NCBI GenBank assembly: GCA_037965595.1
Contig: CP150183.1
Coordinates: forward strand, 2,418,001-2,482,000
Source: Alkalihalobacillus sp. FSL W8-0930
Lineage (GTDB): Bacteria; Bacillota; Bacilli; Bacillales; Bacillaceae_D
DNA: 64,000 nt
Direction of reading: 5' to 3'
The notes beneath the pieces were generated by a model. It was not told the DNA's origin. It did no database searches and saw nothing but the letters and a program-made list of their open reading frames with translations. A program made the position numbers and the translations under genes. This document shows, one piece after another, positions 1-64,000 of the stretch. Each line of letters begins with the position of its first letter. The first letter of the stretch is position 1.

Positions 1-141
1 GGATATCCTGGTCTCGCTCTTCAATTATTAACAACAAAGGAACCAAACGATGAACAAACAGAAGTAGCAATCGCATCCTTTAACGAGTTGCTCACGCGGG
101 AGCAATCCTACACAAGTTCTGCAAAAGCAGACATTGTATAG
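1..141 (+). CDS. yqhQ: YqhQ family protein (DUF1385), 3' end only
   Basis: The last 46 codons of a gene that begins left of the window; it ends at TAG 139-141. The visible peptide starts GYPGLALQLLTTKEPNDEQ and continues into EVAIASFNELL, the characteristic C-terminus of the DUF1385 (YqhQ) membrane-protein family. Function in the family is unknown. It is followed 27 nt later by the yqhP homologue in the same direction, as in B. subtilis, which supports the assignment. The N-terminal membrane segments are outside the window. Confidence 0.85.
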   Translation, partial: GYPGLALQLLTTKEPNDEQTEVAIASFNELLTREQSYTSSAKADIV

Positions 142-168
142 CTAGATGACATCATGGAGGTGAGTAGA

Positions 169-597
169 ATGCGCAAATTCTTTAACGTGGCCTTTCCATT
201 TATCATTGTGTTAGCTGTTATTGGATTTGTTTTTACTGTTATTAATAATCCGATGCAAATTGTGCAATCTATTTTATTCATTGTCGGTTTTATTGCATTG
301 TTCTACTTTGGTTATCGTTTCTACTTATCAAGGAAGTATGGCACGCCGTTTTTACGATCCGGTTCTAAGGATGGCCCTACTAGAGCTCAGCTAAAAAAAG
401 CAAAACGAACTAGCACAGTTCGTGCTACCGGTCCAACCAATCAATCAAAATTGAAACCAAATAGTACAGTTCAAATGAAACGAAATCAAAAACCCTTTAA
501 GAAAACACCTAAGCGAAGATCTGGCCCTACATTGACAGTTATTGAGGGCAAGAAAAATAGAGCGAAACCAAAGAAAAAGAATCGTGCTTCCTTTTAG
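169..597 (+). CDS. yqhP: YqhP-like small membrane protein (SA1362 family)
   Basis: A 142-residue protein. Two closely spaced hydrophobic segments (about residues 4-24 and 28-50) are followed by a very basic, Lys/Arg-rich tail with many Pro and Thr, probably cytoplasmic. The ATG at 169 is preferred because GGAGGTGA (157-164) precedes it; the upstream ATG at 154 overlaps that ribosome site. Position next to yqhQ and yqhO matches B. subtilis yqhP. No biochemical function is known for this family. The last codons form the left arm of the terminator at 579-611. Confidence 0.8.
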   Translation: MRKFFNVAFPFIIVLAVIGFVFTVINNPMQIVQSILFIVGFIALFYFGYRFYLSRKYGTPFLRSGSKDGPTRAQLKKAKRTSTVRATGPTNQSKLKPNSTVQMKRNQKPFKKTPKRRSGPTLTVIEGKKNRAKPKKKNRASF

Positions 598-611
598 CAC
601 GATTCTTTTTT
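579..611 (+). terminator. Rho-independent terminator after yqhP
   Basis: GAATCGTGC (579-587) pairs perfectly with GCACGATTC (597-605) across a 9-nt loop and is followed by six T residues. The left arm and loop lie inside the end of the yqhP coding sequence. Confidence 0.9.
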
Positions 612-616
612 GCTTA

Positions 617-1507
617 TTAAAATGACCATCGACTTAGAAACTTTGTTGTTTTTGCTTCACCTAGCTTAATGAGTTCTTCTTTTTCAACGGGTGTTAAATC
701 AAAATCTGTTGCTTTAATGTCAGTTACAGGAATAAAAATGACATTTTGTGCATCCTCTTCTTCAATGTGCCTTGCATCATGTGCGGCCGTCATTGTATCA
801 AATACTGCTTTATAAAGATCAATTGCATTTTTGATGCGATGAGGAGGCTGATCCTCTATTTTGGGTTTAAGCTGTAACCCGATAACAGGGCGCCTCCACG
901 TATTTTTTTCGCCATCACGAAACAACCAGATTGGGAAGTTACTTAATAAGCCTCCGTCTACAATATACGAATAATGTCCAGAGCGATCATAGAGTTTAAC
1001 TGGCTCAAAGAAATAAGGAATGCTACAGCTCATACGTATGGCTTTAGCCACAGAAAACGACTCAGCTCGTATGCCATACTTATCCAGATCATCTGGCAGA
1101 ACAACCATTTGCCCCCTCGAAAGATCAGATACGACCACGCGTAATGATTGCTCAGGCAAATCACCAAATGTTACAATGCCTTTCGCTTTTAATAAATCTC
1201 GAATCCAGGCCTCAAGTGCATCGCCTTTATACAATCCCAGCTTCATATAAACATTGATCCATTTAAGAACGGTGAATGGCAGGAAGGATATTCGATCATC
1301 CTTAAACGAATCAATATCAATCTGATCAAGAATCGTCATCATTTCCTCACTTGTGTAGCCTGCTTTGACCAAAGCCGCAACAATTGAACCCGCACTTGTT
1401 CCGGCTACGCGCTCAAATTCATACCCTCTTTCCTCAAGCACCTTTAAGGAACCAAGAAAGGCAAACGCTTTAACTCCCCCACCAGCAAAGACCGCATCAA
1501 TTTTCAA
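617..1507 (-). CDS. yqhO: Patatin-like phospholipase family protein (YqhO)
   Basis: A 296-residue patatin-fold serine acyl-hydrolase. The N-terminus has the oxyanion-hole glycine motif (AGGGVKAFAFLGSL), then the nucleophile elbow GTSAGS, and a C-terminal DGG (VDGGLLSNFP) that supplies the Asp of the Ser-Asp dyad. The substrate is presumably a lipid or acyl ester but is not known. The start is taken as TTG at 1507 because AGGAGGAG sits just upstream and homologues begin directly with this strand; an in-frame ATG further upstream lacks a ribosome site. It is convergent with yqhP and downstream of mntR, as in B. subtilis. Confidence 0.88.
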   Translation of the reverse strand: MKIDAVFAGGGVKAFAFLGSLKVLEERGYEFERVAGTSAGSIVAALVKAGYTSEEMMTILDQIDIDSFKDDRISFLPFTVLKWINVYMKLGLYKGDALEAWIRDLLKAKGIVTFGDLPEQSLRVVVSDLSRGQMVVLPDDLDKYGIRAESFSVAKAIRMSCSIPYFFEPVKLYDRSGHYSYIVDGGLLSNFPIWLFRDGEKNTWRRPVIGLQLKPKIEDQPPHRIKNAIDLYKAVFDTMTAAHDARHIEEEDAQNVIFIPVTDIKATDFDLTPVEKEELIKLGEAKTTKFLSRWSF

Positions 1508-1580
1508 GTGGAATCTCCTCCTATACACATCGTATGTATCCCATATCAATCGTATGTAGGTCATAAACCGATTCAACGCA

Positions 1581-1619
1581 AAAACAGCATCAAAAAGTGT
1601 CCGCTTTTTGATGCTGTTT
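1581..1619 (-). terminator. Terminator between mntR and yqhO
   Basis: CAGCATCAAAAAG (1585-1597) pairs with CTTTTTGATGCTG (1604-1616). On the minus strand the stem is followed by a T run, so it ends the mntR transcript just before the yqhO leader. Confidence 0.8.
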
Positions 1620-1620
1620 C

Positions 1621-2055
1621 TTAGTTTTGATTGGTTTCTTCTTCATTTTTCCGTTGCACTTCACGTAACTCTGTTACACGCTCTTCTTTCTCCGTGAAGA
1701 ATTGCACGACATCCCCAATACGATCGATGGCATCCCAGCTAATATGATGCTCAATTCCCTCTACGTCCTGGTAGATATGCTCCTTGTCAACGCCGATAAT
1801 TGTCATAAATTCCTCTAACAGTTCATGACGATAAACAAGTCTTTTCCCAATTTTATTTCCTTTTGCCGTTAAAATTAATCCTCTATAACGCTCATAGACA
1901 AGGTACTCACTTTTATCTAGCTTTTGGACCATCTTTGTGACGGAAGAAGGATGCACCTCAAGCGCCTCAGCAATATCCGATACTCTGGCATAGCCTTTCT
2001 CTTCAATCAACATATATATTCGCTCCAGATAATCTTCCATGCTTGGTGTAGGCAT
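1621..2055 (-). CDS. mntR: Manganese transport regulator MntR
   Basis: A 144-residue DtxR-family metalloregulator, the length of B. subtilis MntR (142). It has an N-terminal winged helix ([19 protein letters not shown]) and a dimerisation/metal domain. All residues that bind Mn(II) in B. subtilis MntR are present at the same numbers: D8, E11, H77, E99, E102 and H103. In the known system, Mn-bound MntR represses manganese uptake genes and activates efflux. Likely monocistronic: a hairpin terminator follows it and a perfect inverted repeat lies upstream (2107-2136). Confidence 0.96.
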
Positions 2056-2106
2056 AGGGTCCCCTCCAATTTATCAACGCACAGATACAACACGCGCATC
2101 CGAACT

Positions 2107-2136
2107 TATAGTAAAACCACCATCTATTTTACTATA
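2107..2136. promoter_or_regulatory. Perfect inverted repeat upstream of mntR
   Basis: TATAGTAAAA (2107-2116), ten spacer bases, then TTTTACTATA (2127-2136): a perfect 10-bp inverted repeat 50-80 nt upstream of the mntR start and 44 nt past the splB stop. It could be an operator or part of the promoter (TATAGT-like -10 on either strand). It does not look like the MntR box I know from B. subtilis, so no regulator is assigned. Confidence 0.5.
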
Positions 2137-2179
2137 CTTGGGGGTAAATAAACAGTACAAATCGAGATCAACTTCCACC

Positions 2180-3205
2180 TTACGTGAAGTATTCTAACTT
2201 CGCCTCTGGAAAATACTTATCAATATATGTTTGTATTGTGTCTTTAAGCTGACCCGCTTCATCATCCTTATACACATACTTTGTACGCCCGTATTTTCCC
2301 CATTTCACTTTACGATCTTCTTCAGTCATTTCAAGCTTTGACTTCGGATAACGCTTCTGAATGATGCGCTTCGCCGTTTTCGTAAATCGATGCTGAATGA
2401 GTTCAAACGTGACATCTTCCTTTGCATACGCTGGAAGAATCGACTCCAGGCGTTCAAACAGCTCAAGATATCCCTTTTCCCATCCCTCGTACCATACAAT
2501 TGGAGCGACGATAAACCCTATTGGATAATCTGCTTTGGCTACCTTTTGAGCCGCTTCAATTCGTTCGAGAAATGAGGATGTTCCCGGCTCAAAATGCTTA
2601 ATGACATGATCCGAATTCACACTAAAACGAAACCGCGTATTCCCGTTGTGCTTCGCATCAAGTAAGTGATCCACATGATGATATTTTGTCACAAAACGCA
2701 GGCGCCCCCACTCTGTTTGGCCAATATGTTCAATGGTTTTCTTTAAGGAATGAGTTAAATGATCAAGGCCAACGATGTCTGAGGTACACGCAGCTTCAAA
2801 TCGTGTAGGCTCTGGTGCTCGTTCCATCATATACTTATCCGCTGCATCAAAGATCTCATCCAGATTTACATACGTACGAATATATGGTTTATCTCCAAGT
2901 GTTGTTTGTAGGTAGCAGTAATGACAATGACCCATACAACCTGTCGCAAGAGGGATGGCATATTCCGCTGATGGTTTTGATGTATCAAACTTCAACGTTT
3001 TACGAACACCGATTACTAAAGTTGACTTGGCATTTCGATATTTTTGTAGATCATTTTTTCCGGGAATGTTACGTACTTGGTTATGAGACGTCGTTTCTCG
3101 AATCTCGACGCCTTCTTTTTCAAATTTCTCTTTCAATTGACGTCCTAGTGGGTAGTCAAGAGCACCCGGCTCAATATAAACCAATTGTGGATAAAAAGCT
3201 TTCAT
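2180..3205 (-). CDS. splB: Spore photoproduct lyase SplB
   Basis: A 341-residue radical-SAM enzyme that reverses the UV lesion 5-thyminyl-5,6-dihydrothymine in germinating spores. The CxxxCxxC iron-sulfur motif is C90, C94 and C97 (TGCMGHCHYCYLQ), and the conserved hydrogen-donor cysteine is C140 (EAACTSD). Length equals B. subtilis SplB (342). The start is ATG 3205, preceded by AAAGGATG; the open frame upstream of it is non-coding leader. splA, which precedes splB in B. subtilis, is absent. The gene diverges from dat. Its presence shows a spore former. Confidence 0.95.
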   Translation of the reverse strand: MKAFYPQLVYIEPGALDYPLGRQLKEKFEKEGVEIRETTSHNQVRNIPGKNDLQKYRNAKSTLVIGVRKTLKFDTSKPSAEYAIPLATGCMGHCHYCYLQTTLGDKPYIRTYVNLDEIFDAADKYMMERAPEPTRFEAACTSDIVGLDHLTHSLKKTIEHIGQTEWGRLRFVTKYHHVDHLLDAKHNGNTRFRFSVNSDHVIKHFEPGTSSFLERIEAAQKVAKADYPIGFIVAPIVWYEGWEKGYLELFERLESILPAYAKEDVTFELIQHRFTKTAKRIIQKRYPKSKLEMTEEDRKVKWGKYGRTKYVYKDDEAGQLKDTIQTYIDKYFPEAKLEYFT

Positions 3206-3386
3206 GTTTGCACATCCTTTCGTACCTTTAGGGTGCGCTTGAATGAAGGAAACTTTTGTGTAAGGTTCTGGAAATTCAACAAAAAGGCTTTTCTTTTTTC
3301 CGAATAAAGCGTAAAATGATTGACAATTTTTTTGGAACGTGTTCAGATTGTAAGGAATTAATAAGTACATTGCGGAGGTCAAGCAG

Positions 3387-4262
3387 ATGAATTATGTAAT
3401 AGATCATATGAAAATTGTGCCCGAAAGTGATGCCGGACTCTCGTTTAACGACCGCTCCTATCACTTTGGAGACGGCGTTTATGAAGTCGTGCGAATTTAT
3501 GATCAAACTCCATTTCAATTAATTGAGCATTGGGATCGTCTATTCCAAAGCGCAAAGAAACTCGACATGAATGTGACATTTACAGCAGAAGAATTAACAA
3601 CTTTAACAAATAAGTTAATTGAAGCAAACCAAGTGATTAATGGTGCGTTGTATATTCAAGTCTCACGTGGGGCTACTCCAAGAAATCATTTGTATTCACG
3701 TGAAGAGACACCCGTTGTTACTGGTTTCACCATGAATGCACCTGCTTCAAATCAAGAAGAAGGCATTGCCGCTTGGGTAACAGATGACATGCGCTGGCTT
3801 CGTTGTGATATTAAAACAGTGAATTTGCTAGGGAATGTCATGGCAAAACGAGAGGCCGCTGATGCCGATTGTCAGGAAGCCATCTTGCACCGCGAGGGAA
3901 CGGTTACGGAAGGCTCATCTTCAAACTTATTTTTAGTCAATAATGGTACGTTATACACTCATCCCGCGACTAATCTTATTTTAAATGGCATCACTCGTCA
4001 GTTAGTCATCCAACTAGCTAAAGACGCAGGGTATGCTGTTATGGAAGAACCGTTTCCAAAAGACGTTCTGGATCACGCAGAGGAAGCTTTTATCACAAGT
4101 ACAACAAGTGAAGTGACTCCAATTGTTGAATTCAAAGGTCAGATCACAGCAACGATGCCAATCGGGCCTGTCACAAGACACCTTCAAACCTTATTTAAAG
4201 AGGCCATCCAAAAAGAGCAAGCCCGCACGAGTGAAGAAACATCCGAAACAAATAAGTCATGA
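3387..4262 (+). CDS. dat: D-amino-acid transaminase
   Basis: A 291-residue fold-type IV PLP aminotransferase that interconverts D-alanine and D-glutamate for cell-wall precursors. It keeps the N-terminal FGDGVYEVV signature, R98/H100 in ATPRNHLYS, the PLP lysine in CDIKTVNLLGN (K143), and TVTEGSSSN and TSTTSEVTPI in the cofactor site. The match to Bacillus D-alanine aminotransferase is clear along the whole length, whereas aminodeoxychorismate lyase lacks several of these motifs. The C-terminus has about 15 extra charged residues. GGAGG precedes the ATG. It is divergent from splB and ends in a strong hairpin. Confidence 0.9.
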   Translation: MNYVIDHMKIVPESDAGLSFNDRSYHFGDGVYEVVRIYDQTPFQLIEHWDRLFQSAKKLDMNVTFTAEELTTLTNKLIEANQVINGALYIQVSRGATPRNHLYSREETPVVTGFTMNAPASNQEEGIAAWVTDDMRWLRCDIKTVNLLGNVMAKREAADADCQEAILHREGTVTEGSSSNLFLVNNGTLYTHPATNLILNGITRQLVIQLAKDAGYAVMEEPFPKDVLDHAEEAFITSTTSEVTPIVEFKGQITATMPIGPVTRHLQTLFKEAIQKEQARTSEETSETNKS

Positions 4263-4268
4263 ATCAAA

Positions 4269-4306
4269 AAGAAGCTCCTGTCCCTTTTGAGGGATAGGAG
4301 CTTCTT
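4269..4306. terminator. Bidirectional terminator between dat and SDR gene
   Basis: AAGAAGCTCCTGTCCC (4269-4284) pairs with GGGATAGGAGCTTCTT (4291-4306), a 16-bp stem with one G-T pair and a 6-nt loop. It is A-rich before and T-containing after, and sits between convergent genes. Confidence 0.8.
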
Positions 4307-4333
4307 CATCTGAACAACTAAAAGAGAACAATC

Positions 4334-5179
4334 TTACCTTTTCCCTCTCATCTTTTTAAGCACAACATATTCAATGATGCTCATAGGTAGCAGGGTTTTA
4401 AGTAATATCATTAGCTTAGTGTTTTTACCGATTGGATACCTGAGCTTCGGTCGCCTTACTTGGGAGATCGCAACAATTTTATTGACCACCTCGGCAGGGT
4501 CTTTTGAAGAGGTCGCTGAATGAGAGGCTTCAGCGACTAATGTTTGGGTAATCGCTTTGTAGTCATCCTCATCAGAGAACTGCGCTTCCTCCAGCCCCTT
4601 TTCCCAAATGCTCGTTCGGTAAGGTCCAGGCTCCACTAGGCTAACATATACTCCGAATGGCAGCATCTCAAATCGTAAGGATTCGCTAAAGCCTTCAAGC
4701 GCAAACTTTGATGCGGAGTATGGTCCAAGTGCGGGAAATCCGAATCTCCCACTGATGCTGCTCAGCATAATGATTCGCCCTCGCCTCCGCTTTCTCATGT
4801 CTGGTAAAAATGCCTTAGTTACAGCGATAGCTCCGAGTACATTCGTATCAAATTGATTTTTCCATTTCTCCATAGACACGCCTTCAGTGGGCCCACCTTG
4901 ACAATAACCTGCATTGTTAATGAGAATGTGAACGTTTAACCCGTCGCTATGAAGCTGATTTTTAAGTTCATTGAGATCGGTCGCTTTTGTTACATCAAGC
5001 TTTTTGAAGATGATTCTTTCGTCAATATTGCGTTCTCGAGCTTTTTCTATTAACAACGTGGCCTTTTTTGGATCACGCATCGTCGCAACGACAGTCCACC
5101 CTTTTTCTGCAAATTCAACCGCTAGAAGCAAGCCAAATCCACTGCTTGCTCCTGTGATGAGTACACAATCTTTTTTCAT
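4334..5179 (-). CDS. Short-chain dehydrogenase/reductase
   Basis: A 281-residue classical SDR. TGASSGFG near the N-terminus binds the nucleotide, NNAG is present (ILINNAGYCQGG), and the catalytic Ser with YxxxK is seen in MLSSISGRFG and YSASK. The C-terminal extension carries a hydrophobic segment (LMILLKTLLPMSIIEYVVL), so it may associate with the membrane; substrate unknown. The start ATG at 5179 overlaps the helD stop by 4 nt (ATGA), so the two are translationally coupled. Confidence 0.85.
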   Translation of the reverse strand: MKKDCVLITGASSGFGLLLAVEFAEKGWTVVATMRDPKKATLLIEKARERNIDERIIFKKLDVTKATDLNELKNQLHSDGLNVHILINNAGYCQGGPTEGVSMEKWKNQFDTNVLGAIAVTKAFLPDMRKRRRGRIIMLSSISGRFGFPALGPYSASKFALEGFSESLRFEMLPFGVYVSLVEPGPYRTSIWEKGLEEAQFSDEDDYKAITQTLVAEASHSATSSKDPAEVVNKIVAISQVRRPKLRYPIGKNTKLMILLKTLLPMSIIEYVVLKKMRGKR

Positions 5180-7506
5180 CTTGAAACATGCTCTACTTGA
5201 TATGTCTCCTGGTTTGCCTCTTTTAAGAAAGAACAAGTCTCCCCAAGAGAGAAAAGAATGAGCTCATGCATGGCTCTTGTACAGACCGTATAGAACAATG
5301 TTCGTTCGTGTTCATGAGCATAAATTTGATCGGATGCATCATGAACAATAACTGCATCAAATTCAATTCCTTTTGATAAATAAGAAGGAACGACATGAAT
5401 TCCTTGTTCAAATTCATACGAGTCTTTTGTCAGTAATTTTAATGAGATCCGCTCTTTTAGCAAGGTGTAGACCTCCTTACTTTCCTCGGCTGTTTTCGTA
5501 ATGATCGCTATGGATTGATGGCCATCTTCTTTGAGCCTTTCTACTTCGTGAATGATCGTTTCTAAGTGCTGATCTGTAGTAACTATCTTCACTTTCGGCT
5601 TCTGTCCCTGACGATTAAACGGCTCAATCAAGTCACCCTTTGGAATCATTTGTTTAGTAAACTCAACAATTTCACTAGTTGATCGGTAGCTTTTTGTTAA
5701 ATGCATGACATTGTGTAGTTTACCTGTATGAAGACTTTCGTCAAGCATTGTCCGTTGATGCTGGGACTGTGCATAAACGGCTTGATTAATGTCACCTAAG
5801 ATGGTCATTTGAGCCGTTGGATAAATCAATTTTAAGTATTCAAACTGGAACGGTGAATAATCCTGTGCCTCATCAATAAACACATGCTGAATGGCATGGT
5901 TTGACTTACTTCCCGCAAGCTGATCTTTGACATACAAATACGGTGTAACGTCTTCAAAGCGAAGCAAGCGATCGTTCAAATGTGTAAGTGTTTGGCTGCA
6001 TATCATTTCCCAGTTATCTGGCGTATCTTCGTGAGCTTGCTTAAAAAGATTAACGAACATTCGATCAACGTGAATAAAGGCCATCTTTTTCACTGCGTTC
6101 TTTAATGGTTTAAATTGCTTTGCTACAATTTGTTTGGCTAGTTGTTTGCGTTCAAACTTCGCTTCATCAAAATCCCCATCCTGATCCTCATATTCCTGCT
6201 GATATTTTTTACGTACTTCTTGAAAGGCTTCAGCACCAAGTAGTTCAACTTCATCTTCAACCCAGCCATTATTGCGTTCTAGCACTTCAAGTCGTGTGAG
6301 CTTAATCAATAACCACTCGGCAGTGAGCTTCATACGATTAGCCATTGAAATGGACTGATCTAACGAATAGAAATATGCACTGATACGCGAAGCATCAATT
6401 AACACTTCTCCCCGAAAACGAACCTGCTTAAATTGCATTCCTTGTTTCGATAAACGAGCTAAGTACCGATCAATCAGCGTTTTAAAAGCGAGGCTTGATT
6501 TATACCGGATACTTGAAACCCTTTGATCGTACTCTATTTCAGAGGATAGAGTTAATAAATTTTCCGTCTGTGTAAAAGCATCCTCCACCTCAAATGATTT
6601 GCCAATGCGTTTTTGAACATATTGCTGGAAAGTGGTTTGCTCAATATTTTCTTCACCGAGCTCCGGCAATACCTTTGAAACATAGCTATTAAACAACGGG
6701 TTAGGCGAAAAGAGCATCATTTGATTAGCTTGTAGGGTATCCATATGACGATAAAGGAGGTAGGCCGCTCTTTGTAAGGCTGCCGATGTTTTCCCGCTCC
6801 CCGCTGCTCCCTGGACAACGAGATAACGACTAGACTCATCGCGAATTAATCGGTTTTGCTCTAGCTGGATTGTAGCGACGATACTCTTCATTTGCGGATT
6901 CGCTTCATTTCCTAACACTTCTTTTAGCAAATCATCGCCAATGGTTAAACCGGTATCGAACATACTTACAATCGTTCCATTTTGAATGAGGAACTGACGT
7001 TTTTTAGTCATTTCACCTTCTGTTTTCCCTTCAGGAGACGTGTAATAGGCTTCTCCTGGCGCGAAATCATAATAAAGACTAGAGATTGGCGCTCTCCAAT
7101 CATGGATTAAAAAGTTTTGTTTTTCTTCATCTAACAAGGAAGCAACCCCTAAATAAATGGAAACGGATTCGTCTTGACCCTGTTCTTTAAAATCAATACG
7201 TCCAAAATAAGGTGAACTTTGGATTTTCTCTAACCGTCTGATCGTCTGGTCCATCGTTCCATGCGTTCGCTCCCGCTCTCCAAGAAGCTCTGATTGCTGT
7301 TTAATACTTAACACCGTTTCAAGCGCATCCTCAGGGTTGTCCATATTCACTGTGACATCTTCCCAGAAGGTTTTGCGTAGATGGATAATTTCAGATTTGT
7401 TTTTTTGATCGTGCTGAGTGAGCGCAGTGATCTCCCGCTTAACCTGCTCTTTAATTTGATTGATCCGTTGCTGTTCTGACTCTTTAGAATGATTGGATGT
7501 ACTCAT
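5176..7506 (-). CDS. helD: HelD-type helicase (RNA polymerase recycling factor)
   Basis: A 776-residue UvrD-like SF1 protein, the same size as B. subtilis HelD (YvgS, 774). It has an N-terminal charged coiled coil (about residues 1-100), then Walker A VQGAAGSGKTSAALQR (about 230), Walker B FIDEAQDYSPFQ, and the later motifs ILGDINQAVYAQ, LTKSYRSTSEI and FYTVCTRAMHEL. HelD proteins bind RNA polymerase and remove stalled complexes by ATP-driven prying. Start ATG 7506 is well supported by length; the upstream site is GGGGCGTGAG. It forms a two-gene unit with the overlapping SDR gene. Confidence 0.92.
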   Translation of the reverse strand: MSTSNHSKESEQQRINQIKEQVKREITALTQHDQKNKSEIIHLRKTFWEDVTVNMDNPEDALETVLSIKQQSELLGERERTHGTMDQTIRRLEKIQSSPYFGRIDFKEQGQDESVSIYLGVASLLDEEKQNFLIHDWRAPISSLYYDFAPGEAYYTSPEGKTEGEMTKKRQFLIQNGTIVSMFDTGLTIGDDLLKEVLGNEANPQMKSIVATIQLEQNRLIRDESSRYLVVQGAAGSGKTSAALQRAAYLLYRHMDTLQANQMMLFSPNPLFNSYVSKVLPELGEENIEQTTFQQYVQKRIGKSFEVEDAFTQTENLLTLSSEIEYDQRVSSIRYKSSLAFKTLIDRYLARLSKQGMQFKQVRFRGEVLIDASRISAYFYSLDQSISMANRMKLTAEWLLIKLTRLEVLERNNGWVEDEVELLGAEAFQEVRKKYQQEYEDQDGDFDEAKFERKQLAKQIVAKQFKPLKNAVKKMAFIHVDRMFVNLFKQAHEDTPDNWEMICSQTLTHLNDRLLRFEDVTPYLYVKDQLAGSKSNHAIQHVFIDEAQDYSPFQFEYLKLIYPTAQMTILGDINQAVYAQSQHQRTMLDESLHTGKLHNVMHLTKSYRSTSEIVEFTKQMIPKGDLIEPFNRQGQKPKVKIVTTDQHLETIIHEVERLKEDGHQSIAIITKTAEESKEVYTLLKERISLKLLTKDSYEFEQGIHVVPSYLSKGIEFDAVIVHDASDQIYAHEHERTLFYTVCTRAMHELILFSLGETCSFLKEANQETYQVEHVSR

Positions 7507-7529
7507 TCACTCACGCCCCTTAAAAAGTT

Positions 7530-7649
7530 ACTTGACACCCAGACGGATGTTTGTTAAGATATAATAGAGATATACTGAAATGATTTAATTTTAAAAGTCT
7601 TGAGCTCTTATCGTACCATGCAGACGTTGCTACAGCAAGGTCTTTTTTA
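7530..7649 (+). other. Promoter- and terminator-like sequence with no ORF
   Basis: Between helD and the first dispersed repeat, the plus strand shows TTGACA (7530-7535), 17 nt later TAAGAT with TATAAT just behind, and then a GAC-TTGC/GCAA-GTC stem followed by six T residues (about 7622-7649). This could be a transcript of about 80 nt, or the helD control region read from the wrong strand. No open frame is present. Confidence 0.3.
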
Positions 7650-7665
7650 TATGAAGCTGAAGTGT

Positions 7666-7927
7666 TTGGGACATAACTAAAAATCAATTAGGAAATGGCG
7701 AATGTTTCGATTACAGAATCATTCGCCATTTGTTTTTTTCGTATTTTAGTAAGACGAGCGGAAGGAGAACCCGAGACTCCTACGGAACAGAACGCGGTGA
7801 AGACACTGTAGCGGCGCTTTTCCCGCGAAAGGGGCTGAGGCCGTTCCCGTGGAAAGCGAGGGATTCTCCTGTAGCGAATTTGCTGCTGTGTCCGTGTTTG
7901 ACTATTTACATTAAAGTGCTGTCCCGG
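7666..7927 (+). repeat. Dispersed structured repeat, copy A
   Basis: One of four copies in the window. Terminal arms GGGACA (7668-7673) and TGTCCC (7920-7925) pair. An internal hairpin formed by AATGGCGAATG and CATTCGCCATT follows, then a GC-richer core of about 130 nt with GGAGAACCC and GGGATTCTCC as a second long-range pair. It lies directly downstream of lipM (minus strand). Short open frames that cross it on both strands are not conserved between copies and are not called. Confidence 0.85.
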
Positions 7928-7937
7928 CATCGTATGT

Positions 7938-8777
7938 TTATCTTCTGAAATTCCATTCGTCAGTCGCGTATCTTTGATCAATAATTTTTTGAACCTCATG
8001 CTCCTCAGCATCAGTTAATTCATACGGTTCAAGTTGAATGGATAATCCTTTTTCAAATCCTCTTTTAAAAAGTACACTTGCCTCTTCCACAGTCATAGGT
8101 TTTTCTCTTAACGCATTAATGGCTACTGCCTTATGTTTAAAATTACGTTGCATTCGCTCTCTTAATCGATCACTTGAATAATTAAACAGATCAAAAAGCT
8201 TGTCCTCATCTATATCGAGAATAATGGATCCGTGCTGCAAGATCACTCCTTTTTGTCTTGTCTGCGCGCTTCCCGCTACCTTTCGACCTTCAACTACTAG
8301 CTCATACCATGAAGGCGCATCAAAACAAACAGCAGAACGAGGATTCTTTAATGCTTCTTTATCGGCTTCTGAAGAAGGAATTGAAAAATACGCCTCTAAC
8401 CCAGCCGCTTTAAATCCTTCAAGCAGCCCTTCTGAAATGACTCGATATGCTTCCGTAACTGAAACCGGCATCCTGGGATGATCTTCAGAAACGATAACAC
8501 TATATGTAAGCTCTTGATCATGTAATACGCCTCGTCCACCAGTTGGTCTTCTAATAAAACCTAATTGATGTTCACCTACAGCGCTCATATTAATTTCCTT
8601 CTCAACTTTTTGAAAATATCCAATAGAAAGTGTCGCTGGATTCCAGCCATAAAATCGAATGGTTGGTGGAATCTTACCTTCGCTATGCCAATTTAACAAG
8701 GCCTCATCTAAAGCCATGTTGTACTCAGGAGAACGTTTACCAGAATCAATGAATCTCCACACTTCAGTGTTTTGCAT
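7938..8777 (-). CDS. lipM: Octanoyl-[GcvH]:protein N-octanoyltransferase LipM
   Basis: A 279-residue member of the biotin/lipoate protein ligase fold, equal in length to B. subtilis LipM (278). It transfers octanoate from octanoyl-ACP to GcvH, the first step of lipoate assembly. [11 protein letters not shown] is the conserved substrate-binding loop, the catalytic cysteine is C151 ([12 protein letters not shown]), and the lysine lies in GRKVAGSAQ. The position close to yqhL and the gcv operon fits its role in charging the glycine cleavage H protein. Start ATG 8777 follows AAAGGGG. Repeat copy A begins 11 nt past its stop. Confidence 0.93.
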
Positions 8778-8924
8778 CTCTATATGACCCCTTTCACTCT
8801 ACTTAAGTGTATCAAAACTATGACGAAACAGCCAAGAAATTGGTGAACACGTTGCCAAAACGTGTTTTGAGCTTTATAATTTAGTAGAAAAGTTTTTTAG
8901 TTGAAGGAGCGTGCACCACCCGTT

Positions 8925-9308
8925 ATGGATTTGCAGATTATTTTAATTATCATCTTAGCAGCACTAATTGTATTTTTAGTGGTTAGACGATTCTATACAC
9001 CTAAGTATATTAAAAATTTAACCCAAGAAGAATTTATTAAAGGCTATCGCAAAGCGCAGCTAGTTGACGTCAGAGAGCCCAGAGAATATGACGGTGGACA
9101 TATTCTTGGCGCACGAAACATTCCAATGTCTCAAATCCGTCAACGCATTAATGAATTCCGTACGGATCAGCCAATCTATATCTACTGCCAGTCAGGTGCT
9201 AGAAGTAGACAAGCCGCAAGCATCATTCGTAAAAAACGTGGAAACACTGAAATTTATCAATTAAAAGACGGGTTCCGTAAATGGACGGGTAAGATTAAAA
9301 AGAAATAA
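8925..9308 (+). CDS. yqhL: Membrane-anchored rhodanese-like protein (YqhL)
   Basis: A 127-residue protein with one N-terminal transmembrane helix (about residues 4-24) and a single rhodanese domain. LVDVREPREYDGGHI and the active loop YCQSGARSR with C88 are present, so it may bind or transfer sulfane sulfur; the true substrate is unknown. The ATG at 8925 is 15 nt from the GAAGGAG site, which is long. The only alternative in frame, TTG 8901, overlaps that site, so the start is less certain than the frame. Confidence 0.85.
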   Translation: MDLQIILIIILAALIVFLVVRRFYTPKYIKNLTQEEFIKGYRKAQLVDVREPREYDGGHILGARNIPMSQIRQRINEFRTDQPIYIYCQSGARSRQAASIIRKKRGNTEIYQLKDGFRKWTGKIKKK

Positions 9309-9316
9309 TGTAACCT

Positions 9317-9351
9317 AAACGCTCCTTCACATCAAGTGAAGGAGCGTTTTT
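9317..9351 (+). terminator. Terminator after yqhL
   Basis: AACGCTCCTTCAC (9318-9330) and GTGAAGGAGCGTT (9336-9348) form a perfect 13-bp stem with a 5-nt loop, followed by TTTTG. Confidence 0.93.
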
Positions 9352-9435
9352 GTAGTAAAATACCTTCGCTTGCTAAGACGCGGAACTCATTGTACAGTAT
9401 CTTTACAAACTTGTAGGTTGAGGTGGTATGCAAGA

Positions 9436-10131
9436 ATGTTGGATGAAACTCGAATATTGATTGTTGAAGATGAACTGAGTATCGCTCGTATCCTAAAGTT
9501 AGAGCTGGAGCACGAAGGGTATCAAACCGAAACCGCTCCAGATGGATTAAAGGCATGGGAACTTCTTCAAAACCATTCATGGTCCCTTCTTTTATTAGAC
9601 GTGATGTTGCCAGGTCTGAGTGGCATGGAAGTTCTAAGACGACTACGTGATCGGAATGATCAAACTCCCGTCATTATGCTAACAGCCCGTGACACGGTGA
9701 TTGATAAAGTTTCTGGTTTGGACTTAGGTGCAAACGACTATGTAACAAAACCTTTTGATATCGAAGAACTTCTGGCACGTATTCGCGTCCATTTAAGGGG
9801 AGTACAAACACTTAAACAAGAAGAAAATCACTTAAAAATTGCTGATTTAGAGATAAATACATCTTCTCATGAGGTTACACGAGCAAAAAAAGAAATTTCA
9901 CTCACTGCTCGTGAATATGAATTGCTATTATTTTTCGTCAATCACCCCCATCAAGTCCTCAGTCGTGATCAGCTCCTACAAAAAGTATGGGGTTATGATT
10001 ATTTGGGAGACTCGAATATTGTTGATGTGTACGTTCGATACCTCCGTCAAAAAATTGATAAGGATGTTTCACATAAGCTCATTCATACGGTTCGAGGCGC
10101 GGGGTATATACTAAAGGACCAAAACGCATGA
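9436..10131 (+). CDS. OmpR/PhoB-family response regulator
   Basis: A 231-residue regulator: receiver domain at residues 6-118 with acidic pair E11-D12, phosphoacceptor D55 (LLLLDVMLPG), T/S in VIMLTARD and K in DYVTKPFD, then a winged-helix DNA-binding domain ending RYLRQKIDKD and HTVRGAGYIL. ATG 9436 has AGGTGG nine bases upstream; longer in-frame leaders lack a site and extend the receiver abnormally. It overlaps its sensor kinase by 4 nt (ATGA) and heads a probable four-gene unit with two PepSY proteins. Resembles ArlR/YkoG-type regulators; the specific target is unknown. Confidence 0.93.
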   Translation: MLDETRILIVEDELSIARILKLELEHEGYQTETAPDGLKAWELLQNHSWSLLLLDVMLPGLSGMEVLRRLRDRNDQTPVIMLTARDTVIDKVSGLDLGANDYVTKPFDIEELLARIRVHLRGVQTLKQEENHLKIADLEINTSSHEVTRAKKEISLTAREYELLLFFVNHPHQVLSRDQLLQKVWGYDYLGDSNIVDVYVRYLRQKIDKDVSHKLIHTVRGAGYILKDQNA

Positions 10132-11489
10132 GGCTTCAACGTCGAATTATCGTTGTATCTACTGTTGGACTTTTTTTGATCTTGTTAATCGTCAATAGTG
10201 CTGTGTATCTTTTTTTCAAACAATTTATGGAACAATCCGAACTCACTCAGATTAAAGACCAGGGTCAGTCTATTGTTGAAACCATTGGAGATCACCAAAA
10301 TCCAAGTGTATTATTGGACAACTATATCATTGGAGACGGTATGCTTCGTGTCATACGACCGGGCGATTACATTGAAAAGGTTCTTACAAAGTCTCGCGAG
10401 TATCGACAGATCCCTACTACCTATTCCGAAAGCGAAGCATCCTCGATTGTTCACTATGAAAACAAGGATTACGCAGTGTATAAACAGCCTTTCATATGGA
10501 ATGACGGGACCGTTGTGACTCTAGAGTATGTAGAATCGATTTCTCACTATTCAAATGCTCTCAGTCTATTACAAACAGTACTCCTTACTGCCTCTGTCCT
10601 GGTTTTAATTCCTTCGATTGTTGCGAGTGTATGGCTTAGTCGATTTATCCTAACTCCTATACGTGCACTGATTGCAACAATGAACGAAATTAGGAGCAAC
10701 GGAACGTTTAAAAAAATGGACGTCTCTTCCAAAAATAAAGATGAGTTAACTCAGATGCGTATCACGTTTAACCAAATGATAGACCTGCTAAAAGAAAATT
10801 TCGAAAAGCAACAGCAATTTGTTTCCGATGCTTCACACGAATTAAAAACACCACTCACTGTTATTGAAAGCTATTCCACACTTCTTAAGCGCTGGGGAAA
10901 AAAAGATCCCGCCATTCTAGATGAAGCGGTTGAAGCCATCTATTCAGAAGCACTCAGAATGCGAGGAATGACACAGCAAATGCTTGATCTAGCAAAAGGA
11001 GATCAGTATTCGATTCAACCATTAACAGAACTAAATGCAACTGAAATTACACAGGAGGCAGCTGAACGATTAAGCCGATCGTTTAACCGGAACATTCACT
11101 TCGTTGCAAAAGAGACCATTTCATTTCTTGGTCAGGAGGATCTGTTCAAACAATTGCTTTTTATCTTAATTGAAAATGCAATAAAATATAGCAAAAAAGA
11201 CATTGTTATCAGGTTGTATACCAATCAAAAGTCCCTAACCCTTCAGATTGAAGACAAGGGTATTGGCATTCCTGAAAATGAGCAAACTGCTATATTTGAG
11301 CGCTTTTACCGCGTATCAGAAGACCGGAACCGGGAATCAGGAGGCTCTGGACTCGGACTCTCTATTGCCCAAAAGATCGTAGAGCAATTCCAAGGTACCA
11401 TCCTTGTTCAAAGTAAAATTGGGGTAGGCTCCACTTTTATCGTGAATATTCCCACAAGGCTATCCAAGGAGGTGTCTCAACATGATTAA
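10128..11489 (+). CDS. Sensor histidine kinase
   Basis: A 453-residue membrane kinase. It has TM1 at about residues 7-29, an extracytoplasmic sensor of about 110 residues, TM2 at about 144-168, a HAMP linker, a HisKA domain with SDASHELKTPLTVIES (phospho-His), and an HATPase domain with N-box ENAIKYS, G1 DKGIGIPE and G2 GGSGLGLSIA. The stimulus is not evident. It is translationally coupled to the regulator before it and overlaps the PepSY gene after it by 8 nt, which suggests that the PepSY protein modulates or reports on the sensor. Confidence 0.93.
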   Translation: MRLQRRIIVVSTVGLFLILLIVNSAVYLFFKQFMEQSELTQIKDQGQSIVETIGDHQNPSVLLDNYIIGDGMLRVIRPGDYIEKVLTKSREYRQIPTTYSESEASSIVHYENKDYAVYKQPFIWNDGTVVTLEYVESISHYSNALSLLQTVLLTASVLVLIPSIVASVWLSRFILTPIRALIATMNEIRSNGTFKKMDVSSKNKDELTQMRITFNQMIDLLKENFEKQQQFVSDASHELKTPLTVIESYSTLLKRWGKKDPAILDEAVEAIYSEALRMRGMTQQMLDLAKGDQYSIQPLTELNATEITQEAAERLSRSFNRNIHFVAKETISFLGQEDLFKQLLFILIENAIKYSKKDIVIRLYTNQKSLTLQIEDKGIGIPENEQTAIFERFYRVSEDRNRESGGSGLGLSIAQKIVEQFQGTILVQSKIGVGSTFIVNIPTRLSKEVSQHD

Positions 11490-12171
11490 ACACCCCATTC
11501 GAATGGTTCTCTCTTTATTTGTTCTTGCTGCGACTGGCTTTGTTATCTATTTAATATTACCAGCTTCTGATTCTTCGTTGACTTTAGAAGAAGCAACCGA
11601 ACAGATTGAAGCTCAGTATGGAAGTAGCCCTGTTGAAATTACGTTAGATGATGGAGTGTATACTGCTGTAATTGAGCGAAAAGAGGGTCTTTATAAGGTG
11701 GAACTGAGCGAAGAGACAGGATCTATTCTTTCTTTAGTTTTAATTGAAACGAATGCAGTTCAACCAATAGGAGAGTCTATAACAGCGAGTGACGCCCGGG
11801 AACTGATTCTTGAACTACTCCCTCCTTCAGCTACTATAAAAGATTTAGAGTTACTCGATGTGGAGAACCCTCCTGTTTGGGAAGCAGAAGTTGAATATAT
11901 GGACAGAGATGGCGATATTGCTCTTCATGCAGAAACAGGAGAAGTCATTCGAAATTCATTTGAAGAAGATCTCTCACCGTCCTATCTATCAGAACAAGAC
12001 GCTATAGATATTGCTCTTCAAGAAATTAATGGCATGGTGGATGATGTGGATCTTGAAGAGTCCGATGGAAGAATGGTCTATGAGATTGAGATAGAGAATC
12101 AGGAGACGGATGAGGACGTAACGGTCATTATCGATGCAATCACCGGACAAATCATACAATTTGAATATTAA
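11482..12171 (+). CDS. Exported or membrane-anchored PepSY-domain protein
   Basis: A 229-residue protein with an N-terminal hydrophobic segment (about residues 8-27, no obvious cleavage motif) followed by an acidic extracytoplasmic part holding PepSY-like repeats, recognisable from ETGSILSLV, ETGEVIRNS and ITGQIIQFEY strand-turn ends. Start ATG has AAGGAGGTG and lies inside the kinase gene's last codons. PepSY proteins often inhibit proteases or sit next to two-component systems. The strong excess of Asp/Glu would suit an alkaline or saline exterior (inference). Confidence 0.82.
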   Translation: MIKHPIRMVLSLFVLAATGFVIYLILPASDSSLTLEEATEQIEAQYGSSPVEITLDDGVYTAVIERKEGLYKVELSEETGSILSLVLIETNAVQPIGESITASDARELILELLPPSATIKDLELLDVENPPVWEAEVEYMDRDGDIALHAETGEVIRNSFEEDLSPSYLSEQDAIDIALQEINGMVDDVDLEESDGRMVYEIEIENQETDEDVTVIIDAITGQIIQFEY

Positions 12172-12266
12172 TCGTTCTCTCATCAAATTCTAATGTTCCA
12201 TTCATTCTCCTTTCATGTTGAGTTACTATACTGCATGTATAGCCAATCAACGAAAGGAAGATAAAT

Positions 12267-13007
12267 ATGAAAAAACCAATGATTTTGACATTAACAACGC
12301 TGCTGGCGATTGGAGGAACATCTGTTGCGATTGCATCAACAGGAGCAAATGCAACGGAAACGGAACCAACTCTGTCTTTAAATTCCAAGGGTAAGCCCGT
12401 TAATGAACAAGAGGCTTCTGCTTTAGCTGAAGCATTTATCGGAGGAAACGTGACAGATATTGAAAAGGATGATGACGGCACCATTGAGGTTGAAGTGAAA
12501 CGTGATGGCGAAGAATTTGATGTAGAGATCCTTCAACAAACAGGCCAAATTGTAAATGTCGATGGGAACCTCTTGAAGATTGATCCTACAAATCAAAAGA
12601 TTATTTCTGTAGAAGAAGCAGAAACAGCTGCAAAAAAAGCGGTTAATGAAGAGGACATCATGAAAGTTGAACTTGAAATAGATAACGGGTTATATGTATA
12701 TGAGATTGAATTTAATGTAGATGGTGAAGATGAAGATGTCAAAATTAACGCCGAAACAGGATCCATTGTCTCAATGGATGATGCTTTCAAAGCGAATCTT
12801 CATGAGCAAGGTGATCTAATCTCTATAGATGAAGCCAAATTAATTGCCACTGGTGAGTTTGATCAAAAAGCAACTGTAACTGAAATCGAGCATGATACGG
12901 ATGACGGTTTTTCTGTATACGAAATGGAACTACTAGTAGACGGTGTTGAATATGATGTTGAGATCGATGCTGTCTCAAAAGCAATTCTTAAAAATGAAAG
13001 AGATTGA
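12267..13007 (+). CDS. Secreted PepSY-domain protein
   Basis: A 246-residue protein with a typical signal peptide (MKKPMILTLTTLLAIGG, cleavage probably near ASTGANA-TE) and three successive PepSY modules of about 70 residues, each ending in an ETGSIV/QTGQIV/VSKAIL turn. It is very acidic. AAAGGAAG precedes the ATG. A 95-nt gap separates it from the previous PepSY gene and contains TATACT (about 12225-12230), a possible separate promoter. It may be a target of the neighbouring regulator; function beyond the family is unknown. Confidence 0.82.
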   Translation: MKKPMILTLTTLLAIGGTSVAIASTGANATETEPTLSLNSKGKPVNEQEASALAEAFIGGNVTDIEKDDDGTIEVEVKRDGEEFDVEILQQTGQIVNVDGNLLKIDPTNQKIISVEEAETAAKKAVNEEDIMKVELEIDNGLYVYEIEFNVDGEDEDVKINAETGSIVSMDDAFKANLHEQGDLISIDEAKLIATGEFDQKATVTEIEHDTDDGFSVYEMELLVDGVEYDVEIDAVSKAILKNERD

Positions 13008-13016
13008 TTCATAACC

Positions 13017-13299
13017 AAAAAGAGACTGAGACAAAGACTATAAATTAACTAGAAAATGGCTAATGATTCTAAGATCGAATCATTAGCCATTCGTGTTTTT
13101 CGTATTTTAGTAAGACGAGCGGAAGGAGAACCCGAGACTCCTACGGAACAGAACGCGGTGAAGACACTATAGCGGTGCTTTTCCCGCGGAGGGGGCTGAG
13201 GCCGTTCCCGTGGAAAGCGAGGGATTCTCCTGTAGCGGGTTTATTGCTATATTCGTGTTTTGCTATCCACATTAATTGTTCTGTCCAAGCCTCTTTTTT
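13017..13299 (+). repeat. Dispersed structured repeat, copy B
   Basis: Full-length copy between the PepSY gene and gcvPB (convergent). Ends AAAAAGAG (13017-13024) with GACA (13030-13033) pair with TGTC (13282-13285) and CTCTTTTTT (13291-13299), leaving T runs on both strands, so the closed element could work as a bidirectional terminator. The internal hairpin reads AATGGCTAATGATTC / GAATCATTAGCCATT; compared with other copies both arms changed together (GCG/CGC pairing to GCT/AGC). Confidence 0.88.
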
Positions 13300-13309
13300 C
13301 CTTTAACCG

Positions 13310-14773
13310 TTATTCAGCTTTTAGATAGCGTAACACGGGTTTACGTGCAGCTAGTGTTTCATCTAAACGTCCTATCACTGTGTGATGTGGAGCTTCTTGA
13401 ACGATTTCTGGGTTCTCTTCTGTTTCTTTAGCAATTTGAATCATTGCTTCAATAAATTCATCTAATGTCTCTTTTGATTCTGTCTCCGTTGGCTCAATCA
13501 TCATACATTCTTCCACATTCAACGGGAAGTAGATCGTTGGTGGATGATATCCGAAATCAAGAAGTCTTTTAGCGATATCAAGTGTACGTACACCCAGCTT
13601 TTTCTGACGTTTGCCTGATAGGACAAATTCGTGTTTGCAGTGCTGTGTATAAGGCAGATCATAATGAGGAGCTAAGCGTCTCATCATATAGTTTGCGTTT
13701 AAAACAGCAAACTCTGATACTTGTCGTAAACCTTCAGGACCCATTGTACGAATGTAAGTGTACGCACGTACGTTGATTCCGTAGTTTCCGTAATATGGCT
13801 TCACTCGACCAATGGAGTTCGGTCGATCGTAATCAAAATCGTACCCATCTTCCGTTTTAACTAGTAAAGGCTTAGGTAGGAATTCAATCAGATCCTTCTT
13901 CACACCAACTGGTCCAGATCCTGGGCCACCGCCACCGTGAGGTCCGGTAAATGTTTTGTGGAGGTTTAAATGAACTACATCAAAGCCCATGTCTCCAGGT
14001 CTTGCAATTCCTAGAATGGCATTTGAGTTTGCACCATCATAGTAAAGCTTTCCGCCCGCTTCGTGGATAATTGAAGCCATTTCAACAATGTAACTTTCAA
14101 ATAAACCTAGTGTATTCGGATTGGTTAGCATTAATGCTGCTGTTTCATCACTGACGACTTCACGTAAATGGTCAAGGTCAACTAACCCGTGCTCATCTGT
14201 GCGCACAGTGATTGATTCAAATCCTGCAACTGTTGCTGAAGCAGGATTTGTACCGTGTGCTGAATCCGGTACGATGACCTTTGTACGACGAGCGTCCCCT
14301 CTCGCTTCATGGTACGCGCGGATCATCATGAGCCCAGTCCACTCTCCATGCGCTCCGGCAGCTGGTTGTAGCGTAACCTCATCCATTCCGGTAATTTCAG
14401 CAAGTGACGTTTGAAGGTTATGGAGTAGTTCCAAAGAACCTTGAACTTGTTTTACTGGCTGATACGGGTGAACATTTGCAAGTCCGTCAATACGCGCAAC
14501 ATCCTCATTAATCTTAGGATTGTATTTCATTGTGCATGATCCAAGCGGATAAAAACCTGAATCGACGCCGTGATTTCGCTTGGATAACGCTGTATAGTGA
14601 CGCATAATTTGAAGCTCAGATACTTCAGGAAGCTCTGGCTCTTCTACACGAATAAATTCATCAGGTATAAGTGAGCTAAGATCTACTTCCGGGATATCAA
14701 GGTCTGGCAAGCTATGTCCAACACGTCCTGGTTTGCTTAATTCAAAAATCAATGCTTGGTTATCTGTGCTCAT
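13310..14773 (-). CDS. gcvPB: Glycine dehydrogenase (decarboxylating) subunit 2
   Basis: A 487-residue PLP-binding half of the P protein (B. subtilis 488). It decarboxylates glycine and passes the aminomethyl group to lipoyl-GcvH. The glycine-rich PLP site [18 protein letters not shown] contains the Schiff-base lysine; [11 protein letters not shown] and [13 protein letters not shown] are also typical. It is the last gene of gcvT-gcvPA-gcvPB and overlaps gcvPA by 4 nt. Repeat copy B follows its stop within about 10 nt. Confidence 0.97.
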
Positions 14774-16113
14774 TGTAATGCCCCCAATTCACTCGCAAAT
14801 GCATCTAGCTCTTCTTTCGTGCGTACCTCAGTTACACAAAGTAACATTTGACCTTTAAGTGACTGATCGTCACGTTCCAATTCATATCCTCCAATAAACC
14901 CTTTCTCAAGAAGCGTTTCATTTACTTCTTTTACAGATTGGTTTAATTGAATTACAAATTCATTAAATGTCGGACCTTCATGAACAACGTGAACGCCTTC
15001 TTCTTTAAGCTTTGCTTTTAAATAAGCAGCTTTTTGTACATTTTGATAAGCCATGTCTTTTACGCCTTTTTTACCAATAGCCGTCATGGCCACAGATGCG
15101 GCAAGCGCATTTAATGCCTGGTTCGAGCAGATATTAGATGTCGCTTTGTCACGACGAATATGCTGTTCACGCGCTTGAAGAGTTAACACAAATCCGCGCT
15201 GTCCTTGATCATCAACGGTTTGCCCAACTAAGCGGCCTGGAACCTTACGCATTAATTTCTTTGTTGTTGCAAAATATCCACAGTGTGGTCCACCAAATTG
15301 CATCGAAATACCAAATGGCTGTGCATCTCCTACCACAATATCTGCACCGAATTCACCTGGTGATTTTAGCAATCCTAATGCAAGTGGGTTACTTGATACA
15401 GCAAGTAAGGCTTTTCCTTGATGAGTAATAGCTTCAATATCTGCAAGAGGTTCTACATGGCCAAAGAAGTTAGGATATTGAACAAGCACACAAGCCGTAT
15501 CATCATTATAATGTTCTTTCAAAAGATCTAAATCAGTTACTCCATTTTTTGTATCAATCTCAATCACTGTTAATCCTTGGCCATATGCATTTGTTTTAAG
15601 CACGTCGCGGGCTTCTGGATGAACAGCTTTTGATACAAGAATGGTTTTCTTTTTAGTATGACCGCAGCTCATCATTGCCGCTTCAGCAAGTGATGTGGGA
15701 CCATCATACATAGAAGAATTCGCAAGATCCATTCCTGTTAGTTCACAAATCATACTTTGGAATTCAAAGATGGCTTGAAGTTCTCCTTGGGAGATCTCAG
15801 GCTGATACGGTGTATATGCCGTGTAAAATTCAGAACGAGAAATCACATGGTTCACAATCGAAGGAATGTAGTGATCGTACACGCCTGCTCCTAGAAATGA
15901 AGGCACGCTTTTAGTAGACGTATTTTTTGCTGCAAGTCCATTAAAAAATTTAATGAGTTCTGGTTCTTTTAAAGCTCTTTCAATATTTAACTGCCCCTTA
16001 AAACGAATATCGCTCGGGATATCAGCAAATAATTCTTCAATTGAGTCAACACCAATCGCTTGAAGCATTTCGTCGCGATCCGTTTCTGTCATTGGTAAGT
16101 AACGATTATTCAT
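14770..16113 (-). CDS. gcvPA: Glycine dehydrogenase (decarboxylating) subunit 1
   Basis: A 447-residue N-terminal half of the P protein; it begins [17 protein letters not shown] and has the family sequences [14 protein letters not shown] and [16 protein letters not shown]. It works as a heterotetramer with GcvPB. ATG 16113 gives the start seen in homologues, but the AGGAGG site is equally close to an in-frame TTG at 16122, so three extra residues are possible. It lies 15 nt after gcvT and overlaps gcvPB. Confidence 0.96.
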
Positions 16114-16128
16114 ATTCAACAAATCCTC

Positions 16129-17232
16129 CTATGGACGTGGTCGTTTGTAAAATGGAGTGCCTACAACTTCAGCTTGTATCCGCTTTTTGCGAATTTGAAC
16201 CTCTACCTTTGAGCCAAGCTCCGTATAACGAGTATCAAGTATGGCAAGGCCAATGTTTTTACCTAGAGTTGGAGATTGTGTACCTGTTGTCACAAACCCG
16301 ATCTGCTCTTCGCCTACATATACCTCGTATCCGGCTCTTGGAATCCCTTTATCAAGCATTTCAATTCCGACAAGCTTACGAGTAAGTCCTTCTTCTTTTT
16401 GTTTCTTAAGTGCTTCTTGTCCAATAAAAGGAACCTCTTTGTTTACTTTCACAGCAAAACCGATACCGGCTTCAAGTGGCGAGATATCTTTTGTTAACTC
16501 TTGCCCGTATAATGCTAACTTCGCTTCAAAACGAAGCGTATCACGTGCGCCTAGTCCACATGGCACAAGCCCTTTAGATTCTCCAGTAGAAAGAAGCTGC
16601 TTCCAAAGTGTCGGGGCATCTTCAGATGAGATATATAGCTCAAACCCATCTTCGCCTGTGTAACCAGTTCTTGAAAGAAGAGCATTCACTCCCGCAACTG
16701 TTACTTGGTCCTTAAAATGGAAGGGACGGATCTCAGCAAGAGGCTCGTCTGTTACCTGTTGAAGAATGGATTCAGCATGAGGTCCTTGGATAGCAAGTAA
16801 CGCTGTCTGCTCTGACACATTTTCCATTTCAACCGAGCTTGGTTTATGTTGCACCATCCAGTCCCAGTCTTTATCAATATTTGAAGCATTAACAACAACA
16901 AGATAATCGCTAGCCGATTTCCGATAGACTAATAAGTCATCAACCGTTCCACCATTTTCGTAACACATTGCTGTGTAGATCGCTTGGCCGTCAACTAGTT
17001 TTGAAAGATCATTTGTGAGAAGTTTCTGTAAAAAATCCAGAGACTCTTCTCCAGTTACCTCAAATTCACCCATATGAGATACGTCAAATAGACCTGCTTT
17101 TGTTCTAACTGCCTCGTGTTCAGCTTTAATACTTGAGAATTGAACAGGCAGTGCCCATCCTCCAAAATCAATTGTTTTCGCCTGATAATCCTTGTACAAG
17201 TCATAAATAGGGGTTTGTTTTAAGTCAGCCAT
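16129..17232 (-). CDS. gcvT: Aminomethyltransferase (T protein)
   Basis: A 367-residue folate-dependent T protein of the glycine cleavage system: it releases ammonia and transfers the methylene group to tetrahydrofolate. Family motifs include [38 protein letters not shown] and [12 protein letters not shown]. Start ATG 17232 follows AGGAGGAG; an upstream in-frame extension runs into the riboswitch terminator and is rejected. First gene of the gcv operon and controlled by the glycine riboswitch just upstream. Confidence 0.97.
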
Positions 17233-17272
17233 GCTTCTCCTCCTGATAAACGAATAGTTTGAACTATTAAAC

Positions 17273-17320
17273 AAAAAAGGACAGACTGATACACGATAAC
17301 TTGTGTATCACCCTGTCCTT
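17273..17320 (-). terminator. Riboswitch expression-platform terminator
   Basis: On the minus strand AAGGACAG-GG-TGATACAC pairs with GTGTATCA-GT-CTGTCCTT and is followed by six T residues (plus coordinates 17273-17320). It lies between the tandem aptamers and gcvT, so it is the switchable terminator. Confidence 0.9.
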
Positions 17321-17492
17321 GAACCAGAAAGTTTCACTCGGCTGTTGCCGAATTGTCTTCGTGGGTGGCTTGCATAGCAAGCTCTCTCCAGAGCTGCGTC
17401 ACGTAAAAGTCTGTTTGCCTGAGAGATTCACATCACTGCTTGCTCCTTCGGCGCCGGGCAGTTTCGCCCGATCTCTCCCCTTACCTTCATCC
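17321..17492 (-). promoter_or_regulatory. Tandem glycine riboswitch upstream of gcvT
   Basis: Two glycine aptamers read on the minus strand. The first has GGGGAGAGATC, GCGCCGAAGGAGCAAGC and AATCTCTCAGGCAAA. The second begins with GCTCTGGAGAGAGCTT and ends with CTTTCTGG near 17325. In the known class, glycine binding prevents the terminator and turns on the gcv operon. Its location directly before gcvT confirms the assignment. Confidence 0.95.
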
Positions 17493-17647
17493 GCAAAAAA
17501 GATTCGATTATGATTTTCGTAATTGGTACATACTACTAATATTCATGTTGCTCTATACACTGTATATCCTATCAATAGTCCTCATATGGCGCAACGATTT
17601 TTTTTAAAAGATGTCGAATGATTTACTTTAAAAGGAGACCGCAGCTC

Positions 17648-19324
17648 ATGACAGTTCCTATACATTTTGATGATTCATGGCGTTTTGAATTTCTTCACCG
17701 GCTTGATTCTGATGGTCAATGGGCCAGTTGGGAAAACTATTGTTTAGCCTATGAAGCTCACCACTATCAGAAAGTTGCAGATTTTCATGGCTTATTGGCT
17801 CCTGCACACCTACCTCAGCTTGAACCATTCCCACATCAATTAGAGGTTGCAAAAACTGTTATCGAAGAAATGAATGGAAAGGCCATTCTTGCCGATGAAG
17901 TGGGGCTTGGAAAAACAATCGAAGCAGGTCTGATCTTAAAAGAGTACATGATCCGAGGCTTAGCTAAAAAAATCTTAATACTTGTCCCTGCTTCCCTCGT
18001 TTCTCAGTGGGCGGTTGAATTAAATAGCAAATTCTATATTCCCGCCATTCCTCAAAAAAAATCGTATGTGTGGGAACAATGTGATGTCGTTGTTGCATCC
18101 ATTGATACGGCAAAACGACAGCCACACCGGGATCTGGTGCTCAACCAATCCTATGACCTTGTTATTATTGACGAAGCACACAAACTGAAAAACCCGAACA
18201 CTAAAAACTACGAGTTCATTCGTAGTCTTAAGAAAAAATTCTGTCTGCTCTTAACAGCTACACCTGTTCAAAATAAACTAGAAGAAATCTTTAATCTGGT
18301 ATCCCTTCTAAAGCCAGGACATTTAGGAGACTTAACAAGCTTTGAAAAAGAATTCCGTTCAAGCGGACGCTCTCCTAAAAATGATGAAAAGCTTCGCGCT
18401 TTAGTCAATAAAGTCATGGTGCGTAATCGCCGTGAGGAAACCGGGATTAAGTGGACAAAACGGATCGTTGAAACGGTTCCAATTACATTTAGTGAAGAAG
18501 AAAGAGCATTGTATGATGCCATATCTCAGATGGGAGCAAATCATTTCTCCCTACTTACTTTAAAACGTGAAATTTGCTCAAGTCGTGAAGCGACATTTAT
18601 GACGTTAAAGAAGTTAATTGAAAAAGCAGAAGAAGAAGGAAGAGACAACAAAGAAGCAACGGCTCTCCTAGAACAAGCGGCAAAAGTCGAGCGACACGCT
18701 AAGGCAGAGAGAGCACTTGAACTCATTAAACAGATTGATGGAAAAGTGATTATCTTTACTGAATACCGGGCTACACAGCTTTACCTTCAATGGTACTTGA
18801 AACAACATGGCATTGTTTCCGTACCTTTCCGAGGCGGCTTTAAACGCGGGAAAAAAGATTGGATGAGAGAGCTTTTTAAGAATCATGCTCAAGTCCTGAT
18901 TGCAACCGAAGCCGGGGGCGAAGGAATTAACCTTCAATTCTGTAGTCACATTATTAACTACGATCTCCCTTGGAATCCTATGAGAATTGAGCAGCGCATT
19001 GGGAGGATCCACCGATTAGGTCAGCAGCACGATGTACGGATTTATAATTTCGCTGTCCAAAACACCGTCGAACAAAAAATATTAGATCTGCTCTATGACA
19101 AGATTCATTTATTTGAAAAGGTCATTGGACAACTGGACGAAATTTTAACACGTATTCAATTACCGAACATCGATGAATATGTAAAGGATGTTCTTCTCCA
19201 TTCGGATTCCGAAGGCGAAGTCAATATAAAATTAACCCATCTAGCATCAGTCATGAATGATGCAGCAGAAGAAAGCGAAGATGAGAACGGAGAGGATTAT
19301 CATGAATCAGTCCGAAGTTCGTAA
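17648..19324 (+). CDS. yqhH: SNF2-family DEAD/DEAH helicase (YqhH)
   Basis: A 558-residue SNF2-type ATPase (B. subtilis YqhH 557). Motif I is LADEVGLGKTIEAGL, motif II IIDEAHKLKN, motif III LTATPVQN, motif V EAGGEGINLQF, and motif VI EQRIGRIHRLGQ. Such proteins remodel nucleic acid-protein complexes; the cellular role of YqhH is not established. ATG 17648 has AAAGGAG upstream. It is divergent from the gcv operon with the riboswitch region between, and overlaps yqhG by 23 nt. Confidence 0.93.
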   Translation: MTVPIHFDDSWRFEFLHRLDSDGQWASWENYCLAYEAHHYQKVADFHGLLAPAHLPQLEPFPHQLEVAKTVIEEMNGKAILADEVGLGKTIEAGLILKEYMIRGLAKKILILVPASLVSQWAVELNSKFYIPAIPQKKSYVWEQCDVVVASIDTAKRQPHRDLVLNQSYDLVIIDEAHKLKNPNTKNYEFIRSLKKKFCLLLTATPVQNKLEEIFNLVSLLKPGHLGDLTSFEKEFRSSGRSPKNDEKLRALVNKVMVRNRREETGIKWTKRIVETVPITFSEEERALYDAISQMGANHFSLLTLKREICSSREATFMTLKKLIEKAEEEGRDNKEATALLEQAAKVERHAKAERALELIKQIDGKVIIFTEYRATQLYLQWYLKQHGIVSVPFRGGFKRGKKDWMRELFKNHAQVLIATEAGGEGINLQFCSHIINYDLPWNPMRIEQRIGRIHRLGQQHDVRIYNFAVQNTVEQKILDLLYDKIHLFEKVIGQLDEILTRIQLPNIDEYVKDVLLHSDSEGEVNIKLTHLASVMNDAAEESEDENGEDYHESVRSS

Positions 19325-20123
19325 TTATGTTGAACGCTATTTTGAAGCAAATGATTGTCCTCCTGTAGAACGTCAACCTGACTTTCTAACCGTTCAACTA
19401 TCAATTGATATGGATAAATTACTCATGAATCGTCCCTTTTACTGGCACTATCTAGAGAAAACTGGCGGTTCACCTAATCCAATGAAAATGACACTTATTA
19501 CAGAGTCTACGCCGAATACAAAAGATATGAAGGGAGAATATATTCACTTTGGCTCCCCTCGCCTTCATCAATTGTTTCAATCAACAAAGGCGCTCGGATC
19601 CTATATTCGAATGTACGAGGATGTTCAAGTGAGTCGTAGTCAATCTACCGCACTTCAACCTTGGATTAACGTCAATGCAAAGGTATCATTTCAATGCGAT
19701 CGTAAAAAGGATGTGATTTTATCATTAGGATTAAATCTCATTCATGGACAGATTGTGACTGACTTTCACACAAAGATGACGGAGATTTCGCTTACACCGA
19801 AGCTTCCAGACTATTGTTTTACCATGGCTTCACTCATTAAGCCCGCAAGTGGTCTGATCCGATTACAAAAAATGATTCAAACCTTCGCACATAACGAACC
19901 GGACGATTGGGCCGTTCAAGCAAGACAGCGCTGGCAACAGGATGCAGAACTACTTGAGAGTTTTTATGAAGAGTATGAAGAGAAACCAGAAAGTTATCAA
20001 TTAGAAAAAGAAGCACTACGTGAACAATATGAACCTCGAATCGAAGTAGAAATGATCAACGGCGGTCTTTTCTTTTTACAGCAGCAAGTGTTCACACAAA
20101 AAAATGGACATTCCGCCAACTAG
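19302..20123 (+). CDS. yqhG: YqhG family protein
   Basis: A 273-residue soluble protein of the YqhG family, always seen next to the SNF2 helicase YqhH in Bacillaceae; the pairing suggests a joint function, which is unknown. No catalytic motif is visible. The sequence is rich in aromatic and charged residues and ends in a Gly-rich segment followed by GLFFLQQQVF. Start ATG 19302 (MNQSEVRNYVERYF) has GGAGAGG upstream. The final 20 codons contain the terminator of the convergent DUF2759 gene. Confidence 0.88.
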   Translation: MNQSEVRNYVERYFEANDCPPVERQPDFLTVQLSIDMDKLLMNRPFYWHYLEKTGGSPNPMKMTLITESTPNTKDMKGEYIHFGSPRLHQLFQSTKALGSYIRMYEDVQVSRSQSTALQPWINVNAKVSFQCDRKKDVILSLGLNLIHGQIVTDFHTKMTEISLTPKLPDYCFTMASLIKPASGLIRLQKMIQTFAHNEPDDWAVQARQRWQQDAELLESFYEEYEEKPESYQLEKEALREQYEPRIEVEMINGGLFFLQQQVFTQKNGHSAN

Positions 20124-20135
20124 CGAATGTCCATT
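20097..20135 (-). terminator. Terminator of the DUF2759 gene, inside yqhG
   Basis: AATGGACATTC (20103-20113) pairs with GAATGTCCATT (20125-20135), with GCGG/CTAG bases in the loop. Seven A residues precede it on the plus strand, giving a U tract only for the minus-strand transcript. It overlaps the yqhG stop codon. Confidence 0.8.
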
Positions 20136-20140
20136 GATAC

Positions 20141-20320
20141 TTAAGGTGCACCTTCTCCAGTTGTGATTAATGAGTACAACGTCATGACGGAGAAAAACCC
20201 AAAAACTAAAACCGTTACAAACGAAAATCCTACAGCAAATAAGTTCATCCGTTTCATTTCACGAATTCCACCAATCACTGCAAGAATTGTAATGATTAAA
20301 AACACGATGGCAAGAAACAA
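20141..20320 (-). CDS. yqgW: DUF2759 family small membrane protein (YqgW)
   Basis: A 59-residue protein of two transmembrane helices (about residues 3-20 and 30-52) joined by a basic turn REMKRMN. The start is taken as TTG 20320, because GGAAGGAGGAATTCAA lies just upstream and homologues begin directly with the first helix; an ATG further upstream would put the ribosome site inside the gene. Function unknown. In B. subtilis it also neighbours yqgX. Confidence 0.75.
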   Translation of the reverse strand: MFLAIVFLIITILAVIGGIREMKRMNLFAVGFSFVTVLVFGFFSVMTLYSLITTGEGAP

Positions 20321-20434
20321 ATTGAATTCCTCCTTCCACTTACCTTGTACCATTCACAGACGTGAATGTTTTGAACACTCCCAAGAAAACAGTTATGATA
20401 CGTATATACACTTATTTTCAAAAGGAGGATCAAT

Positions 20435-21070
20435 ATGACTTGGACTCAACTTCCACTAGGTCCCATTCAAACAAATGCGTACATTTTAAGAAATTTAGAA
20501 GGTGAAGCACTGATATTCGATCCAGGTGGTGACGCAGGCACATTACTTCAATGGTTAAAGGATCATGAGATTACCCCGCTCGCCATTTTACTAACGCATG
20601 CTCACTTTGATCATATCGGAGCAGTTGATGCTGTTCGTGATGCCTACTCCATTCCAGTGTATCTTCATAAAAATGAGGAAAACTGGCTTGAAGATCCTGA
20701 GCTGAACAGGTCTACTGCATTTCTTGGACGAACAAAGGTAACGGCCAGACCAGCAGAACACATACTAAGTAGTGAACAGTCGCTCCAAATCGGTTCGTTT
20801 ACCTGCAACGTTCTTGAAACACCTGGCCACTCTCCTGGAAGCGTATCCTATTACTTTGAAGATGAAGAAATTGTCTTCTCAGGAGACGCGTTGTTCGCAA
20901 GCAGTATTGGCCGCACAGATCTTCCAGGCGGAAACCATCAACAGCTTTTAGAAAGCATCCATTCAAAGTTAATGGACTTGCCTGAGGAAACGATTGTGGC
21001 ATGCGGTCATGGTCCTACTACCACCATTTTAAGAGAAATGGATTCAAACCCCTTCTTAAACGCTTTGTAA
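20435..21070 (+). CDS. yqgX: MBL-fold metallo-hydrolase (YqgX)
   Basis: A 211-residue metallo-beta-lactamase-fold protein of glyoxalase-II type. Metal ligands: THAHFDH, the His of ETPGHSPGS, the Asp of FSGDALF, and the His of ACGHGPTTT. The substrate is probably a thioester or similar hydrolysable compound; for B. subtilis YqgX it has been discussed in bacillithiol-linked detoxification, which I cannot confirm here. AAAGGAGG precedes the ATG. Monocistronic with a strong terminator. Confidence 0.88.
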   Translation: MTWTQLPLGPIQTNAYILRNLEGEALIFDPGGDAGTLLQWLKDHEITPLAILLTHAHFDHIGAVDAVRDAYSIPVYLHKNEENWLEDPELNRSTAFLGRTKVTARPAEHILSSEQSLQIGSFTCNVLETPGHSPGSVSYYFEDEEIVFSGDALFASSIGRTDLPGGNHQQLLESIHSKLMDLPEETIVACGHGPTTTILREMDSNPFLNAL

Positions 21071-21077
21071 TGAATGA

Positions 21078-21119
21078 ACCGGTAAAGCTTCCTGTATGAG
21101 AAGCTCTCCGGTTTTTTTA
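21078..21119 (+). terminator. Terminator after yqgX
   Basis: ACCGG-TA-AAGCTTC pairs with GAGAAGCT-CT-CCGGT around a short loop and ends in seven T residues (to 21119). It touches the last codon of the convergent DUF2626 gene. Confidence 0.88.
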
Positions 21120-21365
21120 ATGGTGTCCTCCAAAGCTTGGGACAAGAACAAAGGTTGAGTAGTACGTAAAGCCAACAAAAAAGATGGTTAAATACGCGCC
21201 AAATATGTAGATATATACTCGCTCTGATAAATACAAATAACTTAAAGCAAGCAGGATCGCTGTTTGAGCAAAGAAAAGTAAAGCCATACTATGCATGTCT
21301 CCAGCAAAAAACAGTACAGCAAAGATCCCTGTCCAAAAAGCGAGCACACGATACATCCGTTCCAT
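21117..21365 (-). CDS. yqgY: DUF2626 family membrane protein (YqgY)
   Basis: An 82-residue protein with three hydrophobic helices and the family start MERMYRVLAFWTGIFAVLFF, closely resembling B. subtilis YqgY. Function unknown. Start ATG 21365 is preceded by AAGGAGGCACAGCAT; the ATG at 21383 would overlap that ribosome site. Confidence 0.87.
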   Translation of the reverse strand: MERMYRVLAFWTGIFAVLFFAGDMHSMALLFFAQTAILLALSYLYLSERVYIYIFGAYLTIFFVGFTYYSTFVLVPSFGGHH

Positions 21366-21501
21366 ATGCTGTGCCTCCTTCATTAATGTATGCGATTACT
21401 AATGATTGCTTCTCTATTATATACCCTAATTTTCCCGTTTGTAAATGCTTTCGCCGCTTCTCATTTTGAATTTTGGAAGCGGCGTCAGTTTATTGAGTGA
21501 A

Positions 21502-21678
21502 CTATTTTCTACGAAAAAACCATCCGATTGCCATTGGTATAATCCCAAAGGCCCGAAAGGATAAAGATGCACGTGCTGACTTTCGTTGTTTTCGTTCTTC
21601 CTTACGTAATGTAGTAGGCTTATCCATCTGAATTACGGCCTGCTGTGTAATAAATTTCACTAAATCCTGTAATGACAA
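21502..21678 (-). CDS. yqzE: YqzE family small protein
   Basis: A 58-residue protein, MSLQDLVKFITQQAVI..., with a very basic centre (RKEERKQRKSAR) and a C-terminal hydrophobic stretch ending GWFFRRK. It matches the YqzE family that follows comGG in B. subtilis. The start is TTG 21678 with GGGGAAGTGAG upstream. Sits 56 nt after comGG, so it may belong to the late-competence transcript. Function unknown. Confidence 0.75.
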   Translation of the reverse strand: MSLQDLVKFITQQAVIQMDKPTTLRKEERKQRKSARASLSFRAFGIIPMAIGWFFRRK

Positions 21679-21734
21679 GCTCTCACTTCCCCACGACTTT
21701 TACCCTTATTGTGCCCCATTCCCTCATGTTTAAA

Positions 21735-22106
21735 TCAGTCCATATCTTTAAAATATGTGATTGTTCTGTTTTCCTTATTATAGTGTAGGATCGACCATCT
21801 TTTATGATGCTCACCGATTCTACCGTGTAATTCTACTTGAACACTCACATCAGATTGTCCGTGCATTGAATACGAGACCGAACCCACTTCATAATGGAAA
21901 TCACCTTTTTCATTGACCATGTCTGGTTGATGCAGAACATCAACCACTGCCATTTGCATAAGATGATCCATTTGCATAAGCTTCTCCTGTTCAAATACAA
22001 CACGCTTCTCTAGTTCATACAACTGAATCGTATACAAACAAGATAGTGTTAGTATCGCGACTAATAGTAGCGTAACAGGATATGCAAAGCCTTTTTCACA
22101 ATTCAT
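21735..22106 (-). CDS. comGG: Competence protein ComGG (minor pseudopilin)
   Basis: A 123-residue minor component of the DNA-uptake pseudopilus. The N-terminus EKGFAYPVTLLLVAILTLSC has the prepilin cleavage pattern (G-F) followed by a hydrophobic helix, though the usual Glu at +5 is absent, as in other ComGG proteins. It overlaps comGF by 11 nt and is the last comG gene. Confidence 0.88.
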   Translation of the reverse strand: MNCEKGFAYPVTLLLVAILTLSCLYTIQLYELEKRVVFEQEKLMQMDHLMQMAVVDVLHQPDMVNEKGDFHYEVGSVSYSMHGQSDVSVQVELHGRIGEHHKRWSILHYNKENRTITYFKDMD

Positions 22107-22608
22107 GCTGTATACCCACCTTGCTAAACATACTGCTCATTGAACGTTCGAAGACATAACCATGCTTCGTTATCGTTACACAGCTCAGTCGTTCTTCTAC
22201 GTCTAATTCACATGTAAATGATTGAACGGAATCAAGCATTGGCACGTATCCTCTTCCTTGTACGAACCTATAAATCGATTCCGACGATAATTCGTAGCGT
22301 ATCTCCTCCTCATCTACAAATAAACTTAAGGTATTCTCCTTGATAACCATCTTTTCAGACCCACGCACTTCTGAATGCAACTGATTATAAAAAACTTGTA
22401 GCTCAAAGCTTGAGTCATGTTTATAAAAAGGGGACCAGGCGATTGATGTAACAATCAGAGGAACCACACTTATGATGAGAAGTGTTAATCCAAATGCAAT
22501 AGATGCTTCGAGGAGCGTAAATCCTTTTTCATTTTTTAGTATAAAGACAGCTTTCGTAATGTCTTGAATTCGCCCCTTTCCACGTAAGACAAAATTGAGT
22601 TGAACCAT
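22096..22608 (-). CDS. comGF: Competence protein ComGF (minor pseudopilin)
   Basis: Prepilin-like: NEKGFTLLEASIAFGLTLL with G-F cleavage and Glu+5, then GRGYVPMLDSV, a ComGF hallmark. The frame is sure but the start is not. The nearest in-frame ATG is 22608, inside comGE, which gives an unusually long leader of about 29 residues. A site GGAAAGGGG lies nearer an ATT codon. An ATG overlapping the comGE stop is out of frame. Translational coupling to comGE is likely. Confidence 0.82.
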   Translation of the reverse strand: MVQLNFVLRGKGRIQDITKAVFILKNEKGFTLLEASIAFGLTLLIISVVPLIVTSIAWSPFYKHDSSFELQVFYNQLHSEVRGSEKMVIKENTLSLFVDEEEIRYELSSESIYRFVQGRGYVPMLDSVQSFTCELDVEERLSCVTITKHGYVFERSMSSMFSKVGIQHEL

Positions 22609-22849
22609 CAGCAATCACTTCATGCTTAAATTGATAAAGCGAGTGATTAAAAGAGACTGTGGCGGTTTCATGTGTAAATGCAAGAGCATACTCCTCAAGT
22701 AAATACAACGCCTCTTCTTGCTGTTTAATAACTACTCTTTCTTGGTGTATTTTTATGAGCACAGGAAGGATAAAGGTTGTAACAATCGACAACAGAACAA
22801 GAGAAATCATGACTTCAATTAACGTAAAGCCACTACATTTGTTGTGCAT
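22529..22849 (-). CDS. comGE: Competence protein ComGE (minor pseudopilin)
   Basis: A 106-residue pseudopilin with MHNKCSGFTLIEVMISLVLL: short basic leader, G-F cleavage site, Glu+5 and a hydrophobic helix. ATG 22849 overlaps the end of comGD by 17 nt, and GGGGAGAATTC in comGD can serve as ribosome site. Works in the ComG pseudopilus that brings DNA across the wall. Confidence 0.88.
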   Translation of the reverse strand: MHNKCSGFTLIEVMISLVLLSIVTTFILPVLIKIHQERVVIKQQEEALYLLEEYALAFTHETATVSFNHSLYQFKHEVIADGSTQFCLTWKGANSRHYESCLYTKK

Positions 22850-23267
22850 AACGAATTCTCCCCTTTCCCAGGTGGAGCGTATACACATAGTGCTGTCGAT
22901 TCGTTCGGAGTTGGATGGTTCCAGCATATCTAGGGTTTCCCACACGATTAAAAGCAACGAATGGCCCAGTCAATGTTAAAGGTCTAATCTGCATGTCGCT
23001 TGAAGCAAAAGGTCTTTCAAGATATGTTTCACCTTTCAAAAGACGAAGCTGATAGGTTTTTGCTAAAGGTCTAACATCTATCGTTTCTCCCCTAGCCATC
23101 GCCACGTGCTGAGCTAATATAAAATCTTGCTTCAGCTGCCAAGAGACATATTGCGACTCATGAGATTCTCGTACATTCGAAAAAGTAATTAGAGGCAGTA
23201 CTGTGAGGATAGAAAGAAGTGTAAGTGTGATGAGCATTTCAAGTAATGTGTATCCTTGTTCATTCAT
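22833..23267 (-). CDS. comGD: Competence protein ComGD (minor pseudopilin)
   Basis: A 144-residue pseudopilin; MNEQGYTLLEMLITLTLLSIL shows the prepilin signal (G-Y, Glu+5). Start ATG 23267 overlaps the comGC stop by one base (TAATG), so its translation is coupled. No good independent ribosome site is seen. Confidence 0.9.
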   Translation of the reverse strand: MNEQGYTLLEMLITLTLLSILTVLPLITFSNVRESHESQYVSWQLKQDFILAQHVAMARGETIDVRPLAKTYQLRLLKGETYLERPFASSDMQIRPLTLTGPFVAFNRVGNPRYAGTIQLRTNRQHYVYTLHLGKGRIRYAQQM

Positions 23268-23581
23268 TAGGAGGGCTTTATTACAACAAGTTGGTTGTTT
23301 AGCTCCAATTGGTCGCCATTTGGACAATTACCTTGGTCTGCATACCCACCATCTACTAAATCGCTAATGGAGCTTGGGGCAATTCCCTCTTCAAGCTGAT
23401 AAACGGAAACTTGAGATTGGAGAAGTTTAATCGTGGCGTCACAACCTTTTTCGTTTGCAACTTCATTGTTTTTGGTCATGTTGGGAATCGCAATTAAAAG
23501 AAGGATGGAGATAATCATTAATACAACTAACATTTCAACAAGCGTAAATCCTTTTTGACAACGGTACCATTTCTTCATCAT
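23267..23581 (-). CDS. comGC: Competence major pseudopilin ComGC
   Basis: A 104-residue major pseudopilin: KGFTLVEMLVVLMIISILLLI has G-F cleavage, Glu+5 and the assembly helix; two later cysteines (C64 and C90 region) could form the disulfide known in ComGC. AAAGGAGCG precedes the ATG. In other bacilli comGC follows comGB directly; here 1.28 kb with nine tRNA genes and a terminator intervenes, so comGC probably uses a new promoter (a TATACT element is at 23672-23677, minus strand). Confidence 0.93.
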   Translation of the reverse strand: MMKKWYRCQKGFTLVEMLVVLMIISILLLIAIPNMTKNNEVANEKGCDATIKLLQSQVSVYQLEEGIAPSSISDLVDGGYADQGNCPNGDQLELNNQLVVIKPS

Positions 23582-23760
23582 TAATCGCTCCTTTAGGTTG
23601 GGGAATGGAGCTGTGGGTTTAGAGGGGAAGACGATACTGAACGGAGCAAACAGTTCTCCTTTCTACAGGATAGTATATGATTAGACATCGCTATCCTCAT
23701 TTCCTTCTTAAAAAAGAAAAAACTACACCTATTTCATTTTAGCAAGGTAAATAAACAGAA
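23582..23760 (-). promoter_or_regulatory. Leader region of comGC
   Basis: A stretch of about 180 nt without genes between the tRNA terminator and comGC. It contains a possible -10 (TATACT, 23672-23677 minus), a pyrimidine-rich tract and the comGC ribosome site. No convincing -35 or clear pair of ComK boxes (AAAA-N5-TTTT) was found by eye. Confidence 0.35.
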
Positions 23761-23799
23761 AGAGAACCTTGGTTTTGTTTAACAAAACCAAGGTTCTCT
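23761..23799 (-). terminator. Terminator of the tRNA operon
   Basis: A perfect 19-bp inverted repeat with one central base (starts AGAGAACCTTGG at 23761, ends CCAAGGTTCTCT at 23799). On the minus strand it is followed by a T-rich tail (TTTCTGTTTATTT). It should end transcription between tRNA-Leu and comGC. Confidence 0.88.
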
Positions 23800-23805
23800 C
23801 AGCGA

Positions 23806-23887
23806 TGCGGGTGAAGGGACTTGAACCCCCACGTCATAAGACACTAGATCCTAAATCTAGCGCGTCTGCCAATTCCGCCACACCCGC
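23806..23887 (-). tRNA. tRNA-Leu (UAG)
   Basis: An 82-nt class II tRNA with acceptor GCGGGTG/CACCCGC, anticodon loop TTTAGGA (TAG) and a long variable arm. CCA is not encoded. Last gene of the nine-tRNA cluster. Confidence 0.97.
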
Positions 23888-23906
23888 GTATTTAATTTCT
23901 TCAAAA

Positions 23907-23997
23907 TGGCGGAGAAGGAGGGATTTGAACCCTCGCGCCGCTTACACGACCTACACCCTTAGCAGGGGCGCCCCTTCAGCCACTTGGGTACTTCTCC
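23907..23997 (-). tRNA. tRNA-Ser (GCU)
   Basis: A 91-nt class II tRNA, acceptor GGAGAAG/CTTCTCC, anticodon loop CTGCTAA (GCT), long variable arm, encoded CCA. Confidence 0.97.
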
Positions 23998-24039
23998 AAG
24001 AGTCAAAAAGCATAGCTCTTATCTTATTGAAGAGTATGA

Positions 24040-24113
<74 letters not shown>

Positions 24114-24124
24114 ATACTCTAGAA

Positions 24125-24195
24125 AGCGGGTGATGAGAATCGAACTCACATCATCAGCTTGGAAGGCTGAGGTTTTACCACTAAACTACACCCGC
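24125..24195 (-). tRNA. tRNA-Gly (UCC)
   Basis: A 71-nt tRNA, acceptor GCGGGTG/CACCCGC, anticodon loop CTTCCAA (TCC), CCA not encoded. Confidence 0.97.
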
Positions 24196-24238
24196 ATATT
24201 TACATGTATCCTATTCATTCGCACAGATAGTACAGCGA

Positions 24239-24310
24239 AGCGGAAGACGAGATTCGAACTCGCGACCCCCACCTTGGCAAGGTGGTGTTCTACCACTGAA
24301 CTACTTCCGC
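24239..24310 (-). tRNA. tRNA-Gly (GCC)
   Basis: A 72-nt tRNA, acceptor GCGGAAG/CTTCCGC, anticodon loop TTGCCAA (GCC), CCA not encoded. Confidence 0.97.
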
Positions 24311-24314
24311 AAAA

Positions 24315-24389
24315 TGGCTGGGCTACCTGGGATCGAACCAGGGAATGACGGAATCAAAATCCGTTGCCTTACCGCTTGGCTATAGCCCA
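24315..24389 (-). tRNA. tRNA-Gln (UUG)
   Basis: A 75-nt tRNA, acceptor TGGGCTA/TAGCCCA, anticodon loop TTTTGAT (TTG), encoded CCA. Its first 15 bases equal those of the odd tRNA-like gene at 27012-27084. Confidence 0.97.
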
Positions 24390-24405
24390 TCAAACAAAAA
24401 GGTAA

Positions 24406-24479
<74 letters not shown>

Positions 24480-24500
24480 ACGTTATAAAGTTAATAAAAA

Positions 24501-24593
24501 TGGAGGAGGAAGAGGGATTCGAACCCCCGCGCGGTTTGACCCGCCTGTCGGTTTTCAAGACCGATCCCTTCAGCCAGACTTGGGTATTCCTCC
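24501..24593 (-). tRNA. tRNA-Ser (UGA)
   Basis: A 93-nt class II tRNA, acceptor GGAGGAA/TTCCTCC, anticodon loop CTTGAAA (TGA), encoded CCA. Confidence 0.97.
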
Positions 24594-24612
24594 GAGATAA
24601 AAAGTATGAAAG

Positions 24613-24685
24613 TGGAGCCTAGCGGGATCGAACCGCTGACCTCCTGCGTGCAAGGCAGGCGCTCTCCCAGCTGAGCTAAGGCCCC
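24613..24685 (-). tRNA. tRNA-Ala (UGC)
   Basis: A 73-nt tRNA, acceptor GGGGCCT/AGGCTCC with one G-T pair, anticodon loop CTTGCAC (TGC), CCA not encoded. First gene of the cluster, about 75 nt after the promoter. Confidence 0.97.
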
Positions 24686-24761
24686 TCGTTAGTCATGAGT
24701 GTTGCTATGTAATTCGTTAGTGTTTCGCTGTCGTTCCGAATAACTATCGGCGACGTTTAAT

Positions 24762-24824
24762 AATATAACATGGTACCTTTGATTTGTGCAACCCTTTTTC
24801 GAAAAAAAGTTTAAAACTTTTTTT
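24762..24824 (-). promoter_or_regulatory. Promoter of the tRNA operon with A/T-rich upstream palindrome
   Basis: Minus strand: TTGCAC (24791-24786), 18-nt spacer, TATATT (24767-24762). Just upstream is the palindrome AAAAAAAGTTT-A-AAACTTTTTTT (24802-24824), placed where an UP element would be. It lies after comGB and drives the tRNA genes alone. Confidence 0.7.
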
Positions 24825-24828
24825 GAAA

Positions 24829-24852
24829 GGGAGAAAAAGCTTGCTTTCTCCC
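24829..24852 (-). terminator. Weak hairpin after comGB
   Basis: GGGAGAAAAAGC (24829-24840) and GCTTTCTCCC (24843-24852) can pair with two unpaired A residues, just past the comGB stop. The following U tract is short, so termination may be partial. Confidence 0.45.
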
Positions 24853-24858
24853 CTTATA

Positions 24859-25905
24859 TTACCGCAAAGCTCCGATCATTTCAAACATCGGAAGCATAAC
24901 CGATAAAAACACAACAAAGATAAATCCACCCATGCCAATAAAGAAAACAGGCTGGAGAAAAGCCAGTCCCTTTTTTAACGATTCTTCAAGATCAACAAAA
25001 AGTAATTCACTATAATTTTGCAAATCAGATGCAAGATAGCCTGTACGATTACCATTCTCCACAACAAATGAAAGATCTTTAAGAAAGTAATGACGATTCT
25101 GGAGCATTTGACTGAGCGACTCTCCCTGCTGTAGCTCCCTCTTCATTTGCACAGCCTCATGTTGAAAAAACGGAAGATGTGATTGCTGCTCAAAAATAGA
25201 CAATGCGTGCTGTATCGACATCCCACCTGCAAGAAGTCTTCCAAATTGCAAAGAAAAATAATAAGTAAGGATTCTGCAGGTCACTCTTCTCGTTATCTTT
25301 AATTGCAATAGCTTGTTTATCTTTAGGTGTGGTGGCATGGGTTTAATCTTCACACGATAGTACATGTAGAGGGAGATAAGAACGACGAGTATTCCGCAAG
25401 CAATGAGGGGAAGATTCTCTAAGAAGTTGAAGAAGAACGCAGTTAGTGCTGGAGGATTGCTGTTCATTGAAACAAATAAATTTTGAAAATGCGGAACGAT
25501 GAATTGTTGAACAATGATTAAGACCATTACACCCGCCCAGCCTAAAACAAGCGGATAACGCAAGAGCTTCTGGATCTGCACTCTTGTTTTCTCTCTTCCC
25601 TCAAATACGATTCCTGCTTGAATAAAACCGTTCGCTACTTCACCCTGTTCTTCATAAAAATAAATAAAAGAAAGGATATCAGCAGGCAGATTTAAATGTT
25701 CAAATGCCTCGTGAATGCGCACGCCACTGTGTAAGTCAACCTGCACATGTTCAAGTTGTCCTTGAACCGTTTCATTTCCATGTAGAGCGATAAATGAAAG
25801 AGCTGCATCCATGGAATACCCTTGTTGCAGTAAGTTTCCGATACGAATCAACCGTTTTGCTTGCTCCAACTGATTGACTTTTTTTCTTAATGGAATCAGG
25901 TCCAC
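24859..25905 (-). CDS. comGB: Competence protein ComGB (pseudopilus assembly membrane protein)
   Basis: A 348-residue GspF/PilC-family polytopic membrane protein: two similar cytoplasmic GspF modules (about residues 15-125 and 215-320) and transmembrane segments near 120-145, 165-185 and the C-terminus (PVFFIGMGGFIFVVFLSVML). It is the platform on which the ComG pseudopilus assembles. It overlaps comGA by 10 nt. Downstream, the operon is interrupted by the tRNA cluster. Confidence 0.93.
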   Translation of the reverse strand: MDLIPLRKKVNQLEQAKRLIRIGNLLQQGYSMDAALSFIALHGNETVQGQLEHVQVDLHSGVRIHEAFEHLNLPADILSFIYFYEEQGEVANGFIQAGIVFEGREKTRVQIQKLLRYPLVLGWAGVMVLIIVQQFIVPHFQNLFVSMNSNPPALTAFFFNFLENLPLIACGILVVLISLYMYYRVKIKPMPPHLKINKLLQLKITRRVTCRILTYYFSLQFGRLLAGGMSIQHALSIFEQQSHLPFFQHEAVQMKRELQQGESLSQMLQNRHYFLKDLSFVVENGNRTGYLASDLQNYSELLFVDLEESLKKGLAFLQPVFFIGMGGFIFVVFLSVMLPMFEMIGALR

Positions 25906-26897
25906 TCCTCCATTCGTTTCATCTTCGCGCTAGAGATAAATCCCAATGCCCAAGCTTTTCTAGCTGCATGAATTAATTGATAATAGGTTGGACGAGTGCC
26001 TGACAACACTGCCTTTGTTAACAAATCACCATGAAGGATCTCATAAAGGGCGCCTTGATAATCCCATACGGTACCGACTAGTCTTTGCGCAATGATCGCC
26101 TGGCATACTTCAGCTAGTTCCATTTTAGACAAACCATATTCCTGAAAACGTAATACAGCCTGATACGCATCAGTTGTATGAATACTTGCAATGACTAGAT
26201 GCCCCGTGAGAGCTGCCCTAATCGCGAGCGCCGCTGTTTCTTTATCACGTATTTCTCCTACAATAATGACATCAGGATCATGGCGAAGAATAGCTCTGAG
26301 TCCAGTCTCGAAGGTCATGCCTGCTCGGTGATTAACCTCCAGTTGAACAATTGACGGTAACGTCCGTTCAACAGGATCTTCTATCGTAATAAGAGATCTT
26401 GTGTGTTCTTGAATAATTTCATTTGCCATCCCGTATAACGTTGTTGTTTTCCCTGAGCCTGTTGGACCGCAGATTAAAACAAGTCCGTTTCGAAGTTTGG
26501 TTAATTGTTGGAGTTTTTTTGATTGGGTATAGATAAGAGGTAATGAGTCTAATGATTGAAACTCGGTTTGAGGAATTAATCGAATGGCCATGCTTTCCAT
26601 TCCATGTGCGGGTAACGTGGATAATCTGAGTGAGTAAAGTCCTTTTGTTGAGTGCATACTCATCGCCATACTTTGGGGTTTTCTTCGTTCGCCGATGTCC
26701 ATTCCAGACATATACTTAAAATGGCTAATCATCCGCTCCGCTACATGGTTAGTAAGACGACGTTGCGAAACCATTTCACCATAAATTCGGTAATGGACAA
26801 AACAATGATTTTTTTGCGGGATAAAATGAATGTCAGTCCCCTGCTTATGAATGGCATCTTCAATAAGACGGGTGCTTTCTTTATCAATTTCGTACAA
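25896..26897 (-). CDS. comGA: Competence ATPase ComGA (PilB/GspE family)
   Basis: A 333-residue traffic ATPase that powers pseudopilus assembly. Walker A ICGPTGSGKTTTLYG, Asp box ITIEDPVER, Walker B DVIIVGEIRD and the His box IHTTDA are intact. The start is TTG 26897 with GAAGGTGA upstream. First comG gene; a possible single ComK-type half site is at 26970-26982. Confidence 0.94.
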   Translation of the reverse strand: MYEIDKESTRLIEDAIHKQGTDIHFIPQKNHCFVHYRIYGEMVSQRRLTNHVAERMISHFKYMSGMDIGERRKPQSMAMSMHSTKGLYSLRLSTLPAHGMESMAIRLIPQTEFQSLDSLPLIYTQSKKLQQLTKLRNGLVLICGPTGSGKTTTLYGMANEIIQEHTRSLITIEDPVERTLPSIVQLEVNHRAGMTFETGLRAILRHDPDVIIVGEIRDKETAALAIRAALTGHLVIASIHTTDAYQAVLRFQEYGLSKMELAEVCQAIIAQRLVGTVWDYQGALYEILHGDLLTKAVLSGTRPTYYQLIHAARKAWALGFISSAKMKRMEEWT

Positions 26898-26969
26898 TGA
26901 TTCACCTTCTTTCTTTTTAAGCCTATAAAATCTTTCGACACTTTTTTCTTTTTTCCTTCTAGAATCATA

Positions 26970-26982
26970 AAAAATGGTTTTT
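26970..26982. promoter_or_regulatory. Possible ComK half site upstream of comGA
   Basis: AAAA-ATGGT-TTTT fits the AAAA-N5-TTTT half box, about 75 nt upstream of comGA. A second half site at the expected spacing is not clear, so this may be chance in A/T-rich DNA. Confidence 0.25.
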
Positions 26983-27011
26983 CGGACATACTACTAGAAT
27001 CAACAACATAA

Positions 27012-27084
27012 TGGGCTATAGCCAAGTGGATGGTAGCGAACTCAGAACCCGCTAACGTTGGTTCGAATCCAACTAGCCCAACCA
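27012..27084 (+). tRNA. Atypical tRNA-like gene (anticodon position reads CAG)
   Basis: A 73-nt cloverleaf: acceptor TGGGCTA/TAGCCCA, discriminator A and encoded CCA, D arm GCC/GGT, perfect T arm GTTGG-TTCGAAT-CCAAC. The anticodon arm is flawed: GCGAA against CCCGC leaves two A-C mismatches beside the loop CTCAGAA. CAG would mean Leu, yet the gene has a 4-base variable loop and not the long Leu arm. The first 15 bases equal tRNA-Gln of this window. It may be a decayed tRNA or a tRNA-like small RNA. Confidence 0.6.
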
Positions 27085-27115
27085 TAAAGACGAGCGCATC
27101 CATCATTGCACTCGT

Positions 27116-27394
27116 CTATTTTGATTTCTTTCTTGTTTTCGGAATCGTTTTAGACGGTTGTTTTCGTATCCATTTAATGAATCTTCGTACGGCTTCATCC
27201 TCTTGTAATTCTTTAATCGTTGACAGTCTAGCCGCAAGCTCCGCGTTGCTATATAGTACATGAATTTGTTTATGACAAGGAATACAGAGCATCGATGTTT
27301 GTAGATGAGCCCCTCCCTTTTGTCTTGGCGTTAAATGATGGACCGTCCGTTCAACTTCTTCTCGCAAACAAAGCTCACACTGACCGTTGTTCAT
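27116..27394 (-). CDS. HNH-motif protein (YisB-like)
   Basis: A 92-residue protein with CELC, VHHLTPRQKGG and LCIPCHKQIH, that is two CxxC zinc pairs framing an HNH-type centre, and a basic C-terminus (TRKKSK). Could be a small nuclease; B. subtilis YisB is similar in size and layout. AAGGTG precedes ATG 27394. It is monocistronic, convergent with the tRNA-like gene, and no phage or intron context is present. Confidence 0.75.
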   Translation of the reverse strand: MNNGQCELCLREEVERTVHHLTPRQKGGAHLQTSMLCIPCHKQIHVLYSNAELAARLSTIKELQEDEAVRRFIKWIRKQPSKTIPKTRKKSK

Positions 27395-27526
27395 CTTTTC
27401 ACCTTCTTACATTCTCAAATGTTCACAACATTCTTCTGAAATTATTCTCCCTTTTCTCCCGTAAATTTGCTACGATTGATAGTATCTTTTTAGAGATGTA
27501 GCGATTGATGCAAAGGATGTTTTCAC

Positions 27527-29869
27527 ATGCAAACAGCATTTTATCAACATAAATTAACTACTCTATCTACACTAGACCGTAGTGAATGGCAGCGAGTATA
27601 TCAAGCCGCTAAACGAGGCGAGGTGACCTGTCCTCATTGTCATGAGCCTGTGCGCATGAACATGAGCATAAAGTGCGCCCCTTTATTTGAACATCCTCGT
27701 TCATTGTTTGATTGTGAGGAACAGGTTAAGAAACTTGAACGGACTCAAACAAAAATAGAACAACCAACAACAAATCAAACGGAAACGAGTGTCGGTGGGT
27801 TTATCTTACCCAAAGGTCACTCTATCGAATCTCAATCTAAACCAGTTAATGACCTGGAATGGAAGGAGCCTGTTTCAATTCACAGCTTTCCCTCCTTTAC
27901 AAAGCCTTCTTCAGTTAAAAGAAACCAGTCAAACCCTTACCGTCAATCACTTGAGGAGTCAGGTATCATCCTTGACGAGGCACAGTGGAGAGCCGTCACA
28001 AAAACGGAAGGACCATTATTACTTGTAGCTGGTGCTGGCAGCGGAAAAACGCGTGTCCTAACTAGCAGAGCGGCATATATGCTACAGCATGTCGGCATAC
28101 TACCTGAACAAATGATTCTCGTTACCTTTACGGCGAAAGCAGCAAGAGAAATGAAAGAACGGATGCAAATCTATCCTGGTCTTTCAAAACAAACGCTAAG
28201 GAAATTAATGATTGGTACCTTCCATAGCATTTTCTATAAGATGCTTCTACATCATGAGCCTGATAAATGGGACAGCCGTTTTTTATTAAAGGAATGGCAA
28301 CGAGTTCAGATCATTAAAGAGGCAGGTCGCAACATGGGTCTTGATGAGAAAGAATTCGCCTACGATCAAGCCCTCACTCAAATAAGCTGGTGGAAAAATC
28401 ACTTACTGACACCAGAGCAGGTGAAACCAGCAGATCATTGGGAGGAACGCTGCGCCTCTTTGTATAAAACATACGAAGAAACAAGAAAAGCACGATCTAC
28501 CTTTGATTTTGATGATATGTTAACAGGTTGTTACGATATGCTTACTTCCAATCAAGCTTTACTTAAACGATACCAGGAACGTTTTTCCTACGTTTCAGTT
28601 GATGAGTTCCAAGACATTAATAAAATTCAATTTAAGTTGATTCAACTATTATGTGAGCCTGATCGTAATCTTTGTGTAGTTGGAGATGATGATCAATCGA
28701 TTTACGCTTTTAGAGGCAGTGATCCCGAATACCTTCGACGTTTCCCTGCTTTATATCCGGAAGGTGAGACGCTTATTCTAAATCAAAATTATCGCTCCAC
28801 CCACCCAATCGTGTCACTTGCCAATAATGTTGTAAAAACAAATAAGCAACGAATGAGTAAGGAATTACAAGCTCAAGCAACTTCAGAGACGGTTCCTTTC
28901 CTCTTCTTTCCTTATGATGAAGAAGAGGAAGCAACGATGATTGTGACAGATATTAAAGAGCGCATTCATGAGGGGGCTGCCCCCTCAGATTTCGCGATTC
29001 TTTACCGGACAAACGTCCACTCCATGGCTTTGTTTGAACGGCTGATCCAGTCTAGCATTCCATTTATGATTGAGCAGGACGGCGAATCCTTCTACAAACG
29101 GAAAGTGGTCAAAAAAGCGCTGGCTTACCTTCGTATTGCCCAGCAACCAGATGATACAGAAGCAATGACAGATTTAATTGGAGCGCTGTTTTTAAAACAG
29201 GATCGATTAACAGAGATTAAGAGTCTCAGCATCATGCACGACTGCTCGTTACTTGAAGCCTTAAAGCATCTCAGTGGTTTAAAGCCGTTCCAGCTAAAAA
29301 AAATGGAGGACCTGCCCTCTCAATGTAAGGAGATTAATCAATTAACCCCTCTAGAGGCATTAAATCGGATCGAAAAGGAGCTTGGCTTTAAGGATTATCT
29401 TAAAAAGCAGGGTAGCGAAGGTAATAAGATGGATAAAGGAAGCGACGATCTTGCCAGATTAAAAGTATCTGCAAGACAACATAACTCAATTCCCTCTTTC
29501 TTGGAACATGTTGATCATATGGTTGCCAAGCAAGACGAACAACGATCGCAGCCAAATGATTCTGACGCCGTTCAACTCATGACTATCCACCGCTCAAAAG
29601 GACTGGAGTTTAAACATGTGTATATCCTTGGTGCGGTTGAGGGATCTATGCCACACGATTATGCATTGGATGCTTGGCGTGATGGCGACGATCAGCCTCT
29701 CGAAGAAGAACGCAGGCTTATGTATGTAGCCATGACGCGTGCCGAGTATGCCCTAGCTATTTCCGTTCCAATGATGTATAAGGGAAAACGCGCACAACGC
29801 TCTCGTTTTGTACGCGAGATGAGTCGACAGACAGCGCCTATTAAACGGACCGAGGTGAAATCAAGGTGA
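27527..29869 (+). CDS. yjcD: UvrD/PcrA-type superfamily 1 helicase (YjcD-like)
   Basis: A 780-residue helicase. The N-terminal 100 residues carry a CPHC...C zinc-like element, as in B. subtilis YjcD. The SF1 motifs follow: Walker A VAGAGSGKTRVLTSR, Walker B VSVDEFQDINKIQ, VVGDDDQSIYAFRGSDP, LNQNYRST, TIHRSKGLEF and YVAMTRAEYAL. Probable 3'-5' DNA helicase; function in vivo not established. AAAGGATG precedes the ATG. It overlaps the HD-domain gene by 4 nt (GTGA). Confidence 0.9.
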   Translation: MQTAFYQHKLTTLSTLDRSEWQRVYQAAKRGEVTCPHCHEPVRMNMSIKCAPLFEHPRSLFDCEEQVKKLERTQTKIEQPTTNQTETSVGGFILPKGHSIESQSKPVNDLEWKEPVSIHSFPSFTKPSSVKRNQSNPYRQSLEESGIILDEAQWRAVTKTEGPLLLVAGAGSGKTRVLTSRAAYMLQHVGILPEQMILVTFTAKAAREMKERMQIYPGLSKQTLRKLMIGTFHSIFYKMLLHHEPDKWDSRFLLKEWQRVQIIKEAGRNMGLDEKEFAYDQALTQISWWKNHLLTPEQVKPADHWEERCASLYKTYEETRKARSTFDFDDMLTGCYDMLTSNQALLKRYQERFSYVSVDEFQDINKIQFKLIQLLCEPDRNLCVVGDDDQSIYAFRGSDPEYLRRFPALYPEGETLILNQNYRSTHPIVSLANNVVKTNKQRMSKELQAQATSETVPFLFFPYDEEEEATMIVTDIKERIHEGAAPSDFAILYRTNVHSMALFERLIQSSIPFMIEQDGESFYKRKVVKKALAYLRIAQQPDDTEAMTDLIGALFLKQDRLTEIKSLSIMHDCSLLEALKHLSGLKPFQLKKMEDLPSQCKEINQLTPLEALNRIEKELGFKDYLKKQGSEGNKMDKGSDDLARLKVSARQHNSIPSFLEHVDHMVAKQDEQRSQPNDSDAVQLMTIHRSKGLEFKHVYILGAVEGSMPHDYALDAWRDGDDQPLEEERRLMYVAMTRAEYALAISVPMMYKGKRAQRSRFVREMSRQTAPIKRTEVKSR

Positions 29870-30510
29870 ATTCAACGATTATAGACGAAACCGAGCAGTG
29901 GGTTCGCGAAAAGCTTTCTGACGATACGTCTGGGCATGACTGGTATCATATTATGCGGGTAACTGCCTTAGCTCAGTATCTATGCAAGGACACCGCTGCA
30001 GACAAAAATACAGTGGTTCTCGCAAGCCTTCTTCATGACTTAGCTGATGATAAATTGATTGAAGATGAAGAAGCAGGACGCCAAATGATTGCAGATTGGT
30101 TAAAAGATAAAAATGTAGCTAAAGAAACGATCGACCATATTCTTCTCATTATTTCTACAATGTCGTTTAAAGGCGGAACCGGTTCTCCTATGGAAACACT
30201 TGAGGGGCAAATTGTTCAAGACGCTGATCGACTTGATGCATTGGGTGCGATTGGTATTGCAAGAACCTTCACGTATTCAGGGCATAAGCAGCAACCGATG
30301 TACGATCCTCATTTGCCAACGAGAGAAAACATGACGGTCGAGGAATATCGAAAAGGTCGATCAAGCGCTATTCATCACTTTTATGAAAAGCTACTCAAGC
30401 TACCAGCTCTTATGAATACGTCAAAAGGGAAAGCATTAGCTGAAGAAAGAGCCAAGTACATGAAATCCTTTTTGCAGCAATTTTACTCGGAGTGGACATT
30501 CAAAGAATAG
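29866..30510 (+). CDS. HD-domain phosphohydrolase (YpgQ/YedJ type)
   Basis: A 214-residue HD-superfamily hydrolase: H in GHDWYHIMRV, the HD pair in LASLLHDLADDK and the distal D in QDADRLDALGAIG complete the metal site. B. subtilis YpgQ, of similar length, has nucleotide pyrophosphatase activity in vitro (from memory). Start is GTG 29866 with GAGGTG upstream, coupled to the helicase stop. Strong terminator after it. Confidence 0.85.
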   Translation: MNSTIIDETEQWVREKLSDDTSGHDWYHIMRVTALAQYLCKDTAADKNTVVLASLLHDLADDKLIEDEEAGRQMIADWLKDKNVAKETIDHILLIISTMSFKGGTGSPMETLEGQIVQDADRLDALGAIGIARTFTYSGHKQQPMYDPHLPTRENMTVEEYRKGRSSAIHHFYEKLLKLPALMNTSKGKALAEERAKYMKSFLQQFYSEWTFKE

Positions 30511-30513
30511 AAG

Positions 30514-30547
30514 GAAGAGCCAAAACTTGTCACGGTTTTGGCTCTTC
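30514..30547. terminator. Bidirectional terminator, HD gene / glycerate kinase
   Basis: GAAGAGCCAAAAC (30514-30526) pairs perfectly with GTTTTGGCTCTTC (30535-30547), loop of 8 nt, between two convergent genes. Confidence 0.88.
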
Positions 30548-30550
30548 TTA

Positions 30551-31690
30551 TTAACGTTTTAGTTTCATCGTCATAGCAATGTTTTTTGCTAATGCTTCAA
30601 GGTATTCTAGCCCATTCTCCATTGCATCTTCAAGTGGAATGGCCCCCGGAACTAATGAGAATGCCGCATCAATCCCATGATCATGTATAACCTCATACCG
30701 ATCCCCTAATTGTCCTGCAACGGCGATAACTGGCACACCTGCCTCTTTTGCAGCTTTAGCCACACCAATTGGCGTCTTGCCAAAAATCGATTGATGATCT
30801 AGGCGCCCTTCTCCCGTGATCACAAGGTCTGCTCCCACTAGGTGTGAAGAGAAGTTTGTTAATTCCAGTACAAGCGTAATACCTGAGGCTAATCGAGGAT
30901 GAACAAATGCAAGTAACCCCGCTCCAAGTCCTCCGGCTGCTCCTGCACCAGGCGTATCCTGAACCGCAAGCCCTAGTTGATCTTTTACTACACGTGCGAA
31001 CTGTGCAAGGCCCATTTCAAGTTGGTCACGAATGGCTTGAGTTGTAGCGCCTTTTTGTGGACCGTACACTGCCGTGGCTCCATTCTCACCAAGTAATGGA
31101 TTCTCTACATCAGAGGCCACCTCAATCGATGCTTGTGCAAGTCCAGAATGAAGCCCATCCGTTTGAATGGTTGTTAATGTATGTAAGGCACCCCCGCCAA
31201 ATGGAAGCTCTTGTCCGCTGTGATCCAAGAGTTTTACTCCTAAAGCTTGAGCCATTCCAGCTCCACCATCGTTTGTAGCACTCCCACCTAGACCTAAAAT
31301 TATTTTTGTTGCTCCTTCATTTAACGCGTCCACCATTAATTCTCCCGTACCATAAGATGTTGTCGTGAGAGGATTTCGTTGGTTCTGCGGAACGTGATGC
31401 AATCCAGACGCAGAGGCCATCTCAATTACGGCCACCCCGGTATCTTTAGAGAGGGCATAACTCGCCTCTACAGGCGTTCCTAATGGTCCCGTTACGGTTA
31501 TTTTTTTTATGTTTCCATGTAAGGCATCAGCTAGAGATTCAACAGTTCCTTCTCCCCCATCTGCCATTGGAATTTTAAGATAAGTGCAGTTCGGATAAAT
31601 TTGTTTAAAGCCTTTTTCTATTGCAAGTGCAGCTTCATTTGCTGAAAAACTCTCTTTAAATGAATCTGGGGCAATGATTATTTTTTTCAT
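30551..31690 (-). CDS. glxK: Glycerate kinase
   Basis: A 379-residue glycerate kinase of the GarK/GlxK family that phosphorylates D-glycerate with ATP. Signatures: MKKIIIAPDSFKES, PMADGGEGTVE, GLGGSATNDGGAGMAQALG and ITGEGRLDHQSIFGKTP. ATG 31690 with GGAGTGGAG upstream; an earlier in-frame ATG adds nine residues that homologues lack. Monocistronic. No glyoxylate-pathway partner genes lie nearby. Confidence 0.93.
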   Translation of the reverse strand: MKKIIIAPDSFKESFSANEAALAIEKGFKQIYPNCTYLKIPMADGGEGTVESLADALHGNIKKITVTGPLGTPVEASYALSKDTGVAVIEMASASGLHHVPQNQRNPLTTTSYGTGELMVDALNEGATKIILGLGGSATNDGGAGMAQALGVKLLDHSGQELPFGGGALHTLTTIQTDGLHSGLAQASIEVASDVENPLLGENGATAVYGPQKGATTQAIRDQLEMGLAQFARVVKDQLGLAVQDTPGAGAAGGLGAGLLAFVHPRLASGITLVLELTNFSSHLVGADLVITGEGRLDHQSIFGKTPIGVAKAAKEAGVPVIAVAGQLGDRYEVIHDHGIDAAFSLVPGAIPLEDAMENGLEYLEALAKNIAMTMKLKR

Positions 31691-31801
31691 TTTGTCTCCA
31701 CTCCTTCCCTTAATCACTCAAAAGATAGCGCTTTACTATTACGTTATCATCATACCTAATCTATAATTCTTGTACAAGATGTATACGTTTTTCTATAAAA
31801 C

Positions 31802-31838
31802 AAAAAGTCATTCGCCTATTTAGACGAATGACTCTTTT
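31802..31838. terminator. Terminator between symporter and glycerate kinase genes
   Basis: AGTCATTCG (31806-31814) pairs with CGAATGACT (31825-31833); A run on the left and T run on the right make it usable in both directions. Confidence 0.85.
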
Positions 31839-31842
31839 TCAA

Positions 31843-33249
31843 TTAGTTATCTTTTTCTTTTTCTTCATTCCACGTATCTGCACCCTTAAGTCCAGGTATA
31901 TTTTTCTGGAAGAAAACAGGATCTTTTCCTAACTTACGTTGTTCCTGATAATCTTTTATCGTTGCAAAGGCTACCTTACTAATGAGTAAGATCACAACAA
32001 GGTTAACAGCAGCCGTTATCGCCATAAAGACATCTGCCAGTTGCCAAGCTAGTTCAATTCCAATCATTGAACCAACAACAACCATTACAATTACAGCAAT
32101 TCGGTACACATGAAGCCAGATTGTTCCTTCTTTAATGAACTGAATATTTGATTCTCCGTAATAATAATTTCCAAATAGAGACGTAAAGGCAAAGAAGAAA
32201 ATAGAAATTGCCACAAATCCAACTGCCCAGCTCCCTAAGTGATCACTTAATGAAGCTTGCGTTAACGCAACACCATCTACTGCACCTGTTTGATAAACAT
32301 CTGATAGTAAAATAGCAAACGCCGTTGCAGAACAGACAATGATGGTATCAAAGAAAACACCTAGTGATTGAACAAGACCCTGTTTAACTGGGTGAGAGAC
32401 ATGAGCTGCAGCTGCAGCATGCGGTACACTACCCATCCCTGCTTCATTTGAGAAGAGTCCTCGTCTAGCACCAAGTACTAGCGCTCCAATCACTGTTCCA
32501 GTCGTAGCTTCCCGTAAACCAAAGGCATCTTGAACAATTAGTAGAAATACGGAAGGAATCTGAGTATAGTTTAAGATCATAACAAAAAGGACAACACCAA
32601 TATAAAAGATCGCCATAACCGGCACAACGATTGATGAAATCTTAGAAATTCGTTGTACTCCACCATAAATAATTAACCCAGTTACTGCAGCAACAATGAT
32701 ACCTACAAACAATTTATTAAAATTAAAGGCTTCATCTAGCGCATTGGCAAGAGTATTCGCTTGTAATGAGTTGAAAATTAATCCAAATGTTATGGAGATC
32801 AATACTGCAAAAAAGACAGCGAGTCCTCTTTTACCTAAGGCCGTTTGAATATAATAAGAAGGGCCCCCTCTGAACTGATTTCCATCCTTCACTTTATACA
32901 CCTGAGCTAATAAACTTTCAATGAACCCGGTAGCCATCCCAATAACCGCGACGACCCACATCCAAAAAATCGCCCCAGGACCTCCTGTTGCAATTGCAAG
33001 AGCCACACCTGCAATATTTGCCGAGCCGACTCGTGAAGCAGCACTTATACAAAAGGCTTGAAAGGCAGAGACTTCATCTTTGTTTGACGTTTTATCTCCA
33101 AGCACTCTAAACATTTCAGGAAACATTCTAATTTGAACAAAGTTTGTTCGGATCGTAAAATAAAGTCCTACTCCAACAAGCAAAATGATTAGGATGTATG
33201 TATATACAAAATCATTTAAATCTCCTATTAATTTGATTAAGCTGTCCAT
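31843..33249 (-). CDS. Alanine/glycine:cation symporter family protein
   Basis: A 468-residue AGCS-family transporter with about eleven transmembrane helices. Family motifs include FCISAASRVGSANIAGVA near the N-terminus, and GARRGLFSNEAGMGSVPHAAAAA in the middle. Probably imports alanine or glycine with Na+. Charged, cytoplasmic C-terminus (EEKEKDN). GGAGGAGC precedes the ATG. Monocistronic. Confidence 0.93.
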   Translation of the reverse strand: MDSLIKLIGDLNDFVYTYILIILLVGVGLYFTIRTNFVQIRMFPEMFRVLGDKTSNKDEVSAFQAFCISAASRVGSANIAGVALAIATGGPGAIFWMWVVAVIGMATGFIESLLAQVYKVKDGNQFRGGPSYYIQTALGKRGLAVFFAVLISITFGLIFNSLQANTLANALDEAFNFNKLFVGIIVAAVTGLIIYGGVQRISKISSIVVPVMAIFYIGVVLFVMILNYTQIPSVFLLIVQDAFGLREATTGTVIGALVLGARRGLFSNEAGMGSVPHAAAAAHVSHPVKQGLVQSLGVFFDTIIVCSATAFAILLSDVYQTGAVDGVALTQASLSDHLGSWAVGFVAISIFFFAFTSLFGNYYYGESNIQFIKEGTIWLHVYRIAVIVMVVVGSMIGIELAWQLADVFMAITAAVNLVVILLISKVAFATIKDYQEQRKLGKDPVFFQKNIPGLKGADTWNEEKEKDN

Positions 33250-33325
33250 CTTTTGCTCCTCCTTTAAACTGAATTTTTATCATACCCTTAATACGTCATA
33301 CAAGCAATCTATGTAAAAATTAACC

Positions 33326-33355
33326 ATAAAAAAAGAGAACGATGATCGTTCTCTT
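33326..33355 (-). terminator. Terminator of the TPR glycosyltransferase gene
   Basis: AAGAGAACGA-TGA-TCGTTCTCTT (33333-33355) with an A run before it, that is a U tract on the minus strand. Confidence 0.88.
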
Positions 33356-33371
33356 AGATAGTACCCAATCC

Positions 33372-34487
33372 CTAATCGTTTGAATCTTGTTTTGTTAATC
33401 CAAGCTCATTTTCAAGGAGTTTTTTATTTGCTAAAATTGTTGCATCCTTTGGTCGATAGCCACGAGCGAGTTCATTCTTTTCATAAGACTTTTGTTTATC
33501 TCCTGTTCGATAATAACAAACACATAGTTGAAGGTTTGGATACCATGTTGAATACGCCGGGTAACTAAAACTCCATTGATCTGGGTCCGGTTTTAATTTC
33601 GCAGCCACTTCGTACCAATAGATGGCATCTAGATAAAACGCTCTTGTCTGATAGTTGTACCCTATTCGTGAACAGGCTTCGGGCCTAGGTGTTCTAGTGT
33701 AAAGAAATGAATCAAATAATGCTTTAAGTTCTTCATCAACTTGATTTAATGCCCGGTAGCAATCTGCTTTCCCAATGCAGGCATGGAACGTATCTTCAAT
33801 CCATCCGTCACCTTTCTTAATGTGGAGATTGTATTGCTCAATAGCCTTTTCACATTTTCCTTTCTCTCTTAATTCATTTCCATAATAAAAGTAATCTCTT
33901 GCAGAAAATTCTTCGCCGGCCTCTTCTTTCTGTTGGAAAATAGAATAAATTACTCCTAAATTACTGCTTACCTTTTCAGGGGTAAATTCTTTTTTGTGTG
34001 TAATGGAAATGTCGGAATTAATGATGTTACCAAACACGTTTAAGTACTCGTGAGCATCTCCTCCCCAGAGGAAATTCTTCGATCTTTTTACTAGCCGATT
34101 CCTGCGGTACCTAAGAGCCACATTGCCCTCGTCATCAACGCCATTATCATAATACATGGATACGGAATCAACAGAGGGATCCAACGTTTCTTTAAGTTTA
34201 AGTAATTTCTCTTGATCTTCTTTGAGCAAGACATCATCCGCATCTAAGTAAAGAATGTACTCTTTCGTTGCATGCTTAAATGCTTCATTTCTAGCTGCTG
34301 CATAGCTATCAGTCCATTTGTAGAAAAAAACTCGATCGGTGTAGGTTCGCGCCAATTCTTCCGTCCCATCTGTAGAACCTGTGTCCAGAATATTAATCTC
34401 ATCAACAATATGCTTCACCGTATCAAGGCAACGTCCAAGTAATTTTTCTTCGTTCTTTACAATCATACATAAGCTGATCGTAATCAT
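33372..34487 (-). CDS. Family 2 glycosyltransferase with C-terminal TPR-like region
   Basis: A 371-residue protein. The N-terminal GT-A domain starts ISLCMIVKNEEKLLGRCL, with the nucleotide-sugar DxD in LYLDADDVLL and ILDTGSTDGT. The C-terminal 170 residues are helical repeats (GNELREKGKCEKAIEQYNLHI, YEVAAKLKPDP), like TPRs. It lies just downstream of a Thr-rich collagen-like gene, which is the arrangement of BclA-type exosporium proteins and the transferases that glycosylate them, so it may begin the glycan on the collagen threonines (inference). Confidence 0.88.
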   Translation of the reverse strand: MITISLCMIVKNEEKLLGRCLDTVKHIVDEINILDTGSTDGTEELARTYTDRVFFYKWTDSYAAARNEAFKHATKEYILYLDADDVLLKEDQEKLLKLKETLDPSVDSVSMYYDNGVDDEGNVALRYRRNRLVKRSKNFLWGGDAHEYLNVFGNIINSDISITHKKEFTPEKVSSNLGVIYSIFQQKEEAGEEFSARDYFYYGNELREKGKCEKAIEQYNLHIKKGDGWIEDTFHACIGKADCYRALNQVDEELKALFDSFLYTRTPRPEACSRIGYNYQTRAFYLDAIYWYEVAAKLKPDPDQWSFSYPAYSTWYPNLQLCVCYYRTGDKQKSYEKNELARGYRPKDATILANKKLLENELGLTKQDSND

Positions 34488-34552
34488 TTAGGCTCACTCC
34501 TAACTTTTATCTTCCTACTATCTGTATACTATGAACAAAGCGTAAGTACGTG

Positions 34553-34584
34553 AAAAAAACAGCCACTTGAAAAAGTAGCTGTTT
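34553..34584 (-). terminator. Terminator of the large collagen-like gene
   Basis: AAACAGCCACTT (34557-34568) and AAGTAGCTGTTT (34573-34584) form an 11-pair stem with one mismatch; the A run before it gives a U tract on the minus strand. Confidence 0.85.
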
Positions 34585-34592
34585 CAAATTTA

Positions 34593-39152
<4,560 letters not shown>

Positions 39153-39245
39153 TTTCACTCCTCCTTTAACGCAATATAATCTATAAATATTCAGTCTTTG
39201 ATCTATTTGTTTGAGCCTTAACCTACCATTAGTTTTTATTTTCCA

Positions 39246-39272
39246 ACAAAAAAAAGCCCACAAGAATGGGCT
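39246..39272 (-). terminator. Terminator between the two collagen-like genes
   Basis: Minus strand: AGCCCA-TTCTTG-TGGGCT followed by eight T residues (plus coordinates 39246-39272). The second gene is therefore probably transcribed separately from the first. Confidence 0.9.
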
Positions 39273-39285
39273 CAACATTTATAAA

Positions 39286-41634
<2,349 letters not shown>

Positions 41635-41688
41635 TCAGAAATGGATGGACAGCACATTCGCCTAGTATTTAAATAGTTTTCGATCTTA

Positions 41689-43374
41689 TTAAGAGTGTTG
41701 GATTACCAAACTGATTTCTAACGAGTAATCAATTAAGTCCTCTCCCTTACTTTTTGAGCTTGATAGAAAGTCCTTTTTCAAGTAAAGTGGTTGCTCCTCT
41801 AGTAAATCTCTACCTCGACCTCCATCTGAAAAACTTCCTCGGACTCCTTTATCATTAATCCAGTACTTGAACCCTTTAAGTATAGAGGCTAAGATCTTTT
41901 GCTCATTTTTCTCTATAAACCTACTAGCAGAAACGGATAAAGGAGCTACAATCTGATGACCCAACTCAAGTAATTTCAAATGACTTTCCCCTAACGATTG
42001 AAGGGAAGAACGATTAAAATCAGAAAAAACGGATCGTTTTAATACAAATGGAGGAATAAGAAGTGATGAATTAGGAAGCTTATGGCAGCCAGCCGTTACA
42101 TTTAATAATGTATTCCCTATATGGACGAGCGTCATTTTTTCAATGGAGCTCTGTGTACTGGATTGATCATTTATACAAACATCAACACCTGGTTTATCAA
42201 CCTCATCAAAAAATTGTTGAATTTCGTCTCTTGTTATAGGAATCTCTGCCGAATGAAACAGCAATCGGTTTCCTTGAGCAAGCTGACTCCCAATATAGAA
42301 GGCTGTATCTAGCGAACATGTCTGGTCAACTGTGATAAAGGGTATCGATTGATGGGCAAAAAAATCAATGGCAACAGGATGAGTTGAAGTTACAATAGGT
42401 ACCCACTCAATCTGTGGAGATTTGAGCAGCTCCTGAACATCTAATAATTCAGCCCCTTCTGACACATAGAAAATAACACTCCTGTCTCTCGCTTTAGACA
42501 AGGCCTGCCACTTTAAACGATCTGAATAAAGTAGATGAACCCCCTCTAATGGCTTTGGATAATGTAGTGTTGGTCCGTACATATCGAATAAATAATCAAG
42601 CGCTTCTAAGAAATCACCATGCATACGTTGCATCGCTTCACCAATCACTTCCCCTGGCTTAGGCAAATGGTTTATTCGCATTTTGTTCATTCTTAGTACA
42701 TCAATTGTATGAGAAACCGATACTTCAAGCTGTTTATCAACAGCGATGGTATTTGCTAACACAGGATTCGACAATTCACTACGTCCAACCATCTCAAGCC
42801 CCTTAAGACTGAAGGCATGTGGAATCGTTAAGATGTTCTCTGCACGCAAATCTCTTCTCTCTTGTATGGCATTTAGAAAGAATCTAGATTGAGAGATAAT
42901 GTCCGCCCTCTCCACTTTCGTAATCCAATCAATTGAATTGATTGCCATATCAACTCCATTTTCTACGTCTTGAATAAATGGCAAATAATCCTCTGCTTTA
43001 ATCACAATATCTGCATCCGTAAATAAATAAATGTCTGCTTTCGCATTAAGCGCACCTATTGCTCGCCCTACATCATTCCCAAGCGGTTGAGTAAAATTTA
43101 GCACCTTTGCGCCATGTGACTCTGCAATATGTGCCGTTTGATCCTTTGAGCCGTTCACTACAACGATGATTTGATCAGGCTGTAGACGCTTAAGCTCTGC
43201 TAGTACACCAGGCAGCGTATCAGCCTCGTCCATTGCAGGAACAATCACGTGTAGCTTGTAATCAAGGTTTCGTTTGACAATGCCTGTGGAAACCGGTAAA
43301 GGTGATTGCCCATTCAACTTTCTTAAATAATCTTCTTTATTCGTAATCACGCGATAAGAAAAACTATTCCTCAT
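41689..43374 (-). CDS. Glycosyltransferase family 2 protein with large C-terminal extension
   Basis: A 561-residue protein. Residues 40-270 are a GT-A domain: LHVIVPAMDEADTLPGVL, IIVVVNGSKDQT and the metal DxD in IYLFTDADIVI, like glucosyl-phosphoglycerate or dolichol-phosphate type synthases. The C-terminal 290 residues have no recognised family. ATG 43374 with GGGGGAG is chosen; an earlier ATG has none. It is next to the collagen genes and diverges from the coiled-coil gene, so a role in the spore glycan is likely but not shown. Confidence 0.8.
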   Translation of the reverse strand: MRNSFSYRVITNKEDYLRKLNGQSPLPVSTGIVKRNLDYKLHVIVPAMDEADTLPGVLAELKRLQPDQIIVVVNGSKDQTAHIAESHGAKVLNFTQPLGNDVGRAIGALNAKADIYLFTDADIVIKAEDYLPFIQDVENGVDMAINSIDWITKVERADIISQSRFFLNAIQERRDLRAENILTIPHAFSLKGLEMVGRSELSNPVLANTIAVDKQLEVSVSHTIDVLRMNKMRINHLPKPGEVIGEAMQRMHGDFLEALDYLFDMYGPTLHYPKPLEGVHLLYSDRLKWQALSKARDRSVIFYVSEGAELLDVQELLKSPQIEWVPIVTSTHPVAIDFFAHQSIPFITVDQTCSLDTAFYIGSQLAQGNRLLFHSAEIPITRDEIQQFFDEVDKPGVDVCINDQSSTQSSIEKMTLVHIGNTLLNVTAGCHKLPNSSLLIPPFVLKRSVFSDFNRSSLQSLGESHLKLLELGHQIVAPLSVSASRFIEKNEQKILASILKGFKYWINDKGVRGSFSDGGRGRDLLEEQPLYLKKDFLSSSKSKGEDLIDYSLEISLVIQHS

Positions 43375-43463
43375 AGGACGCTCCCCCTTTTTGAGATTGA
43401 TCTGCATGTTCCAAATCATTTGGACATATACACTATATAAACAACATTAATGAGGTGATTCGT

Positions 43464-43925
43464 ATGGATAACAAGCAGACTTCCTTTCGAACAAAACTAA
43501 CACCTGTTCAGTTACAGCAGCGTCTGATTTACACTCAATCTGAGCTAAAAAAATATAAGGCACAAGTTGAAAAATACCAAAATGATTATTATTACAACAT
43601 GATTGATGAACTAAAAGAAAAGGAACAAGCTTGGATCTTAGAAAAGGATGAGCTTCAGCAAAACCTCTCAACTGCAAACGAAACCATCCAACTTCTTCAA
43701 GACGAGCTCACTACGTTGAAAGCACAAGAAAAGGCAGATCAAACATCTGCCCCAAAAGGTCAAAAAGAAATACCGATGCCTACTCAAAATACCCTGGACC
43801 CAGATACTACACGGGCAAAGGAAGATCCAAAGGAAATCACTCCTTATCAAGATGAAACACCGATATCAGCATCCAAAAACCAGGATTGGTTTTTACGATC
43901 CGTGAAAGGGTCTAAGAAAAATTAG
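43464..43925 (+). CDS. Unrecognised coiled-coil protein
   Basis: A 153-residue soluble protein. Residues 13-90 form a long heptad coiled coil (QQRLIYTQSELKKYKAQVEK...), and the rest is a polar, Pro-rich, probably disordered tail ending DWFLRSVKGSKKN. The segment QRLIYTQSELKKY resembles QKLLHYRSEIKKF in the protein at 56745-57455. ATG 43464 is preferred to GTG 43455 because GAGGTGA overlaps the latter. Its end overlaps the convergent epimerase by 14 nt. Function unknown. Confidence 0.7.
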   Translation: MDNKQTSFRTKLTPVQLQQRLIYTQSELKKYKAQVEKYQNDYYYNMIDELKEKEQAWILEKDELQQNLSTANETIQLLQDELTTLKAQEKADQTSAPKGQKEIPMPTQNTLDPDTTRAKEDPKEITPYQDETPISASKNQDWFLRSVKGSKKN

Positions 43926-44880
43926 TTTTCTGATACGAATTAACGAGTGATTGAATGCCTTCAATCAAATCTGTTTCAGGAACATAGTCTAAGAGATTTT
44001 TAGCCTTCTCTATACACGGAATTCTTTTTCTCATATCCTCAAAGCCTTTTCCGTAAGCTTCTTCATATGAAATTTGTTTGACTGGAGAACTTGATTGAGT
44101 GCACCTTTTTACAATCTCAGCGAGTTCTGAAATCGTGGTGCCTTGATTTGTACCAATATTAATAATTTGTTGATCGGTCTTTTTTTCTAATACCAAGGCT
44201 GTTGCTTTTGCAGTATCTTTCACAAATGTAAAGCACCGGCTTTGGGTTCCATCTCCAAAAAGAGTAATCTCTCTGTTCTCAAGCGCCGCCTTCACAAAAA
44301 TAGGAACCACTCCACCATAGATTGAATCGTTTGCTCTTGGACCATATGCATTAAAATATCTAAGAATGGTCACTGAGAGGCCTTCTTTTCCGTAGGCAAG
44401 ACAGAGATGTTCCTCCATTGACTTGGCTGTTGAATAGCACCATCTGTGAACATTCGTTGAGCCAAGCAGGCGGTCGCCATCCTCTTTATATGGAAGATTC
44501 TCGCTCTTCCCATAGACCTCTGAGCTCGATGCAAAGACTACCCTTTTTTGATAACGGGCGGCACTTTCCAAGACCGACGATGTACCTGTTAGATTTTCTT
44601 TAATCACTTTTAAAGGAGAATCGACACAGTGCTTTACACCAAGCACAGCAGCCAAATGGAATACGACGTCATGCTTTTTTATGAGTGGATCTACGGTAGG
44701 AACATGACTACAATCCCCTTCAATTAATCGGAACTTGGGATTTTCACGTAAATGGGCGACATTTGATTGATTTCCATTTGAGAAATTATCTAGAGCTGTG
44801 ACCATATGCCCCAACTCCAACAGCTCTTCACAAAGGTGGGAACCAATAAATCCCGCTCCACCCGTAACCAGAAGATTCAC
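43912..44880 (-). CDS. NAD-dependent sugar epimerase/dehydratase (GalE-like)
   Basis: A 322-residue extended SDR. TGGAGFIGSHLCEEL binds NAD(P), the catalytic Thr/Ser lies in VFASSSEVYG, and YxxxK is YSTAK. Similar to UDP-glucose/UDP-GlcNAc 4-epimerases or UDP-glucuronate decarboxylases; the exact reaction is undecided. It follows the UDP-sugar dehydrogenase by 13 nt, so it may act on the uronic acid product. Confidence 0.87.
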   Translation of the reverse strand: MNLLVTGGAGFIGSHLCEELLELGHMVTALDNFSNGNQSNVAHLRENPKFRLIEGDCSHVPTVDPLIKKHDVVFHLAAVLGVKHCVDSPLKVIKENLTGTSSVLESAARYQKRVVFASSSEVYGKSENLPYKEDGDRLLGSTNVHRWCYSTAKSMEEHLCLAYGKEGLSVTILRYFNAYGPRANDSIYGGVVPIFVKAALENREITLFGDGTQSRCFTFVKDTAKATALVLEKKTDQQIINIGTNQGTTISELAEIVKRCTQSSSPVKQISYEEAYGKGFEDMRKRIPCIEKAKNLLDYVPETDLIEGIQSLVNSYQKTNFS

Positions 44881-44893
44881 ACTCTCACCTCAT

Positions 44894-46150
44894 TTATAAT
44901 CGTATTACATGATCATAGGTTCCTTTTATACAATTTCTCGTATCAAACAATAAGGAGACTCCTTTTATCAAAGCAGAATAATCAATTTGGCTATGATCTG
45001 TTAAGATAATGGCCGCATCATAAGAGGATAACTTTTTTTGATCAAAGGAAGTGCCATGATATGTTTTTCCTTGTAACGTAATGTTCTGTACAAACGGATC
45101 ATAATATTCAACGTTCCAGCCACGTTTGATTAATTCCTCCATAACCGGAAGTGATACAGATTCCCTCACATCGTTAACATCTTTCTTGTACGTTAATCCG
45201 ACTAATAAAACGCTTGGATTTTTCTTACCTGAGCCAAGTGCCTTTTCTAATCGATCGACCACATACATTGGCTGCTTGTCATTAACTTTTTTAGCTAAGT
45301 CAATAAATGGTGTATGAAGCTTTTGTTCATTTGCTTTCCACTTTAAGTAAAGAGGATCAACCGGAATACAGTGTCCACCAATTCCCGGTCCTGGATAATA
45401 AGGGGTAAATCCGTATGGCTTAGTACTTGCCGCTTCAATTACTTGCCATATATCAATATGGAGTTCATGACAAATTTGACTCATTTCATTTATGAATGAA
45501 ATGTTTATTAGTCGCTGAGTATTTTCTAGGATTTTTGTCATTTCTGCCACACGAGTATTTTCTACAGGAACAAGAGATGTAAATGCCTTCCCGTAAATGG
45601 CTTGAACCTCATGTAGACATGCTGTTGTTACACCACTTACTACTTTCGGGATATCTTCCAAATCATAATCTAGATTCCCTGGATCAATTCGTTCAGGAGA
45701 GTACCCTAGAAAAAGATCAACTCCTACCTTTAGCCCACTTTTTTCTAGCAGCGGAACAAGTACTTCTTCAGTTGTTCCTGGAAAAGTGGAGCTTTCAAGC
45801 ACAACAAGATGACCAGGACGAAGATATGGAAGCATGGCTTTCGCTGCAGATTCTAGATAACTTAAATCAGGATCTTGATGATTTCTAAGTGGGGTTGGTA
45901 CGCATAAAATAATGGCATGTGCTGTCTCCATTTTTTTAAAGTCAGGTGAAAAACGGAATTGCTTTGAAGCTGTTAACTTTTGCATGTCTTCATTTGAGTA
46001 GTCAGATAAATAGGATATGCCTTTCTCTAAGCAGTCCATTTTTCTAACGTCGATATCAATTCCAATTACATCATATCCACTTTTATGAAATAATGTCGCC
46101 AATGGTAATCCTACGTACCCGAGACCAATGACAGCAATTTGAGTCGTCAT
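44894..46150 (-). CDS. UDP-N-acetyl-hexosamine 6-dehydrogenase (WbpA/TuaD family)
   Basis: A 418-residue UDP-sugar dehydrogenase that oxidises C6 to the uronic acid with 2 NAD+. It has the N-terminal Rossmann GLGYVGLPLA, ESSTFPGTTEE, GYSPERIDPG, the catalytic cysteine in GPGIGGHCIPVDPLY, and the C-terminal LLVGLTYKKDVNDVRES. The pattern PYYPGPGIGGHCIPVDP is closer to WbpA-type UDP-GlcNAc enzymes than to UDP-glucose dehydrogenases. It forms a unit with the epimerase. Confidence 0.9.
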   Translation of the reverse strand: MTTQIAVIGLGYVGLPLATLFHKSGYDVIGIDIDVRKMDCLEKGISYLSDYSNEDMQKLTASKQFRFSPDFKKMETAHAIILCVPTPLRNHQDPDLSYLESAAKAMLPYLRPGHLVVLESSTFPGTTEEVLVPLLEKSGLKVGVDLFLGYSPERIDPGNLDYDLEDIPKVVSGVTTACLHEVQAIYGKAFTSLVPVENTRVAEMTKILENTQRLINISFINEMSQICHELHIDIWQVIEAASTKPYGFTPYYPGPGIGGHCIPVDPLYLKWKANEQKLHTPFIDLAKKVNDKQPMYVVDRLEKALGSGKKNPSVLLVGLTYKKDVNDVRESVSLPVMEELIKRGWNVEYYDPFVQNITLQGKTYHGTSFDQKKLSSYDAAIILTDHSQIDYSALIKGVSLLFDTRNCIKGTYDHVIRL

Positions 46151-46289
46151 TCGTGCAGCCCTTCTTTCAAATGGTTAGATTATCAGTCTAACTATTGATA
46201 TGTGGCTGTTTATTGATTCGTTAAAGCCAATATCCATATTCATCAGACGAAAGAGCAAAATAATGAACTAGCCCATCTAAAAGTGATCG
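46151..46289 (-). promoter_or_regulatory. Gap between acyltransferase and dehydrogenase genes
   Basis: 139 nt without an ORF. It holds a small inverted repeat (GGTTAGATTATCAGTCTAAC, about 46172-46191). It may contain a promoter for the dehydrogenase-epimerase pair, but no consensus was seen. Confidence 0.3.
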
Positions 46290-46985
46290 TCAACTCCTGA
46301 CTCTTGCCGGATTCCCTACTGTGACCGCTTTTTCTGGAACATCCTTTGTGACAACAGCTCCAGCACCGACAACCGCATGCTCACCTATCACAATGGCAGG
46401 TAAAAGTGTAGCATGATTCCCAATTTTGGCATGTGCCTTAATGTGCGGACCTGTATGCGTTCCCTTACCACTTGCCATATATTTGTCATTCGACATAGAA
46501 CAACACGGACCAATAAACACGTGATCTTCAATAATCGTATCTGCTGTCACATAACATCCGGTTTGAATGGTGACATTTTTTCCAATTCGAGTATTCGGTT
46601 CAATCATGGCATGTCGGCCGATGATTGTATTTCGATCAATAAAGATCTGTTCACGAATGCTAACATGATCTCCGATAAATACTCCTTCCGCTAAGGAAAG
46701 CCCTCTGTACAAAGTGACATGACTCCCGATTACCACTTCATTATCAATTGCAAGTGGTGGTAATTCGGCAGCTGGTTTTCTGGCCATCTTTTTGTTTGAA
46801 CCAGGACGTTTCCCTAAGACGACGTGATCACCAATTTCAACATCATTGCCTATGACTGTCCCTTCTTTAATAACAGCATGTGCTCCAATGGTGACTCGAT
46901 CACCAATACGAACACCCATTTCAATGACAGCATATTCGCCTACTTCAACATTCGTTCCTAAAATCACACTTGAATGGATGCTCAT
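46290..46985 (-). CDS. Left-handed beta-helix acyltransferase (WbpD-like)
   Basis: A 231-residue hexapeptide-repeat protein (repeats such as [31 protein letters not shown]), which folds as a trimeric beta-helix and usually transfers acetyl from acetyl-CoA to a sugar amine. [18 protein letters not shown] near residue 185 is near the active site of NeuD/WbpD-type enzymes, and the ending [11 protein letters not shown] is typical. It lies 3 nt after the glycosyltransferase at 46989. Candidate for N-acetylation of the amino sugar made by the DegT enzyme. Confidence 0.87.
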
Positions 46986-46988
46986 TCG

Positions 46989-48008
46989 CTATTCAGTCTC
47001 CTTCATAACCGTTTGATAGATGGAAAGTAACGTCTCGGTGACAGTATTTGCATGATGATGCCTTTCTACATACGTTCTTCCTTGAACTCCAAGTGCATGC
47101 CGCTTTTCAGGATGTAAGAGTAAATCCTTCAAAACTGACTTAATTGTGTCAGGGTTCGCTGACTGGATAGGAAGATCAGTCGGAAGAGTTTGATACAAAT
47201 CCGGTCGGATAAACGCTACAACCGGTTTACCTAATGCCATGGCTTCGATGCTAAGATTCCCATACATTCCACATAAGATCTGATCAATAATCAGATCTGC
47301 ATCCTTGTATTGTTGGGTTGCCTCTTTATGACTTGTATTTTCAATTAATTGAAAATCAAAGGAACATTCATTTTGTAAATCTGAAAGTGCTGCTTCAATG
47401 ATGTCCGTTCCTTTAAACTCTCGCTGGGAGGGCGCATGGACCACTAGTGGCCTCTCTTTTTGAATACTTGGATAGCTAGGCGTGTACTTCTGGACATCAC
47501 AGAGTCTTGGAAGAACATAAATAGGTACGTCATTCTTTTCATAATACGGTTTAACATATTTGTATAATTCATAGTCCTGTACGATGGCTACATCAATAAG
47601 CTCTGCAAAAATGGTTAAATTGTGATGAATCGTCTCGTCCGGCAAGGAAGATTCAGCATTCACATACACATTGCTATAGTCTTCTCCTTGTCTTGCCTTT
47701 TGACGTGTTCTCACATCTGTCCCACGATGATGCATAATTATTTTTCCACCGTGCTTTTTAATCCAATGTAAATCCCTGAAGTCTCCAATGAATGTACCAC
47801 TATTATGAAAATGAAAAATATCAAAGTATGGGATGGCTGCGAGAGCTACTTTTTGCATATCATACGAGTCTGTTGGGTATGTTCCAGGGTAGTCAAAGCT
47901 TGTTTGGAAGTAGTTAAAAGCAGCTGAGGTAAGTCCTTCCTCACGAAGCTTCGTATTAATCAGCCCTACCTGACCCGCAATTTCCATTGGCGCGTGGCAA
48001 ATTTTCAA
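46989..48008 (-). CDS. Glycosyltransferase, paralogue 1 of three (GT4-like)
   Basis: A 339-residue GT-B protein, starts MKICHAPMEIAGQVGLINTK, and has the donor-binding C-domain with ADLIIDQILCGMYGNLSIEAMALGKPV. It is clearly paralogous with the products of 48022-49008 and 51340-52329: all share the N-terminal EI(A/S)GQxG, MHHxGxDVR, AIVQDYE and YKxADxIIDQ motifs. Acceptor and donor sugars unknown. Follows its neighbour by 13 nt in one operon. Confidence 0.85.
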   Translation of the reverse strand: MKICHAPMEIAGQVGLINTKLREEGLTSAAFNYFQTSFDYPGTYPTDSYDMQKVALAAIPYFDIFHFHNSGTFIGDFRDLHWIKKHGGKIIMHHRGTDVRTRQKARQGEDYSNVYVNAESSLPDETIHHNLTIFAELIDVAIVQDYELYKYVKPYYEKNDVPIYVLPRLCDVQKYTPSYPSIQKERPLVVHAPSQREFKGTDIIEAALSDLQNECSFDFQLIENTSHKEATQQYKDADLIIDQILCGMYGNLSIEAMALGKPVVAFIRPDLYQTLPTDLPIQSANPDTIKSVLKDLLLHPEKRHALGVQGRTYVERHHHANTVTETLLSIYQTVMKETE

Positions 48009-48021
48009 ACCAGCTCCCCCC

Positions 48022-49008
48022 TTATAACTTCTGGTAAATTAATTCTAGACTTTCAGCAATATGATCTGCATGATGAAAGGTTTCAACGAATGCACGCGAC
48101 CGTTTCCCAGTTTCATGTCTTAGTACAGGGTCTTGAATGTAACCCTTTAGCACCTCAATTAATGTATCGGGCTTCGCAATGACAATTGGGAAGTCGTCAG
48201 GTAAGTGTGAACGAACGTCTTCGCGAATGTTTGCCATCACAACTTTACCAAGAGCCATCGCTTCAACACTTAGCACACCATAGGTTCCACATAATAATTG
48301 GTCAATAATGATATCCGCCTCTTTGTACAATTCCAGTGCCTTATCATGACTTAATTGTTCTACCTTTCTGTATTCAAAATCATAGCCTTCCGCTTCCAAC
48401 TGACTAAGTGCCTCATGCACATATTGCGTCCCTTTAAATGCTTGATTCGTAGGTGCATGAACGATTAACGGCTTTGTAACGGCCGGTGAGGGATAGTGCG
48501 GTACAAATTTTTCAATTTTACAAATAAGTGGAACCACATGAACATTTTTGTAGTACTCTTGCACATAAGGAACCATTTCATAATCTTGAACAATTGCCGT
48601 ATCAATGTACTGAGTGAGGTATAACAACCTCTCATGAATATACTCATCTGTGTTATAGCTTGGAGGAAGAGGATACGGATTTAATTCTTTAACCTTTTTA
48701 GCCGTTCGTACGTCATTCCCCCAATGATGCATGACAAGTTTTTTACCTAGTCCCTTTAAATAAGGAAGTTCTTCTCCTTTCACAGTGAATGAATTACCAT
48801 TATGAAAGTGACACACTTCTGCAAACTGACTGAGTGGAAGTAAGTATTTATAAAGCTCATACGCATCTGTGGGTACAATATGGTCCTTGTAATTCAAATA
48901 CGTGTGAAACCAATTTAGACCATTCACCTGATGACCTCGCTTTTTAAGAGCATCACACATCATGCCCATTTGACCGGAAATTTCAGTTGGAACATGAATA
49001 ATCTTCAC
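48022..49008 (-). CDS. Glycosyltransferase, paralogue 2 of three (GT4-like)
   Basis: A 328-residue GT-B protein (MKIIHVPTEISGQMGMMCDA...; MHHWGNDVRTAKKV; VHAPTNQAFKGTQYV; ADIIIDQLLCGTYGVLSVEAMALGKVV). First gene of an operon with paralogue 1 and the acyltransferase. Cytosolic; no membrane segment. It diverges from the DUF4855 gene. Confidence 0.85.
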   Translation of the reverse strand: MKIIHVPTEISGQMGMMCDALKKRGHQVNGLNWFHTYLNYKDHIVPTDAYELYKYLLPLSQFAEVCHFHNGNSFTVKGEELPYLKGLGKKLVMHHWGNDVRTAKKVKELNPYPLPPSYNTDEYIHERLLYLTQYIDTAIVQDYEMVPYVQEYYKNVHVVPLICKIEKFVPHYPSPAVTKPLIVHAPTNQAFKGTQYVHEALSQLEAEGYDFEYRKVEQLSHDKALELYKEADIIIDQLLCGTYGVLSVEAMALGKVVMANIREDVRSHLPDDFPIVIAKPDTLIEVLKGYIQDPVLRHETGKRSRAFVETFHHADHIAESLELIYQKL

Positions 49009-49165
49009 TCGACATCCCCCGATTCTTTACCTAGCTGCCTTTTCTATATCTATTCAACCAATCGCCTATTCGTTAATAAAAGCTGTTAAATGAAGCGAAT
49101 CATTTTTTTGTGGTGTCTCACATAAGCTGTTACTAGGGAAGAGTTTGGGGAAAGGTGGCTTAAAT

Positions 49166-50170
49166 ATGAAAGGTTTGTTGAAAGGTGAGAGCATCGGTGT
49201 TAAAAATCATCTCGCCATTATTAATATAGGGGGATTTGATGATCAAAAGATTAGATCGTGGGGAAAAGAAGAGTTACGTCCCGCTGTCTCCTATCAATTA
49301 AATGGCGTGGAGACAGGAGAAACTTACTTTGAAGGATTTATTTTTAATCCCATTTCATCGAAGCCTGGTTCTTATATTCATCCTCTTTATGATGGGTTCG
49401 GTGAGCGTTCGACTGAAGGGGATTGGATTCGGTACCTTGAACTTCTTTTTGAAGAGGAAACCAATCTTCATGCCCTTCATTCACTTACAGAACATCCTTT
49501 AGATATTTGGATTGGTCTACCTTATCCGTTGGTCGGTGAAACCATCTTCGGCTTGGGAGGTACAAATACTCAGCTTATCTTAAACAACACCTCCAACCGA
49601 TTAACAGCGTTAACATGGTGGTATAAACTGTTTTTGAGTGTGTGGAATTCTGCAGGCTTCACAAAATTAAAGCTACAAGGGTTCTACTGGATTAAAGAAG
49701 TCTTAAATGAGCCAGATGAAGAATTGATTCAACAGATCAATACACTCATTCATGAAGATGGTTATAAAACGATGTGGCTCCCAAATTACGGTGGGTTTGG
49801 TGCGATGAAACCTTGGAAAGGCGATCATTTGAAGTTTGATGTAACGGCTCTTAATACGAATTACTATGGCAACACGATGATGGGTACAGAATGGATTAAT
49901 CACGCTTGTATGTTCTCAAATGTATTTGGTTGTGGCATTCAAATGAATATGGGTAAAGGCTGGACCTTTAGCCCGCATCATGTCTATGACTTTCTGAATA
50001 TGGGTCTTCCTACTCGCAATAATTATATAAATGATGCCCTACTCGTATTTAATTTCTATAACATTACGTGTAAAGAATTTGCTGAAGATCATCCAGCTGA
50101 ATATCAGCAAGTGCGTCACTTTCTAAAAAAAGAATATGTCGATCAACAGTATCCGGGGAGAGCGTATTAA
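49166..50170 (+). CDS. DUF4855 domain-containing protein
   Basis: A 334-residue protein of the DUF4855 family (FNPISSKPGSYIHPLYDGFG; GFYWIKEVLNEPDEELIQ; MWLPNYGGFGAMKP). The family looks like a TIM-barrel, glycoside-hydrolase-related fold, and often neighbours polysaccharide genes; no activity is known to me. ATG 49166 with AGGTGG upstream; a TTG seven codons earlier overlaps that site. CATAAGCT about 40 nt upstream could be a sporulation -10. No signal peptide. Confidence 0.8.
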   Translation: MKGLLKGESIGVKNHLAIINIGGFDDQKIRSWGKEELRPAVSYQLNGVETGETYFEGFIFNPISSKPGSYIHPLYDGFGERSTEGDWIRYLELLFEEETNLHALHSLTEHPLDIWIGLPYPLVGETIFGLGGTNTQLILNNTSNRLTALTWWYKLFLSVWNSAGFTKLKLQGFYWIKEVLNEPDEELIQQINTLIHEDGYKTMWLPNYGGFGAMKPWKGDHLKFDVTALNTNYYGNTMMGTEWINHACMFSNVFGCGIQMNMGKGWTFSPHHVYDFLNMGLPTRNNYINDALLVFNFYNITCKEFAEDHPAEYQQVRHFLKKEYVDQQYPGRAY

Positions 50171-50183
50171 GTGTTAAAATAAG

Positions 50184-50293
50184 TTTGGGACACAACTAAA
50201 AATCAATTAGAAAATGGCGAATGATTCGATTGCAGAATCATTCGCCATTCGTGATTTTATTTGAACAAGCGGAGGGAGAACCCGAGACTCCTA
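50184..50293 (+). repeat. Dispersed structured repeat, copy C (truncated)
   Basis: Only the left 110 nt: TTTGGGACA arm, the hairpin AATGGCGAATGATTC / GAATCATTCGCCATT (perfect), and the start of the core to GAGACTCCTA. It breaks off exactly where the axe gene ends; the axe stop codon (50291-50293) is inside the repeat sequence. Confidence 0.88.
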
Positions 50294-51247
50294 ACAATCC
50301 AACAAGAATTGATAAACCTTATCTGGTTGGCCAGGTAATTGCTCGTGGGCAAAATCTGGATACAGTACGTATGTTTTTTTACTTGTAATTTTATTATAGG
50401 CAGCGAATTGAGTAGATGGCGGGCAGCTATTATCCATTAGTCCAACCCCCATTAACACCTCTCCTTTAATTCGATTGGTTAAGTTTTGGATATCAATATA
50501 ACCAAGTGTTGTAAAAAATTCGTCGGCACGTTCATGCCTTGGATCAAACCGTCTAAAATAATTGTGTATTTCATTGTAGGAAGAGTTCTGTGCATCAATT
50601 TCCCATACGCGCTTGTAGTCACTTAAAAATGGATAGTTTGCAGCTAACTTCTTTACCGTTGGAGCAAGAGCACCACATGCAAGCGTTAACGCTCCTCCTT
50701 GTGAGCTTCCCGTTGCAACGATTCGCTCCGCATCTACTTCTGGCATTTCTTGAGCCACTCTCACAAGTTGTGCTGTGTCTAAAAATACATTGCGGAAGAA
50801 TAGGTCTTTCGGATTTTGTACACCACGAATAATATGTCCGTTCAGTGTGTTTCCAAGAACCTGTGCATTATCCTCTGATCGCCCCCCCTGTCCACGCACA
50901 TCCATTGCAAGCACGGAAAAGCCTGACGCTGCATAACCGAGTAAATCTGACCACTCTGGAGAATGCCCGGAGTATCCATGGAAATGAAGTAAGGCTGGAT
51001 GAGCGTCTTTCGGTAAGGCTGGTTTAATATACTTGGCATAGACACGAGCCCCACCTACTCCGGTAAAGAATAAATCATAACACTCAGCAAACGGTGCCTG
51101 AAAATCACTTTTCTCAAGCTGCACATTAGGATCAGTATTCTCAAGCTCCTCTAAGGCTTCCTCCCAATACGAATCAAAATCATCTGGACGTGGATTAATT
51201 CCCTTGTATTCTTTGAGTGCTTCAATTGGCATATCTACAAATGACAT
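50291..51247 (-). CDS. Acetylxylan esterase / cephalosporin-C deacetylase family
   Basis: A 318-residue carbohydrate esterase family 7 protein (B. subtilis Cah is the same length). Nucleophile GSSQGG, Asp in GVGLMDNSCPP, His in DFAHEQLPG, and the family strand RGQGGRSEDNAQV. It removes acetyl groups from oligosaccharides in the cytoplasm. It has its own promoter with a cre site and is not in an operon with the glycan genes. Its stop codon is provided by repeat copy C. Confidence 0.92.
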   Translation of the reverse strand: MSFVDMPIEALKEYKGINPRPDDFDSYWEEALEELENTDPNVQLEKSDFQAPFAECYDLFFTGVGGARVYAKYIKPALPKDAHPALLHFHGYSGHSPEWSDLLGYAASGFSVLAMDVRGQGGRSEDNAQVLGNTLNGHIIRGVQNPKDLFFRNVFLDTAQLVRVAQEMPEVDAERIVATGSSQGGALTLACGALAPTVKKLAANYPFLSDYKRVWEIDAQNSSYNEIHNYFRRFDPRHERADEFFTTLGYIDIQNLTNRIKGEVLMGVGLMDNSCPPSTQFAAYNKITSKKTYVLYPDFAHEQLPGQPDKVYQFLLDC

Positions 51248-51263
51248 ATGTATCCTCCCTTTT

Positions 51264-51305
51264 TAAAAGCGCTTTCAAATTCTTAGTATAATCGAAACAG
51301 AGAGA
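51264..51305 (-). promoter_or_regulatory. axe promoter region with cre (CcpA) site
   Basis: Minus strand: TATACT as -10 (about 51291-51286) with a weak TTTCCA -35 17 nt upstream, and TTGAAAGCGCTTTTA (51278-51264), which fits the cre consensus at all but one position. Its place after the start of transcription predicts repression by CcpA. Confidence 0.6.
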
Positions 51306-51330
51306 AATGGAAACATTTTCTCTGTTTCAA
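51297..51330 (-). terminator. Hairpin after paralogue 3
   Basis: ACAGAGAGAAATG and CATTTTCTCTGT pair around GAAA (about 51298-51327). It follows the glycosyltransferase stop at 51340 and overlaps the -35 of axe. The U tract is weak. Confidence 0.5.
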
Positions 51331-51339
51331 TTTGATCGT

Positions 51340-52329
51340 TTATAAAGCTGGGAGTGTTTGATAGATATCCTGTATTTGTTTGGCTACTACTTTACTATCA
51401 TGATAGGTTTCAACATACTTTCTTCCTCTTAGACCAATCTCTTGCCACGTGTGTGGAGCGTCTAATAGTCCTTTGACTGTTTCATAGATGGTGTGTGGAT
51501 TTGCGTTGACTACAGGTGGAATCTCAGTGAATTTAGTAAGCAAATCATCTCTTACAAACGTAACTACAGGCTTCCCTAAAGCCATCGTCTCAACAGAAAG
51601 TAACCCATAGGAACCGCATAAAATTTGATCTAAGATAATGTCTGCTTCTTTATACAGTTCAACAGCCTTATCATGGTTCATATGTTCAATTCTCTGATAG
51701 TTAAAGGTATGCGTCTCTTTTAATTGCTTAATCGCCCGTTCCACATGCACGGTTCCTTTAAAGTAAGGATTTGTAGGTGCATGAACCAGAAGAGGAACGC
51801 TCTTAGTCGATGTCTCAACCCTATGAATTTTATCAAGATCAATTGCAATAGGAACAACATGCACTCTCTTATAATAATCCTTTACATACTCATAAACTTC
51901 GTAATCCTGCACAATCGCATCTTCAATAACAGAGCTAATTTGATTTAAACGGTAGTCAATATACTCATTTGATGGAGAATCGCCTGTATAAGCATAGGGA
52001 TTTAGAAATCTTGCCACATCGTGAAACCTAACATCATTGCCCCAATGATGCATAACTGCTCTTTTTCCACTCCCTTTTAACAATTGTAAATCTGTATAAT
52101 CGTCCTTTAAAGATTGAGCATAATGAAAATGAAACAGGTCATGCTGGTCAATTAGTTGGTCCGCAATTTGAGCAATTTGCCCTTTCTCCATATACTGCAG
52201 ATGCTCTTCATAGCCTAAATAGGATTGAAACGTATTATAGCTGTTTACTTCATAACCTTCCTTTTTAAATTCACCGGCCATGATCCCCATCTGCCCTGCA
52301 ATTTCCGTGATTCCTTGAAAAATCTTCAT
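51340..52329 (-). CDS. Glycosyltransferase, paralogue 3 of three (GT4-like)
   Basis: A 329-residue GT-B protein (MKIFQGITEIAGQMGIMAGE; MHHWGNDVRFHDVARF; LVHAPTNPYFKGTVHV; ADIILDQILCGSYGLLSVETMALGKPV). Last gene of the DegT-Gfo/Idh-epimerase operon; it overlaps the epimerase by 4 nt, so it probably transfers the sugar that operon makes (inference). Confidence 0.85.
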   Translation of the reverse strand: MKIFQGITEIAGQMGIMAGEFKKEGYEVNSYNTFQSYLGYEEHLQYMEKGQIAQIADQLIDQHDLFHFHYAQSLKDDYTDLQLLKGSGKRAVMHHWGNDVRFHDVARFLNPYAYTGDSPSNEYIDYRLNQISSVIEDAIVQDYEVYEYVKDYYKRVHVVPIAIDLDKIHRVETSTKSVPLLVHAPTNPYFKGTVHVERAIKQLKETHTFNYQRIEHMNHDKAVELYKEADIILDQILCGSYGLLSVETMALGKPVVTFVRDDLLTKFTEIPPVVNANPHTIYETVKGLLDAPHTWQEIGLRGRKYVETYHDSKVVAKQIQDIYQTLPAL

Positions 52330-53279
52330 TTTTGTCCTCCCACTATCCAGTCATGGGTATGTTTAATCCCTTCTTCCAGCGTAAATGCTGGCTCCCAATT
52401 TAAGACCTCTCGAGTTCTCCCAATATCTAAACATCTACGACTAATAGTATCGACCGTTCGTTTTGTCGCGAATTGCTGATTGACCTGTGCATCTCCAAAC
52501 ACTTTCCCAATTTCAGTTGATAAACCCAAGACACTCGTTTCAATTCCTGTTGCTACATTTAACGTTTCTCCAATGGCTGCTTCTCGCTCTGCAGCAAGCA
52601 AGATAACATGAACAGCATCATCAATATACGTAAAGTCTCGCGTTTGACTGCCATCTCCGTAGATTGTCATAGGTAACCCTGCCATTCTAGCTTCAAAAAA
52701 TTTTGCAACTACGCCACAATAAGGGTTTGTTGCTACTTGCCCAGGTCCATAGACATTCGAAAGCCTTAAGATTGTTACTGGGAGCTGATGCAGAGAATGA
52801 AAAACTTGTGCATACTGTTCGGCTCCGTATTTACTTGCAGCATAAGGCATTCGAATTTTTACTTCACCTAAAGGCGTTGGAATTTGATCTGCATCTCCAT
52901 AGACAGAGGCGGTAGATGTGTAGACAAAGCGCTTTACGTGTTTTCCATGTTTTCTAATTTGCTCAAGTAACGTGTAGGCACCACGTAAATTCACTTCAAA
53001 ATCTTGCTTCATGTCAGTAACAGACAGCACAAGATTCCTACAAGCGATATGAAAAACAACATCAATGTCAGGTAAAATGGATTCAAGAAGCTGTTCGTTT
53101 AAAATACTGTCCTCTATAAGTGTCACATTTGGATCTTTTGGAACTTCCGAAAAAGACCCTGTTGATAAGTCATCAATGATTGTAATTTTGTCTGCTTTTT
53201 TTTGCAGTGCACGCACGACTCTTGAACCAATAAAACCCGCACCACCTGTTACTAAAGCATGCTTATACTTAAGACTCAC
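52326..53279 (-). CDS. NAD-dependent sugar epimerase/dehydratase
   Basis: A 317-residue extended SDR: VTGGAGFIGSRVV, the Thr/Ser motif FVYTSTASVYG and YAASK as active site. Similar to UDP-glucose 4-epimerase or UDP-GlcNAc epimerases; distinct from the epimerase at 43912. It overlaps the oxidoreductase by 1 nt and the glycosyltransferase by 4 nt, which signals tight coupling. Confidence 0.87.
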   Translation of the reverse strand: MSLKYKHALVTGGAGFIGSRVVRALQKKADKITIIDDLSTGSFSEVPKDPNVTLIEDSILNEQLLESILPDIDVVFHIACRNLVLSVTDMKQDFEVNLRGAYTLLEQIRKHGKHVKRFVYTSTASVYGDADQIPTPLGEVKIRMPYAASKYGAEQYAQVFHSLHQLPVTILRLSNVYGPGQVATNPYCGVVAKFFEARMAGLPMTIYGDGSQTRDFTYIDDAVHVILLAAEREAAIGETLNVATGIETSVLGLSTEIGKVFGDAQVNQQFATKRTVDTISRRCLDIGRTREVLNWEPAFTLEEGIKHTHDWIVGGQK

Positions 53280-54328
53280 TATTCAGTCACTCCTTTCATA
53301 TCAATCGTTTTGAATTGGTTTAATGGAAGTGTAACCGGACTCTTTTGTTTATGAGATTGGTAGAGCGCGAAAATGGTTTCTAATGCTCTTTCAGACTCAT
53401 CAGCCGTAACGGCTTCATTTGTTTCGTTATTTACATGTTTAACAATTTCGCGGTACATAATGGTTTGTTCGTTTTTCTCTGATAGAAGGTCAATGAATTC
53501 TAGCTCACTTGGACCACTTTCAAGCATGTAAGCAGAAAGTTGATCATAATTTTTGCCTTCTAAAATGATGGTTCCTTTTTCACCAAAAATCTTCAAACCA
53601 TACCCATGATTTTTCGGCCATGTCACAGAGTTTGCTTCAATTAACCCTGTAGCCCCAGACTTAAATTGGATCGTGCCGAGTGCAACGTCTTCTGTTTCCT
53701 TATGTGTATGAATCCATTGCAATTGCCCTGTAACAGTTCTTACTTCTCCAAGATACCAACATAATAAGTCAATCATATGAATGCCCTGATTGATTAGCAT
53801 CCCACCATCTTGCTCCCACGTCCCACGCCACGGAGCCACCTTGTAATAGTCAATCGAACGTTGAATGGCCATTGATACTGTTCCTGTATAGATCTGACCA
53901 AGCAAACCTGCTTCAATATACTTCTTAATCTCATGTAATGCCTTGCGGAAACGAAGCTGGTGACATACAAATAACTGCTTCTTCTGACTAGAAGCGAGTG
54001 CCCTTAACTCACGAGATTCTTCAATGGAAAGAGCTAGTGGTTTTTCAACAAGCACGTGCTTATTAGCTTTTAAGGCATCACGCGCAATGGAGACATGCAT
54101 TCCTGAAGCCGTTGCAACTAAGATCAGATCACAGTCAGATTCTAAAAGCTGTTGGTAGTCCTCATACAGCTTTAATTCTCTACTCTTAGAAGGTATTAAT
54201 GCCTCAGCCTGTTTCATTCGTTCAATTGACAGATCACTTAAAGCAACAATTATTATCTCGGGTATTTGAGCTAAAGCTGAGAGATGCTTTTCTGTGATTC
54301 TTCCACAACCTATAATTCCAAGCTTCAT
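53279..54328 (-). CDS. Gfo/Idh/MocA-family oxidoreductase (WbpB-like)
   Basis: A 349-residue NAD(P)-dependent sugar oxidoreductase: Rossmann GIIGCGRITEKHL, EKPLALSIEE (catalytic Lys), and a C-terminal domain with GGMLINQGIHMIDLLCWYLGE. In the Wbp pathway, such an enzyme oxidises C3 of the UDP-uronic acid before transamination. The gene overlaps the aminotransferase by 4 nt, just as expected for that pair. Confidence 0.9.
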   Translation of the reverse strand: MKLGIIGCGRITEKHLSALAQIPEIIIVALSDLSIERMKQAEALIPSKSRELKLYEDYQQLLESDCDLILVATASGMHVSIARDALKANKHVLVEKPLALSIEESRELRALASSQKKQLFVCHQLRFRKALHEIKKYIEAGLLGQIYTGTVSMAIQRSIDYYKVAPWRGTWEQDGGMLINQGIHMIDLLCWYLGEVRTVTGQLQWIHTHKETEDVALGTIQFKSGATGLIEANSVTWPKNHGYGLKIFGEKGTIILEGKNYDQLSAYMLESGPSELEFIDLLSEKNEQTIMYREIVKHVNNETNEAVTADESERALETIFALYQSHKQKSPVTLPLNQFKTIDMKGVTE

Positions 54329-55446
54329 TTGTTGATCTCTCCCATTAACGTTGAGATGGTTTCAACAATCTCTGACTGCTCATCCTTTGTTACATACGGA
54401 TGCATCGGAATCGCTAATAAACGTTTTGATTTTTCTTCTGCAATTGGAAAGCTACCAGCCTTGTAACCTAACGATTGATATACCTCTTGCAGATGTAATG
54501 GAAGTGGATAATACACCCCATTAGCAATACCTGCTTTTGTTAGCCCTTGAGATAGCTGATCACGCTCATCAACTTCAATACAATAGAGATGGTAGATATG
54601 CTGGATACCTGGTGCCGCATGTGGAACTGATAACCCTTTTAATGAAGCGAGATGTTTTTTGTAATAAGTAGAAATTGTTTGTCTGTTCTGATTGAGCTCA
54701 TCAATTTTCCCGAGACTAATGCGAAGAAGCGCAGCCTGTAATTCATCTAAACGACTGTTATAGCCTATTTCCCTATGAAAATATTTCTTTACGCTGCCAT
54801 GATGGCGAAGCATACGAATTCGTTCATTCACGTGAGCATGCTTCGTAACGACAAGTCCACCATCCCCCATCGTTCCAAGGTTCTTTGTAGGGAAAAATGA
54901 AAAACAACCTACATCTCCAAGGGTCCCAGCCTTCTTCCCTTTATATGTTGATCCAAAAGCCTGGCATGCATCTTCAATAACATAAAGCTGATGTTCTTTA
55001 GCGATGGCCATTATGGCATCCATATCTGCCGGATAACCAAATAAATGAACAGGCATGATCGCTTTTGTTTTATCTGTTAAAGCCTTTAAAATGTTCTTAG
55101 GATCGATATTGTATGTGTCTGTTTCAATATCAACAAAAATGGGAGTCGCACCTACACGTGAAATGGCTTCTGCAGTAGCAAAAAACGTGAAAGGTGTCGT
55201 AATGACTTCATCTCCCTCTCCAATACCTAGGGCATCCAGAGCAAGCACCAGGGCATCTGTTCCATTTCCGACTCCAATGGCAAACGGACTATTTAAGTAA
55301 TGTTTTACTTCCTCTTCAAATGCCAGACCTTCTTTACCAAGAATATATTGACCACTGTTATAAACACGTGCCATTGCTTTTAACGCCTCATCTTTAATCA
55401 TCTGAAACTGACGATCTAAATCAATAAGTGGGATCACAGCTTTCAC
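54325..55446 (-). CDS. DegT/DnrJ/EryC1/StrS sugar aminotransferase (WbpE-like)
   Basis: A 373-residue PLP-dependent nucleotide-sugar aminotransferase: GVGNGTDALVLAL, EDACQAFGSTYKG and the lysine in FSFFPTKNLGTMGDGG. The sequence type (IPLIDLDRQ start, GKIDELNQNRQ) is that of WbpE/DegT enzymes, which use glutamate to aminate a 3-keto-uronic or related sugar. First gene of a four-gene operon. Confidence 0.92.
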   Translation of the reverse strand: MKAVIPLIDLDRQFQMIKDEALKAMARVYNSGQYILGKEGLAFEEEVKHYLNSPFAIGVGNGTDALVLALDALGIGEGDEVITTPFTFFATAEAISRVGATPIFVDIETDTYNIDPKNILKALTDKTKAIMPVHLFGYPADMDAIMAIAKEHQLYVIEDACQAFGSTYKGKKAGTLGDVGCFSFFPTKNLGTMGDGGLVVTKHAHVNERIRMLRHHGSVKKYFHREIGYNSRLDELQAALLRISLGKIDELNQNRQTISTYYKKHLASLKGLSVPHAAPGIQHIYHLYCIEVDERDQLSQGLTKAGIANGVYYPLPLHLQEVYQSLGYKAGSFPIAEEKSKRLLAIPMHPYVTKDEQSEIVETISTLMGEINK

Positions 55447-55552
55447 TCCTTATGCCTCGTTTTTCTTCTGTCTACTTATATGAGAGGAACGTGATCAGAG
55501 GAACGGCATTTCCACTCAAAAGAGTAAAAAACCATTCATTTTTTTCATAAGT

Positions 55553-55592
55553 AAGAGCTCATATGAGAATGTTGTTCTCAAGTAGAGCTCTT
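55553..55592 (-). terminator. Hairpin after the 52-residue gene
   Basis: AAGAGCTC and GAGCTCTT (55553-55560, 55585-55592) with inner arms GAGAA/TTCTC form a bulged stem between the small gene and degT. It lacks a clear U tract. Confidence 0.5.
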
Positions 55593-55604
55593 CTTCAACA
55601 TACA

Positions 55605-55763
55605 TTAACGCTGTCCACAGCATTTTAATGGTTTTTGTTGTTTTGGTTGAGGAGGTTTAGGCAGTGAAGCAAAAGGTCGCTGCTTTGCTTTTTGTCCAGC
55701 GGCTGGTTTCGCTGGATCAATAGGTCTTGCGTAAAGTGGTTTCAAATTTGGATCTTGATTCAT
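55605..55763 (-). CDS. Small Lys/Pro/Gln-rich protein (52 aa), unrecognised
   Basis: MNQDPNLKPLYARPIDPAKP..., with Pro, Lys and Gln making up much of it, and a Cys pair near the end (KPLKCCGQR). No hydrophobic segment. AAAGGGAGTG precedes the ATG, so translation is credible. The basic, Pro-rich body and terminal CC are reminiscent of small spore-coat proteins that cross-link (inference). Unknown family. Confidence 0.6.
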   Translation of the reverse strand: MNQDPNLKPLYARPIDPAKPAAGQKAKQRPFASLPKPPQPKQQKPLKCCGQR

Positions 55764-55858
55764 CACAAACACTCCCTTTCTTCTATAGGATATGTAGGAG
55801 TCTAAGAATGGTTAGTTAAAAAATGATGCCCCATTTCAAAAAATCTTGGGACATTTTG

Positions 55859-55886
55859 CACCAATTTAGATGCCACTCATACAATA
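55859..55886 (+). promoter_or_regulatory. Sigma-K/E-like promoter of the 230-residue gene
   Basis: CACC (55859-55862), 15-nt spacer, CATACAATA (55878-55886): close to the sigma-K pattern (AC and CATAnnnTA), 67 nt before the ATG. Confidence 0.5.
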
Positions 55887-55952
55887 CAGTAGTTTGAACA
55901 CCCAGCCCGCAAGAAATTGTTCGGATGGGTAAACTTTAGAGGAGGTAAGATA

Positions 55953-56645
55953 ATGAGTTTAAAAAAGCATAGCGTCGTAATAAATGTTCCCAAAGTATTT
56001 GATTGGGTCACTCGTCAAGTTGATCTTCAAACCATTAGTTTTAGAGAGCCGGAGCTTTCTAATTTGTTCCCAGGATTAGTTGCTCCATCTCCAGCTGAGA
56101 GTGACTTATGCTCCTTTCTTCAATCAACACCTGGATACACAACATCCGCTCGTGTTCTAGATGAGTCTCTTTACACGTCTGAAGTAACAAATCCATTAGA
56201 CCGCACAAGTGTTGAAGTAACACTTCCTAATGGAACAGAAGTTGTACTTGAGAAAGTAAAAATTCTAGCTCGTGGGTTAATAGAAGTAGATATCCTAGAT
56301 GTAAATGAAAATATTATTCTTACATCTAATCCAATTGAGTTTGCAACGATCCAGACATTCTACTTATCTGCTCCAGAAGATACTGTAGTGAGTGCATTTA
56401 TCTCATCTGGACAGTGGGATGCTGAGGTTGTATGTGATTCTGCATTTTCTCAGTTAGATATTTCTCTAACATGCTGCTTAGATGTTCATGTATCAGCAGA
56501 CGTTCGTCTAGAAGTAGAAGCTTCATATGTGAAGCCTCGCCTTGAGTTCCCGATTTCTGACTTGATCTGCAGAAATCAAAGCTATTTCCCTAATCCTGTT
56601 TCACCAGTCGTCTTCCCAGGTCTAACAACAACAGAAACAGAATAG
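55953..56645 (+). CDS. Unrecognised 230-residue protein, probably spore-surface
   Basis: Starts MSLKKHSVVINVPKVFDWVT; then mostly beta-strand-like with alternating hydrophobics, four cysteines (C51, C158, and the pair C172-C173, then C205) and few Lys. No signal peptide. GGAGG precedes ATG 55953. A sigma-K-like promoter is present upstream. The context between glycosyltransferases and collagen genes, and the lack of export signals, agree with a spore-coat or exosporium protein. I do not recognise a family. Confidence 0.6.
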   Translation: MSLKKHSVVINVPKVFDWVTRQVDLQTISFREPELSNLFPGLVAPSPAESDLCSFLQSTPGYTTSARVLDESLYTSEVTNPLDRTSVEVTLPNGTEVVLEKVKILARGLIEVDILDVNENIILTSNPIEFATIQTFYLSAPEDTVVSAFISSGQWDAEVVCDSAFSQLDISLTCCLDVHVSADVRLEVEASYVKPRLEFPISDLICRNQSYFPNPVSPVVFPGLTTTETE

Positions 56646-56744
56646 AAATGTGGGGCTGTATTCATATACAGCTCCATTTTTTCTTCTTTTCTCTCATTTT
56701 CAGTCATACATATAAACAAATGGAGACAGTTAGGAGGGGTCAGC

Positions 56745-57455
56745 GTGTCCAATCGATCAAAAGATCAAGCACCACTTAATCAAGATATTCAATTGGAGCA
56801 GAAGCTTCTGCACTATCGTTCAGAGATTAAGAAATTTCAACGAATTATCCACCTACAGAAAAAGAAATTAAGTTCTCAAGAAGAAGAGATTGAAGCATTT
56901 AAGCAGCAATCTCTTTTTAATCAGCCGATGTATCAGCAGAAGCCGCCGTCTACTCATCAAAAACCAGAGGCGATGGCAGGGATTTATTCTTTCTTTTCAT
57001 ATTCAACCTTTTTGCCGGTAAAACCATCAGCCGGTTCCGAGGAGCCTTGTTTTATTAATGGGGACTTCACTATTCGAAATGACTCTGGTATCCCGCTTCA
57101 TGACCCATTAGTTTGCTTAAGATTTAGTAAGCCTAATTTGGCGAATCTGTCAGGAAAGGTGAATCAAAATAAAAGAAATTATGAAAGTGAACACATCGTT
57201 GCAGATGAGTCCCAACAAGCGTGGTCTTATCTTCCTGATCATTCATTAAAAAAAGTAAGAGAAACAGGTGAGTTTTGGTTACGCCCTACAATAAAACAGC
57301 TTGATCATCAAAAAGAATTGGTGTTTCAGCAGTTTGAAATTTTACTTCCCTATAATGGATCTAGTTTTTCAGTGAGTATAAATGGATACATCTACGGTTT
57401 AGAAATCCCAGATGGTCGACAAGCATTAAATACAATCATTTGCAACGTAACCTAA
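56745..57455 (+). CDS. Unrecognised coiled-coil protein with C-terminal beta domain
   Basis: A 236-residue protein: residues 14-55 are coiled coil (QKLLHYRSEIKKFQRIIHLQ...), followed by about 170 residues of beta-rich domain with GDFTIRNDSGIPLHDPLVCLRF. Start is GTG 56745 with AGGAGGGG. The coiled coil is related to that of 43464-43925, but the tail here is folded. It lies 4 nt before the CgeB-like gene, so it may be a partner of that transferase. Confidence 0.65.
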   Translation: MSNRSKDQAPLNQDIQLEQKLLHYRSEIKKFQRIIHLQKKKLSSQEEEIEAFKQQSLFNQPMYQQKPPSTHQKPEAMAGIYSFFSYSTFLPVKPSAGSEEPCFINGDFTIRNDSGIPLHDPLVCLRFSKPNLANLSGKVNQNKRNYESEHIVADESQQAWSYLPDHSLKKVRETGEFWLRPTIKQLDHQKELVFQQFEILLPYNGSSFSVSINGYIYGLEIPDGRQALNTIICNVT

Positions 57456-57459
57456 TGGT

Positions 57460-58428
57460 ATGAACGTATTATTCTTAAGCTCTGGTTATCGGGGCAGCTA
57501 CACGTATATTGAACAATCGATCGTTCGTGCGTTTCACTCAGAATCCATTCCGCTCGTTTTTGGCCGGTGTATACACGAATTTCGTTTTCAACATTTGGTA
57601 AAGCTTTGTCAAACAGAGAAGCCTTCATTTATTTTTACTGTACTAGGATACAAAATACCTCAAGCCTTTTTAACATGGGCCAAAAGCCAACAGATTCCGG
57701 TTTTTTGCTGGTTAACAGAAGATCCTTATTTGCTTGATCAATCATTAGAGCTTGCTCCAAATGTCACTGCATTGATCACTGTTGAAAAAAAGGCTTGGAG
57801 CTATTACGAAGAACAAGGGTATCACTCCCTCCACTTACCGCTTGGCGCGGATTATTCTATTTTTAAGCCGAAACGTGTGGACCCGGCTAAACAAAGTGAT
57901 CTATGTTTGATCGGTTATCCATATCCTGATCGAGTGGAGCTGATTCGATATTTGGCGAATCAACTCCCGATTAAAGTAACTGTAGCAGGAAATTGGTACC
58001 CCTATTCCTTACCGAAGAACGTTACGATTGCTTCCCTTTGGGTCACTCCAGAGGAAGCAGTTGATTATTACACAAGCAGTAGTATTGTGTTAAATACGTA
58101 TCGTAAACGCACTCAACCTGAGAACAAAAATGAATTAGGATTAGAAGGGATCAGTCCAAATAACCGAGTATTTGAAGTGGCTGGGTGCAAGGTTTGTCTT
58201 TTAAGTGAAAAACGAGATGATTGGTCTACATGGTTTAATGCAGAGGATGTTCCTCTTTTTGAATCAAAGCAAGATTTGGTTGAGCAGGCTGAGGCACTTT
58301 TAAAAAATAGCAGCAGCCGGACTAAATACGCCTTAAATAGTTACCAGACTGCTCGCTCAACCCATTCCTACGCAAACCGAATCAATCAATTGGTTACGTG
58401 GATTCAAGAAAAAGACCTGACTTCTTAG
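57460..58428 (+). CDS. cgeB: CgeB-like glycosyltransferase
   Basis: A 322-residue protein of the CgeB family (GT-B fold): MNVLFLSSGYRGSYTYIEQS; VFCWLTEDPYLLDQS; HLPLGADYSIFKP; GISPNNRVFEVAGCKVC. B. subtilis CgeB (about 317) is a mother-cell protein that affects spore-crust glycosylation and surface polarity. This supports a spore-surface role for the whole neighbourhood. Its stop codon overlaps that of the convergent gene, with a hairpin across both. Confidence 0.85.
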   Translation: MNVLFLSSGYRGSYTYIEQSIVRAFHSESIPLVFGRCIHEFRFQHLVKLCQTEKPSFIFTVLGYKIPQAFLTWAKSQQIPVFCWLTEDPYLLDQSLELAPNVTALITVEKKAWSYYEEQGYHSLHLPLGADYSIFKPKRVDPAKQSDLCLIGYPYPDRVELIRYLANQLPIKVTVAGNWYPYSLPKNVTIASLWVTPEEAVDYYTSSSIVLNTYRKRTQPENKNELGLEGISPNNRVFEVAGCKVCLLSEKRDDWSTWFNAEDVPLFESKQDLVEQAEALLKNSSSRTKYALNSYQTARSTHSYANRINQLVTWIQEKDLTS

Positions 58429-58435
58429 TCAGGTC
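58414..58435 (-). terminator. Terminator across two convergent stop codons
   Basis: GACCTGACT (58414-58422), TCTT, AGTCAGGTC (58427-58435). The minus-strand transcript has TTTTTC after the stem, so it terminates the GT4 gene at 58425 while lying in the cgeB coding end. Confidence 0.8.
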
Positions 58436-59549
58436 TGTTCAGACTCTCCATCGAAATTTGGAGAGTTTCTTTGCGTTTCTGATAAATTTGATCCGGTTCA
58501 TGTACAAGCTCACTTACTTTCCGGAAAAGAGAATGAGGCGTATTGATTGAAGCTATCCATCCTGCTCTCAATCGATTAACCACTTCTGCTTGTGTCCCTA
58601 GATCAAAGCATAATACAGGATATCCCATCGAAATGGCTTCATGTGTTGTATATGAGAATGTCTCAGGACAAATAGAAGGTATGAGGACAAAATCAATTTC
58701 GTCTTGTTGTAAAAGTTGCGGGAGTTGTTCAGGGGAAGAGTAGCTGCCCCTTTTATGAAAATGTGGAAAGCTGAGCTTGTCTAATGCTCGACTTGAAGCT
58801 CCATAATGATAAAACTCACATGAAACCTGCTTGCGATGCGTCTGAGTGAGCAAGGTACGTACTTCTTGATCTCCTTTATGGTAGGCCAGGTTCCCAAGAA
58901 GTGCGATTCGAACAGGTACTTGTGGCTTCTTTAGTGGATTTTTTTTAATCGAGAAAGGTAAGGAATGTGGTAAAACATTCACCTTTAAATCTGGTACGTA
59001 CTCTTGAATGATGCGTTTTGCTGAATCGCTTGGTGCGATTACTTGATCTGCTTCTTTTAGAAGGTGTTCATATAACTCTCGCCATTTTTTAATACTCGGT
59101 TCGCGTGATGAAAGCATTTGTTCCATGTGCACCCGTCTGGCCCCGTATGTCGCACAAGCATCACACACCCTCTCCTGCTTCGGTTTACCACAGTACGTAC
59201 CTTTTTGATTCACAAAGAAAACAAAAGGACAGATGGCATAAAAATCATGGATCCAAAACGTGTATGGGGTCTTTCTTTCTTTTAATAGGGTTAGTAACGA
59301 AGAAAGTTCCATTTTCCAGAGATGATGAATATGAATGTGTTTAATGGCTAAGTGTGTCATTTCAGCTTTTAGCTTTGAAAAAGGAATATGCCAATCCGAG
59401 ACTCCCTCACGGCGAAACGTTACGGTTTGATGTTCAACAAACGCTTCATAGATGGTTAATTCTTTGTGTTTGTCCTTCCAATGTGCGATAAACCGACCAA
59501 TTCCACCTCCTCCATTATGGTGGATTAGAAGAACATTAGAATTCATCAT
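58425..59549 (-). CDS. Glycosyltransferase family 4 protein
   Basis: A 374-residue GT-B transferase. N-terminal GGGGIGRFI, HDFYAICP, and a Cys cluster (YCGKPKQERVCDACATYG) found in a subgroup of GT4 enzymes; C-terminal ISMGYPVLCFDLGTQAEVV with the donor-binding Glu preceded by TTHEAIS. It overlaps the RmlD-like gene by 14 nt, and is likely in one unit with it and the DUF1360 gene. Confidence 0.87.
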   Translation of the reverse strand: MMNSNVLLIHHNGGGGIGRFIAHWKDKHKELTIYEAFVEHQTVTFRREGVSDWHIPFSKLKAEMTHLAIKHIHIHHLWKMELSSLLTLLKERKTPYTFWIHDFYAICPFVFFVNQKGTYCGKPKQERVCDACATYGARRVHMEQMLSSREPSIKKWRELYEHLLKEADQVIAPSDSAKRIIQEYVPDLKVNVLPHSLPFSIKKNPLKKPQVPVRIALLGNLAYHKGDQEVRTLLTQTHRKQVSCEFYHYGASSRALDKLSFPHFHKRGSYSSPEQLPQLLQQDEIDFVLIPSICPETFSYTTHEAISMGYPVLCFDLGTQAEVVNRLRAGWIASINTPHSLFRKVSELVHEPDQIYQKRKETLQISMESLNRPD

Positions 59550-60369
59550 GCAGACGCTCCTCCATGTATTCCTCTAAGGCCTTTCTCCAATTACGCACAT
59601 CTTTTCCAGTGACTTGTTTCCACTTTTCTTGTGAAAGGATGGTATGAGAAGGTCTTTTAGCGACACTGCTTAGAGGGTTCGTTGGCATCGCTCGGAGTAA
59701 GATCTCATTGCTTGTATAGGAGAGAATTGTTTTTGCCCATTCATATCTGCTGCACCTACCTTCGTTTGTAAAATGATACATTCCAGGCGGATGCTTTAAC
59801 AGCTGTAGGGAAGCTTTTACAAGATCTTTAATATAAGTAGGCGTTCCAAATTGGTCATCTACCACTGTGATCTCACCTGTTTGTTTTACTTTTTGCAAAA
59901 TCTTATCGACAAAATCTCCTTTACCTCCAAACAACCAGGAGGTCCTGATTACATAAACTGAGGGACGATGCTTAGCCATTTCCTCCCCTAGCCATTTACT
60001 ATAAGCATAGATCGATTGTGGTGTAGGTGTATCCGTTTCTTGATAAGGAATCATGGATGGCTCTCCAAAAACATAATCAGTGCTAAATAGCATCAAGGTT
60101 CGTGTACCTGCCGCTTCCAGTAGGTGGTGAACAGCCAGGCTGTTCACCATAAATGATGTAACCGGGTCTCTTTCACATGCATCTACATTTGTCATGGCAG
60201 CACAGTGAAGAATTAAATCTGGTTTTATTCTTTCAACCGTTTGAATAACCTGAGATCGATTTGTACAATCCAACCTATCCTTTGAGAAGGCGAATACTTC
60301 TTCATTCTTTAACATCGCTTGAAATGCTTTTGCGACCCTACCTTCAGATCCAGTAATGAGTACTCTCAT
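59536..60369 (-). CDS. dTDP-4-dehydrorhamnose reductase-like protein (RmlD family)
   Basis: A 277-residue RmlD/RfbD-family SDR: MRVLITGSEGRVAKAFQ, LILHCAAMTNVDACERD, STDYVFGE and YxxxK as YAYSKWLGEE. Its usual product is dTDP-L-rhamnose, but rmlA, rmlB and rmlC are not in the window, so the substrate must come from elsewhere or differ. ATG 60369 with GGAGG is chosen over an in-frame ATG inside the neighbouring gene. B. cereus-group BclA is rhamnosylated, which makes this a notable neighbour. Confidence 0.85.
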   Translation of the reverse strand: MRVLITGSEGRVAKAFQAMLKNEEVFAFSKDRLDCTNRSQVIQTVERIKPDLILHCAAMTNVDACERDPVTSFMVNSLAVHHLLEAAGTRTLMLFSTDYVFGEPSMIPYQETDTPTPQSIYAYSKWLGEEMAKHRPSVYVIRTSWLFGGKGDFVDKILQKVKQTGEITVVDDQFGTPTYIKDLVKASLQLLKHPPGMYHFTNEGRCSRYEWAKTILSYTSNEILLRAMPTNPLSSVAKRPSHTILSQEKWKQVTGKDVRNWRKALEEYMEERLHDEF

Positions 60370-60388
60370 TTTCGACCTCCTTCCACCC

Positions 60389-60736
60389 TTACTCCATATA
60401 TCTTTTGAAAAATGCTTCAAGTATGGCCGCTGCTCCTGCTATCGCCAAAATGTGAATCACATAAATAGAAGGTGGTGTTAACCATATCCAACTCACATAC
60501 AACAGAGCCGTTGTCCACATTCCCATACACCAATAACAGCTAAGAAGCATCCCTAGCCACCGTCTTAGTCCCTTCCCCTTTGGTTCAATATAATAATAGG
60601 GCTGATCGGTTGTGTGATCTTCTTTCACTTCTAAAAAAGGCTTGCGCAACCAGCCTGTAATTTGATCATGTATCAATAACCTCGTTAATCGAAAAGAAGC
60701 TAATACAAGGACAACCCATTCGTATCCTTCTAACAC
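60389..60736 (-). CDS. DUF1360 family membrane protein
   Basis: A 115-residue protein of the DUF1360 family: three hydrophobic helices (about residues 5-20, 60-85 and 88-108), FRLTRLLIHD at the start and CYWCMGMWT in the middle. The family is found in spore formers, function unknown. First gene of the DUF1360-rmlD-GT4 unit; GGGGGAG precedes the start codon. Confidence 0.8.
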   Translation of the reverse strand: MLEGYEWVVLVLASFRLTRLLIHDQITGWLRKPFLEVKEDHTTDQPYYYIEPKGKGLRRWLGMLLSCYWCMGMWTTALLYVSWIWLTPPSIYVIHILAIAGAAAILEAFFKRYME

Positions 60737-60814
60737 CTGCTCTCCCCCTTTTTCTCATCTATACAAGATGTATGAGGAGTTACGCTTGTCTTATTCATTC
60801 TTTGATTAGACAAA

Positions 60815-60843
60815 CACCCACCTTAAGAAGGCTGCATATAGTA
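60815..60843 (+). promoter_or_regulatory. Sigma-K-like promoter of the Gly-rich protein gene
   Basis: CACC (60815-60818), 16-nt spacer, CATATAGTA (60835-60843). Both elements fit the sigma-K pattern exactly and the spacing is right. Confidence 0.6.
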
Positions 60844-60874
60844 GGGAAGAACTGTAAAGGAGAGATGACAAAAG

Positions 60875-61309
60875 ATGAATGCATTTTTCAGACGAAATCA
60901 ACGTCAACAACCCTCTGTGTTTTTTCTGCCTCCTGTTGTCATTGAGCAATATTTAAATCAGTGGGTGACCACAACGATTCCAGGTTATGGACGCGTGATT
61001 GCGTATGTCGCTGATTTTAATCGGAACACGGGTATGGTGTCTCTACTCGTGTATCAGCCACCGTTCTATAATCAGCAATTTGTTCAAGTTCACAATTCAG
61101 ATCTTGTTAGTATTAGTCCATACTTTGGACCCACTCCTCCAAGACCTGGGCAAGGTGGCGGCGGACAGGGTCATTGGAACCCTGGAGGTGGGCAAGGACC
61201 GTGGAACCCAGGTGGTGGGCAAGGACCGTGGAATCCAGGGGGCGGTCAAGGCGGCGGTGGATTTTGGCCATGGCTTTGGAATCAAGTTGGGGGAAGTCAG
61301 CGCCAATAA
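60875..61309 (+). CDS. Gly-rich repeat protein, unrecognised, probably spore coat
   Basis: A 144-residue protein. Residues 1-88 look like a folded module (IEQYLNQWVTTTIPGYGRVI, with tyrosines and hydrophobics), followed by a low-complexity tail of WNPGGGQG units and the end FWPWLWNQVGG. No signal peptide. AAAGGAGAG precedes the ATG. The sigma-K-like promoter upstream supports late mother-cell expression. The tail pattern suggests an adhesive or insoluble coat protein (inference). Confidence 0.7.
   Translation: MNAFFRRNQRQQPSVFFLPPVVIEQYLNQWVTTTIPGYGRVIAYVADFNRNTGMVSLLVYQPPFYNQQFVQVHNSDLVSISPYFGPTPPRPGQGGGGQGHWNPGGGQGPWNPGGGQGPWNPGGGQGGGGFWPWLWNQVGGSQRQ
61160..61256 (+). repeat. Tandem 30-nt repeat in the Gly-rich gene
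   Basis: Three consecutive 30-nt units encoding a ten-residue W-N-P-G-G-G-Q-G-containing unit, differing by a few third-position changes. Confidence 0.8.
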
Positions 61310-61348
61310 AAAAACTGGAGACAAACGTTTTCGAAACGTTGTCTCCAG
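61308..61348 (-). terminator. Strong terminator after repeat copy D (minus strand)
   Basis: CTGGAGAC (61315-61322) pairs with GTCTCCAG (61341-61348), with an inner AACGTTT-TCG-AAACGTT stem. Seven A residues on its left give a U tract on the minus strand. So the fabI transcript would pass repeat D and end here. Confidence 0.8.
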
Positions 61349-61355
61349 CCTAAGA

Positions 61356-61607
61356 GCTTGGACATAACTAAAAATCAAATAGAAGTTGGCGAATGATTTA
61401 GTTGCAGAATCATTCGCCATTTGTGGTTTTATTAGAACTAGCGGAGGGAGAATCCGAGACTCCTACGGAACAGAACGCGGTGAAGACACTGTAGCGGCGC
61501 TTTTCCGCGGAGGGGGCCGAGGCCGTTCCCGCAGGTGAGAGGAATTCTCCTGAAGCGGATCTAATGCTATATTCATAATTTAATCGTTATTAATGTTATG
61601 TCCAGGC
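61356..61607 (+). repeat. Dispersed structured repeat, copy D
   Basis: Full-length copy. Ends GCTTGGACATAAC (61356-61368) and GTTATGTCCAGGC (61595-61607) are complementary over 13 positions, with one G-T pair. The internal hairpin TGGCGAATGATTT / GAATCATTCGCCA and the core are present. Its GGAGAATCC / GGAATTCTCC pair differs from copies A and B (GGAGAACCC / GGGATTCTCC) by a matched C-to-T and G-to-A change. It lies 4 nt past the fabI stop. Confidence 0.9.
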
Positions 61608-61611
61608 CTTT

Positions 61612-62391
61612 TTATAAAGAAATAATATTGTATCCACCATCTACATGAAGAATTTCACCAGTAATTCCTCGTGCTAAGTCACTTGCCAGGAATAAAGCTG
61701 TGTCCCCTACTTCTTCTTGCGTTGTTGTTTTACGTAAAGGTGCTTTTTCTTCGATTGTTTTTAACACATCGTTGAAACCACCAATTCCTTTTGCAGCAAG
61801 CGTACGAATAGGACCAGCCGAGATCGCATTCACACGGATTCCATCCTTACCAAGGTCATTGGCCAGATATTTCACACTTGCATCAAGAGTCGCCTTCGCT
61901 ACACCCATGACGTTGTAGTTTTTAATTACTTTTTCTCCACCTAGGTACGTAAGTGTAATGATGCTTCCACCTTCAGACATAAGCGGACGAGCTTCTTTTG
62001 CTACAGCAGTTAGTGAATACGCACTAATGTTTTGAGCAAGCAAGAAACCATCACGAGTTGTATTAAGATACTCGCCTTCAAGCTCTTCTTTATTTGCAAA
62101 AGCAATACAGTGGGCTAAACCATGAATCGTTCCAACTTCTTCTTTGATTTGCTTAAACGTAGAAGCAATTTCTTCGTCACTTGTAATATCACAAGGTAAT
62201 ACTAAATGATCATCACGATCCAAGCTTTCCGCTAATTGACGAACGTTTTTTTCTAGACGCTCTCCTGCATATGTAAAAATTAAACGAGCTCCAGCCTTCG
62301 CTAGAGACTGAGAAATTCCCCAGGCAATACTGCGTTTGTTTGCAACACCCATAACAACGAATGTGCGGTTTTCTAAAGATAATTGAAACAT
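61612..62391 (-). CDS. fabI: Enoyl-[acyl-carrier-protein] reductase FabI
   Basis: A 259-residue NADH-dependent enoyl-ACP reductase (B. subtilis 258), the last step of each fatty-acid elongation cycle. VMGVANKRSIAWGI, TLTYLGGEKVIKNYNVMGVAK (catalytic Y-x6-K within it) and the end EILHVDGGYNIISL are diagnostic. GGAGG precedes the ATG. A FapR-like operator lies in the promoter. In B. subtilis fabI is next to the cotO-cotZYXWV spore-crust genes. Confidence 0.96.
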   Translation of the reverse strand: MFQLSLENRTFVVMGVANKRSIAWGISQSLAKAGARLIFTYAGERLEKNVRQLAESLDRDDHLVLPCDITSDEEIASTFKQIKEEVGTIHGLAHCIAFANKEELEGEYLNTTRDGFLLAQNISAYSLTAVAKEARPLMSEGGSIITLTYLGGEKVIKNYNVMGVAKATLDASVKYLANDLGKDGIRVNAISAGPIRTLAAKGIGGFNDVLKTIEEKAPLRKTTTQEEVGDTALFLASDLARGITGEILHVDGGYNIISL

Positions 62392-62415
62392 AAAATTTCC
62401 TCCTATTGGTTGTTG

Positions 62416-62440
62416 CTAGTAGTTGGTCCTAATGATTGTA
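62416..62440 (-). promoter_or_regulatory. fabI promoter with FapR-like operator
   Basis: Minus strand: TACAAT (-10, 62440-62435), then ATTAGGACCAACTACTAG (62433-62416), which closely follows the FapR operator pattern TTAGTACC-N-TACTAA. FapR represses lipid-synthesis genes until malonyl-CoA binds. Confidence 0.65.
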
Positions 62441-62447
62441 CCATATT

Positions 62448-63362
62448 TTATTCCGACTTTTCGATTTGAGTCAGTAATCGGCTAAAATCGTCTGGTGGCT
62501 TTGCTTCAAAAACCATACTCTCTTGTGTAAAAGGATGGGTAAAAGAAAGCTTATAGCTATGTAGTGCTTGGCGATCTAATCCTAAAGATTCTCCACCATA
62601 TAGTTCATCTCCTGCTAAAGGATGCCCTATTGATGAAAAATGAACCCGAATCTGATGGGTACGCCCTGTTTCAAGTGCAATTCGAACATACGATAACGAA
62701 GAAGTTGATCCTAGCGTTTCATAATGAGTTACGGCTGGTTTACCATCTGGTGTCACCATGCGCTCGATAATACTATCAGGCTTTCGTCCAATCGGCAGAT
62801 TAATCGTTCCATTTGGAGGGGTAACCACTCCCTGGACAATCGCTTCGTATCGCCTCTGCAAATGCCCTTCTTTTTGCTGTTTGCTCATTTGATCATGCGC
62901 ATAACGGTGCTTGGCAATGACCAAAAGACCTGATGTCCCGCGATCTAGTCGATTAACCGGGTGAAACGTTGCTTGAATAGTATGTGCTTGATAGTAGGCT
63001 AATACTGCGTTGGCAAGAGTTCCTCGAGGGTATTCACGAGATGGAATGGTTGCCATACCTGCAGCTTTATTTACAATAAGAAAATGCTCATCCTCAAACA
63101 CAATGTCAAAGGGCCTTGCTTCTGGAATTAATCCTTTTGAAGGAGTTTCCGGAGAAAGCTGAACCACTACCTCATCCCCCTCCTCCAAAACCGTTCGGAC
63201 CGTTTTTTCCTCACCATTTACGCGTAGCGAGCCACCATGGTATTTAATCGAAGCGAGCATTTTTTTTGATATCTGTTTCCGGACTCTTAAAAAGGCACGC
63301 AGACTTGTATTTGCCGAAGAAGCTTCAACCTTCCAAACAAACGTAGGTTGATTATTCACCAA
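62448..63362 (-). CDS. RluA-family pseudouridine synthase (YjbO-like)
   Basis: A 304-residue pseudouridine synthase. The N-terminal S4-like part (residues 15-75) is followed by the catalytic domain with [17 protein letters not shown] (Asp nucleophile) and [23 protein letters not shown]. It modifies uridine in rRNA or tRNA; target unknown. Start TTG 63362 or GTG 63359 with AAGGAG upstream; it overlaps the NAD kinase gene by 11 nt, as in B. subtilis yjbN-yjbO. Confidence 0.9.
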
Positions 63363-64000
63363 TAAACGACTCCTTCACTCTTTTCCAAAATGGAAAAGGA
63401 CGAAAACGAGCAAATCGAATGTTCTCTTCTGCCACTCTACATTGAATGGAGGCAATCTCTTGATGATTAATGGTGTGATGATCAATCGTAACCTGTACGT
63501 CCTCATTTTGAATGAGCTTCAATAAACAAGTATGATGCTGTGGCAAAACAAGCGGTGAGCCAATCGTCCGATACACACGATTATTAATAGAAGCCATTTC
63601 AGAAATCTGAAGAGAAGCAAGGGATGGATGCAGGATGGCGCCACCTAACGCTTTATTATAGGCCGTACTTCCTGACGGTGTGGATATACAAAGCCCGTCT
63701 CCTCGAAATGTTTCAAATGTCTCCCCTTTGATCTCTACATTACAGACTAGGGAGGAACCTTGAGAATTCTTAACTGTTGCTTCATTAAGTGCCAAATAAC
63801 GCTTTGGCGTCGAACCATCCGCATAGCGTACAACCACTTCTAACAGCGGATACTCCACTACTTGAAACGGTGTTTTTGCAATATGAATAATCAAATTCTC
63901 TACTTCATCTGGAATCCAATCGGCATAAAAACCTAAGTGTCCTGTATGAACACCAACAAAAGCTGTTTCTTCAAGTCGGTGACTGTAATCGTGGAAGGCT
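63352..64000 (-). CDS. nadF: NAD kinase, C-terminal part (gene runs off the right edge)
   Basis: The last 215 residues of an ATP-NAD kinase (about 266 in B. subtilis). [10 protein letters not shown] and [21 protein letters not shown], which bind ATP/NAD, are visible; the GGDGT motif should lie beyond the edge. The frame stays open to position 63999 on the minus strand, so the start is outside the window. Makes NADP+. Coupled to the pseudouridine synthase gene. Confidence 0.93.

Follow-up and report, generated by a model that had tools for sequence, protein, structure and literature searches.

The repeat that occurs four times in the window, the 64-kb stretch of DNA analysed here, is best described as a MITE that replaces terminators and has a conserved, RNA-like module as its passenger. 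It consists of three parts, namely terminal repeats (GAGGCTGGGACATAAC), a terminator-like hairpin (hairpin I) and a rod-shaped GC-rich core. The explanation that best accounts for the data as a whole, to which we assign a probability of roughly 0.8, is a non-autonomous MITE of the IS1182 family that replaces terminators and has a separate core module aboard. According to this model, a DDE transposase of IS1182 type, such as the one that is intact in a congener, would have acted in trans on the GAGGCTGGGACATAAC ends, and the target would be palindromic DNA, mainly intrinsic terminators just past stop codons. Insertion would delete the target stem-loop without a target-site duplication (TSD), as in the stem-loop-replacing transposition of IS1272. 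Hairpin I, placed close behind the stop codon, would become the replacement terminator, and insertion would thereby be nearly neutral and so tolerated in more than 100 places. The GC-rich core would be a separate conserved rod-shaped module, probably a + strand RNA, that also resides in other shells including another IS1182 element.

Copies and architecture of the repeat

The four copies reported in the window by an earlier note were recovered by BLAST and HMM searches, one of them (copy C) being truncated. Copies B, C and D share 82–87% identity with copy A at E values of 5e-85 to 2e-33, which exclude chance. The term "four-copy repeat" is apt for the window but not for the genome, in which the four belong to a genome-wide family: a covariance model of the 150-nt core region (R1) gave 126 matches in the 3.885 Mb of the window's genome. 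The relevant features of the window are as follows.

7661..7939, + strand: copy A, full element (MITE); HMM positions 4–282 of 287, 309 bits
7663..7677, + strand: left terminal inverted repeat (TIR) of copy A, containing TTTGGGACATAAC; defined by the 30-copy alignment and the same as the TIR of a congener's IS1182-family IS
7693..7731, + strand: hairpin I of copy A followed by a T-run, terminator-like; compensatory changes among copies
7764..7869, + strand: core rod P1–P5 of copy A, conserved structured module; covariation in 58 sequences from about 29 genera
7916..7931, + strand: right TIR of copy A, GTGCTGTCCCGGCATC; defined by the 30-copy alignment
13019..13303, + strand: copy B, full element with convergent genes on either side; common to the window's genome and A. 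gibsonii
13055..13091, + strand: hairpin I of copy B with a compensated G-C to T-A change and a T-run behind it
50181..50293, + strand: copy C, truncated inside the core, 3′ half missing; A. gibsonii has a hairpin at the empty site
61356..61614, + strand: copy D, full element, P1 with a compensated C-G to T-A change; A. gibsonii has a terminator-like hairpin at the empty site

The end of copy C (50290–50293) coincides exactly with the stop codon of a convergent minus-strand gene, with a short microhomology, CTA. Elsewhere in the window lie a glycine riboswitch (17397–17490, minus strand), a tRNA gene cluster (23806–24685, minus strand) and an ORF of 1561 aa with a 9-base tandem period (34593–39278).

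Thirty copies could be aligned end to end, and their order of parts is AAAAGAGGCTGGGACATAAC, hairpin I with the arms AATGGCGAATGATTC/GAATCATTCGCCATT, a T-run, the GC-rich core and GTTATGTCCCAGCCTCTTTT; the complementary ends, internal hairpin and GC-rich core described previously were each seen. Full elements measure about 260–285 bp. Shorter elements of about 165 bp that have these ends and hairpin I but no core are common in the window's genome; they were noted at 2.38–2.60 Mb and 3.26–3.86 Mb. A text search for the repeat sequence and related descriptions, confined to open-licence papers, retrieved no earlier account.

The core as a conserved structured module

From paired changes between copies, the earlier note had proposed that folding is, or was before the spread, under selection. 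The results support this strongly for the core and moderately for the internal hairpin, but not for the complementary ends. When 58 cores, drawn from about 29 genera, were aligned, the covariation score was 0.348, compared with 0.151 ± 0.007 in shuffled alignments and at most 0.101 in slid controls. Double changes were found in 20 of the 30 pairs, and 94.9% of cells were paired versus 82% in the shuffles, after the P1 register of some rows had been corrected and with the tandem G-A pairs excluded. Because shuffling loses relatedness and the structure was drawn from the same sequences, it is the double changes in many genera that carry weight. The alignment fits a single long imperfect hairpin, in which an ACTCC/GGAAAG internal loop is conserved and a tandem G-A/A-G step also occurs, the latter replaced by Watson–Crick pairs in two sequences. 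For hairpin I, 438 of 445 cells were paired and five pairs showed double changes. Both individual compensatory changes named before proved real: copy B has AATGGCTAATG/CATTAGCCATT in hairpin I, and copy D has GGAGAATCC/GGAATTCTCC in P1 of the core. The complementary ends gave no covariation, the arms of the same copy pairing no better than arms taken from different copies. A search of Rfam matched no copy of the repeat in the window at gathering score and returned chance hits only (E up to 5, in one copy).

Within P2–P5, G-U wobbles outnumbered A-C mismatches (more than half of the wobbles falling at one pair), and the + strand folded better than its complement (z of −4.7 vs −3.4). The modelled core probably folds as a + strand RNA, and we infer that it acts as RNA. 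Alternatively, it might be a DNA-level cis element, a cruciform or single-stranded hairpin that is recognised in structure-dependent transposition, which would be compatible with a terminator-replacing IS1182-family MITE. We consider this rather unlikely: palindromic DNA is the target of IS1182-type elements, other IS1182 elements insert inside core-type repeats and one IS1182 leader contains the core, all of which speak for a role at the DNA level, whereas the strand bias of the G-U wobbles, the autonomous IS1182 elements that have these TIRs and do without the core, and the existence of core-less short forms speak against it.

The core is also found in other shells, including, in the congener G003, the leader of another IS1182 lineage with GAGGCCACTGAAAAAG ends, where it is accompanied by a hairpin, and repeats of other genera with a different outer sequence; a 75-nt sub-core (R1 model positions 36–111) stands alone in several genera. 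It is therefore best read as a passenger module and not as a transposon-defining part. R1 matches were present in 38 of the 298 genomes of the order, with copy numbers from 0 to more than 100 across the genomes of one family. Of 398 genomes sampled from the phylum, a strict search pattern matched the window's own and no other, a result that bounds the spread outside the order only, since few genomes of the order are in that sample. Viral contigs, searched with nearly the same strict pattern, and phages yielded no match. Two "plasmid" records of PLSDB contain core matches; NZ_CP088021.1 (L150) was rejected as a plasmid, being a chromosomal stretch with housekeeping genes near the match, and NZ_CP025132.1 (L149), a 1.6-kb record with one metabolic gene, is probably a chromosomal fragment. 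We tentatively put forward, as a possibility somewhat short of even odds, that the core represents a new structured RNA class of Bacillales that is passed between transposon shells (IS1182 MITEs, an IS1182 leader and other palindromic repeats) and has a real biochemical role in transposition or for the host mRNA.

Placement relative to genes

All four copies in the window lie directly 3′ of minus-strand genes in one orientation, as had been pointed out; this description is incomplete, as copies B, C and D also lie 10–46 nt past a plus-strand stop codon. Analysis of 47 copies from the window's genome and its congener Alkalicoccobacillus gibsonii KCCM 41407, with genes called by a simple ORF picker, suggested the general rule that the 5′ end of the element adjoins a same-strand stop codon, the typical copy starting about 10 nt beyond it. 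Of these 47, 33 had an incoming stop codon no more than 60 nt from the 5′ end and 15 had one that close to the 3′ end; 22 had one at the 5′ end only and four at the 3′ end only, and copy A, overlooked by the simple ORF caller, is a further 3′-only case. It follows from these orientation counts that hairpin I usually follows the upstream gene's stop codon closely. Hairpin I would there terminate transcription, and a gap of a few nucleotides ahead of its T-run counts against this role.

Filled and empty sites

In all, 709 kb of A. gibsonii were compared with the orthologous stretches of the window's genome. Several copies, including copy B, are common to both species, and many are present in one species only. 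The other three window copies (A, C and D) have no counterpart in A. gibsonii at the orthologous sites, and at the site of copy A a terminator hairpin is in place. Insertion polymorphism of this kind between close relatives is characteristic of MITEs. Most sites were compared in two species only, so that these presence/absence differences are not polarised into gain or loss site by site.

These differences bear on the idea that the copies are first and foremost a regulatory RNA family of the host, a 3′ UTR element or sRNA selected at fixed loci, with mobility incidental. Strong covariation of the core in about 29 genera, the sense orientation just past stop codons, and the G-U asymmetry together with better folding of the + strand would all suit such a family. 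Most compared copies, however, differ in presence between the two congeners, the copy number varies from none to more than 100 among the genomes of one family, the ends of the element are transposon ends, and short forms without the core sit at sites of the same kind, which together make a host RNA family improbable as the main explanation.

Scoring was possible at 15 one-species sites. Their empty alleles consist of a stem-loop, in most cases an intrinsic terminator, usually close past a stop codon; AAAAAAGAGATGAGCTGCTCATCTCTTTTT is a clear example. The folding of the empty alleles (MFE) gave z scores of −2.0 to −7.2, and their stems are mostly 11–17 bp long vs a mean of 6.9 in random control windows. 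Nearly all 15 are strong hairpins, in keeping with the stem-loop targets of IS1272-type transposition. The stems are weaker at some sites, e.g., g0a 27522 (outside the window), and the empty site g1b 541213 received a poor stem score in the automatic screen owing to stem mismatches. The filled alleles lack the stem-loop of their empty counterparts: an 8-mer screen flagged three sites as having retained it, and on inspection no intact hairpin was left there. The check for TSDs that the earlier note had called for found none, and flanking direct repeats at the scored sites never exceeded 6 nt. Loss of the target stem-loop without a TSD is what IS1272-type transposition entails. The earlier note had not committed itself on mobility; taken together, the results show an element of transposon type that takes the place of terminators.

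A probable IS1182-family partner

Like other MITEs, the repeat has no transposase of its own. A genome search detected no IS1182-family transposase in either the window's genome or A. gibsonii, and past mobilisation is for this reason inferred. An autonomous partner in the same genome, which is usual for a MITE and not strictly required, is accordingly lacking in these two species; the partner was found in the congener G003. This genome carries four intact copies of a 1.85-kb IS1182-family IS (NF033551, 435 bits vs a cut-off of 270), about 99.7% identical to each other, with the ends AAAGAGGCTGGGACATAACTAG...GTTTTGTCC(C)AGCCTCTTTTT. The GAGGCTGGGACATAACT ends of the repeat are identical to these IS ends, as expected of a MITE and its partner, and IS1182 elements in G015 and G026 have a near-identical TIR of the same end type. 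The G003 copies show no TSD and contain a terminator-like hairpin inside each end. Both copies that were tested at orthologous sites occupy the place of the congeners' terminator right after a stop codon, and at these two sites the terminator is common to three or four further species, which makes the IS the newcomer. Gain of the repeat by transposition with an IS1182 transposase would be consistent with these findings. An alternative without any transposase, in which the elements would spread as terminator palindromes recombine or undergo gene conversion, seems very improbable. In its favour, the one-for-one exchange without TSD and the absence of an IS1182 transposase from the genome could be adduced. 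Against it, the empty alleles have no clear sequence likeness to the element, and hence no evident substrate for homologous exchange, and the TIRs match exactly those of an IS1182 IS by which terminators are replaced likewise.

Relation to known systems

IS1272 belongs to the IS1182 family and has been described to replace inverted repeats at its target, leaving no TSD (PMC5678879); the IS1272-carrying TnSha1 has been described to target terminators (PMC4923244). These staphylococcal elements resemble the repeat in their IS1182-family transposase, in their stem-loop or terminator targets, in the complete or partial deletion of the hairpin and in the lack of a TSD (PMC5678879; PMC4923244). They differ in being autonomous or IS1272-carrying, and the available text of these sources describes neither a high-copy MITE nor a structured RNA module. 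The bcr1 repeat of the Bacillus cereus group, as far as its available description goes, is likewise short (147 to 167 nt), intergenic, folded and of mobile-element character, but, going by the title of its paper, it is specific to that group; it is by description that we set it apart. Bhal-1, a stem-loop family of B. halodurans (74 nt, 36 copies; PMC2267715), comes from a related host and is similar in length to the 75-nt sub-core, a likeness drawn from the partial description and not from sequence. With classical bacterial MITEs the repeat shares its non-autonomous nature, IS-type TIRs and high copy number; unlike them, it makes no TSD, replaces a terminator and carries a conserved RNA-like rod.

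An element that takes away a gene's terminator and brings another in its place would account for how a genome bears more than 100 insertions without harm, and would mean that wholesale exchange of terminators is possible within a genus. The mechanism of IS1272, known from staphylococci, would be extended to a high-copy MITE family of Bacillales for which filled and empty sites are ready to hand. In addition, the analysis has revealed an RNA-like module that covaries, is widespread and has no entry in Rfam.

Other IS1182 lineages

The G003 IS with matching ends contains no core, so the MITE is no simple internal deletion of it. Derivation by internal deletion from the GAGGCCACTGAAAAAG-ended IS of G003 was also considered and rejected: a relative in G009 with the same ends is without the core, and the ends of the MITE fit a different IS1182 lineage. 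The GAGGCCACTGAAAAAG-ended lineage (G003 L061–L065, G009 L067 and G023 L069) inserts in other GC-rich repeats after GACTCCTGCGGG, and 9-bp TSDs were seen in all five G003 copies. IS1182 elements of G008 (L071, L084 and L094) have a full copy of the target hairpin on both sides, the whole stem-loop being duplicated. One otherwise near-identical copy of the G003 IS (L242) shows matched changes at both ends (AACGAGGCTGGACA / TGTCCAGCCTCGTT), which were possibly taken from the target stem.
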